Shown here piece by piece: positions 1-64,000 of a stretch of 64,000 bases of DNA. Both the position numbers and the translations under genes were made by a program. The notes under the pieces are model-generated. The model had not been told where the DNA came from, did no database searches, and worked only from the letters and a program-made list of their open reading frames with translations. Position 1 is the first letter of the stretch. Every line of letters begins with the position of its first letter. Source of the DNA: Nitrospirota bacterium (lineage in GTDB: Bacteria > JACPQY01); the NCBI GenBank assembly GCA_016180645.1, contig JACPAV010000002.1, forward strand, positions 238,628 through 302,627, written 5' to 3'.

Positions 1-102
1 CATGCCGACTCGAAGGGTGACCCGGCCGGCCGGCTCCTGCGCAAGCGAGATGGATGGCAGAAGGACCAAGGTCGCGACCGATAGAAGTTCGGAGAACTTC
101 AT
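1..102 (-). CDS. Secreted protein, 5' end only (runs off the window)
   Basis: Reading leftward from an ATG at 102-100, all 34 codons to the window edge are open. The first 22 residues form a clear Sec signal peptide: MKFSELL, a hydrophobic core ATLVLLPSISLA, then QEPAGRV. The ATG overlaps the TGA of the upstream HupE-like gene as ATGA, so it is probably translationally coupled to it. Nothing can be said of the mature protein. The signal peptide and overlap are seen; export to the periplasm or outer membrane is inferred. Confidence 0.7.
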   Translation of the reverse strand, partial: MKFSELLSVATLVLLPSISLAQEPAGRVTLRVGM

Positions 103-1400
103 GCCGCCAGCCTCGACCAGAACCAGAACAAGCCCCAGGCGAGGACGACCGACGCACAGGCGTACCCGACATGTCGACGCATCGGCTCAATCTTCGAGGC
201 GGCTTTGTAGATGAGAACAAGCGCAAGAAGGACCCCGATCTGCCCCAATTCCACACCCACGTTGAATCCCAACAGGGCGGGAAGGATGTCCCCTCCTTCA
301 AGGCGGGCGGAGAGAAGGGCGCCGGCGAATCCAAAACCGTGGATCAGGCCGAACATGAAGACCACAAGCCATTGAGCCGCACTCCTCCCGCCATCGCGGG
401 CATCCCGCCCGCCTAATAGGTCAGGAGTACGGCCGGCTTCGTGCCGGGCCGTACCGTGCGAGGCGCTGTGCGGGGCGAGCGCAAAATAGCTCAGCGCGAA
501 CAAGATCATGCCCACCCAGGCGACGGCGGGAAGAGGCGATCCCCCAAAGATGGAAACCAACGCGCCCGTGGCTACGATGCCAGTTGCGGTCAGTGCGATC
601 GCCCGGAATCCCATCCCCGCGAAGCTCTCCAAGGCCACGATGGCGATCGAAAATCCGATCAAGGATTCGACGCCGGTCCCTTCCGTCCGAACCCAACCCA
701 GCGTGGCTGCAGCCAGGGAGAGACTGTGGGCCGCTGTGAATCCGGTCACCAGCCCGGCCAGTCTTCCCCATGTCAGACCCAACAGAACCAGTCCCGCGAG
801 AAACAGCAGATGATCGTAGCCGGTGAGTATGTGCTCCAGACCCACCCGCAGGAATCCCATGAATCCGGCTCGGCCGCGCGATGCTGGGGGTCCTCCACGT
901 GGCATCCACGTCCGGTCCGCTGCGACCATTATCTTTTCCATGGGTCCTGGGACTCCTGCCGAACCTTCAAATCTCGCCACGTGCACGTGGCTGGGTGCGG
1001 CATCGAAAAACAGATCCGTGATCAACTCCAGCGTTCCTGTTTTCTCGCACACAACCTTCCAGGATCCCACCAAGGTTCCTTCATCGGTCACGGCCCGGAG
1101 GGTGGAGGTGGATGAAGCACAGTTTTTGGAACCATGGACGGCACTCAGGTGGTCTCGCAAGTAGTGGTCCACTCTCCCTGCCACATCGGGGGTCGACTGC
1201 ACATCAGATAACCGGGTACCGGCCAGGCCCGGCATCGCCCGCTCGAACTCGATCCAGGGCGCCTTGACGGTGACATCGAGTGCGTCACCCTTCTCGCGCC
1301 AAGTCGAATAGGACAGCGTCCGTGTATGAGCGGAAGCGGAGGACGTCCAGATTGTCGCCGCGGCGAGACTGCATCCCAGCAGGCGCATCCTGAGAATCAT
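99..1400 (-). CDS. HupE/UreJ-family membrane protein
   Basis: 433 aa. A signal peptide of about 24 residues (ends SASA-HTRT) leads to a periplasmic domain of about 160 residues. A polytopic C-terminal half follows, with the family marks G-x-DH near residue 198, AAHS-LSLA, GLIHGFGFA and FNVGVELGQ. HupE/UreJ proteins are thought to move Ni or Co, and this His-bearing core matches them, but the long N-terminal domain is that of the larger HupE_2-type members of unproven substrate. The start overlaps the PpiC stop as ATGA and the stop overlaps the next start as ATGA. No hydrogenase or urease genes lie nearby, so a nickel role is not supported by context. Confidence 0.85.
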   Translation of the reverse strand: MILRMRLLGCSLAAATIWTSSASAHTRTLSYSTWREKGDALDVTVKAPWIEFERAMPGLAGTRLSDVQSTPDVAGRVDHYLRDHLSAVHGSKNCASSTSTLRAVTDEGTLVGSWKVVCEKTGTLELITDLFFDAAPSHVHVARFEGSAGVPGPMEKIMVAADRTWMPRGGPPASRGRAGFMGFLRVGLEHILTGYDHLLFLAGLVLLGLTWGRLAGLVTGFTAAHSLSLAAATLGWVRTEGTGVESLIGFSIAIVALESFAGMGFRAIALTATGIVATGALVSIFGGSPLPAVAWVGMILFALSYFALAPHSASHGTARHEAGRTPDLLGGRDARDGGRSAAQWLVVFMFGLIHGFGFAGALLSARLEGGDILPALLGFNVGVELGQIGVLLALVLIYKAASKIEPMRRHVGYACASVVLAWGLFWFWSRLAA

Positions 1401-2287
1401 TCACTCTCCAAGTGGATCTTGATGTCGGCCTGCGCGCGGAGATTCTTGATATAGGACTGCACCTGTTTCGCCTTCCTCTCCTCCTGGAAGGCCCGCCGTA
1501 CCCCATCTCGGACTTCTTCGAAGGCGGGCACGGACAAAGGCTCCTTCGAGACCACCTTGAGCAGATGGTAGCCTCCCACCGCCCGAACGGGACCGCCGAT
1601 CTTCCCTGCTTCCGTTTCCATCGCCGTCCGCGCCGCCGTGGGGCCCAGGTATTCTCGCAGTTTCTCCGCCGTGAGGAAGCCCTCCGGCAGTCTCACAAGG
1701 GGATCATCGCCCCAGACGCGTCGAACTTCGCTCCACGACTTTCCATTCCGCCACGCCTCGGCGGTAGCCTCCGCCCGCTCCTGCGCGCCCCCATCTTCAC
1801 CGTTGCCGGCGCGGATGAAGATGTGCTCCACACGAAGCCGACCGTCCCGCGCGAAAAGTTGTCGCCTCTTTTCGAAAAAAGATTTCAGTTCCGATTCATC
1901 GGGAGGATTCGTCTCCTCGCCGCTCCCTATGCTGTCGATCATGGAGCGGACCAGGAGGCGGCGAGCCACCGGATCTTTCTGTGCCATGCCCATCTCCACC
2001 GCCCTCTGAAGAAGAAGTTCCTCACTGATCCACTGGTCAAGGATTTCCCGTTGGCGTTCCCGCGTCAGTCGGATGTTCGAATCCTTCTCCGTGATGGATC
2101 CCAGCATTCGATCAAACTCCACCTTCGAGATGGACCGCCCGTTCACTTCAGCTACTGAATCGCCGGATGCGTTCGATCCGCGGACGGCCGAAAAAGATTT
2201 AGGCCGGAGGATCGACCCCAGCGTCAGTGCCAATCCTCCCAGGATTCCCACCCAAAGCCAGAACGACGGCCGATTCACTCCACTCAT
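1397..2287 (-). CDS. Membrane-anchored PpiC-type peptidyl-prolyl isomerase
   Basis: 296 aa from the ATG at 2287, which overlaps the upstream DUF3604 stop as ATGA; a start 33 bases earlier is possible but would lie inside that gene. One N-terminal transmembrane helix (WLWVGILGGLALTLGSIL) places the rest outside the cytoplasm. A SurA/PrsA-like helical chaperone region (about residues 40-140) precedes a parvulin domain starting near LRVEHIFI and ending at VGGYHLLKVV. Expected role: folding of exported proteins. Its coupling between a large lipoprotein and a secreted or membrane protein suggests it helps fold them (inference). Confidence 0.85.
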   Translation of the reverse strand: MSGVNRPSFWLWVGILGGLALTLGSILRPKSFSAVRGSNASGDSVAEVNGRSISKVEFDRMLGSITEKDSNIRLTRERQREILDQWISEELLLQRAVEMGMAQKDPVARRLLVRSMIDSIGSGEETNPPDESELKSFFEKRRQLFARDGRLRVEHIFIRAGNGEDGGAQERAEATAEAWRNGKSWSEVRRVWGDDPLVRLPEGFLTAEKLREYLGPTAARTAMETEAGKIGGPVRAVGGYHLLKVVSKEPLSVPAFEEVRDGVRRAFQEERKAKQVQSYIKNLRAQADIKIHLESE

Positions 2288-4425
2288 TCCCCCCACTCCA
2301 CGTAGATCGGGGAGGACCACGCGCGCTCTTCACCTGAATCGGCGCAGGAATCTCCCTTACCTCGGTACCCGGCGAAACACGGCTTGATGGACATACATTC
2401 GCCCTCGCGATTCAGTGTGCACCTCAAGCCCGCGGCGTTGATTTGAGGCGTCGGTTCCTGAATGGCGCGAACGTAGTAGGCCGTGAGGCGTTTCGCCCCA
2501 GAGAACTCCAAGTCCTCGAACGTGGCGGAGCACCCTTCAGGGTTGTCAGGGCACTCCAATACCTTCCAGGGATCCTCGATCAGTTTTCCTAAAGATTCAT
2601 CCTCCCGGATCTGGGGCCGGATTCGCACCACTTCGATACGGGTGATTCGATAACGCTCGTCCGTCGGGTTGTAGCATTCGCCGAAACACCGGCGTTCCAC
2701 GAATCCCGGCCGCGCCTTCCTGACGGATTCCGCAGGGCAGCCCGGGTTCTGTTTGAAGGCGCCAATCGCCTTCACCTCGAAGTGTGGGACCTCGCTCAGC
2801 CGGACCTCGGAACCCATGGGAAACCGTTCAGCCCCTTGGTCGCCCACCAAGTCGAACCAAAGCAGGAGTCGGTCGCCGGAGGTCCCATATGTCTCCCGCC
2901 TTTTCAACGCATTCCAGATCGCCCGGCGGCTCCTTCCCTCCGAATGCACGGCAGCCAGTGCTCCGGTGAACCAATAGCTGCCCTGGCGCTCCCACTCCGG
3001 CCAGATGGAACTCCATAGCGGCGTTGCGAGGGCATCAAAATCCGGACTCGTGGCGCCGTTCAGTTCGGAAAACCTTTTGTCTTCTCTAAAACCGGACCCG
3101 GGCGAGCTGCGATGCTCGTCTGTCGAACCGATGAAGCCCCAGCGATAACGAAGGGATTCGCCGGTCTGAGCCCGCTTCGTCCGCGCGAGGGCGGCCTGAA
3201 CGCTTTGAGTAGGCACGTACTTGAATGCAGGCTGGAAGCAGTCACGGCACTGGCCGCAATCCAGCCACGCCTCAACGGGAACGTCCGGAAAGGCCAATGC
3301 TCCGCGGAGGCCGCTGTCCATATGGTCCTGTTGCGCCTGGCGCACGGCTTGCAGGCACTCGTTTCCCTCGGGTGCGGATGTGCACTCGGGAGTTCGTTCC
3401 CGAATGATCTCACCCGCCCGCCGGCAGCAGGGCAGGTAGTTCGCCGTCGGCTCCGGGCAGACTTTCTTTCCATCGACCCATCGATAGGCCGACCAAGACC
3501 GGTATTCTTCCGAATTGCCGTGCCCGGAGAAGATTTCGACGAGCCTTTGGCGTTCGGGGTCGTCGTTCCGAACGTCGAGCTGGTTATCCCAATCGGAGAG
3601 AGGAGGATGCGGCATTCCCCAGGTGGTTCCGTGGGGGATCACCAGGCTTTCGAAACCCCATTGGGTGAGTTTCTCGAAAAGCACCGCCGGCGTCGCCGCG
3701 TACTCGCGGCAGTCGGCCGGCAATCCGCGCGTGTCCACTCCTTCCGGGCAAGTCTGCACGAACAGCGTGTGACGGAGGAATTTCCCAAGCGACTCGTATT
3801 CCTGTGCGTTTGCGGGATCGATCGACGAGGCCGCGCGCACGAGGATATCCAGCTCGGGACCTTGCAACCTCGTGATCACGCTGCCCATCGGCCCCACACT
3901 CGACGCGGCGATCGGGCGCGCCGGCACCCTGTCTTCCTCCGTGTCCAGCAGGATGACGTTCTTGTGCCCGTAGCCCGTTTCAGGCTCATTGGACATCTGG
4001 GTCCATTCCCACCCCAGAAAACTCACCATGTCCGGGTCTTTCCCGTACCCGCCGGTCGACGCATTGCAGGCTCGGATAGCTTCCTTGGTGTCCGCCCATG
4101 CCTCCGGCGAGACGAACTCAGCGTGATCATTGATGCTCCAGAAATCGAGCTGCGAGCAGAAGCGGGCGAAATCGCAAGCCTCCGACGGCGGACTCACACC
4201 GTTCCCGCTCATCGCATCGAGAGAAAGGAAGTAGGCGTCCATGGAATAGGTCGTATGCGCGTGGAGGTCGCCGAAAAGAACTTGTTTGCCGTCCGGTCCG
4301 GTCGGCGATGGGGGTCGAAGGGTACTGTTTCCATTGCATCCCGCCGCGAAGACGAGGGTGAGCGCCGAAAGCCACACACCCACCCGACTTCGTCGTTCCG
4401 CCTTGTCGGATGCCCCTCTCGCCAC
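2284..4425 (-). CDS. DUF3604 lipoprotein, PHP-like (copy 1)
   Basis: About 713 aa from a GTG at 4425, chosen because it gives a basic n-region, a hydrophobic core (LSALTLVFAAG) and a lipobox Cys30. The open frame runs upstream to 5034 but there overlaps the convincing gene on the other strand. No good ribosome binding site is visible, so GTG 4443 or 4383 remain possible. The mature protein opens with FGDLHAHT (HxH near residues 55-57) followed by NDHAEF and GSTDEHR, the His/Asp set of DUF3604, a PHP-related family with a probable metal site and unknown substrate. Several Cys pairs (CRDC, CFGEC) suit a periplasmic protein. About two-thirds identical by eye to the copy at 5041-7143. Confidence 0.85.
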   Translation of the reverse strand: MARGASDKAERRSRVGVWLSALTLVFAAGCNGNSTLRPPSPTGPDGKQVLFGDLHAHTTYSMDAYFLSLDAMSGNGVSPPSEACDFARFCSQLDFWSINDHAEFVSPEAWADTKEAIRACNASTGGYGKDPDMVSFLGWEWTQMSNEPETGYGHKNVILLDTEEDRVPARPIAASSVGPMGSVITRLQGPELDILVRAASSIDPANAQEYESLGKFLRHTLFVQTCPEGVDTRGLPADCREYAATPAVLFEKLTQWGFESLVIPHGTTWGMPHPPLSDWDNQLDVRNDDPERQRLVEIFSGHGNSEEYRSWSAYRWVDGKKVCPEPTANYLPCCRRAGEIIRERTPECTSAPEGNECLQAVRQAQQDHMDSGLRGALAFPDVPVEAWLDCGQCRDCFQPAFKYVPTQSVQAALARTKRAQTGESLRYRWGFIGSTDEHRSSPGSGFREDKRFSELNGATSPDFDALATPLWSSIWPEWERQGSYWFTGALAAVHSEGRSRRAIWNALKRRETYGTSGDRLLLWFDLVGDQGAERFPMGSEVRLSEVPHFEVKAIGAFKQNPGCPAESVRKARPGFVERRCFGECYNPTDERYRITRIEVVRIRPQIREDESLGKLIEDPWKVLECPDNPEGCSATFEDLEFSGAKRLTAYYVRAIQEPTPQINAAGLRCTLNREGECMSIKPCFAGYRGKGDSCADSGEERAWSSPIYVEWGE

Positions 4426-4500
4426 CGTGGGGGAGCATTCCACGTGGACCGACGCGAGGCCCGGTTTGACTCGTTCAGGGCCGGGTGTTAGTAGCCGATC

Positions 4501-4995
4501 ATGATTCGTGCGACGACCAAGGTATTGGTCAAAGGAAAATCGCCGCGTCAGATCGAGCAGTTCATGTTCGATCTGGATAATGAGGGGTGGCGCGGAATGT
4601 ACCGCGATCATCTGGAATGCCGGAGATTGGGAGACACGCGCGAGGGACTGGGAAGACTCTTCTTTCTGGATCAGTATGCGGACGGACTCCGATTTCGAGG
4701 ACGGTTCGAGTTGATCCGAGTCAGCGAGAACTGTTTTTCCCTGAAGGCCCGCTCTCTCTACCCTGTCGGCCGCCTGGCCTGGCTCTACCCTGTCGGTACC
4801 CTGATGACGCTGAAGGCCGCCGGGAACGATACCGAACTCACCCATGAGGTTCTGGTCGGTTACTCGGCGCCTCTTCCTGCGGCCGTGCTCGATTGGGTCG
4901 TTCGGAAGACCGTTCTCACTCCCGACAGGATCCGGCGATTCGACCAGCACATCATCGACGAATTCACGAGCTTGGAACGGCTCATCGCCACCTGA
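4501..4995 (+). CDS. SRPBCC-like small protein
   Basis: 164 aa on the strand opposite its neighbours, sitting between the two DUF3604 genes and starting 75 bases from the start of copy 1. The pattern of alternating strands with a long C-terminal amphipathic helix (VLTPDRIRRFDQHIIDEF) is like START/SRPBCC ligand-binding or polyketide-cyclase-type proteins, but no catalytic motif stands out. No signal peptide, so cytosolic. Function unknown; it separates two paralogs and may have arrived after their duplication (inference). Confidence 0.65.
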   Translation: MIRATTKVLVKGKSPRQIEQFMFDLDNEGWRGMYRDHLECRRLGDTREGLGRLFFLDQYADGLRFRGRFELIRVSENCFSLKARSLYPVGRLAWLYPVGTLMTLKAAGNDTELTHEVLVGYSAPLPAAVLDWVVRKTVLTPDRIRRFDQHIIDEFTSLERLIAT

Positions 4996-5040
4996 TCTTT
5001 CCGAGGTAGGCGCGACGCGCCCGAAGTTTTTCAATTCCCG

Positions 5041-7143
5041 TCACCGCTCCAGGAAGATCGGAGAAGACCACGCCCGCTCTTCATCCGACGCCATGCAATC
5101 GTCGGACTTGCCCCGGTAGTCCGGGTAGCAGGGTTTGGTGGAAACACAATTTCCCTTGTCATCCCACGAACAACGGATTTCCGCGGCATTGAATTGCAGC
5201 GTGGGCTCCTGAATCGCCCTTACATAGTAGAGGGCCGGGCGGCCGGTGGCCGGGTAGTCCGGATCTTCAAAAGTCAGCGTACACCCCTCGGGATTCACCG
5301 CGCAGGGGATCACCTTCCAGGGATCGTCGATAAGTTCGCTCATCGGTTCGTCCTTCCGCGCTTGAGGACGAATTCTCACGACCTCGATTCTCGTGATCAG
5401 ATGCCGCTGGTCCGTGGGGTTGTAACACTCACCGAAACACTTGTTTTCGATGAAACCCGCGGGCGCCTTCCTGATCGTTTCATCCGGACACCCCGGCGCC
5501 TGCTTGAACGCACCGAGCGCGGTCGCCTCAAACACCGGGGCATCGGTAAACCGAATCTCCGAGCCCATGGGAAGCTTCTTTCCTCCAGGCCCGTTCACAA
5601 GATAGAACCAGAGCAGCATCCGGTCGCCGGAGGTCCCGTAGACCTCGCGCCTCTTGAGCGCATCCCAGATCGCGCGACGGCTCCGGCCCTCCGAATGGAC
5701 GGCGGCCAGAGCGCCCGTGTACCAGTAGCTCCCCTGTCGCTCCCACTCGCCAACTCCAAGATCAAGGAGCGGTCGGAGCAAACCCTCATACCTTTCCTCC
5801 GCCGGACCATTGATGTCTGAGAATCGTTTCATTTCCCGGTAGCCACTCCCCGGAGCGGCGCGATGTTCGTCCGTTGATCCGATAATGCCGAACTTGAAAC
5901 GCACCGGGTTGGCGGGGTCCGACGGGTCGGAACCGGCGAGCACCGCTTGCACCGCGGCCTTGGGGGTGTAGTTGAAATCCGGCTGGAAACAATCCCTGCA
6001 CTGGCCGCAATCCAACCATTCCTCCGCCTTGACGTCAGGAAAAGCGCGATGCCCACGTGTACCCGCCTTGATGTAGTCCTGTCGCGCACCCTCCACCCAT
6101 CTTGAACACTCCTCCCCGGTCGGTTCAACCTCACACACCGAGGTGGTTTTCCGCATGATTTCACCCGCCTGCCAGCAGCAAGGGAAGTAGTCCTTCGTCG
6201 GCTCGGGACAGACCGTTTTTCCATCCACGACTTTGTACGGCTCCCATGACCGGTACTCCTCCGAATTGCCGTGTCCGGAGTAGATCTCGATCAACCGCTG
6301 TCGTTCCGGATCATGCTGCATCCGACTCGTCTGGATACTCCAGTTCGCAAGCGGCGGGTGGTGGAGCCCCCACGAAGTTCCATGCGGAATGACCTGGCTT
6401 TCGAATCCCCACTGGGTGAGCTTTTCGAAGAGCGTGGCGGGGTCGGCGGCGAATTCCCGGCAATCCGGTGGAAGGGACCGCACGTCGACGCCATCGGGAC
6501 AAGCTTGGACACCGGCCGTTTCGGAAAGGAACTCGCCCATGGCGACATAGTCGCTTACATGATCCGGGTCGATGGACCGGCCCAGTTGGGTGAGCAGACT
6601 TGCGGCGGGGCCCTGGACGAGCGACGCGATGGATGAGAGCGCACCCAGCCCGGAGGCCGGAATGGGGCGGGTCGGCGTCTTCTCATCCGCCGTATCAAGG
6701 AGCACAACGTTCTTGTGTCCATAATCTTCTTCCGGCGTATTGCCTATTTGGGACCACTCCCACCCCAGATAGCTCACCATGTCCGGGTCCGACCCATTCC
6801 CGCCTGTGGAGTCGTTGCACGCCCGGATGGCCTGCTTCGTGTCCTTCCATTGCGCAGGGGTGACGAATTCGGCGTGGTCGTTGATGCTCCAGAAATCCAG
6901 TTGAGAGCAGAATCGCGCGAAATTGCACGCTTGCGTCGGAGGACTCACCCCCCCACCGCCGACCGCAGGCAGGGACCAGAGGAATGCGTCCAGAGAAAAA
7001 GTTGTATGCGCATGAAGATCGCCGAACAAGATTTGTTTTCCTTCCGGGCCGGTGGGGCCCTTCCGCGCCGATCCCGTCTTTTCCTCGCACGCCCAGAGGA
7101 AAACAACCGCCACCGACAACACAACTCCGATCCTAATCCGCAT
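5041..7143 (-). CDS. DUF3604 lipoprotein, PHP-like (copy 2)
   Basis: 700 aa from ATG 7143, with GGAACGG as a weak upstream ribosome binding site. A short lipoprotein signal (MRIRIGVVLSVAVVFLWAC) gives lipid Cys19. FGDLHAHT places HxH at residues 44-46; NDHAEF, GSTDEHR and the CNFARFC and CRDC cysteines match copy 1 in order and spacing. DUF3604 proteins resemble PHP metal-dependent phosphoesterases, so a metal-dependent hydrolase at the outer or inner membrane is likely; the substrate is unknown. The conserved C-terminal tail (EERAWSSPI) is shared with copy 1. The two copies flank a small opposite-strand gene, so this is an old tandem duplication. Confidence 0.87.
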   Translation of the reverse strand: MRIRIGVVLSVAVVFLWACEEKTGSARKGPTGPEGKQILFGDLHAHTTFSLDAFLWSLPAVGGGGVSPPTQACNFARFCSQLDFWSINDHAEFVTPAQWKDTKQAIRACNDSTGGNGSDPDMVSYLGWEWSQIGNTPEEDYGHKNVVLLDTADEKTPTRPIPASGLGALSSIASLVQGPAASLLTQLGRSIDPDHVSDYVAMGEFLSETAGVQACPDGVDVRSLPPDCREFAADPATLFEKLTQWGFESQVIPHGTSWGLHHPPLANWSIQTSRMQHDPERQRLIEIYSGHGNSEEYRSWEPYKVVDGKTVCPEPTKDYFPCCWQAGEIMRKTTSVCEVEPTGEECSRWVEGARQDYIKAGTRGHRAFPDVKAEEWLDCGQCRDCFQPDFNYTPKAAVQAVLAGSDPSDPANPVRFKFGIIGSTDEHRAAPGSGYREMKRFSDINGPAEERYEGLLRPLLDLGVGEWERQGSYWYTGALAAVHSEGRSRRAIWDALKRREVYGTSGDRMLLWFYLVNGPGGKKLPMGSEIRFTDAPVFEATALGAFKQAPGCPDETIRKAPAGFIENKCFGECYNPTDQRHLITRIEVVRIRPQARKDEPMSELIDDPWKVIPCAVNPEGCTLTFEDPDYPATGRPALYYVRAIQEPTLQFNAAEIRCSWDDKGNCVSTKPCYPDYRGKSDDCMASDEERAWSSPIFLER

Positions 7144-7255
7144 GGTTCGCCGTTCCACGTTCACGATTCCGGCGCGCTTTCGCCGGTTCGGCCAGGGTTT
7201 CCTCGGGCCTCCGATGAATGGGCTGCTTCTCGCGGTGTGGCACCGGAATGTCTCG

Positions 7256-8101
7256 TTACTTCGCCTGAGCCTGCTCGGATCGTGATCGCACGATTTGACC
7301 GAGGCGGCTGTTCGCGGCCACGGCCCGCTGGGGAAAGAGTGCCCGCACCCACATGGCAAATCGCACCCAGGGATGCGGGAGGAGAAGGAACCGGTTCTTG
7401 CGAATGGCCTTCACGATCTTCGCCGCCACCGCCTCCGGTGGAATCCCACGGTCCAGCACCTGTTTTCCAATCTGTTTCATTGTGGCCTGCTCCGGTGCCG
7501 AGCCGGCATACCGGGCGGCTTTGAAAATCGGCGTGTTTACGAATGCGGGACAGACCACCGTCACCCCAACTCCCGTCCCGTGGAGGTCCGCCGCAAGGGT
7601 TTCGGCCAGACCGACGACGGCAAACTTGGTTACGTTGTACGCGATAAGCATGCTCGGCGCGAGAAGGCCCGCCGCCGAAGCAAGGTGGACCAAGTGTCCG
7701 CTCTTTCTTTCGAGCATGTGGGGCAGCAGGGACCGCACGGTGTAGATATGGGCCCAGACGTTGATGTTCATGATCCATCGCCAGTCTTCAAGCGGGAGAT
7801 CCTCAATCCGTCCGTTGACGGCCACACCCGCGTTGTTGACCAGCACGTCCACCTTCCCGAAATGTTTCAAAGCGGCCTGGCACATCCCCTCGGCCTGCTC
7901 CTGAACCGACACGTCGGCCACGAGCGCCAAGGTCCGGCGACCCATGGCCTGGATCTCCTTCTCGACGGACTCCAGGGACTCCCGGCGGATGTCGTTCAAT
8001 ACGAGGTGGCAACCGGCGCGAGCCAACTCCAAAGCGGTGGCGCGTCCGATCCCGCTCCCGGCGCCCGTGACCAACGCAATGCTGTCTGTAAGATTATTCA
8101 T
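7256..8101 (-). CDS. Short-chain dehydrogenase/reductase
   Basis: 281 aa, classical SDR: cofactor motif TGAGSGIG at 12-19, NNAG at 89-92, catalytic Ser142, Tyr155 and Lys159 (YNVTK). NAD(P)-dependent oxidation or reduction of an alcohol/ketone is expected; the substrate is not readable. A basic C-terminal tail with an aromatic stretch (HPWVRFAMWVRALFP) may touch the membrane. Last gene of a five-gene operon; its ATG overlaps the upstream oxidoreductase stop as ATGA. Confidence 0.9.
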   Translation of the reverse strand: MNNLTDSIALVTGAGSGIGRATALELARAGCHLVLNDIRRESLESVEKEIQAMGRRTLALVADVSVQEQAEGMCQAALKHFGKVDVLVNNAGVAVNGRIEDLPLEDWRWIMNINVWAHIYTVRSLLPHMLERKSGHLVHLASAAGLLAPSMLIAYNVTKFAVVGLAETLAADLHGTGVGVTVVCPAFVNTPIFKAARYAGSAPEQATMKQIGKQVLDRGIPPEAVAAKIVKAIRKNRFLLLPHPWVRFAMWVRALFPQRAVAANSRLGQIVRSRSEQAQAK

Positions 8102-9168
8102 GAAAAGTGCGGCATGACCTTCTCCGCGAATGTCTTAAGCGATTCCGCGATCAGTTCATGAGGCACGGTCCCCATCTGCATCACCATGATCAATTCGTCC
8201 ACCCCTGCTTTCTGGAATCGGGCGATCGTCTCCCGCGCCGCCGCCGGATCGCCGACGATCGCCGCAACGGTCGATCCCTCCGCATTTCGGAACTTCATCG
8301 CCTCCTCCAATTCCTCCGGCGGGAGGAAATCGCGCGCCACCTCCAGGTAGCCGAGAGGCCGGGTACCGGCAAAATAGTAGCGGGCCATGCTCTCCGCGAA
8401 GAAGCGGGCGCCGCGGAACCCGTACTCGCAGGCCTTCCTGTCGTCATCCAACACAAGCGTCGGCGGCGTGGACGCGAAGTGGTTGTTCTTCATGTAGCCG
8501 TTGGTCTTGGCCGAGGCGACCGCTTTCTTGTAGTTGCGGACTTTGTCCACCAGGGATTCGTCGTTCCCGACCGCGAAATTCAGCGCCCCTATCCCGAGAG
8601 CGCCCACGGCCTCGGCGGAATCCGGCTTGGAGCACGCGGCAAACATCGGGGGATGCGGTTTCTGAACCGGTTTCGGAATCACCTGCGTGCGCGGGACGTT
8701 GAAGTGGCGACCCTTCCACTCGAAGACGTCGCTCTGCCACATCTTCGGGATCATTTCGATGGCCTCGAGCCACTGATCGTGCAGTTTCGGAATGTCATTC
8801 TCAAAGGCCATCTGTTCCACGAGGCTGGAACTCTTGCCGGAACCCCAGTTCACCCGGCCGCCGGATAGGATGTCCAGGGTCGCGATTCGCTCCGCGATTC
8901 GAATCGGGTGGTTGTAACGGAAAGGCGTGAGCGTCACCCCGTGTCCCAATCGGATCCGTTTGGTCCGTGCGGCCACGAAAGAGAGAAAAATCTCCGGAGC
9001 CGAAGAGTGGGAGTATTCGAGGAGGCCGTGGTGCTCGACCTCCCAGACACAGTGGTAGCCAAGTTCATCGGCCAGCACGGCCTGGTCCACACATCTCAGA
9101 AACGTTTCGCGCTCCGACTCGCGCGTCGGTTTCGACATCTGCATCTCAAAGAAAATAGAGAATTTCAT
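8098..9168 (-). CDS. LLM-class flavin-dependent oxidoreductase
   Basis: 356 aa. The start at ATG 9168 is set by a strong GGGAGG eight bases upstream and by the family N-terminus MKFSIFFEMQM. Luciferase-like TIM-barrel landmarks are visible: VWEVEHHG, LGHGVTLTPFRYNHP, ERIATLDILSGGRVNWGSGKS and the C-terminal FQKAGVDELIMVMQMG. Such enzymes use FMN or F420 to oxidise or monooxygenate small organics. Overlaps the SDR by ATGA and lies 2 bases after the SCP2 gene. Which flavin it uses cannot be told; no F420 biosynthesis genes are in the window. Confidence 0.9.
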   Translation of the reverse strand: MKFSIFFEMQMSKPTRESERETFLRCVDQAVLADELGYHCVWEVEHHGLLEYSHSSAPEIFLSFVAARTKRIRLGHGVTLTPFRYNHPIRIAERIATLDILSGGRVNWGSGKSSSLVEQMAFENDIPKLHDQWLEAIEMIPKMWQSDVFEWKGRHFNVPRTQVIPKPVQKPHPPMFAACSKPDSAEAVGALGIGALNFAVGNDESLVDKVRNYKKAVASAKTNGYMKNNHFASTPPTLVLDDDRKACEYGFRGARFFAESMARYYFAGTRPLGYLEVARDFLPPEELEEAMKFRNAEGSTVAAIVGDPAAARETIARFQKAGVDELIMVMQMGTVPHELIAESLKTFAEKVMPHFS

Positions 9169-9170
9169 TC

Positions 9171-9647
9171 TTAACCTCCCGATGGAAATGTGTGTCCCGT
9201 CCCCGATTTCCGCAGAACCCGGTCCGTCCACCAACGCGCAAGAACACCCGCCAACCCTTTCGTCTTTCGCAGGGTATCCACCTGGGTCACGATCCCCCCC
9301 ACCATCATGCCGGCGTGACCTTCGCCCTTGACGCGCACACGTCCCGTGAGGCCCGCGGTGTACGGGGAGGTCTTCCCCGCCAGCATCTTGAAAAAGTCTT
9401 CGACCGAGAGGGTGACGGTAGCTCGGGCGTTGGCCTCCGCCCCGGGAAAGAAGCGTACGTAGTTCTTGGCCACCACACAGTGCCACGTGCTTCCGCCCGC
9501 GCCCGTGAATTCCATGTTGATGGATCCCGTGAAGCCCGTCAGGTCCACCTTCTCGCCCCCGCCTCGAACTTTCCCACCGGAAAGACGTGTCAGGAGGACC
9601 AGAGTCCCGAAGAAGGCCCTGAGCCCGGGATTCGCTGAGTTGTTCAC
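9171..9647 (-). CDS. SCP2 sterol-binding-domain protein
   Basis: 158 aa, a single SCP2-like lipid-binding fold: GSINMEFTGAGG, then ARATVTLSVEDFFKMLAGKTSP and GRVRVKGEGHAGMMVG. SCP2 proteins bind hydrophobic ligands such as acyl-CoA or sterols in a tunnel. The start overlaps the dehalogenase-like gene as ATGA. In this operon it may carry or shield a hydrophobic substrate for the oxidoreductases (inference). Confidence 0.85.
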   Translation of the reverse strand: MNNSANPGLRAFFGTLVLLTRLSGGKVRGGGEKVDLTGFTGSINMEFTGAGGSTWHCVVAKNYVRFFPGAEANARATVTLSVEDFFKMLAGKTSPYTAGLTGRVRVKGEGHAGMMVGGIVTQVDTLRKTKGLAGVLARWWTDRVLRKSGTGHTFPSGG

Positions 9648-10549
9648 GGGGCCCCCTTCATGAACTCGACGATCCGTTCAGCAAATTCTTCCCCCTTGTC
9701 CTCCTGTAGAAAATGCCCCGCCCCTTTGATCGTGGTGTGGGGCTGGCCCTTGCAGCCCGGGATCGCCATCTGAAGGAACCGGTCGGCGCCGCGCGTGATC
9801 GGATCGGAGTCGGAGAACATCGTCACAAATGGTTTTTCCCACTTCATCAGGACCTGCCATGCCTTCCGATTGGCCTCGGAGGCCGGATCGTCCGGCCGGA
9901 TCGGGACGAGCATGGGAAACTGCCTGGCCCCGGCTTTGAATCGGTCATCCGGGAACGGCGCATCGTACGCCGCGATCACGTCGGCAGGAAGATCGTTCAC
10001 GCAGCCGCCCTTCACCACTCCACCAACGTGGAAATCCGGCGTCTCCTGCGAAAAACGCTGCCAATTTCTGAAGGCATCACCCGGATCCATATCGCCCGTG
10101 GGGAGAAACGTATTTGCCGCCACCACGCGCGCAAAGCGCTCCGGGTTCTCCCCCACGAGTCGAAGGCCGATGAGACCGCCCCAATCCTGACAGACCAGCG
10201 CGATTCCGCGAAGATCGAGGGCCAGGATAACCTCGCGCATCCAGTCGACGTGACGTTCGTACGTGTAGTCGTCCCGTCGTATCGGCTTGTCCGAGCGGCC
10301 GAAGCCGACAAGATCGGGCGCCACGGCCCGATGGCCCGCCTTGACCAGAATCGGAATCATCTTTCGATAAAGATACGACCACGAAGGTTCGCCGTGGAGC
10401 ATGAGAACGGGTTGCGCGGAGGGCGGTCCTTCATCCACATAGTGGATGCGCAGTCCGCCGATTTCTGCATAGTGTGGCTGGAATGGATAGCCGGGGAGAT
10501 TCTCGAAACGGTCGTCCGGCGTTCGCATGCATTCGAGTTCCGTACTCAT
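9644..10549 (-). CDS. Haloalkane-dehalogenase-like alpha/beta hydrolase
   Basis: 301 aa. HGEPSWSYLYRKM (oxyanion and halide region, residues 52-64), nucleophile elbow VCQDWGG with Asp122 followed by Trp123, acid Asp249 (FSDSDP) and His279 (GAGHFLQED). An Asp nucleophile followed by Trp is the mark of haloalkane dehalogenases rather than esterases or epoxide hydrolases, and the acid position fits subfamily HLD-I. Expected reaction: hydrolytic release of halide from a haloalkane, in the cytosol. Start overlaps the TetR stop as ATGA. Natural substrate unknown. Confidence 0.85.
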   Translation of the reverse strand: MSTELECMRTPDDRFENLPGYPFQPHYAEIGGLRIHYVDEGPPSAQPVLMLHGEPSWSYLYRKMIPILVKAGHRAVAPDLVGFGRSDKPIRRDDYTYERHVDWMREVILALDLRGIALVCQDWGGLIGLRLVGENPERFARVVAANTFLPTGDMDPGDAFRNWQRFSQETPDFHVGGVVKGGCVNDLPADVIAAYDAPFPDDRFKAGARQFPMLVPIRPDDPASEANRKAWQVLMKWEKPFVTMFSDSDPITRGADRFLQMAIPGCKGQPHTTIKGAGHFLQEDKGEEFAERIVEFMKGAP

Positions 10550-11226
10550 GCTGCGGATAATTCTGCCGGAAGCGGGGTCCCGGCCCGCCCGGGCTTCACG
10601 AGAGCGTCTCGCCAGAGGGCGGAGAGATTTTCGACCAGACGCAGTTTCTCCATCTTTGGATCATCGCTCCACTGCTGGGCGACGAGGGCGAGCGAGCCGA
10701 CCATGGCCCAGGCCGCCGTTTCGAGGGACTCGGCATCGTCCGTTCGGAGCACGTGGAGGGCTTGGGCGATTCGGAGGCGATCCCGCGTGTCGTCGACGAA
10801 TGCCTGAAACACGTTCCTGAAGGTCCCGGAGAAATCCGGATCGGCCATCCATCCTTCGCGGAAGATGAGGGCGAACGCCGCCCGATTCGATTCCACAAAA
10901 TCAAAGAAGGCTTCGAAAGACAACCGGATTCCTTCCTCCGGCGTGGTGGCGCTCTTGAATCGATCGTCGATCTGGGACCGAAGTTCCGTCAAATAGCGGC
11001 GGAGGAGTTTCCGGAAAACCTCGCGCTTGTCCTTGAAATGGAGATAAAACGTCCCGAGGGCGCAGCCCGCGCGCCGCGTGATATCGCGGATCTGGAGGTT
11101 CCGGTATCCCCGGCGGAGGCATTCTTCCATGGCCGCGCGTTCGATGTCCTCCCGCGTCCGCCCGGCCTGCCTCTCGCGGAGTCTCGATGCCCTTCCGGCC
11201 CTCCCGTTCGATCGATGTGAACGCAT
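10546..11226 (-). CDS. TetR-family regulator
   Basis: 226 aa. The N-terminal helix-turn-helix is clear (IRDITRRAGCALGTFYLHFKDKREVF, described here as residues about 46-71); the rest is the variable ligand-binding helical domain. First gene of the operon that runs through the dehalogenase-like, SCP2, LLM and SDR genes by ATGA overlaps or a 2-base gap, so it most likely represses itself and all four. GAAC-N4-GTTC overlaps its start codon (11219-11230) and is a possible operator core, weakly supported. Confidence 0.88.
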   Translation of the reverse strand: MRSHRSNGRAGRASRLRERQAGRTREDIERAAMEECLRRGYRNLQIRDITRRAGCALGTFYLHFKDKREVFRKLLRRYLTELRSQIDDRFKSATTPEEGIRLSFEAFFDFVESNRAAFALIFREGWMADPDFSGTFRNVFQAFVDDTRDRLRIAQALHVLRTDDAESLETAAWAMVGSLALVAQQWSDDPKMEKLRLVENLSALWRDALVKPGRAGTPLPAELSAA

Positions 11227-11315
11227 GTTCAGTTAATGAATATCCGTCCACAAATATCAGGATTTGTTGGCTTGTCAAGTCCCTTTTTTGCATCGCGAAC
11301 CGGCGCCGGCGCGGT

Positions 11316-11344
11316 TTGCAAGTCCCCCAGCCCGCCCCTATAAT
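11316..11344 (+). promoter_or_regulatory. Sigma-70-type promoter, possibly giving a leaderless mRNA
   Basis: TTGCAA (11316-11321) and TATAAT (11339-11344) with an exact 17-base spacer. The expected start of transcription, about 7 bases past the -10, falls at 11351, the G of an in-frame GTG. The DUF2225 gene would then be leaderless, or have only a 21-base leader if ATG 11372 is used. Confidence 0.65.
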
Positions 11345-11350
11345 CCGCCT

Positions 11351-12052
11351 GTGCCTGAGCAGACCTCGTTCATGAAGAAAGAGGTGTACTGTCCCATCTG
11401 CGTCTTCAAGATTCCCGTTCTGAAACCGAAGGTGGGATCCGCGGTCCCCGTCAAGCGCGAGTCGGACTTCCACTCCATTTGCACGGGGGTTAATCCACTG
11501 CTCTATGAGGTGGCCGTCTGTCCCAAGTGCTCCTACGCGGCCTACGAACCGGAGCTCCGCCAGATCAAGCCCGAGGAAGTCCGGAAGGTTCAACAGGTGA
11601 AAGAGCCGATTCCGGATGCGGTGAAGCAGATGAAATTCGCGGAGGAACGGGACATCCCCACGGCCATCGCCGCGTACCATCTCGCCATCAGGCAGTACGG
11701 CGCCCGCCCCAAGCAAGATGAGACGCTGGCTTCCATCTTTCTCCGGATTGCCTGGCTCTATAGGGAATCGAACCAAGCCGAAAAGGAAACCCCGATGCTC
11801 CTCAAGGCGGCGGAGTACTACGAGAAGTCGTTCACCTCGCAGCGGACATGGAAATCCACCCTGGGGGAGGCAGGGCTCTTGTACCTTGTGGGTGAGCTCT
11901 ATCGAAGGGCAGGCGACCGGGAGAAGGCCGTATTCTGGTTAAGTAAGTGCATTTCGCATCCGAATACCAAACTTAGAAAAGATCTCGACACTCTAGCCCG
12001 GGATGCGTGGATGGACCTCAAGAAAGAGGCACATCCGGCCCCTAAATCGTAG
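11351..12052 (+). CDS. DUF2225 protein (zinc-ribbon plus TPR-like)
   Basis: 233 aa from GTG 11351 (alternative ATG 11372, 226 aa). Cysteine pairs CPIC and CPKC near the N-terminus, with a further Cys and His between them, suggest a zinc site; the remainder is helical with TPR-like spacing (AYHLAIRQYG, YEKSFTSQR, GELYRRAGDREKAVFWLSKC). DUF2225 proteins are of unknown function. No ribosome binding site precedes either start, consistent with the leaderless promoter noted upstream. Monocistronic, divergent from the TetR operon. Confidence 0.75.
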   Translation: MPEQTSFMKKEVYCPICVFKIPVLKPKVGSAVPVKRESDFHSICTGVNPLLYEVAVCPKCSYAAYEPELRQIKPEEVRKVQQVKEPIPDAVKQMKFAEERDIPTAIAAYHLAIRQYGARPKQDETLASIFLRIAWLYRESNQAEKETPMLLKAAEYYEKSFTSQRTWKSTLGEAGLLYLVGELYRRAGDREKAVFWLSKCISHPNTKLRKDLDTLARDAWMDLKKEAHPAPKS

Positions 12053-12164
12053 TCCCAGGCCCTTTTTTCCGAAACCCCAGCACGTAAGTCCGGTCACAGT
12101 TCAACCCATTATAATTACTTGTATTTCCAAGGGCTTCTAAACTTGCAGCGATGGACGTGCCAGG

Positions 12165-12184
12165 AATAGGACAGACGTCCTATT
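12165..12184. promoter_or_regulatory. Hyphenated palindrome upstream of the sigma-54 activator
   Basis: Perfect 8-bp arms AATAGGAC / GTCCTATT around AGAC, ending 33 bases before the activator's ATG. Position suggests an operator, perhaps autoregulatory; no U-run follows, so it is not an obvious terminator. Confidence 0.4.
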
Positions 12185-12217
12185 GATGACGCACCACTTC
12201 TCCGGTATTCTTCCAAA

Positions 12218-13825
12218 ATGCTCGATCTACTCGTCAAGCTCCGGGCCGTCAGGCGGCTTCGCGAGATTATTCGGTCGTGGTGGGGGATCGAATTGATGTT
12301 CGTGGATTTGGAGGGAAACGTGAGGGGGTTTTCCCCCGGTGAGCGATTCCCGGCACCGACGCCTGTGTGCGGTCCGATCCTGGATTCTCCACCAGGGTTT
12401 CTGCGTTGCATCAGCGCCCTGAAACAGGGGCATCTGAGCGCGCTTCAGATGTCGCTCGATTCGCGATCCGACTTCCCCACGAAACGATTCTTCGAGGGCC
12501 GATGCCACGCGGGGTTCGCCCACCTCGCGCTCCCCATCCGCGTCGAAGGCGCGCCCATCGGATTCATACTGTGCGACGGAATCGTTTCCAAACCCCTGGG
12601 TGAGGTAGACTCCGACAAACTCCGCTCGCTCGAAACGGATCTCCATCTTTCCGAAGGCACGCTGACGCGGGCCGCCGCCGACATCCGGGGGACGTCGGCG
12701 GACAGTCTGGAAAAGCTGAAGGATCTCCTGTCGATGATTTTCGAGGAGGCCGCGAGCTACCTGCGCGAGATCCGGGAGCGCGATGAGCGGATCTCCGAGC
12801 TATCCGATGAGCTTAAGGACACCTACCACTATCACGATCTTATTGGGAAGAGCGCATCCATGCGCCAGGTTTTCTCCATGATCAAGAAAGTAGTTGAAAC
12901 CGATGTGACGGTCCTGATCCAGGGCGAGAACGGCACCGGCAAGGAACTCGTCGCTCGCGCCCTGCACTATCAGGGATCGAGAAGTCACAAGCCGTACATC
13001 GCGCAGAACTGCGCCGCCATCCACGAGAATCTTCTGGAGTCCGAACTCTTCGGCCACCTGCGGGGCGCTTTCACGGGAGCGGTGCGTGACAAGCGAGGGC
13101 TCCTGGATGTGGCCGATGGGGGGACGTTCTTCCTGGACGAAATCGGGGAGATGCCTCCGGCTCTCCAGACCAAGCTGCTCCGATTCTTGCAGGAGGGCAC
13201 CTTCATCCCGCTGGGTGGCACTTCCGAGAAAAAAGTAGACGTGCGGATTATCGCCGCAACGAACCGGGATCTCGCCTCGCTCGTGCAGCAAGGAAAGTTC
13301 AGACAAGACCTCTACTACCGCATCCAAGTGATTACGATCCAACTGCCGCCCCTGCGCGAACGAACGGAGGACATTCCCGTTCTCGTCGAACATTTCCTTG
13401 GGAAGCAGGCCGCCAAGGGCCGGAGCAAGACGCTCTCGCCCGAAACGCTCCATCGCCTCCTCAATTACTCGTGGCCCGGCAACGTTCGGGAACTGGAGCA
13501 CGAAATCGAGCGGCTGGCCGTGCTGTCCGGAGGGGAATCCACGATCGGCCCCGATTTGCTCTCACCCAAGATCAAGGATGGCGGAAGCGAATCGACGGAT
13601 TCAAAAGGCTGGGGATCGCTCCATCGGGCCATTCACAGTCTGGCGCAACAGCCTTGGCATCGCGCCAAGGAACGCTGGGTGGGGCTGTTCGGTCGACCTT
13701 ATCTGGAGGAAGTCCTGCGTTCCGTGGACGGCAACGTCAGCAAAGCCGCCAAGATTTCCGGCCTCCCCCGTTCCACCTTCTACCGCCTCCTCCACCGCCA
13801 CGGCCTGATGGCCAAACCGCACTGA
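12218..13825 (+). CDS. Sigma-54-dependent activator with PocR sensory domain
   Basis: 535 aa. Residues about 5-170 match the PocR ligand-sensing domain (Cys51, Cys64, Cys96-His97 and the LALPIRVEGAPIGFILCDG core), followed by a coiled linker. The AAA+ domain has Walker A GENGTGK (236-242), the sigma-54 contact loop GAFTGA (283-288) and Walker B GGTFFLDE (301-308). A Fis-type helix-turn-helix ends the protein (GNVSKAAKISGLPRSTFYRL). It binds an enhancer and opens sigma-54 promoters when its ligand is bound. PocR domains are linked to small C-compound or cofactor sensing; the ligand here is unknown. Two sigma-54 promoters are in this window (28.04 and 35.89 kb); whether it serves the first is open. 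Confidence 0.92.
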   Translation: MLDLLVKLRAVRRLREIIRSWWGIELMFVDLEGNVRGFSPGERFPAPTPVCGPILDSPPGFLRCISALKQGHLSALQMSLDSRSDFPTKRFFEGRCHAGFAHLALPIRVEGAPIGFILCDGIVSKPLGEVDSDKLRSLETDLHLSEGTLTRAAADIRGTSADSLEKLKDLLSMIFEEAASYLREIRERDERISELSDELKDTYHYHDLIGKSASMRQVFSMIKKVVETDVTVLIQGENGTGKELVARALHYQGSRSHKPYIAQNCAAIHENLLESELFGHLRGAFTGAVRDKRGLLDVADGGTFFLDEIGEMPPALQTKLLRFLQEGTFIPLGGTSEKKVDVRIIAATNRDLASLVQQGKFRQDLYYRIQVITIQLPPLRERTEDIPVLVEHFLGKQAAKGRSKTLSPETLHRLLNYSWPGNVRELEHEIERLAVLSGGESTIGPDLLSPKIKDGGSESTDSKGWGSLHRAIHSLAQQPWHRAKERWVGLFGRPYLEEVLRSVDGNVSKAAKISGLPRSTFYRLLHRHGLMAKPH

Positions 13826-14197
13826 GAAGCAAGCATCACGGCTCCCCTCGCGGCAGGCGATTCTCGCCCGGCACGCTACCATCGCCAATGCAGCCAGATC
13901 CTCCCGATGGCGGGACAGCAAATGTCGCTAGCCGATACCCGGCAAGGAGTACCAAGAGTCATGATACCCCGCCGCAAGCCATCACGCTCCGTAAGGGTCC
14001 GAACGAAATCCTTGCATTACGATGGTTGGCCCCTCATCCCGAAGGGTCGGCTGTGGAATGGTCAAGAGATGAAATATACGATGTACAGAGTTGACCCCTA
14101 CCCGACCCCTACCCCCCTACCCCCCCGATAGGGGAGAAACTGTAGATTGAAGCCTGGCACCCGGATCCCCATCAAAAGTCCTATCTTCCAGTAGCGG
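13826..14197. other. Intergenic stretch, no gene seen
   Basis: 372 bases between the convergent activator and SH3-like genes. It holds a C-rich run with repeated ACCCCT units at about 14094-14127, followed by GATAGGGGAG. No convincing reading frame, promoter or terminator was found. Confidence 0.6.
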
Positions 14198-15049
14198 CTA
14201 TCGATCATGGCCATTCGAATCTTTCTTTATTTTTCGGCGCAACATGACGCTGATTTGTCCCGGCACTGGACCCAACGACCTGTGAGGAATACCGAAATAT
14301 ACCTGCACATAGTCGTCACCCCTTTCAAGTGGGATGAACCAATAACACTGAACCTCGACCGTCCATCTATAAACCATGTCGCACAACTCGCCGGACGATG
14401 GTGGACCAAGAGCAGCCGATAGTTTCTTGATGGTCACCTGGTACTGCGATTCGGAATAGTCTACAAGGTTCATGGTGACTTTGTGGAATCCCTTCAAGAA
14501 CCCTTCGTAGCCGAATCCGAATGCCGCCAGTCGTTTCTCTGGCGACCTGCCTGCTGGCCAGTTTGCCCATACCACCTGTTTCTTGTCATTCTTCACAAGT
14601 TCCCAGCCGGAGCCCACTGGGTCAGGCAGCGACCTCGTCACGGTTTCCACATTTGCCCCCCAAGGGATTCCACCCCACCCGTGCTTCACTGATTCCTTCG
14701 ATGTAATTGCATCAAGCCACATTGCAGGTGAGCTAATCCGAGACTCTCTGACGCCCTGCCGTTGGGTCTTCTTGCCCCTCTTCGGGGCTCCAACCAGTTC
14801 AATCTCGTCTCCATGAACCCAACCAGGGGCTTGACCATCGGACAGATCGTCATCGATCAAGAACCAGGGTCCAGCCTGTTCCAAGATGGTTATGTTGGCG
14901 TCCTTCCGGAGGGTTCGGAACAAGCGTGCGTCTTCCCGAAGCGCCTGCTTCAGAGCCACGTGTCTTTTTGTGACCCAGGTCCCCTCGCCTCCCTGCGAAC
15001 TGTGGGCAAGTAAACAAATTACGACCACACTGAATAATATGGCCTTCAT
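14198..15049 (-). CDS. Secreted SH3-like-domain protein of unknown function
   Basis: 283 aa from ATG 15049, chosen over ATG 15067 because GGGGAG sits five bases before it. A signal peptide (MKAILFSVVVICLLAHSSQG) precedes an SH3b-like stretch (VTKRHVALKQALREDARLF ... GPWFLIDDDLSDGQAPGWVHGDEI), often cell-wall or ligand binding. The rest, from about residue 95, is unrecognised and contains WGGIPWGAN. Follows the 177-aa gene by 18 bases and is probably co-transcribed with it. Confidence 0.65.
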   Translation of the reverse strand: MKAILFSVVVICLLAHSSQGGEGTWVTKRHVALKQALREDARLFRTLRKDANITILEQAGPWFLIDDDLSDGQAPGWVHGDEIELVGAPKRGKKTQRQGVRESRISSPAMWLDAITSKESVKHGWGGIPWGANVETVTRSLPDPVGSGWELVKNDKKQVVWANWPAGRSPEKRLAAFGFGYEGFLKGFHKVTMNLVDYSESQYQVTIKKLSAALGPPSSGELCDMVYRWTVEVQCYWFIPLERGDDYVQVYFGIPHRSLGPVPGQISVMLRRKIKKDSNGHDR

Positions 15050-15067
15050 CCTTCTCCCCTTTCTCAT

Positions 15068-15601
15068 TCAGGACCTAACGGACCGCTTCTCAACGGTGAG
15101 GGGCCATGCCACTAGACTGCGGTAGTTCGCGGGCTGGAGCAACACCACGGCCTTTTCTGACAGGAAGCTCGGAGAGCGGCGGCGCGACGTCAACCAACGG
15201 CGAAGAGCTGTGACCGGCGTATCTTCAGTAAGGCATGGAATGGAACGACCGATCAGATCAACGCGCCGCCCGATGTACTTTGGCCGGTTGGATGAGCGGC
15301 CGAATTTTGGATTTCCGAAATCACGATCCACGACACGCCGAGATGGAAAGCTGAAGTTCGGGTGAGCGCGATAGAACGTCCAGACGTCGAAGTCATTGAT
15401 TCCGTTTCGACGGTTCACAAAGTGAAGAGCCGCGCCCTGGCAAAGCGCGGTACACAGCACGAGGCCTGACAGCGCGGCGAGATTCGGTCTGCGGGCGAAA
15501 AGTTCGGACCGGTCGGCTTCAGCAATTGCCGCGAGCCGCTCAAGGTCGGTGCGGTCGATCGGTAGAAAAGATTTCTCTCCGTGGTCCATGGCGCGGTCCA
15601 A
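15068..15601 (-). CDS. Conserved-looking hypothetical protein
   Basis: 177 aa. A motif-rich centre (NGINDFDVWTFYRAHP, then DFGNPKFGR and GRRVDLIGRSI) looks under strong constraint, with DFDVW reminiscent of nucleotidyltransferase-like acidic motifs, but I do not recognise the family. An upstream helix (DLERLAAIAEADRSELFARR) and no signal peptide indicate a cytosolic protein. It lies in an accessory stretch with toxin-like pairs on its far side. Confidence 0.55.
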   Translation of the reverse strand: MDRAMDHGEKSFLPIDRTDLERLAAIAEADRSELFARRPNLAALSGLVLCTALCQGAALHFVNRRNGINDFDVWTFYRAHPNFSFPSRRVVDRDFGNPKFGRSSNRPKYIGRRVDLIGRSIPCLTEDTPVTALRRWLTSRRRSPSFLSEKAVVLLQPANYRSLVAWPLTVEKRSVRS

Positions 15602-15713
15602 CGCTTCCGACCAGGGGGTCAGAGGGCATTAGCATAGAAGATAACTTGCTGGGAGGAGACTTTCGGCCTTGGTGGTCCGGTTTCTTGTTCTCGCGCATCC
15701 CGGCCGGCGGAAT

Positions 15714-15926
15714 TCAGGCGGCCTTCGCAATGATCGACCTGACTTCGAAGGGGAGGTCGATGGAGCGCCGACGCTGTTTCATGAAGTTGAATACGGCCAC
15801 ACCGAGAAGCCGACCTTTCGCGTCCACTCTCTGATAGATATCCGGGCGGATTCGGCGAGAATAGCCCTTCGCCTTTCGGAACGTGATCTCAAGGAAGTCA
15901 CCCTCAGCATCGTATCGGACTCTCAT
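15714..15926 (-). CDS. DUF2283 small protein
   Basis: 70 aa, matching the whole DUF2283 pattern: MRVRYDAEGDFLEITF, then IYQRVDAKGRLLGVAVFNF. These short beta-rich proteins are common next to toxin-like genes and their role is unproven. Its ATG overlaps the stop of the preceding nuclease-fold gene as ATGA, so the two are made together; an antitoxin or partner role is inferred from that layout only. Confidence 0.75.
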   Translation of the reverse strand: MRVRYDAEGDFLEITFRKAKGYSRRIRPDIYQRVDAKGRLLGVAVFNFMKQRRRSIDLPFEVRSIIAKAA

Positions 15927-16228
15927 CTCTCAAACACAATCTTACCGCCTTCCTGCTTGTTCGTAAAGAATGCGGTGATGACGAATGGATCCTCGGAAAC
16001 CTTTACGGCCACGAGGAGGGATTTCCTGGTCACGGGCGTCCGATCGAACTTATGGAAGTAAAGATGCACAGATGGATCATTTTCGCTCTCCCGAACCACA
16101 TCGGGCTCTCGGAGCGATATTTCGATCTTGTCGAACTGGTCGCCCATTTCCGGATGCTCAAGAATGTGCTGCTCCCTCTCCTCCGGGAGACGAATCGCCC
16201 AACCCTCATGATTCGTGAAAGTCCGCAC
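15923..16228 (-). CDS. PBECR-like nuclease-fold protein, putative toxin partner
   Basis: 101 aa. HILEHPEMGDQFDKIEISL, REPDVV, LYFHKFDRTPVTRKSLLVAVKV and ITAFFTNKQEGG follow the order seen in the phage Barnase-EndoU-ColicinE5/D-RelE-like (PBECR) group. Those are RNase-fold domains; the His and Arg/Lys residues could be catalytic, but I cannot confirm that. First gene of a coupled two-gene unit with DUF2283. Could be a toxin-antitoxin pair. Confidence 0.6.
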   Translation of the reverse strand: MRTFTNHEGWAIRLPEEREQHILEHPEMGDQFDKIEISLREPDVVRESENDPSVHLYFHKFDRTPVTRKSLLVAVKVSEDPFVITAFFTNKQEGGKIVFER

Positions 16229-16540
16229 GCGAGACGCTTATCATGCCCGCGTAGGATTTACGACCAGCGGATTGGGGGCGTATTCTGAAGCAAGTTGTAA
16301 TTCGAGGGCTTCCGGGCTTGGGGACCGCGCTTCCAGCCTTTGCGGAGTTCACGGCTTCCGACAGGCACACGCACAGTGTGTCCGTCGGTCCGTTCCATGC
16401 CAGGTCCGATCGGTCGATCTGGGAAAAGGGGGCTCCTGTTCGACACGCGGATGCGCCCTCCGGCTGCAAAGAGCTTGGGCTGAAGCGGGCCGAGCCCGGT
16501 CGATATTGACCTCGGTATGTATGGCTGTTAGTATGGCGGT
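16229..16540. other. Intergenic stretch ending in the vapB promoter
   Basis: 312 bases between the divergent PBECR-like and VapB genes. No convincing reading frame. Only the promoter at 16506-16534 was recognised. Confidence 0.55.
16506..16534 (+). promoter_or_regulatory. vapBC promoter, apparently leaderless
   Basis: TTGACC (16506-16511) and TAGTAT (16529-16534), 17-base spacer. The predicted transcription start falls on or beside the vapB ATG at 16541, and no ribosome binding site lies upstream of it. Confidence 0.6.
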
Positions 16541-16750
16541 ATGAACAATGTGAGGCGAGTCACCGCAAATCTACCCGCCGAGCTTCTCTCGGAAGCGCAG
16601 GAGGTCACGAAGAAGGGCATCACTGAAACGCTGGTCCACGGGCTCAAGCTTGTTCGAAGGTCGCGCGCCTATGAGAAGGCCATGGCCTTGAAGGGCAAGA
16701 TTCATTTGGATTTGAACATCGACGAGCTGCGTGGACGCCCTCGTCGTTGA
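16541..16750 (+). CDS. vapB: VapB-like antitoxin
   Basis: 69 aa. N-terminal RHH-like strand and helix (RRVTANLPAELLSEAQEVTKKGITETLVHGLKL) for DNA binding, with a charged C-terminal tail expected to wrap the toxin. Ends inside the PIN-domain gene (20-base overlap), the usual VapBC layout. Expected to repress the operon together with the toxin. Confidence 0.8.
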   Translation: MNNVRRVTANLPAELLSEAQEVTKKGITETLVHGLKLVRRSRAYEKAMALKGKIHLDLNIDELRGRPRR

Positions 16751-17123
16751 CACCAGCGTCTGGATCGAGTTCTTCAAGGGCCGCACTTTTACCGCGTTGG
16801 AGACGGCCTTGGCAGAAAGCCGCGTGGTCCTCGCGCCGATCGTGGTGGCAGAGCTGCTGTCAGGCCGGTTGTCGTTGGCCAGGAGACGATCCATTGAAGA
16901 CTTCTTGATCGAACTCCCGCTACACGAAACGCCTCTGTTTCACTGGGCGAGTGTGGGCAGTCTGCGAGCCCGACTCGCGGAAAATGGCATCGCCGTGTCC
17001 GCTCCTGACGCTCACGTGGCACAATGCACATTGGAGGTAAACGGCGCTCTGCTGACGCTGGACCGAGTGTTCGATCGCGTCGCGTCGCGAACTCCTCTGA
17101 AGCTCCTCCGCGTCGCCGACTAG
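16731..17123 (+). CDS. vapC: VapC-like PIN-domain ribonuclease toxin
   Basis: 130 aa from GTG 16731. PIN acidic residues are intact: Asp7 (VVDTSVW), Glu41 (VVAELLSG), Asp93 (APDAHVA) and Asp111 (LLTLDRVF). Expected to be a metal-dependent RNase, usually cutting tRNA or rRNA, held inactive by VapB. Overlaps the antitoxin gene by 20 bases. Stands alone between accessory genes and the essential translation operon. Confidence 0.87.
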   Translation: MDALVVDTSVWIEFFKGRTFTALETALAESRVVLAPIVVAELLSGRLSLARRRSIEDFLIELPLHETPLFHWASVGSLRARLAENGIAVSAPDAHVAQCTLEVNGALLTLDRVFDRVASRTPLKLLRVAD

Positions 17124-17124
17124 T

Positions 17125-17243
17125 CTTTGTTTGAAAACGCGTCTCTCCGGTAGGCGCAGGCTTCAGCCTGCGTCCGAGGACGCACCCGTAAAGGGTGCGA
17201 CTACCAAGATTTCATTCGGCAACGATGGGGTTTTCAAACAGAG
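17125..17243. repeat. Twin-hairpin element inside an outer inverted repeat
   Basis: Core 17149-17205: ends GGTAGG / GACTACC and two hairpins, CGCAGGCT-TC-AGCCTGCG (17155-17172, loop as written) and CGCACCC-GTAAA-GGGTGCG (17181-17199). The core sits within 14-base outer arms, CTTTGTTTGAAAAC (17125-17138) and GTTTTCAAACAGAG (17230-17243), one mismatch. Same build as the GTAGGGGAG family but different stem words. Lies between convergent vapC and the M16 peptidase. Confidence 0.75.
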
Positions 17244-18566
17244 CCTAGTAATCTACCTCCTCCCGAACACGCCACTGCCGGGAGGTCGTGGCATCAGGTC
17301 AGGAGGCTGTTCGCGTCCGGGGCGGGACCGAGGAGTGTGAGGGAAAGATTCTTCTCGGAGTAGATTTCATTCGCGGTACGGATCACGTCGTCCACTTTGA
17401 CCGCTTCAAAATTCGCTATGACTTCTTCGAGGGGGACGTGCCGTCCAAATAGAAACTCGTCCTTCGCCAGTTTCTGCATGATGTTGAAGGTGCTTTCCAT
17501 GCCGAGAAGGAGCTGGCCCTTGATCTGGGTCTTGGTTCGATCAAGATTTTCGCGGGTGAACTCTCCCTTGAGGATGCGCCCGATCTCCGCGCGGGTGACA
17601 TCCACGCACTCGCGCACTCCTTCCCGGCCCACCCCCGCATAGACGCCGACGTAACCCACCGCTCGGTAAAGCGAAGCGTAGGAGTAGATGGAATATACCA
17701 AGCCGCGCTTCTCACGAACTTCCTGGAAGAGTTGACTGCTCATCCCCCCCCCCAGATACGTGTTGAGGAGGCTCAGGGGATAGCGGCGTGGGTCTTTCTC
17801 GGCGAACGCCGGAAACGCCAAGCAGACGTGGATTTGCTCCAAATCGCGCTCGTGGGTCCGAAGGGATTTCCGGTACGGCGGAACGATCGGGACAACGGGG
17901 TCCGCCCCTCGGTCATTCATCGGGCGGTCAAATTTCTCACGCGCCATCTTCAGAACCGCATCGGCGTCCAAACGGCCCGCGGCGGACAAGATCACGCGCC
18001 TCGGCCGGTAGTACGTCTTGAAAAAGTCCACCACCTGCCCGCGCTGGATCGACCGGACCGTGCCCGCCGTGCCCGCGATGGGCATGCCGAAAGAGTTTTC
18101 TCCCCACAAGTTCTGGTGCAGGAGGTCGTGGACCAAGTCGTCCGGCGTGTCCTCCACCATCTTGATCTCTTGGAGGATGACGGCGCGCTCCTTTTCCATC
18201 TCGGTGCCGTCGAAGAGAGGGTTGTAGAAAATATCCGAAAGAATCTCCATGGCGAGAGGCAAGTCCGAGTGAAGGACGCGGATGTAGAAGCACGTGAACT
18301 CCCGGCCCGTGAAGGCATTCAGCATCCCGCCGACGCGCTCGATCTCCAAGGCAATGTCCTTTGCAGATCGCGTGGTCGTTCCCTTGAAAAGCAGATGTTC
18401 GATGAAGTGAGAAAGTCCCGCCTGCTCCTTGGGCTCGCTCGAAGAGCCGGAATCGACCCAAAGGCCGATGGAGACGGAGTGGACCTGGGGAATGTCCTGC
18501 GTCAGCACTCGGAGACCGTTGTCGAGGACGGTCTTCCGACTGCCGTTTGTTGCGGGCTTGATTCCC

Positions 18567-20855
<2,289 letters not shown>

Positions 20856-20893
20856 GTTGGCGGTACCTCCTTAAACGGGCGAGAGTCTTTTCC

Positions 20894-21163
20894 CTACTTC
20901 CGCAGGCCGAGGCGCTGAATCAACCCCTTGTAGCGGTCGGGGAAGTGCTTTTTCAGGTAGTCGAGGTGGCGGCGACGCTTGCTCACCAGCATCAGCAGAC
21001 CGCGCCGGGAACTGTGGTCCTTCTTGTGGGCATCGAAATGCTTCGTCAGCGATTCGATGCGATCCGTCAGAAGGGCCACCTGGACTTCAGGCGATCCGGT
21101 ATCCTCCTTGTGATGCTGATACGTCTTGATGACGTCGCGCTTGGTTTTCCTCTTCTCCGCCAT
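20894..21163 (-). CDS. rpsO: Ribosomal protein S15
   Basis: 89 aa, full length. Family marks [20 protein letters not shown]-like [23 protein letters not shown] and [19 protein letters not shown] are all present. It binds 16S rRNA early in 30S assembly. Between truB and pnp as usual, but ribF, which often sits between truB and rpsO, is not here. Confidence 0.97.
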
Positions 21164-21201
21164 TCGTCCTCCGTTCTCTACCTTATCGGCTGGGGGAGCC
21201 T

Positions 21202-22173
21202 TCAGGTGGCCTGCAGGACCTTGAGCGGTTTGAGGAGCAGTTCACCCGGCCGCGCGGGAGGGATTTCATCCGCGGGGCTGGATCGCTCGGCTTCTGCCAC
21301 CACGGACAGATTGCCGTCGATATCACAGACTCTCATTCTTATTTTTTCTCCATTCTTGACCGGGACTATAGCACTTTTCTTGAAAAGCTTCACCGCATGT
21401 CCCGCCCGAAGAATTTCCAGTTCCTCCTCCTCGAGTTTCACGGCCGGAAGGAACGACAAGATATCCACCATCGCCACACCCTTTTGGAAAATCGCCGCCG
21501 GACCGCTGATGGCGTCCGCTGAAAGCGCAGCCTCCACCTTGTAAGGCCCCCACTTCGTCCGGCGAAGTTCCGACAAATGCGCTCCAACGCTCAACTTCTG
21601 GCCCAAATCCGACGCGAGCGCACGCACGTAGAATCCCTTGCCGCAGAGGACGCGCAATCGCGCGACGGGCGGCGTGTATTCCAGCACGTCAATCCGATGC
21701 ACCTCCACCTCATGATCCCTCTCGGGAACCTCTTCCCCCTCCCGGGCCAGTTGATAGAACGGCTTTCCCTGGTGTTTCGCCGCGGAAAACTTGGGGATGC
21801 GCTGCTTGATGGTTCCCTCGAACGTTTTCAGAACCTCGAGGAGGGTCTTTCGGTCCGGCCACGGGCCGTCCACTTTCTTCGTCACCTTTCCCGTCTTGTC
21901 CTGCGTATCCGTCTCCTCGCCCAGCTTCACCGTAGCGAGATACTCCTTCTCCAGATCGGAGAGGTAATCCGACAGCTTGGTGGCCTCCCCGAAAAGAGTG
22001 AGGAGAAGCCCCGTGGCGAAGGGATCGAGCGTTCCCGTGTGTCCGATCTTCTGATCGGGAATGGCCTGCTTCAGTCGCCGGATCACATCGTAGGACGTGA
22101 TGCCCTCCGTCTTGTCCACCAGAAGCAGACCATTCAGTTTCACTGCCGGGGGACGCTTCGGAGCCGATCTCAT
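21202..22173 (-). CDS. truB: tRNA pseudouridine-55 synthase
   Basis: 323 aa from ATG 22173, which overlaps the nrnA stop as ATGA; a longer open frame upstream is a shadow. [20 protein letters not shown] opens the protein, and catalytic Asp lies in [33 protein letters not shown] and the C-terminal PUA-like tail complete it. Makes pseudouridine 55 in the T loop of tRNAs. Confidence 0.96.
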
Positions 22174-23282
22174 TTGTTCACCTCTTCCAAAACCTTCTCG
22201 ACTTCGGCGGTCAGCCGCCGCTCCGCTTCTTCCAAGTTCGCCTGGAGGGTGAGTCCGGCGGCGTTGCGGTGTCCGCCGCCGCCGAAGACCTGGGCTACAC
22301 GCGACACGTCCGCGCGATCCTTCGCCCTCAAAGATACCTTCACTTTGTCCGCGCCGTGTTCTTTCAGAAGGGCCGCGACCTCCACCCCATCCAGTTGCCT
22401 GATCATTTCCACAAAACCGTCGTTGTCCTCGAAAGTCGCCCCGCATTCCCGGAGCATGGCCTGTGTGACGTTCATGAGTCCAAGCCGGCCGCCCAGTTCC
22501 AGACGGAGAGTGTTCAGGGAATGGGCGAGCAGACGCCATTTCTTTTCGGGCACATGGTAGTGGAGACTCTCCGTGACGACCTCGGGTTTCACTCCGAGCG
22601 CCACCATCTCCGCCGCCACGCGAAGTGTTTCAGGCGTGGTGTTGGAATACTGGAACGAACCCGTATCGACGACCAGGGCCGCGAAAATATTCCACGCCAG
22701 CTCCGAAGTGATCTCGACGCCCAACGCTTTCAGCAGGTAGTAGACGACCTGCCCGGACGCGCTCGCGTCCGGGAGGATCAGGTTGTGGGTCCCGAACCGG
22801 GGGTTGGTCACGTGGTGGTCGATGTTCACCAACGGGGGTTTCGGCTCCGCGCCGAATCCGTCCCGGATCCGGTCCACGTCTCCGCAGTCGACGATGAAGA
22901 CGCCGTCGAAAATCTTGAAGGACGGGATGTCTGAAGTCAGAGACTCCCACCCCGGCAGGAACCTGAGATTCTGAGGGACCGGATCCCTGTTGTACGGCAC
23001 CACCTGCTTGCCCAATCGCTTGAGTCCCATCGCCAAGGCCAGCGTGGAAGCCAAGGCGTCGCCATCGGGGCCGACGTGAGAAGCCACGCTGAACTTTTTC
23101 CCCTTGTGGATGAAACGGACGATGGCATCGAGATCGGCTCGATGGGCCCCCAGATCCGTGCCCACGAAGGGCTTTGCGGCTGCCTTGCGCGTGGCGCCGA
23201 CCGCCGCCCGGCGCTGCGACCGCACCACAGGGCGAGCGTGCTGAGATCGTTTTTGAAGACGAGCCGCGGCCACGGAGATCAC
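22170..23282 (-). CDS. nrnA: DHH/DHHA1 phosphoesterase, NrnA-type oligoribonuclease/pAp phosphatase
   Basis: 370 aa. DHH motifs are intact: SHVGPDGDAL, IVDCGDVDR, NIDHHVTN, and the DHHA1 motif GGGGHRNAAG near the end. It should break down short oligonucleotides and 3'-phosphoadenosine 5'-phosphate, taking over from RNases such as PNPase. Residues 1-45 are a basic, Arg/Ala-rich extension beyond the usual NrnA start. The start overlaps rbfA as ATGA, so a later start is possible but the coupling favours this one. Confidence 0.92.
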   Translation of the reverse strand: MISVAAARLQKRSQHARPVVRSQRRAAVGATRKAAAKPFVGTDLGAHRADLDAIVRFIHKGKKFSVASHVGPDGDALASTLALAMGLKRLGKQVVPYNRDPVPQNLRFLPGWESLTSDIPSFKIFDGVFIVDCGDVDRIRDGFGAEPKPPLVNIDHHVTNPRFGTHNLILPDASASGQVVYYLLKALGVEITSELAWNIFAALVVDTGSFQYSNTTPETLRVAAEMVALGVKPEVVTESLHYHVPEKKWRLLAHSLNTLRLELGGRLGLMNVTQAMLRECGATFEDNDGFVEMIRQLDGVEVAALLKEHGADKVKVSLRAKDRADVSRVAQVFGGGGHRNAAGLTLQANLEEAERRLTAEVEKVLEEVNK

Positions 23283-23671
23283 TCTTCCTCGTCGTCACCC
23301 CTCGGGGGTGGTGAGGGGGGTGCAGCTTCGATTTGCCTGAACAGGTTTTCGATCCGGCTTGCGCGTTCCAAGGTGGCATCATACTCGAACTTGAAGCGGG
23401 GGATGACATGAATGTGCAGAACCTTTCCAAGATGGGTTCGGATGAAGGGCTCGGCACTGCGAAATCCCTTCGCGGCGTTGCGGATTCGATCCTCGTCTCC
23501 ATGGACCTGGAAGTACAGGACGGCTTCCCGGAGATCGCCGGTCAGTTCCACGCCGGTCACGGACACGTCCTCCAGTCGGGGGTCCTTCAATCCCTTGTGC
23601 AGGAGTTGAGCGACCTCTTTTTGGATGAGATCCCCCACGCGCACGGATCGTTTCACGCCGCCCCACTTCAT
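23279..23671 (-). CDS. rbfA: Ribosome-binding factor A
   Basis: 130 aa. The type II KH fold shows as VGDLIQKEVAQLL, LKDPRLEDVSVTGVELTGDLREAVLYF and HIHVIPRFKFEYDATLERASRIENLF. Assists 30S maturation near 16S helix 1. The acidic/proline tail is longer than typical. Downstream of the DUF503 gene after a 61-base gap that contains a heptamer repeat. Confidence 0.94.
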   Translation of the reverse strand: MKWGGVKRSVRVGDLIQKEVAQLLHKGLKDPRLEDVSVTGVELTGDLREAVLYFQVHGDEDRIRNAAKGFRSAEPFIRTHLGKVLHIHVIPRFKFEYDATLERASRIENLFRQIEAAPPSPPPRGDDEEE

Positions 23672-23689
23672 GCCGTTCCTCCGGAACGC

Positions 23690-23726
23690 ATTTGAGATCT
23701 CAGATTTGAAATTTCAGATTGAAGAA
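23690..23726. repeat. Heptamer-type tandem repeat (GAGATTT-like)
   Basis: ATTTGAGATCTCAGATTT followed by GAAATTTCAGATTG fills the rbfA-DUF503 gap. Same 7-base word as the run inside the glnE C-terminal piece at 36.54 kb. Confidence 0.6.
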
Positions 23727-23732
23727 GAGTGG

Positions 23733-24020
23733 TCATGACAGATGAAAGAACTCCAAGTCCTGGCGGCACACCTGCACGTCTCCCCACGAATCGATCAGGC
23801 GGGGGATCTGGCTGAGCACGCTCTCGATCACGCGGCGATCGTTGGCCACCATCGTCACGCCGAGGCCGCTCCGCTGCCAGAGATCGTTGAATCCGGTCTC
23901 CGCAATCGAGACGTTGAATTGATTGCGCACGCGATCGATGATCTTTCGAAGCACATATCTTTTTTCCTTGAGCGATTGCCGGCCCGGGATGAAAAGATCC
24001 AGCGCCAGCACTCCCACCAC
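23733..24020 (-). CDS. DUF503 (YlxP-like) protein
   Basis: 95 aa if started at GTG 24020, which fits the family length and its usual opening (VVGVLALDLFIPG, then SLKEKRYVLRKIIDRVRNQFNVS) and has GGGAGG eleven bases upstream. ATG 24056 or 24089 would add 12 or 23 residues. YlxP/DUF503 proteins sit between infB and rbfA in many bacteria and have been linked to ribosome maturation; exact role uncertain. Position here matches. Confidence 0.85.
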   Translation of the reverse strand: MVGVLALDLFIPGRQSLKEKRYVLRKIIDRVRNQFNVSIAETGFNDLWQRSGLGVTMVANDRRVIESVLSQIPRLIDSWGDVQVCRQDLEFFHLS

Positions 24021-24157
24021 AACCCTGTTTTCCTCCCGTTCGATTCGTCTGGGCATCCGTCCAACTCCCGTGGGCTGCAACTCTCCCACGCAATAATCTT
24101 ACCACATTCCCTCCACGATCCGCCCGAAACGACCCCCCAAAGGTCCGGCCCAGGATC

Positions 24158-26539
24158 TCAGGCGGCGACTTCTTCCTTGGTGTAAAACTCGAGAAGATCG
24201 CCCACTTTGATTCCCTCGTAGTTGGCGATGGCGATGCCGCACTCCAAGCCGGCGGGCACTTCGCGCGCATCGTCCTTGAACCGTTTCAACGAGCCGAGTT
24301 TCCCTTCGTGAACCATCGCGTTCTCCCGCACGACCCGCGCAAAGGCGTTCCGGTTGACCTTCCCGTCCTTCACGAAGCATCCGGCGATCACGCCGGCGGT
24401 GGAAAGTTTGAACACCTGGCGAACCTCCGCGTGGCCGATGACCTCGATGCGGTGAACCGGCGAGAGCTCCTCTTTCATCAAGGACGTCATTTTTTCCAGC
24501 AGCTCGTAGATGATGTTAAAATTCAGTATTTCGACCTTTTCCTTCTCGGCTGCCTGGAGCGCCTGCATGTCCGTCCGAACATTGAATCCGACGACCAGGG
24601 CCTTCGATGCGGAGGCCAACATGATATCGCTGGTCGAAATGTTCCCGACCGCCGATCGAATGATGTTCAGCGTCACTTTTTCGGTTCCGCCGGCTTGCTC
24701 CAATGCGGCCATCGATTTTCGAACGGCCTCCATGGATCCCTGCACGTCCGTTTTCAGAATCACGCCCAACTGTTTCTTGCTTCCGTCCCTGGCCTGGATG
24801 AGCATCTCCTGAACAGACATGCGGATGCCCATCTTTTGAGCTTCCGCCTCCCTCAGTTTCTGTCCGCGCACCGCGACGATGTCCGCCGCCTTGCGCTCAT
24901 CGTCCAACACGAGGAGCGTGTCGCCCGGCACCGGCACGCCGCTCAGGCCGACGATCTCGATGGCGGTGGAAGGACCGGCCTCCTTCAGGCGTTCCCCGTG
25001 TTCATTCGACATGGCCCGGAGGCGGCCGTAGGTGGCTCCGCAGAGCATCACATCCCCGGTCTTGAGCTTGCCCTGCTGAACCAGAACGGTGGCCACAGGT
25101 CCCTGCGTCTTGTCCAACTTCGATTCGATGATCGTGCCTTTGGCAGGCCCCTCGAAAGTGGATTTCAATTCCAACACATCCGATTGGAGAAGAATTTTTT
25201 CCAGCAGGTCGTCCAACCCCATCCCGGTCTTGGCCGAGACATGCGCGTAGAGCGTATCACCGCCCCACTCTTCCGGATTCAACCCTTTTTCCGCCAGTTG
25301 CTGCATCACCCGCCGGGGATTGCAGTCGGGCTTGTCCATTTTGTTGAGCGCCACGATCAGCGACACCCCGGCGGCCTTGGCGTGGTCGACCGCCTCGAAC
25401 GTTTGGGGCATGGCGCCATCATCCCCGGCCACCACCAGGATGACAAGATCCGTCACCTTCGCGCCCCGCGCGCGCATTTCGGTGAAAGCTTCATGGCCCG
25501 GCGTGTCGAGGAACGCGATCGTTTTCCCTTTGAGTTGCACCTGGTAGGCGCCGATATGTTGGGTGATTCCTCCCGCCTCCTTCTCCGCCACATTCGTTTT
25601 CCGGATCGCATCCAGGAGCGACGTCTTCCCGTGGTCGACATGCCCCATGATCGTGACCACCGGGGCCCGGGGTTTCGGCTCGCCCACCACCGCAATTTCG
25701 GGGTCCGCGAGTCCGGGTTCCTGCGGCGCCGTATTCTCAATTTCGAATCCGAACTCCTGGGCGACCAGCCCGGCCGCGTCCGCGTCGATCGATTGATTCA
25801 AACTCGTAAACTTGACCCCCAAGCCCATCAGTTTCTTGATCACCTCGTTCGCCTTGAGGCTCATGCGTTTCGCCAGTTCGGTGATGGGAATGGATCCGCT
25901 GATCCGGATTCGCCGTTTGATCGCTTTCGGAGTGGTGATCGCCGTCTTCTGATACTGACGCGCCACAGGCGCTTCGCGACGCACAGGCGATGCCTTAGGT
26001 GTGTGGACCACCATGACTTCTTCCTTGATCACGCGCTGAAGATCCCTCGGCCGGTCTACCTTGGGAATGGGCTTTTCAGGGGCCTTCTTGCCCTTGTCCG
26101 CTATAAGCGGTCGGAGCCCGATTTCACCCGCCGGTTTCGGGGCTGCACCCCCCGCCTGGACGGCCGGCTTGGGCGCGCCTTTGGCCGCCTCCGTCGGGGC
26201 GGCCGGTTTGGGTGCGGGCGTGGCGCTGGATGGAGGCTGACCTGGGGCTGCCGGAGTGGCTCCCGCCGGAGTGACGATCGGCGGGGCGGCTTCGACTTCG
26301 ACCGTACCCGCTGCCGGAGCGGCGGCCGTCGGTTCCGCGGACGCCGGGGCGGCGACCTGGCGAACGATCGAGAATTTCCTGCCCTTCGGCTTGGAAAACT
26401 TGTCCCGAACTTTCTGCGCCACCTCGTCGTTCAGATTCTTGGTGGAACTCTTGGCCACGATGCCGAGCTCACCGAGGAATTTGATGATGTCCTTGGAATC
26501 GACCTTGAGGTCCTGTGCCAGCTCTGAAATTTTCGGCAT
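24158..26539 (-). CDS. infB: Translation initiation factor IF-2
   Basis: 793 aa from ATG 26539 ([18 protein letters not shown]). N-terminal IF2_N, a long Ala/Pro-rich linker (about residues 60-190), second IF2_N region, then the GTPase with [19 protein letters not shown] and NKMDKP, and the C-terminal domains that hold initiator fMet-tRNA. No clear ribosome binding site precedes the start, which follows nusA by 25 bases; coupling to nusA translation is likely. Confidence 0.97.
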
Positions 26540-26564
26540 GGGGTGGGGTTGAAGCGGGGACCCG

Positions 26565-27836
26565 CTATTCGCTCTTGCGAAGCGCGCGGCGGGATTCCAG
26601 AAGCGCCTGGGCACTCTGCCGGATGGGCTCGGCCACCGCGGCCTCGACGCCCAGCGTTTCCGACAGCTCGGGAACCGGCATGGTCGAAATATCCTCGATC
26701 GAGTAGACCCCCTCCTTGTAGAGCTGCTCGGAAAGATCCTCCGTGACGCCGCTGACCTGCATGAGGGCTTTCTTCACCTGGTCTTTCAGTTTCTGCACTT
26801 CCGACTCGGATCGGATATCCAGATTCCATCCCGTCAACTCCACCGCCAGCTTGACGTTCTGGCCCTTCTTCCCGATGGCGACGGAGAGTTGATCATCCGA
26901 TACCACGATTTCCATCTGCCGGGCGTCCTCATCGATGATCACGCTCTTGATCTTCGCCGGGGACAGCGCGTTGCAAACGAACATGATCGGGTCTTCGCTG
27001 AACGGGACGATGTCGATCTTCTCCCCGCTCAGATCCTGCACAATGGCCTGAACGCGCGATCCCTTCGCGCCGATGAATGCGCCGACCGGATCCACTCTCT
27101 TGTCGTTGGACGAGACCGCCACCTTGGCCCTCCAGCCGGGCTCGCGGGCCACGGCAACCACTTTCACCAGGCCCTCACCGACTTCCGGGACTTCATTCTC
27201 GAACAGCTTGATCAGAAACCCCGCCGCACGTCGCGACAGGATCAGTTGATGGCCCGCATGATGGTTGATGACGTCCAGTATGAAGCACCGGACCGTGCTC
27301 CCTACCTTGTATCGTTCCTTCGGAATCTGCTCTTTCTCTGGGAACAGCGCCTCGGTTCGGCCGATATCGACGATGATGTCCCCCCGTTCGAAACGCCTGA
27401 CCACACCGACGATGACGTCGCCCTTCCGGTCTTTGAATTCGTTGTAGACGTTCGCCCGCTCGATCTCGCGCAGTTTCCGGGAAATGAGTTGAAGCACGTT
27501 GCGGGCAAACACGCGGTCCAGCTCGCGCGTATCGAACCGTTCGCAGAAGAGATCCCCGATGGCGATGTTTTCCTCACCCGATTTTTCACGGGCCTCAGTC
27601 AGGGCGATCTCCCCGACCGTCACCGGCTCAACCCCTTCCACCACTTTCTTGTACTCAAGAATCTCAAGAGTGTCGGTTTCGAGGTCGTACGTGGTCTTGA
27701 TCTCCACCTTGGGGCCGAATTTCTTCTTGGCCGCCTCCTCCACGGTAGAGACCACAAGCTCGCGGATCAGGGCTTGGTCGATCCCCTTCTCCCGGGAAAT
27801 CTCATCGATGACTTGTTTCAGTTTCAGTTCGTACAT
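26565..27836 (-). CDS. nusA: Transcription termination/antitermination factor NusA
   Basis: 423 aa from ATG 27836 (MYELKLKQVIDEISREKGID). Order: NusA_N, S1 (GDVIVGVVRRFERGDIIVD), KH1 (GAFIGAKGSRVQAIVQDLSGE), KH2 (SVAIGKKGQNVKLAVELTGW) and one C-terminal helix-hairpin-helix repeat. First gene of the translation operon here: rimP, its usual upstream partner, is missing, and the upstream DNA belongs to a divergent gene. No ribosome binding site is visible; upstream bases TAGATT are only a weak -10 candidate. Confidence 0.97.
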   Translation of the reverse strand: MYELKLKQVIDEISREKGIDQALIRELVVSTVEEAAKKKFGPKVEIKTTYDLETDTLEILEYKKVVEGVEPVTVGEIALTEAREKSGEENIAIGDLFCERFDTRELDRVFARNVLQLISRKLREIERANVYNEFKDRKGDVIVGVVRRFERGDIIVDIGRTEALFPEKEQIPKERYKVGSTVRCFILDVINHHAGHQLILSRRAAGFLIKLFENEVPEVGEGLVKVVAVAREPGWRAKVAVSSNDKRVDPVGAFIGAKGSRVQAIVQDLSGEKIDIVPFSEDPIMFVCNALSPAKIKSVIIDEDARQMEIVVSDDQLSVAIGKKGQNVKLAVELTGWNLDIRSESEVQKLKDQVKKALMQVSGVTEDLSEQLYKEGVYSIEDISTMPVPELSETLGVEAAVAEPIRQSAQALLESRRALRKSE

Positions 27837-28039
27837 TTTTGTGCAAACGGCGAATCTAGCACATCTTGCTTTGAAACGGAAGATCTTTCCAATTTCGTTT
27901 AGGTATGAGGCGTCACACCCCCGGCAACATGGTGACAGATTTTCCCCTCCTGTCGTAACTGCGGACAGCCCCGGCCACGTCAATCTGACGGGAGTCTTGT
28001 CAGTATATTGAAATTCCTGTATCACACACGCACGTCATT
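27837..28039. other. Divergent control region: nusA and the sigma-54 gene
   Basis: About 200 bases with no gene. Inverted repeats that could bind an enhancer protein: CTGTC-N9-GACAG (27949-27967) and the perfect 13-bp CGTCAATCTGACG (27979-27991), about 75-117 bases upstream of the predicted sigma-54 start. Confidence 0.45.
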
Positions 28040-28055
28040 TGGCACCTGAATTGCT
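28040..28055 (+). promoter_or_regulatory. Sigma-54 (-24/-12) promoter
   Basis: TGGCAC-CTGAA-TTGCT matches the sigma-54 consensus TGGCAC-N5-TTGC exactly, preceded by the preferred T. Transcription should start near 28066. Confidence 0.75.
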
Positions 28056-28065
28056 CACTAAGTAG

Positions 28066-28178
28066 GTGGCGATCCAAGGTGGGGAAAGCACGAAGGCCAT
28101 GCAGGCCGAACTGTCCCGGAGAGCCGGTGGGGTTGTGAAGCCCGATAAACGGGTCGAACTTCCCAAAGGAGGTTAGTT
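28066..28178 (+). ncRNA. Structured 5' leader, class unknown
   Basis: About 113 bases between the predicted start and the ATG. Three compact hairpins: GGCC-ATGCA-GGCC (28095-28107), CCGG-AGAG-CCGG (28116-28127) and CCCG-ATAAA-CGGG (28141-28153), enclosed by GGGAA (28082-28086) pairing with TTCCC (28160-28164). The closing helix ends just before the AGGAGG at 28167-28172, so folding could control ribosome access. I could not match it to a known riboswitch class. Confidence 0.5.
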
Positions 28179-28709
28179 ATGGGGACCATGCAACGACCTG
28201 AGAAAAGCACGTCCGATGTGATCGGAAGCCGGAGGGGTCTGCGCCTTCTGAAGCGCTGGGAGGTCGTCGAGCTGATCAACTGGTGTCAGCGGCAGGACGA
28301 GGAGGACCTCCTTCATCTCCAGGTCAGCGAGCGCGGCCCGGATACCATCGCCATCGAGGCCACGGATGACCGTGTGTCATCGACACTGGTGGTCGATTGG
28401 CAGTCGGGCAAGGCGAACATCGAGACGGAGCAGATGACCCGGCGGGACAGCACGAAGTTCTGGGCCGAAATTCTCTGCCAGGCCTTGGACGGCAAGATCG
28501 AGAAGGCGATTCACCGCGGCTATTTCCGGTGCACCATCTGCAAGGAAACGATCTGGCTCTCCGGACCGCTTGATATCCGGGAACACCTGACTCAACACAA
28601 GATTCCCGTGGAGCAGGTCATGGTGGGCGAAGGAATCTCCCTCAAGGTCGGTGAGAAGACGGTTGATCTGGACAGCTTCCTGGTCGGCGAAGATACGCCG
28701 ATTCAGTAG
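28179..28709 (+). CDS. Unrecognised protein with CxxC...HxxxH zinc-finger-like site
   Basis: 176 aa; AGGAGG six bases before the ATG is among the strongest ribosome binding sites in the window. Residues about 108-134 hold CTIC followed by HLTQH, with spacing like a classical C2H2 finger. The flanks are mixed alpha/beta (RLLKRWEVVELINWCQRQDEE; SLKVGEKTVDLDSFLVG). No signal peptide. Driven by a sigma-54 promoter with a structured leader, so it is probably made under a special signal. Function unknown; a DNA/RNA-binding or metal-sensing regulator is possible. Confidence 0.7.
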   Translation: MGTMQRPEKSTSDVIGSRRGLRLLKRWEVVELINWCQRQDEEDLLHLQVSERGPDTIAIEATDDRVSSTLVVDWQSGKANIETEQMTRRDSTKFWAEILCQALDGKIEKAIHRGYFRCTICKETIWLSGPLDIREHLTQHKIPVEQVMVGEGISLKVGEKTVDLDSFLVGEDTPIQ

Positions 28710-28733
28710 GAATACGTCCGGAAACTACCTATC

Positions 28734-28792
28734 GTAGGGGAGGACCTTCAGGTCCTCCCAAGAGGAGGGAGCAGCCAAGGCTGCTCCCCTAC
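28734..28792. repeat. GTAGGGGAG twin-hairpin element, copy A
   Basis: 59 bp: ends GTAGGGGAG / CTCCCCTAC; hairpin words AGGACCT-TC-AGGTCCT and AGCAGCC-AA-GGCTGCT. Between convergent genes. Left flank AATACGTCCGGAAA (28711-28724) resembles the outer arm of copy E. Confidence 0.85.
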
Positions 28793-28827
28793 CAAGATAG
28801 GATTACCGGCCAAGCTGCTCCCTTAAG

Positions 28828-29373
28828 CTATTTCTTTTTCGCTGATCCCTTTCCCGGCTCCGATAGGAGTTTCTCCAGCCCACGGTTCACGGCCAGCAGG
28901 TTTGGCTTGATCAGAACGAAGATAAATTTCTCGACCTGCGGCTGAATCGTCCGCGCCAGCAGACGGGGCACCCGCGGATGCTTCGTGGCATCAATCGTAA
29001 ATTCCCCCGATAGGCAGACTTTCGTCTTCCCTTTTTCGTCGAAGAACTCATTCTTCCCGCTGGCCTGAACGTAGTCGTCCAAGCCGGGGATTTCGAATCG
29101 CCACGCCACCCTGTGCGCGTCATCGTCCCAGTCGGCGTGGTCCAGCCACATCACCTGATCGAGCCCGATGATCTTCCGGACGACACCCGGGACCTGCGTG
29201 CGCGCGGTCCACCGATTGACGAGCCGGAGTCTTTTCCCCTTGCGCTCTTTCTCCAGAATTTCGATGGACTTGACGTCGGGCAGGTACGGGACCAACGAGA
29301 CGAGCTTGTCCCGGTAGGTGGGGTAGACCGATTCGAAGGGGTGATGGATCTCGTCTTCGATGGAGAATTTCAT
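28828..29373 (-). CDS. SRPBCC-like protein
   Basis: 181 aa. MKFSIEDEIHHPFESVYPTYRDKL opens like START/SRPBCC proteins, with later strands (RVAWRFEIPGLDDYVQASGKNEFFDEKG) and a long C-terminal helix (RTIQPQVEKFIFVLIKPNLLAV). Cytosolic; binds a hydrophobic ligand by analogy. A basic tail GSAKKK ends it. Convergent with the zinc-finger-like gene. Function not identifiable. Confidence 0.7.
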   Translation of the reverse strand: MKFSIEDEIHHPFESVYPTYRDKLVSLVPYLPDVKSIEILEKERKGKRLRLVNRWTARTQVPGVVRKIIGLDQVMWLDHADWDDDAHRVAWRFEIPGLDDYVQASGKNEFFDEKGKTKVCLSGEFTIDATKHPRVPRLLARTIQPQVEKFIFVLIKPNLLAVNRGLEKLLSEPGKGSAKKK

Positions 29374-29454
29374 TTCGTCAGGTCAAGATTATAGGTGCCC
29401 CTAGCGCGAAGTCAAAGAGAATCCCCCGGCCGCGCAGCCGACAGAATGCCCTGC

Positions 29455-29513
29455 GTAGGGGAGCATCTTCAGATGCTCCCTCTTGTCGGGAGGGTCTGAA
29501 GACCCTCCCCTAC
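29455..29513. repeat. GTAGGGGAG twin-hairpin element, copy B
   Basis: 59 bp, stem words AGCATCT and GGGTCT in the reverse order to copies C, D and F, so inserted the other way round. Preceded by ACAGAATGC as in D and F. Confidence 0.85.
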
Positions 29514-29560
29514 ACCTCCTGCTCGTCGAACCATGAGCGTGGCGCTTATCATCGGACGCT

Positions 29561-31069
29561 TCAGCCGTGATATGCCACCTCGCCGTGTTCGGCCAAATCC
29601 AGGCCCTGCGTCTCCACTTCGGGCGCCGGCCGAAGCCCCAGGGTGTGCTTCAGCAGAAGGGCAATGACGGTCGTTCCGACAACCGCCATGGCCAGTGTGA
29701 GGCCAATGGCCTTCAACTGCTCCAACCAGAGCGTGTGGCCGACGATGCCGTGAAGGTTTGTGATTAGGTTGGCGTTGACGTCCTCCGTTGCGAGGATTCC
29801 CGTGAGGAACGCGCCCAGCGTTCCGCCGACGGCGTGGACGCCGAAGGTGTCGAGCGCGTCATCGTAGCCGAGCCATCCCTTGATCTTGTAGCAGGCGAAG
29901 AAAGGAACGAGACCCGCGAGAATCCCGACGATAACGGCCGAACCGGGCGATACAAATCCGCAGGCCGGCGTGATGACCACGAGTCCCGCCACCGCGCCCG
30001 AGCAGAAACCGAGGATGCTCGGTTTGCCGCGAAGCAGATACTCGGCCATGGCCCACGTGAAGGAGGCGACGGCCGTGGCGATTGTCGTGGTGGTGAAGGC
30101 GTTTGCGGCCACCCCGTCCGCGGCGACGGCGCTCCCCGCGTTGAACCCGTACCAGCCCACCCACAGCATGCCCGTGCCGATCATGCAGAGAACCATGCTG
30201 TGCGGCGGCATCGGCTCCTTGCCGAAGTTGAGGCGTTTGCCAAGGATGAGGCACAGGATGAGCGCGGACCAGCCGGAAGACATGTGGACCACGGTTCCGC
30301 CGGCGAAGTCGATGGCCTTGATCTTTGCCTCTGCGTTCCACACCCCGTTCATCAGGCCGGAAATGCCCCAGACCATGTGGGCGAGGGGAAAGTAAACAAC
30401 GAGCATCCAAATGGTCACGAAAAGAATGATCGCCGAGAATTTCATACGTTCGGCGATGGCCCCGATGATGAGCGCCGGAGTGATGATCGCAAACATCATC
30501 TGATACATGGCGAAAACATTGTGGGAAACCCAATACGCGTAATTCGCGTTCGGATTCGAGTCGACCCCTTTGAGGAAAGCGTGCTGGAGGCTGCCGAAAA
30601 TCGAGCCGCCGGGCGCGAAGACGAGGCTGTAGCCGACGGCCCACCACAGGATCGTGACGAGTCCCGCGATGCCAAGGCATTGCGCGAGAACGGAGAGGAC
30701 GTTCTTGCTGCGAACGAGGCCGCCGTAGAAGAGGGCCAACCCCGGCAGAGTCATGAACAGAACGAGCGCAGCGGCCGTCATCATCCAGCCGTTGTGGCCG
30801 GGCCCGGCGCCGCCGACCTTTGAAGCCACGCCTACGCCGGGGACATCGGCCCCTCGGGCGGTATTGTTGATGTACGCTTCGAGGTCCGCCACGCGCTGAT
30901 CGAGGCTGGGTTCAATCAGCGATCCCGGTGCGGGCGCAGCCGCCACCGGGAGTTCGGCCTGTGCGATGCCGGGGGTAGCGCCGGCCACCGAATCCTCGGC
31001 ATTCGACCGAGCGGCGAATCCGAGAAGAAAGAGGATTCCAAGAAAAACCATCCTGCTCAGATGGACCAT
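29561..31069 (-). CDS. amt: Ammonium transporter (Amt family), second copy
   Basis: 502 aa. A cleavable signal (MVHLSRMVFLGILFLLGFAARSNA, ending near residue 24) and a periplasmic segment with ADLEAYINNTARG precede the 11-helix Amt core. Core motifs DFAGGTVVHMSSG and ALDTFGVHAVGG (pore His) are present. Conducts ammonium or ammonia inward and is normally gated by a PII protein; glnB lies in the same cluster. Separated from the first amt by 169 bases holding a repeat, so it may be read through from upstream or have its own promoter. Confidence 0.94.
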   Translation of the reverse strand: MVHLSRMVFLGILFLLGFAARSNAEDSVAGATPGIAQAELPVAAAPAPGSLIEPSLDQRVADLEAYINNTARGADVPGVGVASKVGGAGPGHNGWMMTAAALVLFMTLPGLALFYGGLVRSKNVLSVLAQCLGIAGLVTILWWAVGYSLVFAPGGSIFGSLQHAFLKGVDSNPNANYAYWVSHNVFAMYQMMFAIITPALIIGAIAERMKFSAIILFVTIWMLVVYFPLAHMVWGISGLMNGVWNAEAKIKAIDFAGGTVVHMSSGWSALILCLILGKRLNFGKEPMPPHSMVLCMIGTGMLWVGWYGFNAGSAVAADGVAANAFTTTTIATAVASFTWAMAEYLLRGKPSILGFCSGAVAGLVVITPACGFVSPGSAVIVGILAGLVPFFACYKIKGWLGYDDALDTFGVHAVGGTLGAFLTGILATEDVNANLITNLHGIVGHTLWLEQLKAIGLTLAMAVVGTTVIALLLKHTLGLRPAPEVETQGLDLAEHGEVAYHG

Positions 31070-31108
31070 GTGTCACCTCCTGCTCATCTCTGAGCCCTGT
31101 CAGACCGA

Positions 31109-31167
31109 GTAGGGGAGGGTCTTCAGACCTTCCCGGCGAGAGGGAGCATCTGGAGATGCTCCCCTAC
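31109..31167. repeat. GTAGGGGAG twin-hairpin element, copy C
   Basis: 59 bp between the two amt genes. Stem words GGGTCT-TC-AGACCT and AGCATCT-GG-AGATGCT; slightly more worn than D and F. Confidence 0.85.
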
Positions 31168-31238
31168 GCATCAATGCGAAAGGCGACGGCCCCCGAACGC
31201 CGGGGGCCATCGCCAGTCTTCGTTCCTTGAAGGAGGAC

Positions 31239-32771
31239 CTACGTTTGATGCACGGGTTCGGGGACCATCATGGGCGCGCGTTGCGGCTGGGGGGCCACTT
31301 CCGCGTGACCCACGCCCACCATGTGGCGCGTGCCGAAATCCGGGTAGCATTCCTGTCCATGCTCCCCGATGTCGAGTCCTTCCTGTTCCTCTTCCGCGGT
31401 CACCCGGATTCCGCCCGTGATGATCTTGATGATGCTCCAGATGATCAAGGCGGCCACGAGTGTGTAGCCGGCCACGGCCACCACGCCGATCACCTGCGCG
31501 GTCAGGAGCGTGAATCCGCCGCCGTACAGCAGACCCATTCCGGGCCCTTTCACGAAGGCGTCCGAGCCGAACAAGCCGAGGGAGAGGGTTCCCCACACGC
31601 CGTTGACGAGGTGGACGGACAGCGCGCCCACCGGATCATCCAACTTCAGCTTGTCGAACATCACGACCGCAAGAACCACGAGGACTCCCGCGATCAGGCC
31701 GATGACCAGCGAGGCTTTCACGCTGACGAACGCGCACGGCGCCGTGATGGCCACGAGGCCCGCCAGGATGCCGTTCAACATCATCGTGAGGTCCGGCTTT
31801 CGGAACATCAGCCAGGCGGTGACGGTTGAAGAGAATGCAGCGGCGGCGGCTGCCGTATTCGTCGTCACGGCGATTCCGGCAATCGCACCCCAATCCGCGG
31901 CCATGGTCGATCCGGGGTTGAACCCGAACCAGCCCAGCCAGAGAATGAAGACGCCGAGCGTGACGGACGTAAGATTGTGGCCCGGGATCGGATTCACCTT
32001 GCCGTCTTTGGTGTATTTGCCGATCCGCGGGCCGAGCAGGATGACACCTGCGAGCGCGGCCCAACCTCCGACGGAATGGACGACGGTGGAGCCCGCAAAA
32101 TCCCAGAAGCCTTTCTGGGCCAGCCAGCCGCCCCCCCAGATCCAGTGACCGGTGATGGGGTAGAGAGCGATGCCCATGAAGAAGGCGAAGATCATGAAGG
32201 AGGAGTACTTGATCCGTTCGGCCACGACGCCGGAGACGATGGTCGCCGCCGTTCCCGCGAACACGAGTTGGAAGAAGTACTTCGCCCAGAGCGGCGTGCC
32301 GGTCCAGGCGATGGACTTATAGACGCCCTGGTAGGCGTCGCCCGTGTACGGGCTATTGTCCGCGCCGCCCATGAACCAGACGCCGGTCGTGCCCGTGAAG
32401 CCGTTGCCGTCCCCGAACATCAGGCCGAAGCCGAGGAAGAGGAAGGCGAGGGACGACATTGCGAAGACGATGACGTTCTTGGACAGGATGTTCACGGAGT
32501 TCTTCGCGCGGCAGAGACCCGACTCCACGAGCGCGAATCCCGCGTTCATCCAGAAGACGAGCATGGCGGTGATGAGCGTCCACAGCGTGTCCGCCATCAC
32601 CTTCGGCGCGTCCAGCGGCGGCGGTCCGGCTGGAGCCGCAGGGGCCGCTTCCATCGGAGGCGCGGCCATTTCCGGCATCGCCTCCTGGGCGATCGCCCAT
32701 CCCGCCCAAAGGAGCGTTCCCGCGAACGGGACGAGGCTCCCCGGGCTCAGAAATTTCTTCAGCTTATTCAT
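31239..32771 (-). CDS. amt: Ammonium transporter (Amt family), first copy
   Basis: 510 aa. An N-terminal hydrophobic segment (GSLVPFAGTLLWAGWAIAQ) followed by an Ala/Pro-rich stretch, then the Amt core with DFAGSTVVHSVGGWAAL and LSVHLVNGVWGTLSLG (pore His). Its start lies 18 bases after the porin gene, so the two are co-transcribed. Differs clearly from the other Amt copy, including the long C-terminal tail (TAEEEQEGLDIGEHGQECY), the region that PII proteins usually contact. Confidence 0.94.
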   Translation of the reverse strand: MNKLKKFLSPGSLVPFAGTLLWAGWAIAQEAMPEMAAPPMEAAPAAPAGPPPLDAPKVMADTLWTLITAMLVFWMNAGFALVESGLCRAKNSVNILSKNVIVFAMSSLAFLFLGFGLMFGDGNGFTGTTGVWFMGGADNSPYTGDAYQGVYKSIAWTGTPLWAKYFFQLVFAGTAATIVSGVVAERIKYSSFMIFAFFMGIALYPITGHWIWGGGWLAQKGFWDFAGSTVVHSVGGWAALAGVILLGPRIGKYTKDGKVNPIPGHNLTSVTLGVFILWLGWFGFNPGSTMAADWGAIAGIAVTTNTAAAAAAFSSTVTAWLMFRKPDLTMMLNGILAGLVAITAPCAFVSVKASLVIGLIAGVLVVLAVVMFDKLKLDDPVGALSVHLVNGVWGTLSLGLFGSDAFVKGPGMGLLYGGGFTLLTAQVIGVVAVAGYTLVAALIIWSIIKIITGGIRVTAEEEQEGLDIGEHGQECYPDFGTRHMVGVGHAEVAPQPQRAPMMVPEPVHQT

Positions 32772-32789
32772 TTGATACCTCCCGATTGA

Positions 32790-33869
32790 CTAGAACGTGT
32801 ACGACATCCCCAGGCTGGCCGTGAGGTTCGTGTTCTTTGCATTGCCCTCCGCATCGGTGAAGGCTTTCTCGCTCGCGAAATCGAGCCGGACTTCCGGGCG
32901 AACGGCGAAGCCCTCCGCAGGCTTCCATGCCGGGGTGATGGTGAAATTGTGCGCTAATAGATCCGCGACCGTCGTACGATAGCCGTCCTTGTCCGAAAAA
33001 ACCTCATATCGAAGGCCAAGCGCCATCGTGTCCGAGAGGCTATAGACGGGCTGTATTCCCGCACCCCACCAAGTAGCGTCGGTCCCCTGGCTCTTGGCGT
33101 CGGAATTCCCGAAATTGAATTGGAAGTTGATGGGCATGCCGCTGACCACATTGGTCACGCCGGTGACGTCGATGGACATGTTGGCCACCGTCCCGCCGAA
33201 GTACGGGGAGATTCCCAGCGTCAATGGATCCCCGAGGTTCAGCCCAAGCCGACTGATCAGTGTCCGCTTGCTGGTCTTGAAGATGACCGAATCCCAATCG
33301 TTGACGTACCCGAGCTTGATATCGAACATGTCGCTCGGTGCGATCGTGAAATACGTACCGGTCAGCGTGTACGCTTCCGCCAGACCGAACAGATAGCCGC
33401 GAGACACCGTCGGATTGGCTGGGCCCTCGATAACCTCGATGCCCTGGAAGGTGACGAACTTGCCCATCGTCCACTTCACCTTGTCGTGGAGGTTGTAGGA
33501 CATGTAGGCCTCCTGCACATCCACGTAGCCGGTCGTGGCCAGCACGGGGTCTTTGTTGACCGCCGCGTCGCTTCCCGCATCGAGTTCCACAGTGTAGGTC
33601 AGGCCTTCCACACCATCGCCGGCCAGCATCACGTGGGCGGCGTTGAGGGTGAATTCATTCGCCCGGTTATCGTAGCTACGAAGCTCATTCACGTTCTTGC
33701 CGCCCTTCTTCATGAGATTGAAGTTGAACGTGGATTCGACGTGGCCCCCCATCTTGGGACCTTCTTTGGCCGTGGCGGGCGCCGTGTCGATCAGTACCGC
33801 CAATCCGGCCGTCAGGGCCAGCAGAGCAGTCCTCTTCAAAACGTTTTTCGGGCAGACCTGTACCTTCAT
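32790..33869 (-). CDS. Outer-membrane beta-barrel porin
   Basis: 359 aa with a signal peptide (ALLALTAGLAVLIDTAPATA) and a barrel of short amphipathic strands ending in Phe (LTASLGMSYTF), the usual sorting signal for the outer membrane. Motifs such as QEAYMSYNLHDKVKWTMGKF resemble porins that are paired with nitrogen-uptake genes. GGAGG lies seven bases before the ATG. Between glnA and amt in one transcription direction, so it probably admits a nitrogen source under nitrogen control (inference). Confidence 0.85.
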   Translation of the reverse strand: MKVQVCPKNVLKRTALLALTAGLAVLIDTAPATAKEGPKMGGHVESTFNFNLMKKGGKNVNELRSYDNRANEFTLNAAHVMLAGDGVEGLTYTVELDAGSDAAVNKDPVLATTGYVDVQEAYMSYNLHDKVKWTMGKFVTFQGIEVIEGPANPTVSRGYLFGLAEAYTLTGTYFTIAPSDMFDIKLGYVNDWDSVIFKTSKRTLISRLGLNLGDPLTLGISPYFGGTVANMSIDVTGVTNVVSGMPINFQFNFGNSDAKSQGTDATWWGAGIQPVYSLSDTMALGLRYEVFSDKDGYRTTVADLLAHNFTITPAWKPAEGFAVRPEVRLDFASEKAFTDAEGNAKNTNLTASLGMSYTF

Positions 33870-33995
33870 AGTTAGACCTCCGTTTTTCCTTTCTCCCGCC
33901 TTCGTTTGCCTTCCTGGCTCTCGGCGGCTTTCGGCCTTCCTGGCCGGGGTTTCGGCCCCCCGCCTCCTCAGCGAGGGGCCCTCTCGATTATTTCA

Positions 33996-35405
33996 TCAAG
34001 CGTCGTAATACAGATGAAACTCCAACGGCGTGGGGCGGAGTCGGATCGGATCGATCTCCTTCTCCTTCTTCCAGCTGATCCACGCCTCGATCATGTCATC
34101 CGTGAACACGTTTCCCTTCTTGAGGAATTCGTGATCCTTCTCCAATTCCTCGATCGCCTCCGAGAGGCTTGAGGGGAGTTGCGGCACTTTCTTCGCCTCG
34201 GCCGCGGGCAAGTGATAAATGTCCTTGTCGAGCGGTTCGCCCGGCTTGATCTTCTTCTCGATGCCGTCCAACCCCGCCATGAGCATGGCGCTGAACGCGA
34301 GGTACGGATTGCACGACGGATCGGGGAATCGCACTTCGACGCGCTTCGCCTTGGGGGACGGGCTGTACAAAGGGATTCGGCAGCAGGCGCTGCGGTTCCG
34401 CGCCGAGTAGGCGAGGTTTACCGGGGCCTCGAAGCCCGGCACGAGCCGGCGGTAGGAGTTCACGGTGGGGGCCACGATCGCGGCCAGCGCGCGGCCGTGT
34501 TTCAGGATTCCGCCGATGTAGTGCAAGCCGAGATCGGAGAGACCGGCGTACCCTTCGCCAGCCATGAGCGGCTTGCCGTTCTTCCAGACGCTTTGGTGCG
34601 TGTGCATGCCCGAACCGTTGTCTCCGAAGATCGGCTTCGGCATGAACGTGACGGTCTTCCCATGTTTCCAGGCGACGTTCTTGCAGACGTGCTTGTACCA
34701 CATGAGCTTGTCCGCCATGTCGACCAGCTCGGAGAACCGCATGTCGATTTCCGCCTGACCGGCCGTGGCCACCTCGTGGTGCTGCTTCTCGACGATGATG
34801 CCCACTTTCTGCATGGTGAGAAGCATCTCGGTGCGAAGGTCTTGGAAGGTGTCGTTCGGCGAAACCGGGAAATAGCCCTCCTTGTGGCGCGGCTTGTATC
34901 CAAGGTTGTCTTCCTTGTCGCCCGAGCCCCAGATGCCTTCCTTGGATTCGATGTGGTAGTAGCTGTGATCGACTTGCGCGTCGTAGCGGACGCCGTCGAA
35001 AATGAAGAATTCAGGTTCCGGCCCCATGTAGGCCGTGTCGCCAATGCCTGTCTTCTTCAGGTGCTCAATGGCTTTCTTTGCGATGTAACGCGGGTCGCGC
35101 GAGTACGGCTTGCGGCTGATCGGGTCGAGAATGTCGCAGATCAGGCTCAGCGTCGGCTCGGCGCAAAACGGATCCATCACGGCCGTTTTCGCATCGGGGA
35201 TCACGAGCATGTCGCTCTCCTGGATCCCCTGCCAGCCACGGATGCTGGACCCGTCGAACCCGAGACCTTCTTCCAAGGTCTCCTCGGTAATTTCCGACAT
35301 CCCGGTAGTGAAGTGCTGCCAGGTGCCGAGCATGTCGCAGAATTTCAGGTCACAGACCTTCGCGCCCTGCTCCTTCGCGAATTTCAAAACGTCTTTCGAT
35401 GTCAT
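33996..35405 (-). CDS. glnA: Glutamine synthetase, type I
   Basis: 469 aa from ATG 35405 ([20 protein letters not shown]); that length equals the E. coli enzyme, while the open frame upstream adds a Ser/Lys-rich tail that is unlikely. Active-site motifs: [44 protein letters not shown], and NRSACCRIP. Tyr397 in [11 protein letters not shown] is exactly where E. coli GlnE adds AMP. Makes glutamine from glutamate, ammonia and ATP. Follows glnB by 76 bases and is probably driven by the sigma-54 promoter before it. Confidence 0.96.
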
Positions 35406-35481
35406 TCCTGCTCTGTCTCCTTTCTTGCTGCTCTCACTGCTGCTCTTCTTAGTGGGCATGGGACGGCTGTTTCTTGACGGC

Positions 35482-35871
<390 letters not shown>

Positions 35872-35885
35872 CTACACGCCCTAGC

Positions 35886-35900
35886 GCAAGGTCGGTGCCA
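35886..35900 (-). promoter_or_regulatory. Sigma-54 promoter of glnB-glnA
   Basis: On the minus strand TGGCAC-CGACC-TTGC, an exact consensus match. Transcription should start near 35875, giving a leader of about 55 bases. Confidence 0.85.
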
Positions 35901-35911
35901 ACGGCAAACGC

Positions 35912-35923
35912 ATCAACGTATTG
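35912..35923. promoter_or_regulatory. IHF-like site
   Basis: ATCAACGTATTG fits ATCAA-N4-TTR; only the leading W is not met. It lies between the sigma-54 promoter and the NtrC-type sites, where a DNA bend would be useful. Confidence 0.45.
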
Positions 35924-35969
35924 TGTTTTCATTGTTTTCAATGGGTACAGGTTATCCACAAGCTCGGAG

Positions 35970-36007
35970 AGCACATCGAAAGTGCGTTGATGCACCATTG
36001 AAGTGCA
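35970..36007. promoter_or_regulatory. Two NtrC-type enhancer sites
   Basis: AGCAC-ATCGAAA-GTGCG region (35970-35986) and TGCAC-CATTGAA-GTGCA (35991-36007). Both keep the GCAC-N7-GTGC core of NtrC sites in a 17-base frame, and their centres are 21 bases apart, two turns of DNA. They sit about 100-125 bases upstream of the predicted start, as at E. coli glnAp2. Confidence 0.75.
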
Positions 36008-36042
36008 TATTGCCAGACCCTCCAGCCGGTCCCTGCTGCTGC

Positions 36043-37407
36043 TCATTCGGCCATTTTCCGATCATATATTTTGCGCACACTCAACATGAACTGCCTGAGC
36101 CTGTCAAGAAATCTATCCCCGTCCTTCGGCTTGTCAGGCCAGGTTGATGCTCGCACCAAAGCCGAATAGTTCATCTTCGAAGGAGAGATTTGGTTGCCCG
36201 CCTTACCTTCCACGAGGCGAACCCGCCCAATGATTTTCTTGAGTTCATCGTACGCCTCGAGGAGGGATTCCGCCTCACCGGCGCTCAACCACCCAATGGA
36301 CCCGAGCGCGCGAATCGCGCCGCGCGTGGACCGCGTCCGCAATTCCGGATGCTCATGACCGAAAGCCAGCTGGCCCGCCTGGGAGAGGAACTCGATGTCC
36401 ATCGTTCCCCCCCGGCCAAATTTCAAATCGACAAAAGAAGATCCGATGGGCGCGTAGTTCTTCTCCACCAGTAGCTTCATCTCATGAACTTTGCGGAACA
36501 CTCCCGATGGCTCGCGCTTTTCGTACACCATCCCGGAAATTTGAGATTTGAAATTTGAGATTTGAGATTTGGCCAGAATCCGGGCCTTGATGAGGGCCTG
36601 CTTCTCCCAAAGCTCGGTGGACTCCCGGTGGTATTTCAGGAATCCTTCCTGCGAGATCACCAGAACGCCCCCGCGGCCGTGCGGTCGCAGATCGGCGTCC
36701 ACCGCGTACAGGAGGCCCGAGGGACCCAGCGTCGAGATGTCGCGTATGAATCGCTGGGCCGACCGGATGACCTGCTCGCCATTGTCTGTGTTGTGGAGAA
36801 AAATCAGATCGAGATCCGATTCGTACGTCATCTCGGCCGCGCCGAACTTGCCCATCGCCAGGATGAAGAAGTCCTTCTCCGACATGCCCGGGCCGCGGTA
36901 CACGCGGAGCGCCTCCTCCACGAGCGCATCCGCGGCAAGGGTGATGGCCTCTTCAACCTCCCTTTGAGCGAGCTGCCCCATCAACTCACGGGCAAGGATT
37001 TCGATGGTCAGCACCTGCCGGAGGACTTGGAGAGCCTCCATTTTCTCGGCGGCAGGCTTCTTCGCGATGGCGCCAAGCCCTGCGTCAATTCGGTCCCTCC
37101 AGACGGGCGCCGCTCCGGAGGGAATGAATGCGGAGAGAACTTTCGCAGGTTCGCTCAGGACGAAGCGGGAGATCGGCCACGCCAGACCGAGGACATACGC
37201 GAGGGCCTTGTCATCGATCCCCTGGGGAATGCCGCCCCGCTCCGCTTCGCTTCGGGGACGGCGATCGGAATAGACATGGAGATCCCCGCCGCCGCGTTCC
37301 ACGCTCTGAGACAGCGTTTCCCAATTCCGCCTCGCCTGCGCCGGGTCGGGCGAGGATTCGAAGATTTCGCCGGGTGGAAATCGGACGATGAGATCCCCCC
37401 AGCGCAA
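36043..37407 (-). CDS. glnE: GlnE C-terminal half (adenylyltransferase part), separate frame
   Basis: 454 aa. Nucleotidyltransferase motif MGKFGAAEMTYESDLDLIF with Asp198 and Asp200 intact, then the PII-responsive helical region. This equals the AMP-adding half of GlnE (established for E. coli). The only upstream start is TTG 37407, directly preceded by an in-frame TGA, with no ribosome binding site; it is in a different frame from the N-terminal half. An 11-residue run, SQISNFKSQIS (281-291), is encoded by a heptamer repeat and looks inserted. May be a working split subunit or a decaying gene. Confidence 0.8.
   Translation of the reverse strand: MRWGDLIVRFPPGEIFESSPDPAQARRNWETLSQSVERGGGDLHVYSDRRPRSEAERGGIPQGIDDKALAYVLGLAWPISRFVLSEPAKVLSAFIPSGAAPVWRDRIDAGLGAIAKKPAAEKMEALQVLRQVLTIEILARELMGQLAQREVEEAITLAADALVEEALRVYRGPGMSEKDFFILAMGKFGAAEMTYESDLDLIFLHNTDNGEQVIRSAQRFIRDISTLGPSGLLYAVDADLRPHGRGGVLVISQEGFLKYHRESTELWEKQALIKARILAKSQISNFKSQISGMVYEKREPSGVFRKVHEMKLLVEKNYAPIGSSFVDLKFGRGGTMDIEFLSQAGQLAFGHEHPELRTRSTRGAIRALGSIGWLSAGEAESLLEAYDELKKIIGRVRLVEGKAGNQISPSKMNYSALVRASTWPDKPKDGDRFLDRLRQFMLSVRKIYDRKMAE
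36540..36572. repeat. Heptamer tandem repeat inside glnE
   Basis: GAGATTT-type words repeated about four times, keeping the glnE frame open on the minus strand. Matches the word at 23.70 kb. Confidence 0.8.
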
Positions 37408-37410
37408 TCA

Positions 37411-37474
37411 CGCGGGCTGAAGCCCGCGGCTACCACAGAGGTGGAACCCAGGTAGGCGCAGGCTTGAGCCTGCG
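37411..37474. repeat. Two hairpins of the GGTAG/CTACC family between the glnE halves
   Basis: CGCGGGCT-GA-AGCCCGCG (37411-37428) followed by GCTACC, and GGTAGG leading into CGCAGGCT-TG-AGCCTGCG (37457-37474). The second matches the 17.15-kb element almost base for base. Here the two halves are arranged outward, with 22 bases between CTACC and GGTAG. Confidence 0.8.
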
Positions 37475-37511
37475 TCCGTTCTGCGCCGAGGCTTCATCTG
37501 GGCACTCGTGC

Positions 37512-38948
37512 CTATTCTCCGGCGTTGGGGGGATCGAAATCCCCGAGGAACCGCTCGAAGGCCTCGCGGGAGACGGTGCGGTAGACCTGGAGATCCTCTT
37601 CGAAATCGTCCAGCTTCTCCGCCGCGGCGCCGGTTTTCTTCAATCCATAGCCCATGGAGCGGGCCAGCGTCAGCCGCGCGGCGTGATCGGTCTTCAGGTG
37701 GTAGGTCTGCGACTCCTCCTCCATCTGGAGGTGCGTTTCCAGTCGGCGGAGAAACAGGTAGGCCTCCTTGAGCTGATCCCGCTCGCCCGGCGAAATGTAC
37801 TGCTCTTTGGAGAGTGCCTCCAGCGCCTTGAGCGTCACGGGCGTTCTCAGAGTCGGTTTCTTGCCGGCATTCAGGATCTGATGCCCCTGCACAAAAAATT
37901 CAATGTCCCGGATCCCCCCCGCCCCGGTCTTCACATTCCATTTCCCGGGCTGTTCGCGCAGGCGGGCCTGCTCATCTTTGATCTTCTTGACGCTTTGGAC
38001 GTCACCGAGGCTGAGGTATTTCTTGAATACAAACGGCTCCACGCTCTCGAGGAATCGCGCCCCGAGCGCCAGGTCTCCGGCGCAGGGCCGCGAGCGAAGC
38101 AGAGCGAAACGCTCCCACGGGAGGCCCCAGGTTTCGTAGTAGAGTTCGGCGGCATAAACGGAATTGACCAGCGCGCCGGAGGCTCCCTCCGGTCTCAGAG
38201 CAAGATCCACGCGATAGAGGAACCCCTCCTCGGAGGTTTTCTGAATCCGCGTGAGAAAGTCCTGGGCGATCCGGGCGGCGATTTCCTGCATCTCCACCGG
38301 CGTGGGCGTATCCGGATCCTGCCCGGCGTAGACGAACTGGATGTCTACATCCGAACTGTAATTGAGTTCCTGGCTGCCCAGTTTCCCCTGTCCGATGATC
38401 GTCAGCCGGGGACGATCGCTCTCGGCGACATTCGACGCGAGTACGGCCTCCTCCAGGATCCAGTCCAGGATCGAGTCGGCCAGCCCGGAAAGCTCCGAAA
38501 GAATCGCGTCGTACGGGCCGATTTCGGCCAGGTCCTTGATCGCGATGCGAAGCAACTCATCGTACTTGAACCGAAAAATGGAACGTTCCCGTCCTTCCGG
38601 CGCTCCTCCTCCATCTCCGGCGAGAGCCCTTAACCTCGCGCGGTAGGCATCCGGCGCGCGGACCTCCGCAAGAGCCTTGGGCTGCGCGAGAATGGCCGCG
38701 GAGGATGGATTGCGAAAGAGATACCGGGAAAGGGACTGGGAATAGCCGAAGACCCTCACCAGATTCTGCCGGCCAGGGAGGGGGAGCGAATCCCACGCTT
38801 CCGCTCCTTCTTTTTCGGAAAGAAAGCGTTCCAAATTCGCCTCGGCCAATTCCGGATCGGCGGCGAATTTCTTCAGATCGACAACGAACCCTGGCGCGGA
38901 CACGCCTTGCTCATAGGCCAGCGAATCATGGATGTCAACGCGCTCCAT
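37512..38948 (-). CDS. glnE: GlnE N-terminal half (deadenylylase part)
   Basis: 478 aa. Starts normally with ATG 38948 and carries the first GlnE nucleotidyltransferase domain: GQGKLGSQELNYSSDVDIQF with Asp200 and Asp202, then GGIRDIEFFVQ and the helical DUF294-like bundle ending FLGDFDPPNAGE-stop. In E. coli this half removes AMP from glutamine synthetase. It stops at 37514, before 105 bases of repeat sequence and the separately framed C-terminal half. Upstream lies the 59-bp palindrome, which has TATAAT on the minus strand at 39024-39019. Confidence 0.88.
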   Translation of the reverse strand: MERVDIHDSLAYEQGVSAPGFVVDLKKFAADPELAEANLERFLSEKEGAEAWDSLPLPGRQNLVRVFGYSQSLSRYLFRNPSSAAILAQPKALAEVRAPDAYRARLRALAGDGGGAPEGRERSIFRFKYDELLRIAIKDLAEIGPYDAILSELSGLADSILDWILEEAVLASNVAESDRPRLTIIGQGKLGSQELNYSSDVDIQFVYAGQDPDTPTPVEMQEIAARIAQDFLTRIQKTSEEGFLYRVDLALRPEGASGALVNSVYAAELYYETWGLPWERFALLRSRPCAGDLALGARFLESVEPFVFKKYLSLGDVQSVKKIKDEQARLREQPGKWNVKTGAGGIRDIEFFVQGHQILNAGKKPTLRTPVTLKALEALSKEQYISPGERDQLKEAYLFLRRLETHLQMEEESQTYHLKTDHAARLTLARSMGYGLKKTGAAAEKLDDFEEDLQVYRTVSREAFERFLGDFDPPNAGE

Positions 38949-38965
38949 CAGGATGTTTCGCTTTG

Positions 38966-39024
38966 TATAATCGGTGACAGTATACTGTTATTCACTGTCA
39001 TAGAGTATACTGTCACCGATTATA
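38966..39024. repeat. 59-bp long palindrome, copy 1
   Basis: Perfect 21-base arms (38966-38986 and 39004-39024; outer end TATAATCGG, inner end GTATACT) around a 17-base spacer. AT-rich against its surroundings. Between divergent glnE and the phosphatidyltransferase operon, where it also places TATAAT on both strands. Confidence 0.92.
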
Positions 39025-39083
39025 CGCGATGAAGGCATGCGCTTGTCCTGTCCGGAATCGGTGGCGTAGAATCTCTGATCGAG

Positions 39084-39653
39084 GTGACGAACACCATCGG
39101 GAGATACATTCTCATCAGGCACATTCCGAATGCGATCACTTTCCTCAGGCTGCTGCTGTGCATCGCCTTGGCGGCCTTTCTCATCCGTCAGAACTATCAG
39201 GGGGCACTCTTCGTTTACATTGTCGAGGAAGTTCTGGACCAGGCGGACGGGAAGCTCGCCCGGCTCCTCAGCGCCGGATCCGAGACCGGCCGAGTTTTCG
39301 ATCCTTTCGTGGACACCTTAGTCCACCTCACTGCGTTTTCCGGCTTGCTCACCATGGGCGCCATCCCTCTGTGGATGTTCCTCGTGATCCTCTTCCGCGA
39401 ACTCCTCATGGGCTTCCTCCGTCTTCTGGCCTCGGTTCAGGGAGAAAGGATCGGTGCCCATTGGCCCGGCCAGGCCAAGGCGCTTCTTCACGCCGTGGCG
39501 ATTGTTTTTTCGCTGGCCACGCTGGCTTACCCCCGAGAGTACGGGCTTGGGATCTCCGGTTGGATGGCCGTAGCCGCCTCCGCAAGTGTCGCCTCCGGGG
39601 CCATTTATCTCTGGGTGTATCGGCTCGTCCTTCGAAAGGCCTTTGCGACGTGA
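39084..39653 (+). CDS. CDP-alcohol phosphatidyltransferase (first)
   Basis: 189 aa from GTG 39084. The family motif D-x2-DG-x2-AR-x8-G-x3-D-x3-D is complete (DQADGKLARLL, then GRVFDPFVD), with about five transmembrane helices around it. Joins a CDP-activated lipid to an alcohol such as glycerol phosphate or inositol phosphate, at the inner membrane. Looks PgsA-like in size; the alcohol acceptor is not readable. Its TGA overlaps the next gene's GTG as GTGA. Confidence 0.88.
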   Translation: MTNTIGRYILIRHIPNAITFLRLLLCIALAAFLIRQNYQGALFVYIVEEVLDQADGKLARLLSAGSETGRVFDPFVDTLVHLTAFSGLLTMGAIPLWMFLVILFRELLMGFLRLLASVQGERIGAHWPGQAKALLHAVAIVFSLATLAYPREYGLGISGWMAVAASASVASGAIYLWVYRLVLRKAFAT

Positions 39654-40648
39654 GAGATGTCGCAATCCGGTTGGATGAAGAAACTTCCGCCGGAGCCGGA
39701 CTTTGGATTTGGAATCAGACCGTATTGGAACGCTTGTTGAGACTTTGTCGCGATTCGGGAGTTGCCGTTAGGACGGGAGCCCACTCTCCGGGTGATCTCC
39801 CCGCCCATCTCGTTTGCTCCACCCGGTTCTTCAAAGCCTATCTGGAGTCCGGGCAGTCTTTCGATCCATTCGCCTGCTCAACGCGTTTTGCTTTTGATTT
39901 GTGCTCGGATCCGGGATCCGTCCGTCGCGCCAAGCGACGGCTCTTCGCGGATGCGAAAAAGCCGACGGATGGCTGGGTGTCCAGAAATCTCAACGCGAAA
40001 CTTTCGATCCCGCTGTCGCGGATCCTGGCGGAGCTGCCGCTCCACCCGAATGGGATCACCTTCCTGAACGTCCCCTTGGGCATTGCCGCTGCATGGCATG
40101 CCGCCCGTCCCGGATACGGGGCGGCGGCGACCGCCGGCCTCTTGTTCCAGTTCGCCTCCGTATTCGACGGGTGTGACGGGGAAATCGCCCGGACAAAACT
40201 TCAGGTCACGAAACTCGGCGGTTGGCTGGATACGATGGTTGACAATCTGGCCTATCTCCTTTTCTTTCTTGGGGTGGGCATCTGGCAGGCGCAGCAGAAA
40301 GATCAAGGCGTCTACCTCCATGCCATGGGAGTGGCCCTAATGTTCCTCGCCGGCTCACTCATTCTTACCTACGTCGGCATGAAACGAATGGGCACTGAAT
40401 CTCATCACGAATACCGACAAGCCCTGGATCGGCTCTTCCGAGATCGCGCTCCCCTGAGGCTCTTCCATCGGATCTCCTTTCTCAGCAAGCGGGAGAATTT
40501 TGCGTTGGGGATCTGCCTCCTCTGTCTGCTGAATCTCCGAGAAGTCGTGTACTGGGGTGTGCTGGTCGGCCTCGGTCTCTATTCCGCCGTGGTTTGCTCC
40601 TCCTTCCCGGCCTTGATCGAGAGGCTTGGCAGGGGACGGGAGCGATAA
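39650..40648 (+). CDS. CDP-alcohol phosphatidyltransferase (second), DIPP-synthase-like with N-terminal domain
   Basis: 332 aa from GTG 39650, overlapping the previous stop. The motif is DGCDGEIARTKL then GGWLDTMVD, complete. Before it, KKPTDGWVSRNLNAKLSIPLS and LHPNGITFLN resemble the linker of bifunctional inositol-phosphate cytidylyltransferase/DIPP synthases. The first ~90 residues (RDVAIRLDEETSAGAGLWIW) have no usable nucleotidyltransferase motif, so that half is lost or changed. Membrane enzyme with about six helices; product may be an inositol-type phospholipid or soluble diester. Acceptor unknown. Confidence 0.82.
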   Translation: MRDVAIRLDEETSAGAGLWIWNQTVLERLLRLCRDSGVAVRTGAHSPGDLPAHLVCSTRFFKAYLESGQSFDPFACSTRFAFDLCSDPGSVRRAKRRLFADAKKPTDGWVSRNLNAKLSIPLSRILAELPLHPNGITFLNVPLGIAAAWHAARPGYGAAATAGLLFQFASVFDGCDGEIARTKLQVTKLGGWLDTMVDNLAYLLFFLGVGIWQAQQKDQGVYLHAMGVALMFLAGSLILTYVGMKRMGTESHHEYRQALDRLFRDRAPLRLFHRISFLSKRENFALGICLLCLLNLREVVYWGVLVGLGLYSAVVCSSFPALIERLGRGRER

Positions 40649-40655
40649 GCAGCAC

Positions 40656-42131
40656 ATGCCCAAGATCATCTTCATCGACGCCCCGACAACGCCCCAGGAG
40701 CGGATCGGGAAGCTTTCACGGATCATCAATCTGAGTCGGGACCGCCCCCATCTCGGTATCCTGACCCTTGCGGCAGTGGCCCGTCAGAACGGGTGGAACG
40801 CGGCGGTCGTCGATCCATACCCGTTCCAGTGGACGGATGAAGCTATCGCGACGCAGGTACAAGAGTTCGGTCCGGATATCATCGGAATCTCCTCCCATAC
40901 CTTGGGCGTCTTGAATGGGAACCGGCTGGCCGGGCTGCTGAAGGAGCGCTTGCCGGGTGTGCCGATCCTCAACGGCGGACCTCACGCCACCTCGGCGCCG
41001 GCGGACACCCTCCGTGAGTGCGGGAACTACGACATTCTCGTCATCGGCGAGGGCGAGGAGACGCTGCTGGAGTTGCTGAAGGCGCTTCCCGGCCGTCCGT
41101 TGGAGGAGACGCTAAGCTCCATCAACGGCATCGCGTTCCGCGCGGCGGACGGCCGCATCGTGCTTAGCGGGCACCGGGATAACACGCAGCCTCTCGACTC
41201 ACTTCCCATGCCGGCTTGGGATCTCCTGCCACAGTATCCTTTTCTTTACAGCCCTTCTCTGTCGTCCGGCGCAGGGAGTCGCCCGACAGGCTCCCTCTTC
41301 ACCACGCGGGGCTGCCCGTGGAATTGCACTTTCTGCGACCGGGGCGTGTTTGGAGATCGACTCCGGGCTTTCTCCGCCCGGGCCGTGATGGACCAGGTCC
41401 TCCACCTGTACCACGTGTACGGCATCCGGGAACTCATGTTCGGCGATGACACGTTATTTGTGGACCGGGACCGGATGTTCGAATTGGCCGAGCTCCTGAT
41501 CGGCGCGAAGCTGGATCTCCGCTGGGAGTGCATGGCGCGGGTGGTGGATGCCAACGACAAGCTCTACGCGGCCGTGAAACGGAGTGGGTGCTTTGAAATC
41601 TCGTACGGGATCGAGAGTGCCGTAGACGAGGTTTCCCAAAACGTCGCCAAGCCTCTCACGCGCAAGATCGCCCGGCGCGCAGTCGAAATCACGAAGAAGG
41701 CCGGTATTCGGGCGCGCGGATATTTCATCTTCGGTCTGCCCGGGGACACGGAGCGGACCCTTCAAGAGACGGGACATTTCATTCTCCATTCCGGCTTGGA
41801 CGATGCCGCCATCTTCGCCTGCACGCCGTACCCCGGATCGGCGCTCTACGAAAGGGCGCACGAGTACGGTACGTTCGAGAAGCGGTGGGACAAGATGAAC
41901 AATGTGGACATCGTGTTCGTACCCCACGGACTCACGCCCGAGAAGATCGAGGCAATGAGGATGGCCGTGATGCGCAAGTTCTACGTCAATCCCCGGTTCA
42001 TGTGGAATTGGGGGCGAAGACTCGTCCGGGACAACGGCTGGGCGGAACTCGGTCGACGTGCCGGTGTGTATACACGCTTTTTCGGCCATATGCTGGGGGA
42101 GTTTGTGTCGGGCCTAGGGAGGGGGGCATGA
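40656..42131 (+). CDS. B12-binding-domain radical SAM enzyme
   Basis: 491 aa from ATG 40656 (MPKIIFIDAPTTP), seven bases after the preceding stop. Residues about 1-150 form a cobalamin-binding-like Rossmann domain (DRPHLGILTLAAVARQNGW, ILNGGPHAT, GEGEETLLELL), lacking the DxHxxG motif, as many of this group do. The SAM iron-sulfur motif is CPWNCTFC. GDDTLFVDR and YFIFGLPGDT complete the barrel. Family members methylate or rearrange lipids, antibiotics and cofactors. Placed after two phospholipid synthases, so a lipid substrate is plausible (inference). Confidence 0.88.
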   Translation: MPKIIFIDAPTTPQERIGKLSRIINLSRDRPHLGILTLAAVARQNGWNAAVVDPYPFQWTDEAIATQVQEFGPDIIGISSHTLGVLNGNRLAGLLKERLPGVPILNGGPHATSAPADTLRECGNYDILVIGEGEETLLELLKALPGRPLEETLSSINGIAFRAADGRIVLSGHRDNTQPLDSLPMPAWDLLPQYPFLYSPSLSSGAGSRPTGSLFTTRGCPWNCTFCDRGVFGDRLRAFSARAVMDQVLHLYHVYGIRELMFGDDTLFVDRDRMFELAELLIGAKLDLRWECMARVVDANDKLYAAVKRSGCFEISYGIESAVDEVSQNVAKPLTRKIARRAVEITKKAGIRARGYFIFGLPGDTERTLQETGHFILHSGLDDAAIFACTPYPGSALYERAHEYGTFEKRWDKMNNVDIVFVPHGLTPEKIEAMRMAVMRKFYVNPRFMWNWGRRLVRDNGWAELGRRAGVYTRFFGHMLGEFVSGLGRGA

Positions 42132-42147
42132 AAGGGAAGCTAGAGCG

Positions 42148-42241
42148 TCTAACAGAATGCGTAGGGGAGGGTCTTCAGACCCTCCCGACAAGAGCGAGCA
42201 TCTGAAGATGCTCCCCTACGAATCGGCATTCCGTCAGAGTC
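42148..42241. repeat. GTAGGGGAG twin-hairpin element, copy D, with outer arms
   Basis: Core 42161-42219 (59 bp). Flanks CTAACAGAATGC and GCATTCCG form outer arms. Almost identical over about 90 bases to copy F. It lies between the two radical SAM genes. Confidence 0.88.
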
Positions 42242-42278
42242 TCTTGGCAGTTTTCAGTCATCCGTCATCAGCCCATAC

Positions 42279-43409
42279 ATGAAGAATTGGATTTTGGGAC
42301 GGATCGTGCATGGATTGCTCCGTCTCCTGTCGATGGCTCCAGGACTGTCGGCTCGGCTCATGGGCCTGGTCACCGGAAACAAGAAGTTGAAGGCCTTTGC
42401 CGCCCGGCCCCTGCTCGTCCGCAGGGCCGCCGAAGCCCTCCTGCATAACGGCGTGCTCCTATCGCAGCTCAACGTCACCAACGCCTGCAACGAGAAATGC
42501 CCCATGTGCAACCTGTGGGAAGAGGGCACGCGGATGCCGCTGGACCAAGTCAAGCTGTGTATCGACCGCATCGCCGAAATGGGGTCTTTCATCCTCACGA
42601 TCACGGGAGGTGAGCCGTTCACGCATCCGGATATCGGAGAGATCATTGATTACGCGCGCGACAAGCCGTTCTTCCTCAACCTCAATACCAACGCAAGTCT
42701 GCCCCTGAAAGTGTACCAGAGGGCCGACCTTGACAAGATCGATCTGGCCATCGTCTCATTCCATGCGCTGGACGAGCTCAAACTGGAAAGAATTACGGGC
42801 GTCAGGGGTACTCTGGCGAGAGTTGTGGACACCCTGAGATACTTCCGGGACGAAACCACGATGCGCGTCGTCCTGAAATTCGTCATTCAGCGGGACAATC
42901 GCGGGGAAGTCGAAAAAGTACAGGAGTTCGCCGACCGCGAAGGATTCACCGTCGAGTATCACCCCGTCATGGTGGACGGCGCCAACCGGCCCGTGACGAC
43001 GGACAAGACGGAGCTTCTCCTCGGGCAAGAGGAGTACATGGATACGCTCCTTCGAATCCGTGAGATCAAGAAAACGGGCCGCAATTTCGAGTCTTCCGTT
43101 TATTATGACTTTTGCTTGAAGGCCGCGAGGAGAGGGTCTTGGGGATGGGGTTGCGATGCCGGCATCAACTACCTCAGCGTGTATCCGGACGGCCGGTTCG
43201 GCATATGCAAGGACGTCTACACGTCGGCGAAGATCACCGACGTCGATTTTCCAGACCGGTACCGCAGCGGGGCGTTTCAGGAGGAGATGAGGGCGCTACG
43301 CGAATCTTGCTCAGGCTGCAACTGGAGCTGCTACGTCACCGCCTCGAAGTTGGCCGGGCTGGCGCGGAACCCCGATCTTCGGGAATTCCGCCTCCTGCAG
43401 GCGATCTGA
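42279..43409 (+). CDS. Radical SAM/SPASM protein
   Basis: 376 aa. An amphipathic N-terminal stretch (WILGRIVHGLLRLLSMAPGL) may sit on the membrane. The iron-sulfur motif is CNEKCPMC, then ITGGEPFTHPD; the C-terminal Cys set (CDAGINYLSVYPDGRFGIC, CSGCNWSC) suggests a SPASM/twitch auxiliary cluster. Such enzymes often modify peptides or sugars/lipids. It ends with a TGA that abuts a 59-bp palindrome. Separated from the B12 radical SAM gene by repeat copy D, so co-expression is likely but not certain. Confidence 0.87.
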   Translation: MKNWILGRIVHGLLRLLSMAPGLSARLMGLVTGNKKLKAFAARPLLVRRAAEALLHNGVLLSQLNVTNACNEKCPMCNLWEEGTRMPLDQVKLCIDRIAEMGSFILTITGGEPFTHPDIGEIIDYARDKPFFLNLNTNASLPLKVYQRADLDKIDLAIVSFHALDELKLERITGVRGTLARVVDTLRYFRDETTMRVVLKFVIQRDNRGEVEKVQEFADREGFTVEYHPVMVDGANRPVTTDKTELLLGQEEYMDTLLRIREIKKTGRNFESSVYYDFCLKAARRGSWGWGCDAGINYLSVYPDGRFGICKDVYTSAKITDVDFPDRYRSGAFQEEMRALRESCSGCNWSCYVTASKLAGLARNPDLREFRLLQAI

Positions 43410-43468
43410 TATATTCGGTGACCGTATACTATTATTGATGTAAATAGAGTATACTGTCACCGAATATA
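43410..43468. repeat. 59-bp long palindrome, copy 2
   Basis: 21-base arms (43410-43430 and 43448-43468, one mismatch) around 17 bases, the same size and sequence plan as copy 1. The outer ends read TATATTCGG / CCGAATATA instead of TATAATCGG / CCGATTATA: both arms changed together, keeping the pairing. It fills the gap between the stop codons of two convergent genes exactly. Confidence 0.92.
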
Positions 43469-46400
43469 CTACGGCGCGCCGGCCAGGGGCACTTCGTAGA
43501 CGACGGCCCCGTTCGTTCCCACGGTGATGCGGGTGGTTGCGCCGACCGTCCGGAGGCTGAGGGTGGAGTCCTGAGCCGAGACGCCCAGATTGAACGGATA
43601 GCCCTCGTTCCCACCCACCAAGGTGCCGGGAGCCACGCCGTCTGTCGAGCTGCACGAGGTCTCACTCTCGTTGTCGCAGAGGGCCTCCACCGCGTAGAGC
43701 TTCCCTGAATTGGAGATGAGGTATACGATCCCATTCACGATGAGGGGTTCGCGCAGGGGGACGCCGCTCTCGAGCATTTTCGGAAAGTTTGCGTTGCAGG
43801 TGGCGCCCTGCGTACAAGGTGCGTTGCCGGTTTGGCAGACACAATAGAGCCGGCCTCCCACGTCAACGGAATAGACTTCGTCCGTGAAGCTCTGCCAATA
43901 GATCTTGGCCCCCACGGCGATGGAATTGGAAACGGAGTAGGGCGTGATCAGGTCCGAGTAGGCGTCGGGCGGGATGGCCGAGCAGGCCACGTCGTTTTCA
44001 GTGTTTTGCAGCATGTACAACTTGGCCGAGGCCCCGCCCATCGTGCCGAAAAAGAGTTTGCCGAAACTGCCCGTGATCCACGCCTGGATCTCGCCCGCCA
44101 AGCCGCTTCGGCTACAACCGACCGCAACGGGAGCCGTGGGCGGCTCCAGCTTGACTCTGTGGATCGAACCGGTGGAGCAGTTGCTTCCAGTGTGCATCCA
44201 CTTCGGGTTCCACGTACCTTTCACGGCCGGCGTGGAGGTGACGCTCACGCTCGCACCCGTGCATCCGCCGAGATTGACGATCTGTTCACGGAAGGTTGTG
44301 TCGCCGTCATAGGCATCTTCGTTTTCGACCCCGAATAGGCAGGTGGTTTTGTTCGCTCCTGAGTCCGACGTACCGCCGAAGTAGACCAGCTTGTCGTCCA
44401 CCACCGGGCCTGTGGTGGCGACCACCGGCGATACCTTGCAGGTTCCACCCGACGTCTCCAGGACCTTGGGCCAGCCGGCCGAAACGGAAAGGGGAGACGC
44501 CGGCGTGCCGTCCGGGTCGCCGGTTTCGGTGTTCTGGATCTTGAAGACTTTTCCCGCATCAGTCGTCACGAAGAGGTAGTCGTTCGTTCCCGAGTCGTAC
44601 CAAGAATAGGGAGCGCCCACGACGCTTCCGCTTCCCACGCCCAAGTCCAATGTTTGGACGAGAGAGAAAGAGGAATTGAGCAGATAGATCTTGTTCCCGT
44701 TCGCGGCCACGTAGGTACCGATGTAGACGGCCCCCGTATCGACGGCGGAGAGGGGGAAGCCGCGCACTTTCACCGCGTCGCCCTCGGCCCCCTGGAAGCT
44801 CTCATGGGCCTTGAGCGCTGCGGCACAGATCTGCGTGGTGTTGGTTTCAGGGGTTCCCGCGTTATTTACGGCCCGAACGGTGTAGCAGTACTTTGTGTTG
44901 GCCGAGAGCGACTGGCCGTTGTCCGTGCAGTTGCCGTCGCCGGTTCCATCATCGTAGCACGCACTCGTGGAGCCATCGACCAGAAGGGATCCCGGGGCGC
45001 CGCACGAGGGCGTGCATCGGTAGAGCACGTGCTTCTGGATGCCGGACTCGCCATCGGAGCCCCCGGTCCAGGTCAACTTGAGCGTGCGGTCGCCGGATTC
45101 CACCACCGCGAAGGAGGTCGGCGACGTCGGCGCCGTGGTGTCGACCTTGTACTCATTGAGGCTCGCGCAGCCGGTCCCATCCGTGCAGTAGGTCACGGAG
45201 TTGTTGACATTGTCCGTCACGACATAACGGTATTGGTAGCAGCCGGTGGTCAGACCCGTGTCGCTGACCGGCGAAGAACCCGGATCGGTGGAGATGGTGG
45301 ACCACGAACCGTACCCGCTGCAACTCCCGGCGGAGAGCGTCCCTGACCGCCGCTGAACGAGACGGCCTGCCACGCCGGACCCGCCATCCGTCGGGTTGAC
45401 GAAACTGACGGATGCGCTTGTTGAGGATGTGAAAGTGTTTGAATAGGAGACGGAGCCACCGGAAGGAGCCGTGTTGTCATACGTGTAGGTGAACGTGCAG
45501 GTGGTTGAGTTCGCGGCCTTGTCGTATACAGTCATTGTGGGTGTAGCTGAAGCCGTGTCCGAGGTCCACGAGTAGAGCTTGTTGAATGCGGCGGGTTGGA
45601 TCACATTTGCAGTGGCGGTCTGGAGGGCGGCAGGAAAGTTCACATAGGCCACACCGGCAGTCGCATCGGCCGCACCCGAATTGACGGTGAAATCGCCGGC
45701 CACCGCGTTGTTGTAGTAGACCGTGGCCCCCGTAGCATATTGATAGGCGGCGGACGTGCCCTCGGTGATTGACACGGAGCAGGTGGGAATCGTCCAGTCC
45801 GCACCGTACTCCTTGGTCATCGTGGCGGTGTTGTTGACGTGATCGGCCAGATCGAGCTTGACATCGCACAGGTTGGAACCCTGGTCGCGGCAGTTCAGCC
45901 CCGCCCCAACGGACACGGAGTAAGTCCCAAAGGGAGCACGATCGGCCCCGTTGACGGTGACCGTGACATTGCTGGTGACCGTCCGGGTGCTCGCTCGGAA
46001 CGCACCGGTATGATCGAAATACGTGGAGTTGTTGTAGAGCGTGTAAGCCCATCCATTCAGTGTAACGTTATCGAGGCAAACGGTGGTGGCATCCACGGCG
46101 AGCGGTACCCATTGATCGCGCTGGGCGGGGAAGGAACCTTGAGAGCGGCGAGAACATGTGCCATCCGTGCCCCACGCGATGCTGTTCGCGCCCCAATAGG
46201 CGCGCTGCTCCCAATCGGCGTCGTTGAATTGGAGCATGACTTCGGTGGGTACGCTCGTGGATGGAACGTAGATCCACTGGTACAGCCAACCGCCGCTGGG
46301 AACGGTGATCGTTTCGCTCGCTCCGGAGAAATAGTGCTGGTGGGGATTGCCCGCATTGTTGTCGTAGTTGGCCTGCGTGCCGGTGTATTTCGTCGCCCCG

Positions 46401-48886
46401 CTCCACGCCCACGTGTCTCCTTGCGTGGCCCCGGGTGGGAGGGCGTCCTCGCCCCATCCCAAGTTGTCGTAGTCCAATCCGCTGACGTTGAAATTGGTTT
46501 TGTGCCAGTAGCGCAGAAGCTCGGCGTAAATGTCCGGCGTGGCCGAGTCGACCGCATCGGTTCGCACCACACATCCCTTTCCATAGCAGTGCATCGAGGG
46601 ACCGCTCTGGTAATCGGCTTCTTCGTACAAACGGTAGAGGCGCGGGTTATTCGTGCATTCGCTGTATCCGGTGGTCATGCCCGTGGCGGAGGTGGGCCGA
46701 GTATCCGTGCCGGCGGTGGCCGCCGAGTTGGGCACGAGATTTGATCCATCAGACGACTTGTTCCGAGTCTGGGCGGATCCGGCCGAGGTGATGTCCACAC
46801 AGACGCGGTCGTCCCCCGCGGTGTTGAGGTCTGCCGCTGCCCCGCAGGAGTAGTAGAAATTCCAGCCCCCGGCCTCAAACCAGAACCCACCCGCATTTGC
46901 GTATTGCCGGATGAGGTTGAGCACCGTCTCGCCGGACGTTTCTGGATAGTATTCGCCGTACGGGTTCAGGATGGCTTTGTAGGCCTGCATTTCGGCCAGG
47001 GTGTCGATCTGGGCTGCGGTAACGGCGGTGACATTGAGCCCACGCTTCTTAAGTTCGTCCTGCCACCATGAGGAGCACGAGGCTCCGGCGGCGCCGGTCC
47101 ATGAGCAGGAGCAGCTTCCGTCGCTCACCACTGCGACCGTATCGGCCCCGATCGGCGCGATGATCGCGGTGGAGGGCACGGTCTTGTCGATATAGTAGAC
47201 GTTGCTGGTCTGAGTCGACTGCATGTTCCCAACATCGTCCACGCTGTAGTAGCAAATGCGACGACGGCACGTGCTCCCGGCGGAGCAGGTGGCGCTTCCG
47301 GAAGTGCCGCTGTTCCAACCCGAGCAAGTGGCGCTCTGCCCCGGGCAGGCGGAACCATCCTCAACTTGCGACCAACAGGTATAGCCAACGGCTCCCGCGA
47401 TCGTGCCGCCGTTGTCGCCGGGCCGCGTGTCGGCCGGAGTGAGAGTGAAGGCCACGTTTGCATTCCCCCATGCCTGCCCATTGGGGGCGATCGAGGTGGT
47501 CGGCTCGATCCAGTCCACGTAGGCGTAGACGTGCATGCCATCCACAAAGAAATCGAAGTCCTCGGTTCCGCCGCCAATGTTGCGGAATCGGATCTTGAAC
47601 TCCGGGCAGAACTTGTGGGTGGTCGTGGCCCGCTGCTTGAAGTAGTCCTTCATGTACAGTGCGGCACCCGACGAATAGTTGACCCAAGTCGTCTTGTCCA
47701 CGGCGATCGCGCCGCCGGTGCCGGACTCCACGCAGGTGAGCCCGGCGCCGTCACTGGGCCCGTCGTTGTTCATGGCGTGGACATAGCCCGACTCGGGCGC
47801 CACGTCGGATGCGTCCGACCCCCAGCCCCCATCGCAGAACGGAATGCCGGCTTCCCCCGAATTGAATGTCGTCAGCGTTCCATCGCACGCCGTACCGTCG
47901 TTGTTGTTGTCCTCGTGTAGGTACATGAGCACTGTGAAGAAATCCCTGTTGCCGTCCCAGTCTTCGCGCCGGAAGCGGTATCGCCACTGCATGGAGGCGT
48001 CGTAGATCTTGGAATAGTCGAGGCCCGTTCCGTAGAGCGCCCAGTCGATATCGAACGCGCTCCCCTTGATCCACGCGGTGCCCTGTGCGTTTTCGTTGGT
48101 GCAGCACTCCTTGAAGTCCGGCTGCCAAATGACTTCGTCTTCGCCCCAGGTGCCATCTTGGTAGTACTCTCCCGTTCCGGGATTGACGGTCCTCCATTGG
48201 TTGGCGCGGTAGGTGTCGTCCCATGTGCCCGCGTCCGTCCACCAGCCGCACTGCCAGCCCTCGTCCCACCAGAAGCTGCAAATGGCCTGACCGTTCGATC
48301 CCTCGCCCGTTTGAATATCCTGATTGTCCATCGTGCCGGCAAAGGCGAGATCCACGCGGTTGTAGCTCAGGTTGAGGAACTTGATCTCGTGGAAGCCGTC
48401 GCCGGAGTCATCGCCGCAGAAATCGTAGCCTTCGCAATCGAGATACGACTTCACATTCTGCTCCCATTGGATCACGCCGCCTTCATCATTGTAGATGTAC
48501 AGGCGAGCCCAGTAGGTGTAGCCGCTGTCGTTCGCCGTGTCGTCTTCGTTTCGGAATCGCCAGTCGCGCGGATCGTCGAAATCACCGTCCGCGAAGCAGC
48601 CTCCAGGCAGATCCTGCACCCCGCCATCGTCGCACGTCACGTCGATGAGAACCGTGGTAAGGTAGGCGCAGTTGTTGCTCGGGCAGCCGTCCGTCCGCCA
48701 CGTGCGCTCCACCCAGCTTGAGGTTCCGGTATCCCAATACCCCAGGCCCCAGAGCGTGTCGGTGTCATACGTATGCTGGAAGCCGTATTCCAGGTAGACC
48801 TTGCTTACACTCGCCGCCTGAGCCGCCGAGGCGGCTCCGAGCGCCAGAGCGATCACCACGAAGAGGGATGCGAGTCGCGGGTTCAT
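43469..48886 (-). CDS. Giant secreted multidomain protein
   Basis: 1805 aa. Signal peptide at 1-24 (LASLFVVIALALGAASAAQA). The N-terminal third is rich in Trp, Tyr, Asp and paired Cys. Near 582-690, DTVAVVSDGS and AYKAILNPYGEYYPETSG resemble a glutamine-amidotransferase-like (ThuA-type) fold. About 1250-1360 is a fibronectin type III domain (TSPTSFAVVESGDRTLKLTW). From about 1365 to the end, repeated YVAANGNKIYLLN and VYLISNSGKLYAVEAL units look like a PQQ-type beta-propeller. No anchor or autotransporter end is seen. Probably exposed to the surface or exported, for adhesion or degradation (inference). Its start overlaps the lipoprotein stop as ATGA. Confidence 0.75.
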   Translation of the reverse strand: MNPRLASLFVVIALALGAASAAQAASVSKVYLEYGFQHTYDTDTLWGLGYWDTGTSSWVERTWRTDGCPSNNCAYLTTVLIDVTCDDGGVQDLPGGCFADGDFDDPRDWRFRNEDDTANDSGYTYWARLYIYNDEGGVIQWEQNVKSYLDCEGYDFCGDDSGDGFHEIKFLNLSYNRVDLAFAGTMDNQDIQTGEGSNGQAICSFWWDEGWQCGWWTDAGTWDDTYRANQWRTVNPGTGEYYQDGTWGEDEVIWQPDFKECCTNENAQGTAWIKGSAFDIDWALYGTGLDYSKIYDASMQWRYRFRREDWDGNRDFFTVLMYLHEDNNNDGTACDGTLTTFNSGEAGIPFCDGGWGSDASDVAPESGYVHAMNNDGPSDGAGLTCVESGTGGAIAVDKTTWVNYSSGAALYMKDYFKQRATTTHKFCPEFKIRFRNIGGGTEDFDFFVDGMHVYAYVDWIEPTTSIAPNGQAWGNANVAFTLTPADTRPGDNGGTIAGAVGYTCWSQVEDGSACPGQSATCSGWNSGTSGSATCSAGSTCRRRICYYSVDDVGNMQSTQTSNVYYIDKTVPSTAIIAPIGADTVAVVSDGSCSCSWTGAAGASCSSWWQDELKKRGLNVTAVTAAQIDTLAEMQAYKAILNPYGEYYPETSGETVLNLIRQYANAGGFWFEAGGWNFYYSCGAAADLNTAGDDRVCVDITSAGSAQTRNKSSDGSNLVPNSAATAGTDTRPTSATGMTTGYSECTNNPRLYRLYEEADYQSGPSMHCYGKGCVVRTDAVDSATPDIYAELLRYWHKTNFNVSGLDYDNLGWGEDALPPGATQGDTWAWSGATKYTGTQANYDNNAGNPHQHYFSGASETITVPSGGWLYQWIYVPSTSVPTEVMLQFNDADWEQRAYWGANSIAWGTDGTCSRRSQGSFPAQRDQWVPLAVDATTVCLDNVTLNGWAYTLYNNSTYFDHTGAFRASTRTVTSNVTVTVNGADRAPFGTYSVSVGAGLNCRDQGSNLCDVKLDLADHVNNTATMTKEYGADWTIPTCSVSITEGTSAAYQYATGATVYYNNAVAGDFTVNSGAADATAGVAYVNFPAALQTATANVIQPAAFNKLYSWTSDTASATPTMTVYDKAANSTTCTFTYTYDNTAPSGGSVSYSNTFTSSTSASVSFVNPTDGGSGVAGRLVQRRSGTLSAGSCSGYGSWSTISTDPGSSPVSDTGLTTGCYQYRYVVTDNVNNSVTYCTDGTGCASLNEYKVDTTAPTSPTSFAVVESGDRTLKLTWTGGSDGESGIQKHVLYRCTPSCGAPGSLLVDGSTSACYDDGTGDGNCTDNGQSLSANTKYCYTVRAVNNAGTPETNTTQICAAALKAHESFQGAEGDAVKVRGFPLSAVDTGAVYIGTYVAANGNKIYLLNSSFSLVQTLDLGVGSGSVVGAPYSWYDSGTNDYLFVTTDAGKVFKIQNTETGDPDGTPASPLSVSAGWPKVLETSGGTCKVSPVVATTGPVVDDKLVYFGGTSDSGANKTTCLFGVENEDAYDGDTTFREQIVNLGGCTGASVSVTSTPAVKGTWNPKWMHTGSNCSTGSIHRVKLEPPTAPVAVGCSRSGLAGEIQAWITGSFGKLFFGTMGGASAKLYMLQNTENDVACSAIPPDAYSDLITPYSVSNSIAVGAKIYWQSFTDEVYSVDVGGRLYCVCQTGNAPCTQGATCNANFPKMLESGVPLREPLIVNGIVYLISNSGKLYAVEALCDNESETSCSSTDGVAPGTLVGGNEGYPFNLGVSAQDSTLSLRTVGATTRITVGTNGAVVYEVPLAGAP

Positions 48887-49917
48887 GGGACCACCAGCGG
48901 GATGGTGAGGTAGCGCTCGGCCACGCGCCTCTTCTCCCCACTGCCGTCGACGGGAATCAGTGTCAGCGTGATCGGTTCTCCCTCAGGAGAGTTCGGACCT
49001 CCCGTCGGCTGGCGCCGGACCACCCGCGCCTTGACGGGGAGCGGTTTGCCGGTTGGGGGGTCCGAGATGTTCATGGCCACGATACCGAGATAGTACGTCC
49101 CGGCCGGTGTCTCCGCTGGCACTTTGAAGGCTCCCTCCCATGAAGCACTTCCTTGATGGAGCGAATACGTCTTGCCGCGGAATTCGACGAAACCTTTTTC
49201 CCATTCGCCGCCCGTCAGCTCGATTCGCAGCGGCTCTCCAGGCCGCGTCTTGACGGCCGGGGAACTCGGCTTGACCTCGCGGCCGCCCAGCAAGACAATG
49301 GGAGATTCGACCACCAGCGATTCCGACTCCGAGATCACCAAGTCCAAGGGGCGAATGCTTCTTATCTTCCCATCGGGCCCCATTCTGAATTCAAGCTCGC
49401 CCGTAAGCTTTTCATTCGGCACCTGCGGCAACCCCGCTTCCGGCGCCTCGCTCCGCTCTTGATTCACGGCGGAATGATCCACCACGGCTTGGATGGCCGC
49501 CACGAAAGTGTCGGCTCCCGTCTGTTTCACCTGGGTGAACGCCACGTCCGCAAGCGGGGGGAGGGAAAAAGGCGACCCGGGCCGTGCAGGGATCTGGGAG
49601 TTCTCCTGGGAGGTGTTCCGCTCCGGCTGTTTGAGCTCCACTTCCGGCGAATTGAGTGACACGAAGGGCGGCGCCACTCCCAGCGCGGCGAGGATTTCAT
49701 CTTTGCCAAAACCGTTGTAGGCAAAATCGGTCGACATGGATTCAGCCATCTTGACCAACGACTTCTGATCTTCCGGATCGGAAACGGCTTCCTGAAGGGC
49801 CTCGGTGAAGTCTTCCATGGATTCCCGTGCCCCGCGTTCGGCGGGTGACTCATCCCGATGTTTGGAGCATCCGACCACAGCCAGAGCCACAGCGAAGCAG
49901 ACGGCCCGAAACGCCAT
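48883..49917 (-). CDS. Lipoprotein, partner of the giant secreted protein
   Basis: 344 aa from ATG 49917, chosen for a short lipoprotein signal (MAFRAVCFAVALAVVGC); ATG 49953 also has a good GGAG nine bases upstream. Helical region (residues about 20-90, with SMEDFTEALQEAVSDPEDQ) then an Ig-like beta domain (RIELTGGEWEKGFVEFRGKTYS, AGTYYLGIVAMNISDPP). Function unknown. Coupled by ATGA to the giant protein, so it may anchor or export it. Confidence 0.7.
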   Translation of the reverse strand: MAFRAVCFAVALAVVGCSKHRDESPAERGARESMEDFTEALQEAVSDPEDQKSLVKMAESMSTDFAYNGFGKDEILAALGVAPPFVSLNSPEVELKQPERNTSQENSQIPARPGSPFSLPPLADVAFTQVKQTGADTFVAAIQAVVDHSAVNQERSEAPEAGLPQVPNEKLTGELEFRMGPDGKIRSIRPLDLVISESESLVVESPIVLLGGREVKPSSPAVKTRPGEPLRIELTGGEWEKGFVEFRGKTYSLHQGSASWEGAFKVPAETPAGTYYLGIVAMNISDPPTGKPLPVKARVVRRQPTGGPNSPEGEPITLTLIPVDGSGEKRRVAERYLTIPLVVP

Positions 49918-50115
49918 TCCAATGGGACTCCCGTGATCCACATCACAATTCATGACAGTCTTCTCCTGCATCATGTGGCGCAATTTGCGTACCTCGCTCT
50001 ATTCACCCCTCGCGTAACGTACTTATTCCATTATGATTTTATGGACGATCGAAGTCAAGGTTGTGGGAATGGTCGACTGGTGCGCAGGAAATGACTAACC
50101 GGCATACAGAATCGG

Positions 50116-51129
50116 TCAGGCCGGTTGTTGTTGGGTGACGCAATGGCAGGCGCCAAGGCCCCAGATGAGATCGCGGGAGGGAATGGAAACGATGCGTCGC
50201 CCCGGGAAGAACTTTCCGATGGTTCGCATTGCGTCCCTATCCCTTCGGCCCCCGAACGTCGGCACCAGCACCACCCGATTTCCGATGTAGAAGTTCGCGT
50301 AGCTCGCCGGCAACCTCTGCCCCTGAAACACCACGGGGTCAGGCATTGCAATCTTTACAATATGAAACGGGCGTCCTCGACAGTCCTTCATCTTGCGCAG
50401 GCGCTTGTAGTTGTCGGCCAGCGGTTTGCAGTTCGCATCGGAAGGGTCATCTTCCCAAGCGCACAGGATCGTCCGGGGATTCACGAAGCGCGCGATGTCG
50501 TCGATGTGGCCGTCCGTATCGTCGCCCACAATGCCGTCCCCCAGCCAGAGAATCTTTTCAACGCCGAGGTATTCCTCAAGGTACGATTCGATCTGCTTGC
50601 GGTTCAGGTGGGGATTCCGGTTGCGATGGAGCAGGCACGATTCGGTGGTCAGGAGGCACCCCTCGCCGTTCAGGTCAATGGATCCTCCTTCAAGCACGAT
50701 TCTGGGTTCGAACAGAGGAAGTTTCAGCCATCCGGCGATCTTCCTGGGGATCGCATCATCATGCACGAACGGATGATATTTACCTCCCCAGCAGTTGTAG
50801 ATCCAGTCGGTAATCGCCGTGAGCCGTGAGCCGTGAGCCGTGAGCCGTTGGATGAAGATCGGACCGTGGTCGCGGATCCAGGCATCGTCCGTAATCGTTC
50901 GAAAGAATTCTACGTTTGAGGAAAGTGCGCCCGCCTTTCGGAGCAGCGCCCTTGCCTCGCGTTCGAGAACGGCGTCTTTCACCAGAATGCGGACTTTTTC
51001 GCCGATTTGAAGCGCCTTCGTCATGGCCGCCCAGATCGGGGGGATCCGTTCAATGATGCCGGGCCAGGATTTGGAGTTGTGCGGCCATGACAGCCAGGTG
51101 GCCTCGTGCGGTTCCCACTCTGCCGGCAT
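50116..51129 (-). CDS. aguA: Agmatine deiminase
   Basis: 337 aa from ATG 51129 (MPAEWEPHEATWLSWPHN), which is the family start; upstream codons come from GGGTGAT repeats. Guanidine-modifying fold with WIRDHGPIFI, WGGKYHPF, GGSIDLNGEG, GDDTDGHID and catalytic Cys in CHCVTQQQP near the end. Converts agmatine to N-carbamoylputrescine and ammonia. Between PIFI and ITDW an added stretch, QRLTAHGSRLTA, is encoded by four GCCGTGA heptamers, so it is an insertion in a variable loop. aguB lies just upstream in the same direction. Confidence 0.93.
   Translation of the reverse strand: MPAEWEPHEATWLSWPHNSKSWPGIIERIPPIWAAMTKALQIGEKVRILVKDAVLEREARALLRKAGALSSNVEFFRTITDDAWIRDHGPIFIQRLTAHGSRLTAITDWIYNCWGGKYHPFVHDDAIPRKIAGWLKLPLFEPRIVLEGGSIDLNGEGCLLTTESCLLHRNRNPHLNRKQIESYLEEYLGVEKILWLGDGIVGDDTDGHIDDIARFVNPRTILCAWEDDPSDANCKPLADNYKRLRKMKDCRGRPFHIVKIAMPDPVVFQGQRLPASYANFYIGNRVVLVPTFGGRRDRDAMRTIGKFFPGRRIVSIPSRDLIWGLGACHCVTQQQPA
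50816..50849. repeat. GCCGTGA tandem heptamers inside aguA
   Basis: Four full copies of GCCGTGA and a partial fifth, 34 bases. The frame stays open because neither strand word contains a stop in the coding frame. Confidence 0.9.
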
Positions 51130-51167
51130 GCGATATCCGAGCGCCCGCGGGACGCGGGCACCGTGAA

Positions 51168-51240
51168 GGGTGATGGGTGATGGGTGATGGGCAGTAGAGG
51201 CCCGGGGTTTCACTTCACTCTTCACTCATCACGCTTCACG
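51168..51240. repeat. Heptamer repeats before aguA
   Basis: GGGTGAT repeated three times (51168-51191), then CACTTCACTC-type words to about 51240, filling the aguB-aguA junction. The last bases run into the end of aguB. Confidence 0.7.
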
Positions 51241-52117
51241 TGTCCAGCAGCCGCTTCGTGAGTCCCTTGTAGGCGTCCACACGCCGATCGCGAAGGAAGG
51301 GCCACCCTTGCCTTGTCTTCCCCACTGAGGTGAGGTCGCATTCCACGATCAGATCTTGCTCATGAGTTCCCGACGCCTGCGCAAGTTGCTCCCCAAACGG
51401 GCCGGACACAAACGACCTTCCCCAGAACGTCAGGTTCCCTTCGCGCCCGACCCGGTTCGCGGCCGCCACGAAAACGCCGTTGGCCACGGCATGCGATCGT
51501 TGAATGATTTCCCATGCTTCCTCTTGGCGGCGATTGATTTCCGGTTTCTCCCCGCGCAACCAGCCGATGGCCGTGGGGTAGAACAGGATCTGCGCACCCC
51601 TGAGCGCGGTCAGTCGTGCCGCCTCGGGAAACCACTGGTCCCAGCATATCAGAACCCCGATTTTCGCAAATCGGGTCTGGAACGCCTCGAAGCCCAAATC
51701 GCCGGGGGTGAAGTAGAATTTCTCGAAATAGCAGGGGTCGTCCGGAATGTGCATTTTGCGGTATCGGCCCAGGAGGGTTCCGTCCGCATCGATGACGACC
51801 GCGCTGTTGTGGTACACGCCATCCGTCCGCTTCTCAAACACGGGCGCCACGATCACGATCCGCTTGGAACGAGCGAGATCGCATAGGGTCACTGTGGACT
51901 CTCCGGGGATCGTTTCGGCCAGGCGGAAGAACGAGGCGTCCTCCTTTTGACAGAAGTACCGGGAACGGAAGAGTTCCTGCAGACAGACGATCCGCGCGCC
52001 CTTTTTCGCGGTTTGGAGAATCCGGTCGCAAGCCTTGGAAAGATTCTTTTTCGGCGAATCCGAGCAGGACATCTGAATCAGGCCGATCCTCACAGGATTG
52101 GAACGTTGGTTCTTCAC
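51236..52117 (-). CDS. aguB: N-carbamoylputrescine amidase
   Basis: 293 aa from GTG 52117 (MKNQRSNPVRIGLIQMSCSDSP), matching family length; the long open frame upstream crosses repeat copy E and is not coding. Nitrilase-family triad: Glu in CLQELF, Lys in YRKMHIPDDP, Cys in GVLICWDQWFPE. PCYFEKFYFTPGDLGF is typical of AguB. Converts N-carbamoylputrescine to putrescine, ammonia and CO2. Upstream of aguA, giving the two-step ADC-independent route to putrescine. Confidence 0.93.
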   Translation of the reverse strand: MKNQRSNPVRIGLIQMSCSDSPKKNLSKACDRILQTAKKGARIVCLQELFRSRYFCQKEDASFFRLAETIPGESTVTLCDLARSKRIVIVAPVFEKRTDGVYHNSAVVIDADGTLLGRYRKMHIPDDPCYFEKFYFTPGDLGFEAFQTRFAKIGVLICWDQWFPEAARLTALRGAQILFYPTAIGWLRGEKPEINRRQEEAWEIIQRSHAVANGVFVAAANRVGREGNLTFWGRSFVSGPFGEQLAQASGTHEQDLIVECDLTSVGKTRQGWPFLRDRRVDAYKGLTKRLLDT

Positions 52118-52576
52118 CGGCGGAAGATTAGCGCACTTGGATGCGGCTTCCAACTCCGCTCCGATGTTCGCGCGCCTCGCCGGGACTCGACGGATGCGTA
52201 ATGGGGTCTCTGCGCCGCGAATGGAACGGTCATCATGACTTGCGCCGCAGGCTGCGCGCCTTGAGCGCACTAAGAATGCGTCCGGAAATGCCCAGAAATG
52301 CCAATTGAGCCGGTTCGTTGTCTGGGAGCAAGCAGCGTGTAGGGGAGCAGCTTTAGCTGCTCCCAAGGAGGGAGGACCTGAAGGTCCTCCCCTACGGCAG
52401 GTGAGTTTTCGGACGCACTCTAAGGAATTCGGGTTGGGTTCTTCCAAGTGCCGACCCTTCGACAATCCGCCTGAGGCGGACAGGTTGAGCGGAACAGGTT
52501 TCGCGCAACGGTCGAAACCGCTCGTGGTGAGCCCGTCGAACCACGCCGGATCGAAAGAAGTCTATTGTCGGAACGC
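52118..52576. other. Intergenic stretch with repeat copy E
   Basis: 459 bases with no believable gene. Repeat core 52339-52395, an outer inverted repeat around it (AATGCGTCCGGAAA near 52273-52291 and TTTTCGGACGCACT near 52404-52419), CCGCCTGAGGCGG (about 52471-52483) and a GTCGAACCAC-bearing stretch near 52536-52545. Confidence 0.6.
52339..52395. repeat. GTAGGGGAG twin-hairpin element, copy E
   Basis: 57 bp; hairpin words AGCAGC-TTTA-GCTGCT then AGGACCT-GA-AGGTCCT, which is copy A inverted. Surrounded by a larger, imperfect inverted repeat. Confidence 0.85.
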
Positions 52577-53938
52577 TTACAGAGCCGCGGGCACGGCGGC
52601 CACGCCGGCTGAAGGATCCTCCGCGGACACGGAGACCGGCTTGGCCGTGAGGCGGTCAAACTTTGCTTTCTCCAGAAGCGGGGCGGGGTCGTCCGGGAAG
52701 GTCTTCGCGAGCCAATCCAGCCAGTTTTCGACCACGGCGTGGTCCCCCCACTGACCTGCGTGCTGGAGGCCGGGCCAGAGCTGGGCGCCCAGGAGTTCAC
52801 TTCCCGGCCGGTGGGTCTTCTTCATTCTCGCGAAGGCCGGAAGGACGGTCGATTCGTAGTCCTTCTCCATTCGCACCAGGAGATTGTTCAGCGTCTGCAC
52901 GGGTAGATTTCCCAGAAACTCCTTCATCTGATCGTAGTGCAACCCGGCGCCGGCGCCGCCGGACAGAAGGTGCATGGATCTCAAGTTTTTGAGGAGCGTC
53001 TCCCGTGTATAGCTGTTCAGAAGACGTTCGATCACGGCGCCATGGCGGTTCCCATGCTCCGGACTGACCGGGTGCCACAAATGGAATACGCCCACGCGCT
53101 CGTCCGTGATTTCGAGATACTCGACGGCGTAGATGCACAGTCGTTCCGTGAAATCGATGCTCTCATAGCCCCACGTCTCGAATCGTTCGTTGTGCCCGCC
53201 GATCCAGCCCGCCCATTTTTTCTTCACGGCCCCAAAATGCATGTCCCCCCAGGTGGCTTCCTGGTCGTTCTGCTGCACATCCGGCGGCTGGAAGGTCCGG
53301 ATGAGGTTGGAGGCGTCCTTTCTCCATTCCGCCTTGTCGATTTCCTTCAACGCCTTTTCGGAAACACTCCACGGCCGGACGGTGGTGACCAAATCCACTT
53401 CGCTGCTCTTGTGAACCTCCAAGCAGAGCCGCAGGGATGACGGTGTCAGCAGACATTCCGGCGGCATGAATGCGACAAGCCACCCTCGCGCCACCCGCGT
53501 GCCTTGGTTTCGCGCCCGTGTGAGGCCCCGGTACGGCGCCCCATTGCCCTTCAGGAGTTCATGGCGAATTTGGAGTGGGGCCTTCCCGGTAGGGGGGAGT
53601 GAGAAGGCGGCGCGGGTCGAATTCGGGTCGCCGTAATCCACCACGATCACCTCGAAGCGCTCGGGATCCAGGTCCTGGGCCGAGAGGGAAATCAGAGCCT
53701 TCTCAAGATAGGGGGTTCGATTACACGTCGGGATGACGACGGAGAGCTCCACCTTCGCGTCGATGGCGGAGGGGTGTCTCGGACCGGCATCCGTTCTCGT
53801 AGGGGATTTCGGCGCTTGGGAAGGAGAGCCTTTCTTCGCTGCCACGGGATCAGCACTCACCCCATCACCTGAAACAGCCCGCCGATTGGCGGGCTCCGCC
53901 GCGTCCGGCCTTCTGCCGGTTTCAGGTGGTGGGTTCAT
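52577..53938 (-). CDS. Family 2 glycosyltransferase (A)
   Basis: 453 aa. The GT-A core begins only at residue 63: ELSVVIPTCNR, VIVVDYGD, then RARNQGTRVARG; a WIGGHNERFETWGYES motif near 240 matches the galactosyltransferase-type C-terminal domain. VFHLWHPV is the likely catalytic His/acid area. Residues 1-60 are Pro/Ala/Arg-rich and largely encoded by a repeat element, so the true start is uncertain. Divergent paralog of the next glycosyltransferase. Probably glycosylates a surface structure. Confidence 0.83.
   Translation of the reverse strand: MNPPPETGRRPDAAEPANRRAVSGDGVSADPVAAKKGSPSQAPKSPTRTDAGPRHPSAIDAKVELSVVIPTCNRTPYLEKALISLSAQDLDPERFEVIVVDYGDPNSTRAAFSLPPTGKAPLQIRHELLKGNGAPYRGLTRARNQGTRVARGWLVAFMPPECLLTPSSLRLCLEVHKSSEVDLVTTVRPWSVSEKALKEIDKAEWRKDASNLIRTFQPPDVQQNDQEATWGDMHFGAVKKKWAGWIGGHNERFETWGYESIDFTERLCIYAVEYLEITDERVGVFHLWHPVSPEHGNRHGAVIERLLNSYTRETLLKNLRSMHLLSGGAGAGLHYDQMKEFLGNLPVQTLNNLLVRMEKDYESTVLPAFARMKKTHRPGSELLGAQLWPGLQHAGQWGDHAVVENWLDWLAKTFPDDPAPLLEKAKFDRLTAKPVSVSAEDPSAGVAAVPAAL
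53866..53928. repeat. CACCTGAAAC twin-hairpin element inside a glycosyltransferase 5' end
   Basis: Ends CACCTGAAAC (53866-53875) and GTTTCAGGTG (53919-53928), enclosing AGCCCGCC-GATT-GGCGGGCT (53876-53895) and CCGGC-CTTCT-GCCGG (53905-53919). The ATG used by glycosyltransferase A lies eight bases outside it. A relative sits at 55722-55808. Confidence 0.8.
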
Positions 53939-54017
53939 GGAGGAGGCTACATACCATACATCGTCCCAGGATTTCTACAGTTTAGATCAGGCTTGAAAGT
54001 TTTGCGAGATCCTGCCG

Positions 54018-55316
54018 ATGATTGTGAAGATGGCCGTCGAAATCTCGGTGGTCCTATGCGCCTACAACCGTGCCGAGCTGCTCCTCCGGGGCCTTCAGGC
54101 GCTGCTCAACCAGGACTTTCCTCGCGAAGCGTTCGAGGTGATCGTGGTGGACGACGGTTCCACCGATCAAACGACGGAGGTTCCGCCCCTTTTCCAATCG
54201 CGATTTCCCGAGGGGCATCTCCGGTACTTGAGGCTTGAGAAACCGCCGGGGTTCTACCGGAGCCCGGCCCGCGCTCGAAACACCGGCCTCCGTGCCGCTC
54301 GTGGCGGGTTGGTCGTGTTCTCCGATCCGGAAATTGTGGCTTCGCCGCGCGCGCTCTCAATTCACCATGAACTTCACCGCAAATCCCCGCAGGATCTTAT
54401 CATTACCACCTCGCCCTGGATGGTGGGCAAGGCCGCCACGGCCGCCCTCGATGGAATCGACTGGCGCGCGGATCTCCACGAGCTCCGACGGCGATTTCCC
54501 CCCCCCGAGGTCTTCCGCGCCACCGTAGAGGGACAGTGGCTCGACGCGCATTTCATTTCCTTCAAACGCTTCTGGGCGTATCTCAACGGTGGTGTCAACG
54601 AACGTTTCGAGGCGTGGGGTTTCGAAAGCACCGACTTCTCGCGCCGGCTGTACTGGCATGGTCTCCAGCATAAGCAGGACGTCAGCCCGGAAGCGGAGGT
54701 CTACCACCTTTGGCACGATCCCGTTAAGGGGTACGGCGATCGACGCATGGCCCTCATTGAAGGGCTTCTGAACAGCTACGATCCCGACAGTCTCTTCCGC
54801 TGCCTGGCCCGACGTGGACAAGACCTTGCGGCCTTCGGACCCCGCAAAGCGTATGGGAGGGCGCGGCTGTTTCTTCTCCGCCGGAAGGCGGAAGAGATAA
54901 ACGCGATACGGGACGAATTGGCCGACGAAGCCGAGAAAGATTTCTTCAAGAGAATCGGAGCCGCGCGAGGCCATTTCCCGGGCGATTCCTTCTTCGGGCT
55001 GGAACCCTGGGTCGGCCTCCGCCACCTGGTCGAGTGGGAGGACTACTCCGCCGCCCTGGAGTGGGTTGAACTGGCCTGCCGCGAATGGCCGGGCATCACC
55101 GGGCTACTGGTCGAAAAAGCGAAGCTCCATCTGAAAATGGGTCGGCGGGAGGAGGCTCACGCGATCTTCACCACGATCGTCGAACGCGAGCCCGACAACG
55201 CTTCGGCGAAACACGGTCTCAAGGAAATGGCCACCTTGCAAAGCTCCAACCGAGTGCCACTCCCGCCGAATCCCGAGAGGCCCATGGCGAAACCCACCAG
55301 CCCTGGGCATCTCTGA
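54018..55316 (+). CDS. Family 2 glycosyltransferase (B) with C-terminal helical/TPR part
   Basis: 432 aa. VEISVVLCAYNR, VIVVDDGSTD, SPARARNTGLRAARGG and FSDPEIV mark the GT-A nucleotide and metal sites; NGGVNERFEAWGFESTDF matches the second motif of glycosyltransferase A. VYHLWHDP is shared too. The last ~90 residues contain a TPR-like unit (KLHLKMGRREEAHAIFTTIVEREPDN). Its 3' end overlaps the opposite-strand membrane-protein gene by 98 bases. The N-terminus lacks the long repeat-derived tail of its paralog. Confidence 0.87.
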   Translation: MIVKMAVEISVVLCAYNRAELLLRGLQALLNQDFPREAFEVIVVDDGSTDQTTEVPPLFQSRFPEGHLRYLRLEKPPGFYRSPARARNTGLRAARGGLVVFSDPEIVASPRALSIHHELHRKSPQDLIITTSPWMVGKAATAALDGIDWRADLHELRRRFPPPEVFRATVEGQWLDAHFISFKRFWAYLNGGVNERFEAWGFESTDFSRRLYWHGLQHKQDVSPEAEVYHLWHDPVKGYGDRRMALIEGLLNSYDPDSLFRCLARRGQDLAAFGPRKAYGRARLFLLRRKAEEINAIRDELADEAEKDFFKRIGAARGHFPGDSFFGLEPWVGLRHLVEWEDYSAALEWVELACREWPGITGLLVEKAKLHLKMGRREEAHAIFTTIVEREPDNASAKHGLKEMATLQSSNRVPLPPNPERPMAKPTSPGHL

Positions 55317-55710
55317 TATCGTCGATCCCCAGGTAGACCTCCGCACCCGCCGCCAAGCCGAACATGAACCACCCCACCCAAAACTGCGGATCCATGGGAC
55401 GTTGGGGGTCCAGAAATTCATCCCGGGCAGCGCTTTCAACCATCACACCCAAGCCAACGGATTTGACGCCGAGGAGCGCCAGGCTGGCGGCATAACGACC
55501 ATTAATAAGATGACCCACCGAGGGGCCCAGTCCGGCGAGCGCCATCCCGGAAACCCATAGGTCTCGATTCGGCGCCGCAGCGCCCGCGAGCGAAAGAACC
55601 AGTCCGGTGGCCGCGGGACCCGCTGTCAGCACTCCGCCGATCGTTTGCCGCACCTCCCCGGCATCGGCCCAGCCGGAGGACGGCACGGCAAGAAGCAGCG
55701 CGGTGATCAT
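55219..55710 (-). CDS. Small membrane protein with signal peptide
   Basis: 163 aa from ATG 55710 (MITALLLAVPSSGWADAGEV), the first start past a repeat element; starts further up read through that element. Two or three hydrophobic segments (TAGPAATGLVLSLAGAAA, ALLGVKSVGLGVMVESA, WVGWFMFGLAAGAEVYLGIDDI). Family not recognised; resembles small DUF5683-like inner-membrane proteins in layout. Ends inside the glycosyltransferase gene on the other strand. Confidence 0.6.
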   Translation of the reverse strand: MITALLLAVPSSGWADAGEVRQTIGGVLTAGPAATGLVLSLAGAAAPNRDLWVSGMALAGLGPSVGHLINGRYAASLALLGVKSVGLGVMVESAARDEFLDPQRPMDPQFWVGWFMFGLAAGAEVYLGIDDIRDAQGWWVSPWASRDSAGVALGWSFARWPFP

Positions 55711-55721
55711 CGCCCAGGTGC

Positions 55722-55808
55722 GGGGTTGACCCCACCACCGGAAACCGGCCCGAAGGGCCAAGAATTCCGGCCGCCGCAGGCGGTGTTTCAGGTGGTGGGG
55801 TTGACCCC
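55722..55808. repeat. CACCTGAAAC-family element, long form
   Basis: 24-base arms (55722-55745 and 55785-55808, three mismatches) that each begin with GGGGTYRACCCC; inside are CCGGCCC-GAA-GGGCC and GCCGCC-GCA-GGCGGT hairpins. Lies directly upstream of the small membrane protein gene. Confidence 0.8.
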
Positions 55809-55866
55809 ATTTCATCGCCTCGATATAGTTCGATGAACACTTCGAATCAAGCCAAAGGAGCCTGGG

Positions 55867-57567
55867 ATGGAAAAAGAGCCTGAAACAATAGATGTAGACG
55901 TATTGTTCGTGGGGGCGGGTCCCGCCAACCTCGCCGGCGCTTACCACCTTTGCCGGCTGATCGACGATCATAACCGAGCGGTCGAAAAGGGCGAAAAGAA
56001 AGGGGAAAAGCTTCAAGACCTCACCATCGCCGTGATTGAAAAGGCCGGGCAAGTGGGGGCTCACGGTTTTTCCGGCGCGGTGATGGATCCCATCGCGCTC
56101 AAAGAGTTCATGCCCGATTACAAGGACAAGGGCGCCCCAATCGAGAAAGTCGTCGAGAAGGACTACATCTACGTGTTTACGAAATCGGCCGGGATCCGGC
56201 TACCCTTCGCCCCCCCCCCGATGCAGAACCATGGAAACCTCGTCATCTCGCTGTCCAAATTCACTCAGTGGATGGCCGGCCTGCTCGATTCGAACCGCGT
56301 GATGCTCTTCACCGAATTCGCCGGCGCGAAACCGATCTACGAGGGGGATCGCGTGGTCGGCGTGCGGACGGGTGAAAAGGGCATCGGCAAAAAGGGCCAG
56401 AAAAAATCGAGTTACGACCCCGGAACGAACATCCGCGCAAAAGTGACGATCCTCGGCGAGGGTCCGCTCGGCCCGCTCACGCGGCAAGTGGTGGACAAGT
56501 TCAAGCTCAACGAGGGGCGAATGCCGATCAGCTACGCCACGGGCGTCAAGGAAGTCTGGCAACTCCCCAAGGGCCGGATCAAGCAGGGCTGGGTCCTCCA
56601 TTCGATGGGATGGCCCCACCCGTTCGTCAAGAACGATTCGATGGGCGGTGGATGGGTCTACACCATGGACAACGACCAACTGTCGGTTGGTTTCGTGACC
56701 TGGCTGGACTACCGTAATCCCTACACCGATCCCCACCGGCTGTTTCAGCTTTTCAAGACGCACCCGACGATCAAGGCTCTGCTCAAGGACGCCGAACTCG
56801 TGCAATACGGAGCCAAGACCGTGCCCGTAAGCGGGTACTGGTCCGTCCCGAAACTGTATGCGGACGGTGTGATGATTGTCGGAGACTCCGCTGGAATGTG
56901 CAACGGCATGCGGCTCAAGGGCGTTCACATCGCGATCAAGTCCGGCATGCTCGCCGCGGAAACCGCTTTGGGAGCCCTGGTCAAGAAAGACTTCGGCGCC
57001 GCGACGCTCCGTGGATACGAAGAAGCCGTGCACAAGAGCTGGATCTGGAAGGAACTCCACAAGGCGCGCAATTTCCACCAAGTCTACCATCACGGGATGC
57101 TGGTCGGTCTCGTCCGCACGGGCATCCAGACCGCGCTCGGCGGTCGCGATCTGTTCGGCGACCGTATCGACGCCAAGGCGGACCGCGCCTATATGAACAA
57201 GAAACTTTGGTACAAGGACGGCGGCGGAATGCCGGAGATCAAGTTCGACAACAAGTACCTCTGCGACAAGATGACCGACATCTACAACTCGGGCACCACG
57301 CACGAGGAGGATCAACCGAGCCACCTTGTTGTAGCGGACCTCGACCTGTGTGAGAACCGCTGCACGAAGGAGTACGGCAATCCGTGCCAATATTTCTGCC
57401 CCGCGCAGGTTTATGAGCCGCGCGTCGAAGAGGGCGGGAAATTCGCGCTCCACCTCAATCCCTCGAATTGCGTCCACTGTAAGACGTGCGACATCAAGGA
57501 CCCGTACAATAATATCCTCTGGGTCCCTCCCGAAGGCGGCGGCGGCCCGAAGTACACGGTATTGTAA
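55867..57567 (+). CDS. Electron transfer flavoprotein-ubiquinone oxidoreductase
   Basis: 566 aa. FAD site VLFVGAGPANLAGAYHL; GAHGFSGAVMDP; GDSAGMCNGMRLKG; and the C-terminal 4Fe-4S region with CPAQVY and NCVHCKTCDIKDPYNNI ending WVPPEGGGGP. Passes electrons from ETF, fed by acyl-CoA and amine dehydrogenases, to the quinone pool at the inner membrane. AAAGGAG precedes the ATG. No etfAB next to it in this window. Confidence 0.95.
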   Translation: MEKEPETIDVDVLFVGAGPANLAGAYHLCRLIDDHNRAVEKGEKKGEKLQDLTIAVIEKAGQVGAHGFSGAVMDPIALKEFMPDYKDKGAPIEKVVEKDYIYVFTKSAGIRLPFAPPPMQNHGNLVISLSKFTQWMAGLLDSNRVMLFTEFAGAKPIYEGDRVVGVRTGEKGIGKKGQKKSSYDPGTNIRAKVTILGEGPLGPLTRQVVDKFKLNEGRMPISYATGVKEVWQLPKGRIKQGWVLHSMGWPHPFVKNDSMGGGWVYTMDNDQLSVGFVTWLDYRNPYTDPHRLFQLFKTHPTIKALLKDAELVQYGAKTVPVSGYWSVPKLYADGVMIVGDSAGMCNGMRLKGVHIAIKSGMLAAETALGALVKKDFGAATLRGYEEAVHKSWIWKELHKARNFHQVYHHGMLVGLVRTGIQTALGGRDLFGDRIDAKADRAYMNKKLWYKDGGGMPEIKFDNKYLCDKMTDIYNSGTTHEEDQPSHLVVADLDLCENRCTKEYGNPCQYFCPAQVYEPRVEEGGKFALHLNPSNCVHCKTCDIKDPYNNILWVPPEGGGGPKYTVL

Positions 57568-57627
57568 GCGGTGCGCGGTTTCCAACCGGATCCGGCATGA
57601 GGTACAATCTCCTCAGTGCGTCTACGT

Positions 57628-57715
57628 CTAACAGAATGCGTAGGGGAGGGTCTTCAGACCCTCCCGACAAGAGGGAGCATCTGAAGATGCTCCCCTACGA
57701 ATCGGCATTCTGCTA
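57628..57715. repeat. GTAGGGGAG twin-hairpin element, copy F, with outer arms
   Basis: Core 57640-57698 (59 bp), outer arms CTAACAGAATGC and GCATTCTGCTAG. Nearly identical to copy D 15 kb away. Confidence 0.88.
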
Positions 57716-57741
57716 GAGGCTTTTAGGAATAGAGGAGTGCG

Positions 57742-58134
57742 ATGAGCAAGCCGATCCGGGATGTTCAGGTCACGACGCTCGACGACAAGACCCGCCAGGT
57801 CAAAGCCGTCATCGACACAGGCTCCTTTTACACGATCATCAGGGAGGATCGTTTGCCCTCCACGACGACACTGGCAAGACGCGCGGTCCCCAGGGAATTG
57901 AGGGCCGCGCAAGGCGGCAAGCTGCGGGTCACCGGCGATGTTTCCATCGTCATGCTGGTTGAGGGAAAAATGATCGACGACGTGGCGATGGTTTCCCCGG
58001 AGCTCGCCCAAGAAATGCTCATCGGCGCGGGAACCATGCAGAAGTGGGATATCAGCGTCCTGCACGAGAACGGTCACACCTCGGTCCGCGTCGGCCGCGA
58101 CATGCGCGACCCCGAAATCACCGAGGTTGACTGA
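57742..58134 (+). CDS. Retropepsin-like (clan AA) aspartic protease domain protein
   Basis: 130 aa. The single-domain fold shows as VKAVIDTGSFYTIIRED (active Asp in DTGS) and later ALIGAGTM-like MLIGAGTMQKWDISVL. Such bacterial retropepsins work as dimers; substrates are mostly unknown. No signal peptide, so cytosolic. AGGAG lies before the ATG. Ends 3 bases before the convergent lipoprotein gene. Confidence 0.85.
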   Translation: MSKPIRDVQVTTLDDKTRQVKAVIDTGSFYTIIREDRLPSTTTLARRAVPRELRAAQGGKLRVTGDVSIVMLVEGKMIDDVAMVSPELAQEMLIGAGTMQKWDISVLHENGHTSVRVGRDMRDPEITEVD

Positions 58135-58137
58135 CCT

Positions 58138-59028
58138 CTACCAACTCGCTCCTACTCCCGTCATAGCCACGAGCCGGTCGACGTAGGTGGCCGGTTCTCC
58201 GAAAACTGAAAATTCACCCACCCCAATGTATTTCAATTGCGCGCCAAGTTCCCACGGCGGCGCCAGGTGAATTCTCACCCCTGCATGTGCGGTTATCGGC
58301 CCTACTCCCATCGTCCCTACACCGGGCGTGAGCAGGCTCGCGCCTGCCCCGAGATAGGATCCCACATGCCTCGTCATGACCGGGTAGAAGTTGATCCCAA
58401 CAGGAGAGAACATCAAGGGTAGTGGAACCGAGAATAGGGTGCTCCACCCCGGTGAGTGCGGACGAGGTTCCTCGCGAGGATCCCAGAAACGGAGGGCAAA
58501 CATCTCGAAAAAGAGTTCGACCCTGTGGAAACCTCGGCGACCGTACGTCAACCACGCCTGTCCCCAATTCGTTCCCAAGCTGCGCCGAGTCTCATCCCCA
58601 TAGGCAAGGGTATAGCCCCCATGCAAAGTCACGCGGTTTCTACGCCAAGGCTGACATTCGAATTGGAGCAAGCGGAGGACCGATGCGTCCGAGTCCGGCT
58701 TCGGTTGGAGAGTGGCGAACGCCCCGATCGCGCCATCAACAATGATGCCAGGGATACCACCGCCCAGTGTAAGCAGCGCCGACCAGCCGATATCGGTGCT
58801 TTTCAGAGTCGCCTGACCTACCGGTGAATCTTCCCTCCTGATCTCAACCACATGGTCTCGCGTTCGATCGAGAGCAAGGCACTCACCCGGCTGTCTCGCC
58901 TCGCCATCCACATAATAAGCCGCTCCCTCTGGAGAAGGCATGACCCGGACGTACTCCGTACGCCCCCGCGCCAAGAGCACGCAGGCGCCCAAGGGGAAGG
59001 TTCCCAGCACTGAGATGCACACTCGCAT
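58138..59028 (-). CDS. Putative lipoprotein with PEGA-like and barrel-like parts
   Basis: 296 aa. MRVCISVLGTFPLGAC fits a lipobox at Cys16. Residues about 25-70 look like a PEGA-type beta module (YYVDGEARQPGECLALD). The rest has repeated amphipathic strands (RNRVTLHGGYTLAYGDE, GINFYPVMTRHVGSYLGAGASLL, ITAHAGVRIHLAPP) suggestive of a small outer-membrane barrel. Family not recognised. Confidence 0.6.
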   Translation of the reverse strand: MRVCISVLGTFPLGACVLLARGRTEYVRVMPSPEGAAYYVDGEARQPGECLALDRTRDHVVEIRREDSPVGQATLKSTDIGWSALLTLGGGIPGIIVDGAIGAFATLQPKPDSDASVLRLLQFECQPWRRNRVTLHGGYTLAYGDETRRSLGTNWGQAWLTYGRRGFHRVELFFEMFALRFWDPREEPRPHSPGWSTLFSVPLPLMFSPVGINFYPVMTRHVGSYLGAGASLLTPGVGTMGVGPITAHAGVRIHLAPPWELGAQLKYIGVGEFSVFGEPATYVDRLVAMTGVGASW

Positions 59029-59168
59029 CCTTCGCCGGATGAACGACCCGATGTGGAATCTCCACCGCTACCGTCCGAGTATACGCCTGAAGACTCCGGT
59101 TACAACGCCTTAGCGCTCCGGTTGACTCGCCACGGAGGAGTCTGACAGACTCCGCGCGATCAGATGGA

Positions 59169-59275
59169 CCCCGCACCTATCTTTGAACCGCGAGGATCCG
59201 TTGGAAGAACGACCCTCCAGCGCCGGATCGAGAGTCCGCTCAGGTCGAGGCAATCCTAGACGGATAGGTGCGGGG
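59169..59275 (+). promoter_or_regulatory. Inverted repeat covering the guaA start
   Basis: CCCCGCACCTATC (59169-59181) pairs perfectly with GATAGGTGCGGGG (59263-59275), whose last G is the first base of the GTG start. The 81-base loop would leave the ribosome site inside a 13-bp stem. Confidence 0.5.
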
Positions 59276-61071
59276 TGGATCGGATCGTCATTCTTGATGC
59301 CGGAGGGCAGTACACCCACCTGATTGCGCGAAACGTCCGGGAGCTCGGTGTCTATTCGGAGATCGTGGAGTTCGCAGCGGCCGGTGAGAGATCAAAGGGC
59401 GCCAAGGGGATTATCATTTCAGGTGGGCCGAGAAGCGTTCTCGAAGCAGACAGTCCGCGACTGGATCGTTCGTTCTTCGAAAAACTCCGCTGGCCCGCAC
59501 TGGGTATTTGCTACGGTCACCAGCTCCTCGCGTACGCTCTCGGCGGCGAAATCAAGCCGGGCCTCATCCGCGAGTACGGCCACGCGGCCCTCAACATTCG
59601 CAAGCCGGGATCTCTTCTGAGAGGCCTCGGGAGGCGCGAGCCGGTTTGGGTGAGTCACGGCGATACCGTTGTCCGCCCGCCGGAAGGATTCCAAATCCTC
59701 GCGTCAACCGCCGATTGCGAAATCGCAGCGATGGGCGACCCACATCGCAAGTTCTACGGCGTGCAGTTCCATCCGGAAGTCATTCACACGCCGCGGGGAA
59801 AACAAGTCCTGCGAAATTTCGTGCGCCATGTGTGCGGCTGCCAACCCACGTGGTCCGCCAAACGCCAAGTCGGAAAATTCGTGCGCGAAATCCGGGAGAA
59901 AGCCAAAGGGCGCCCTGTCCTATTTCTCGTCAGTGGGGGCGTGGATTCCACGGTCGCCTTTGTGCTCTGCGTGAAGGCGCTGGGACGAAAACGCGTACAA
60001 GGAATCTATGTAGATACGGGGCTAATGCGGAAGGACGAGACAAACCTGTTCAAAGATCGCATGGCCCGACTCGGATACGACAATATCGATGTGCTGGATC
60101 GATCCGATTCCTTCCTGGGACCTCTGCGGCACGTATCCGAACCGGAGCGTAAAAGAAAGATCATCGGTGAAGCGTTCGTCGCGGTCTATCATGAGCTGTT
60201 CAAATCATGGTCCGGAAAGGGGGATTCGTGGATGTTGGGCCAGGGCACGATCTATCCGGACACCATCGAATCCGGCGGCACGGCCCATGCCGCCCTCATC
60301 AAGACCCACCACAACCGCGTGCCCGAGATTCAGGAACTCCAGAAGCAGGACCGCCTGATCGAACCCATTCACCAACTCTACAAGGACGAGGTTCGTCAGC
60401 TCGGGCGACGCCTCGGGCTTCCGAAGACCATCCTCGGACGGCTGCCCTTCCCCGGCCCGGGCCTCGCCATCCGGTGCCTGGCCACATCCAAGGATCAAGC
60501 GGTATCCGCATTGACGCTCCCGAAGGAGATTCGGGGCCAACTCGGCGTTTCCGCCTATCGCCTGCCTGTTCGCTCCGTGGGCGTGCAAGGTGACAGCCGC
60601 ACTTACGCCCACACAGCCGTGCTGACCGGCCGCCTCAGCTTTGCTCAACTCGGAGAATTGTCCTCGGCCATCACGAACAAAATCCGCGAGATCAACCGCG
60701 TGGCGTGGTTGGTTGCCTCCCGACCGGACGCGGACGTCTTGCAGGCCCGCATCGTTCGCTCCGAGCTCACCCACGCCCGCCTAGACCTGCTGCGGGAAGC
60801 CGATGCAACCGTGAATGAAGCCATCGAGAACCTCATTGCTCGTTGCGAAATCTGGCAGTGTCCCGTGGTGCTTCTACCGCTGCGCTGGCGCGAGGGGGAA
60901 ACCGTGGTGATCCGACCGGTCAGTTCGCGGGACGGAATGACCGCAAACTTCAGCCATCTGCCTTCAGCACCGCTCCGGCGATTGGCCCGCCGCTTGCTGA
61001 ACATCCGCGGAATCGACGCTGTTCTCTACGATGTAACGAACAAACCTCCGGGAACCATTGAGTGGGAATGA
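59275..61071 (+). CDS. guaA: GMP synthase (glutamine-hydrolysing), long form
   Basis: 598 aa from GTG 59275. Class I amidotransferase: GICYGHQ with catalytic Cys, and FHPEV with His. ATP-pyrophosphatase P-loop SGGVDST. C-terminal LPVRSVGVQGD, VVLLPL and the ending NKPPGTIEWE. E. coli GuaA is 525 aa; the extra ~70 residues fall after VGVQGDSRTY and match the order of the enlarged dimerisation region of eukaryote-type GMP synthases (inference by motif order). Makes GMP from XMP, glutamine and ATP. An inverted repeat buries its start. Confidence 0.95.
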   Translation: MDRIVILDAGGQYTHLIARNVRELGVYSEIVEFAAAGERSKGAKGIIISGGPRSVLEADSPRLDRSFFEKLRWPALGICYGHQLLAYALGGEIKPGLIREYGHAALNIRKPGSLLRGLGRREPVWVSHGDTVVRPPEGFQILASTADCEIAAMGDPHRKFYGVQFHPEVIHTPRGKQVLRNFVRHVCGCQPTWSAKRQVGKFVREIREKAKGRPVLFLVSGGVDSTVAFVLCVKALGRKRVQGIYVDTGLMRKDETNLFKDRMARLGYDNIDVLDRSDSFLGPLRHVSEPERKRKIIGEAFVAVYHELFKSWSGKGDSWMLGQGTIYPDTIESGGTAHAALIKTHHNRVPEIQELQKQDRLIEPIHQLYKDEVRQLGRRLGLPKTILGRLPFPGPGLAIRCLATSKDQAVSALTLPKEIRGQLGVSAYRLPVRSVGVQGDSRTYAHTAVLTGRLSFAQLGELSSAITNKIREINRVAWLVASRPDADVLQARIVRSELTHARLDLLREADATVNEAIENLIARCEIWQCPVVLLPLRWREGETVVIRPVSSRDGMTANFSHLPSAPLRRLARRLLNIRGIDAVLYDVTNKPPGTIEWE

Positions 61072-61201
61072 CGGGAAGAATGTGGGGATGTGATCATGGA
61101 GTCATGGAATCAGTTCCAATACCGAGAAGGTATCCGTCGAATGCTGATCTAATTCCTGGGACTCAGGGCTGACCGCTGAATGCTGTTGGCTGAGTGCTTC
61201 T

Positions 61202-61708
61202 CTAGTGCTTCCGTCCGTTGCCGTTTCCGTTCCCGTTGGAGAGAACGTCGATCTGAGTGAAAACCTTGTCGCACTTCTCCTTGCGCACGTGGGCAATTTC
61301 CTCACCCAGCAGGCGGCGGGCCGTTTCATACATCCGCTTTTCGCAGAAAGACAGCGGCTTCTGCTCTTTGAGTTGGCTGAGATCCCGGATGATCTGAGCC
61401 AATTCAAAGGGACTGCCGGACCGGATTTTCTGGAGGAACTCTTTGTTCCGGTCTTTCCATGATTGGGCCTTCACCGGGCCATTGGCCTTCGAAATGATGC
61501 TCATCAATTCGGAAGTCGTGTTCTTGGAAATCACCGGTCGGATACCCAGCATCGCCAAATTATCCTTCGGCACCATCACGGTCATGCTGGAACTGGCCAC
61601 GCGCAGGACGAGGACTTCCTTGTTCGATCCGTCGAATTCCTTTTGCTCTACGCTTTCAACTTTCGAGATGCCGTGGCCGGGAAAGTAGACTGTCTCGCCT
61701 TGCCTCAT
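61202..61708 (-). CDS. CarD/CdnL-family transcription regulator
   Basis: 168 aa. The RNA-polymerase-interaction (Tudor-like) domain is at the N-terminus: GETVYFPGHGISKVESVEQKE, then MTVMVPKDNL. A helical domain follows (RNKEFLQKIRSGSPFELAQIIRDL, ARRLLGEEIAHVRKEKCDKV). CarD proteins bind polymerase beta and stabilise open complexes, often at rRNA promoters. AAGGGGG sits seven bases before the ATG. The Gly/Asn tail (SNGNGNGNGRKH) is unusual. Confidence 0.93.
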   Translation of the reverse strand: MRQGETVYFPGHGISKVESVEQKEFDGSNKEVLVLRVASSSMTVMVPKDNLAMLGIRPVISKNTTSELMSIISKANGPVKAQSWKDRNKEFLQKIRSGSPFELAQIIRDLSQLKEQKPLSFCEKRMYETARRLLGEEIAHVRKEKCDKVFTQIDVLSNGNGNGNGRKH

Positions 61709-61889
61709 CGGAAGCCCCCTTCATGACTCACGCTGATCTCATTCACATTGTTTCCAAGCTTTATAGCAACTATTACGCAATGCGTCAAGGTGAGACACCC
61801 CATTTTTCGATGGGAGAATCCTACCCCCTTGACATTTTCCCGTCGATTTTGACGCAAACGCGCATTTGCGACGCCGCACCGCCCCTGAG

Positions 61890-63734
61890 CTAATTGAGTT
61901 TCGCAATCCGCCCGCGCCGAATGGTCAGGAGGTTGAGCGATTTCTGGACCTCGCCATTGGGGAGAACGGTCATCGGACCGGTCACGCCGGGGAAATCCTT
62001 GACGTCGAGAAGCGCGTCTTTCACCTTGTTGCGCGAAAGCTGCGGGATTCCGCCCACGGTGTTGAGAACCAAGGCCGCCGTGTCGTAGGCCAACGATTCG
62101 ATGTCCCCCAAAGGCTGTCCATATTTCTGCTCAAAGAGGGTCGCGACGTTCCGGGCTTTTTCATACTCGGTCTCGGCGAAAAAGACGTCCACAAAGACGG
62201 CTCCGTCCACATGTTCGCCGGCAATCTTGACCAGTTGGGGATAGTTCCATCCGCTCGGGCCCAGCAGTTGGGCGGTCTTGATCTCATAGAACGCCAGTTG
62301 GGGTGCCAATAGCCCTACACTGTCGTAGTAATCCGGGACAAACAGCCCCGTCCTCTCCGGGGGGGGGGCGTCTTCCGGCAGGTCGGGGAATGCCTCGGCT
62401 TTGATCTTCTCGATCGGCGCCTTGAAATCGGTGGACTTGGGCTCGTAGGCCGCTTCCGAAACGAGAACCCCGCCTTGGGCCGCCAGTTCCGCCTTGAAGA
62501 GCGATTCCATATCCGTTCCGTAAGGCTCCAGCGGGAAGAGGATCGCAAACCGCTTCAGACCCAGGTTCTGCATGGCGTAGGTCACGAGGGCTCGGACTTG
62601 TGCGGAAGCGGTGAGCGCGTGCCGGAATGCGTATTCACCCAGATCCGGCAATCCCTCGCGCGGGGCCATCAACATGATCGGAAGTTTTGCAGAGTCCGCC
62701 AAAGGCCCCACGGCGGCCGCCGTCTTAGAAAGAAGAGGGCCGATGACCGACAGCACCTTTTCGTTCGCCGAGAAGGCTTTGAAGAGCGCCGCCGCCGCCT
62801 CGGGGTCACCCTTTGTGTCCTGACAATCCACGTCCACATCCTTGATCTCGCTGGAAAGCGTGTCGAGCGCCAACTCGATGCCCCGCCGGGCGCGTTGACC
62901 GTAGATCGACGGTTTTCCGGTGAGGGGAAGGAGGCAGCCGATTTTCCATTTCCCCTTTCCCAACACGGTCTTGATCTCTCCGAGCAGTTTCCGGGCTTCC
63001 TGTCCGTAGTCATCCTGGCGATCGGCGAGGGTCTCCAACAGGCTCCGCGCTTCCACGAATTCCGACTCCGCCCTCAGCGCGCGCGCGAGGGCCAGCGCCG
63101 CCATGGCGTCGAAGGGATAGACCGGCTTCAGTTCCACGATACCCCTCAATTCCTTTGGGTTGAGTTTCTGGGTGATCATCAAATCGACGCGCGAACGGAT
63201 TTCGCCGGCCTCGTCGTAATTCTGCGAGCCCTGAAGGTACTTGAGGTACCACTGGGTGCTTTCGAAGAATCGCCCCTGATCGAAATGACTTTCCGCGATG
63301 AGCGTCATCACGTGCTGCGCGAATCCCGCGTCGCCGGCAGGGTCGTAGGCTCTCGTGAACGCCTCGGCGGCCTCTTTGAAGTGGCTGAGCCCGCGTTCGA
63401 TCTGACCCAAATAGTAATGCGAGTAGCGCTGGATCTTGGAACTTTCGAAGGTTGTTCCGATCTCGAATTGCTTTCGGGCACGATCCAGATCTTTGAGTTT
63501 GTAGTAGCACTGACCCAGGCGATAGTGGGCGTTTGGGGCGCGCACGGAGGCCGGATACGTCTTCAAGAATTCTTCGAAACGCTGGGCGGCGGCGGTGAAA
63601 TCGCCCTCCTTGTAGGATGCCTCCCCGTCGTCGTAGAGGCGTATGCCCGCTTGAGGAACCGTTTCCTGTCCCCACGCCGTCGTAGTGAGCAGACCAAGGA
63701 AAAGGATCCCGAACCAATGCGCCGCGAAGGGCAT
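61890..63734 (-). CDS. Exported TPR plus periplasmic-binding (LpoA-like) protein
   Basis: 614 aa from ATG 63734 with signal peptide HWFGILFLGLLTTTAWG. Residues about 30-220 are TPR/YbgF-like repeats (YDDGEASYKEGDFTAAAQRFEEFL, AHYRLGQCYYKLKDLDRARKQF). From about 255 a type 1 periplasmic-binding fold follows (IGCLLPLTGKPSIYGQRARRGIELAL, SVIGPLLSKTAAAVGPLADS, FAILFPLEPYGTD). That order is the one in LpoA-type penicillin-binding-protein activators, although ligand-binding receptors are built alike. No lipobox. Directly after dnaJ on the same strand. Confidence 0.83.
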   Translation of the reverse strand: MPFAAHWFGILFLGLLTTTAWGQETVPQAGIRLYDDGEASYKEGDFTAAAQRFEEFLKTYPASVRAPNAHYRLGQCYYKLKDLDRARKQFEIGTTFESSKIQRYSHYYLGQIERGLSHFKEAAEAFTRAYDPAGDAGFAQHVMTLIAESHFDQGRFFESTQWYLKYLQGSQNYDEAGEIRSRVDLMITQKLNPKELRGIVELKPVYPFDAMAALALARALRAESEFVEARSLLETLADRQDDYGQEARKLLGEIKTVLGKGKWKIGCLLPLTGKPSIYGQRARRGIELALDTLSSEIKDVDVDCQDTKGDPEAAAALFKAFSANEKVLSVIGPLLSKTAAAVGPLADSAKLPIMLMAPREGLPDLGEYAFRHALTASAQVRALVTYAMQNLGLKRFAILFPLEPYGTDMESLFKAELAAQGGVLVSEAAYEPKSTDFKAPIEKIKAEAFPDLPEDAPPPERTGLFVPDYYDSVGLLAPQLAFYEIKTAQLLGPSGWNYPQLVKIAGEHVDGAVFVDVFFAETEYEKARNVATLFEQKYGQPLGDIESLAYDTAALVLNTVGGIPQLSRNKVKDALLDVKDFPGVTGPMTVLPNGEVQKSLNLLTIRRGRIAKLN

Positions 63735-63778
63735 CCGTCGGCGATTCGAGAAGTCAGAATGGGCTCTTGCGAACCCGA

Positions 63779-64000
63779 TCACGACTTCCAGAACTTCCTC
63801 GCTTTTTCGAGGAAGCTTCGCCTCCGGGGGGCTTCCGAATCCTGGCTGACCCGTGCAAACTCCTCCAGGAGCCGCTTCTGCTCGCGCGAGAGACGATCGG
63901 GAACTTCGACAAAGATTCTGATCAAGAGGTCGCCGCGCCGCCCCGAACGAAGGTCCGGAATGCCACACCCCTTCACGCGCAGGGTATCGCCGGTCTGAGT
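63779..64000 (-). CDS. dnaJ: Chaperone DnaJ, C-terminal end (5' part outside window)
   Basis: The last 73 codons are visible. TQTGDTLRVKGCGIPDLR and GRRGDLLIRIFVEVPDRLS are the end of the DnaJ C-terminal substrate-binding domain, followed by a dimerisation-type helix (REQKRLLEEFARVSQD) and a basic tail ending ARKFWKS. The J domain and zinc region lie beyond the edge, so a CbpA-type protein cannot be fully excluded. Its stop is 45 bases upstream of the TPR/PBP gene start. Confidence 0.85.
   Translation of the reverse strand, partial: TQTGDTLRVKGCGIPDLRSGRRGDLLIRIFVEVPDRLSREQKRLLEEFARVSQDSEAPRRRSFLEKARKFWKS

Follow-up and report, generated by a model that had tools for sequence, protein, structure and literature searches.

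Palindromes bracketing a phosphatidyltransferase/radical SAM operon are very probably dispersed terminal-inverted-repeat dimers of a Y1 transposase encoded elsewhere in the genome

Y1 transposases of the TIRYT/TIRtron type, with terminal inverted repeats (TIRs) that are also dispersed as repeats, were described by Di Nocera et al. (2013; PMC3733652); for some of these systems, not for all, the TIRs recur as dimers and the motif GGGGWSAS was noted (PMC3733652). Subclass 2.1 of the TnpA-Y1 proteins was described by Quentin et al. (2018; PMC6006769), and REPINs and RAYTs by Bertels and Rainey (2011; PMC3116915) and Nunvar et al. (2010; PMC2817692). Here we analyzed two copies of one palindrome in a Nitrospirota genome. 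On the evidence below, they are very probably dispersed non-autonomous TIR dimers of a REP-type Y1 (HUH) transposase (TIRYT) encoded elsewhere in the same genome. The window, that is, the whole 64,000-nucleotide stretch of DNA that was analyzed, has the following features at and around the two copies.

37512..38948, minus strand: N-terminal half of glnE (Pfam PF03710 and PF08335); copy 1 lies 18 bp from its start codon
38966..39024, no strand: copy 1, putative TIR dimer; arms 38966-38986 and 39004-39024, spacer 17 nt; divergent genes on either side
39084..39653, plus strand: CDP-alcohol phosphatidyltransferase, PgsA-like (PF01066, E 3e-29)
39899..40648, plus strand: second CDP-alcohol phosphatidyltransferase (PF01066); start uncertain, open frame from 39029
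40662..42131, plus strand: B12-binding radical SAM protein (PF04055 and PF02310)
42157..42223, no strand: GTAG-type REPIN within the block; a separate repeat family, outside the TIR family
42279..43409, plus strand: radical SAM protein (PF04055); stop codon abuts copy 2
43410..43468, no strand: copy 2, putative TIR dimer; arms 43410-43430 and 43448-43468; convergent genes, both stop codons abutted
43469..48886, minus strand: 1,805-aa ORF, no Pfam match; its stop codon adjoins copy 2 on the opposite side

Both 59-bp palindromes reported in the first-pass annotation were present, each with a 17-nt spacer. The 21-base arms given there for the pair describe copy 2, in which one mismatch leaves the arms 95% complementary; in copy 1 (arms of 21 to 22 nt), complementarity is 100% and extends over 22 nt. 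The compensated change of an outer base between the copies was also borne out (TATAAT/ATTATA in copy 1, TATATT/AATATA in copy 2), and copy 2 indeed fills the space between two stop codons exactly, TGA at 43407-43409 and a reverse-strand TAG at 43469-43471. Copy 1 lies 18 nt from the start of glnE and 60 nt from that of the PgsA-like gene. Folded as single-stranded DNA, the two copies gave z scores of -8.2 and -8.6 against 200 shuffles, of which 0/200 were as stable, and the RNA form of the hairpin was predicted at -29 to -32 kcal/mol. A scan of the whole window matched no Rfam family. The outer ends of copy 1 (38966-38971 and 39019-39024) each match the hexamer TATAAT perfectly when read toward the inside of the element, and no promoter-like site was called at these hexamers.

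The 4.4 kb between the copies had been said to hold only the phosphatidyltransferase/radical SAM genes; those genes are there, and so is the GTAG-type REPIN at 42157-42223. In the sole same-family genome (G001), no clear orthologue turned up; the best match to the B12-binding radical SAM protein has 29% identity. Classical GTAG-type REPINs (GTAGGGGAG...) were seen in the window at 28734-28792, 29455-29513, 31109-31167, 42157-42223, 52339-52395 and 57636-57702; their arm has 365 matches genome-wide, with the Y1 gene at G000:C5:35110 among them (G000 being the genome under study). glnE itself reads as two minus-strand ORFs (36043-37407 and 37512-38948), and the stretch between them (37408-37480) holds a third repeat pair of GTAG type, GGTAG[CG]CGC[AG]GGCTT; a repeat resembling it also occurs near the Y1 gene at G000:C5:105800. 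The 1,805-aa ORF matched nothing in Pfam and NCBIfam searches, and by eye it has an apparent signal peptide and fibronectin-like stretches.

How widely is the palindrome dispersed? Examining the genome through pattern searches and extracted stretches, we found 98 matches to the arm at ≤2 mismatches in the 4.7-Mb assembly, 44 of them exact, compared to 7 with a reversed-pattern control; the weaker matches among the 98 include chance ones. We extracted 32 distinct dimers (33 rows, one copy being a nested triple-arm form), most with spacers of 16 to 17 nt, plus solo arms. The neighbors of the dimers genome-wide are unrelated genes. Four dimers with other arm types (GGGACA...), at G000:C2:309705, C7:49447, C35:28989 and C38:6937, are perhaps remnants of other TIRYTs.

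The same arms flank a Y1 transposase gene (G000:C28:71678-72397, minus strand; within L033:13374-14096). Arm, gene, inverted arm and a second inverted arm 45 nt further on make up one site (L033:13358-14170), and the arms on either side of the gene are identical at 20/20 nt, lie in inverted order and are unrelated to GTAG REPs. The 240-aa protein matches Pfam Y1_Tnp (E 1e-9) and, at a score below the model cut-off of 80, NCBIfam REP_Tyr_transpos (E 5e-20, 71.8 bits). The HUH residues (N71-H72-x-H74) and Y132, in the motifs NHIH and YVERNP, are invariant across 16 homologs. Its AlphaFold model has a pLDDT of 87, and a fold search returned as the best PDB match 4er8, a structure of the Escherichia coli REP transposase in complex with a REP hairpin (E 9e-10); a PDB search by sequence gave no match. 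Members of TnpA-Y1 subclass 2.1 carry a helix-turn-helix in a C-terminal extension; the protein has a length of 240 aa versus a median of 238, and the model contains two C-terminal helices (188-200 and 207-217).

Our transposase search of the genome, which covered the Y1 family only, revealed six further Y1 genes. Three of these (two on C34, one on C32) have TIRs starting TGGGGTCAAG, the one on C37 has TIRs starting GGGACGTTGTTAG, and one on C5 sits among GTAG REPs. Two Y1 genes (L051 and L052; G000:C34:50.7-55.5 kb) lie in tandem, each with its own TGGGGTCAAGTCTTGA inverted repeats. We also observed that the TIR arm is often doubled on one flank of a TIRYT gene, most commonly the 5′ flank, with the two arms 26 to 49 nt apart (L103:2232-2289, L109:1348-1421, L106:1430-1473, L125:1429-1480, L120:1427-1482 and L129:1407-1473); the doubled arm is possibly an autoregulatory site or a dimer remnant.

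We then asked about other genomes. A GTDB-wide scan revealed the palindrome in 35 stretches from Proteobacteria, Omnitrophota, Acidobacteria and others. Homologs of the transposase at ≥45% identity were present in 7 of 15 palindrome genomes tested versus ∼3 of 115 genomes selected without regard to the repeat. The TIRs of these homologs are variants of one pattern, and the dispersed dimers track the local variant in the same genome. The cleanest cognate case is G041, because it was found via the protein and not via the repeat: its TIR is GGGGACACCATACCTAATTC, and it has 7 dispersed dimers, GGGACACCATACTTAATTC, with the arm GGGACACCATAC. Genome G063 has the TIR AATTCGTGACAGTATACTTATT and 10 dimers, and G064 has two dimer types, with 4 dimers of the GGGACAGTATAC type, which resembles the TIR of L116. 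The core across genomes, as read by eye, is approximately G[GT]GACA[CG]NNTAC[CT], and unrelated genomes carry variants of it in dispersed dimers. Among 17 genomes without a Y1 match, dimers were found in 0/17, and the reversed-pattern control likewise gave 0. Searched as inverted pairs, the looser pattern GNGACANNNTAC gave dimers in 11/386 genomes, the genome under study included, and the reversed control for this search gave single matches in two other genomes. On a tree, most of the transposases with this TIR pattern cluster in a single group of 22, within which branches are weakly supported.

The search for a recognizable TIRYT in the palindrome genomes G066, G068, G069 and G072 found none, perhaps owing to incomplete MAGs or gene loss, and an automatic TIR search at the close homologs L104, L105, L106 and L117 returned no TIR. 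Dimers in G039, G249 and G405 read like AAAAAGGGGACAGGCTACTTTTT...AAAAAGTAGCCTGTCCCCTTTTT, their A- and T-tracts resembling those of a bidirectional intrinsic terminator (L243:1501-1543, L245:321-362, L248:1501-1545 and L253:1501-1546).

Evidence for movement came from one locus. In G063, an element lies between two convergent genes (L078:4461) and is absent from four relatives, with the genes ∼5 nt apart in G143 and abutting or overlapping in G150, G153 and G156. Either the element was gained in G063 or it was lost in all four relatives, and gain is the simpler explanation. This is the one clean empty site, and it comes from G063, none from the genome under study; a second attempt within the G063 family, at locus L072, gave no clean junction among the alignments listed, and the relatives in the G064 family are too distant for such a comparison. 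The first-pass annotation had offered a mobile cassette as one possibility; mobility of the repeat itself is supported by the dispersed copies, the arms at the Y1 transposase gene and this empty site in another genome's relatives.

The stems covary. Summed over 7 outer-stem positions in the own-genome copies, the covariation was reached in 0/5000 permutations, and other genomes behaved alike; in contrast to the outer stem, inner loop positions had no covariation. Outer-stem covariation may reflect selection for the hairpin or mutational correction of quasi-palindromes.

The association of arms and gene, and the covariation of dimers with cognate TIRs, suggest that the dimers are moved by the TIRYT of their own genome. 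We infer cutting, movement and any transcript effects along the following lines. In single-stranded form, as on the lagging-strand template for instance, the two arms of the repeat would fold into one long hairpin, and the transposase would cut at the hairpin foot via its catalytic tyrosine. The released DNA would then be joined at a new site without target duplication. Copies would persist mainly at gene 3′ ends, above all those of abutting convergent genes, where harm is small, and there they may serve as a shared transcript end.

The positions of the dimers revealed a strong bias. Convergent settings account for 21 of the 33 dimer rows, compared to 11% of all gene junctions and 17% of the bases in intergenic DNA (P = 2e-9; own-genome background of 464 kb, our own ORF-based gene caller), and for 21/36 dimers versus 18/188 background junctions in other genomes. 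At convergent dimers in the genome under study, the element leaves a median of 12 nt of other DNA between the two stop codons; the leftover is ≤25 nt at 17/21 of them versus 14/62 native convergent gaps (Fisher 3e-6), and the element contains the stop codon for 11 of the 42 gene 3′ ends at such junctions. Such tight gaps leave little room for another terminator. Were insertion simply proportional to gap length, this fit would not result; it calls for targeting, for selection or for a later loss of spacer. A tight 3′-end fit is already known for REPs: at convergent genes, GTAG/CGTC REPs lie mostly ≤20 bp from both 3′ ends and often supply the stop codons (Di Nocera et al. 2013; PMC3733652), and our data extend it to the TIR family.

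These data raise the possibility that the dimers are kept, or preferentially inserted, as shared bidirectional 3′ ends (a terminator or insulating hairpin), with mobility as their origin only. This concerns function rather than origin and is compatible with the TIRYT explanation. The convergent bias and its replication in other genomes, the short leftovers and the stable RNA hairpin all point toward it, yet we consider it unlikely. The stem is not followed by a U-tract, and a terminator scan gave no match at the repeats; a canonical intrinsic terminator was ruled out, with no T-tract after the stem. Purging of promoter-near insertions would likewise enrich 3′ junctions, the same tight fit has been described for GTAG/CGTC REPs, and about a third of the copies, copy 1 included, lie in codirectional or divergent gaps. 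In a further small set with crude ORF calls, 3/13 dimers were convergent and the bias was not seen. The broader proposal, that TIRYT dimers prefer, or are selected at, abutting or overlapping convergent gene ends and so supply several phyla with shared bidirectional transcript ends, we regard as doubtful.

Could the palindrome instead be a dyad operator, bound by a regulator common to a regulon? The conserved core GTGACAGTATACT and the two-fold symmetry would suit such a site, but most copies lie downstream of both neighbors, away from promoters, an operator does not require the outer-base compensation or the single-hairpin architecture, and from genome to genome the core changes in step with the local transposase's TIR. 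We consider an operator very improbable. To a similar degree, we do not favor a conventional DDE-transposase MITE, although the short, dispersed, inverted-repeat form would suit one: the gene between the arms encodes a Y1 HUH protein, and no target-site duplication was found for the own-genome copies over 450 alignment offsets (best z, 2.6). A DDE-type MITE was set aside given this absence of excess flank identity.

The least probable reading, to which we give almost no credence, is that the phosphatidyltransferase/radical SAM operon travels in a mobile cassette defined by the pair (a composite transposon or a pair of recombination sites), as the occurrence of one palindrome at each edge of a single operon had suggested. 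The check set beforehand, a genome search for the arm, gave ∼32 dimers scattered among unrelated genes, the outcome that had been named as refuting; neighbor pairs ≤4.5 kb apart were as expected at random (2 observed versus 1.3; P = 0.38), 75% of random placements contain one such pair or more, and no shift in G+C or composition was found across the block. A recombination-site pair or cassette was rejected on copy number, scatter and neighbor spacing. The bracketing of one operon by two palindromes is chance, and it falls on the two ends of that operon, a divergent gap upstream (copy 1) and a convergent gap downstream (copy 2).

With these dimers, the little-studied Y1 transposases of the TIR type gain a well-resolved family, in which the arms track the local transposase across unrelated genomes, one site is empty in relatives, target duplication is absent and the stem covaries. 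The pairs of arm, dimer and cognate protein offer a concrete substrate. Do TIR-type Y1 proteins cut the whole-dimer hairpin, a question left by Di Nocera et al. (PMC3733652)? Does the 3′-3′ bias come from targeting or from selection? The same substrate allows both to be asked.

Among known systems, IS200/IS605 elements share the Y1 HUH transposase and the lack of target duplication. The system here differs in having inverted repeats in place of subterminal hairpins, in lacking an identical autonomous element present in multiple copies, and in having many non-autonomous dimers for one gene copy; by the tests applied, it is not an IS200/IS605 element. A bidirectional intrinsic terminator would also place a hairpin exactly between converging stop codons, but here there is no U-tract, the near-identical arms are dispersed, and there is a link to a transposase. 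REPINs and RAYTs are closer, with an inverted pair of transposase-associated repeats across intergenic DNA, a preference for gene 3′ ends and a cognate transposase gene flanked by the repeat. However, the arms here end TATAATCGGTGAC and have no GTAG/GTGG/GTRG foot, and a single arm has no hairpin of its own, the whole pair folding as one. Membership of the TIR dimers among GTAG REPINs was ruled out by the missing GTAG foot and the single whole-element hairpin. The closest match is with TIRYT/TIRtron systems, which likewise have a RAYT-like Y1 transposase of ∼240 aa with HuH and Y---NP motifs, long terminal inverted repeats around the gene in place of GTAG REPs, and TIRs that recur as genomic dimers. 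The family arm, GGTGACAG, is one base off the published GGGGWSAS, and the dimers here are variants of G[GT]GACA[CG]NNTAC[CT], where the published text, as we read it, gives only GGGGWSAS. That motif does fit an own-genome copy (C35:28987) and the TIRs of most homologs, the closely related ones included. The system fits TIRYT/TIRtron TIR dimers and adds a family of a known type.
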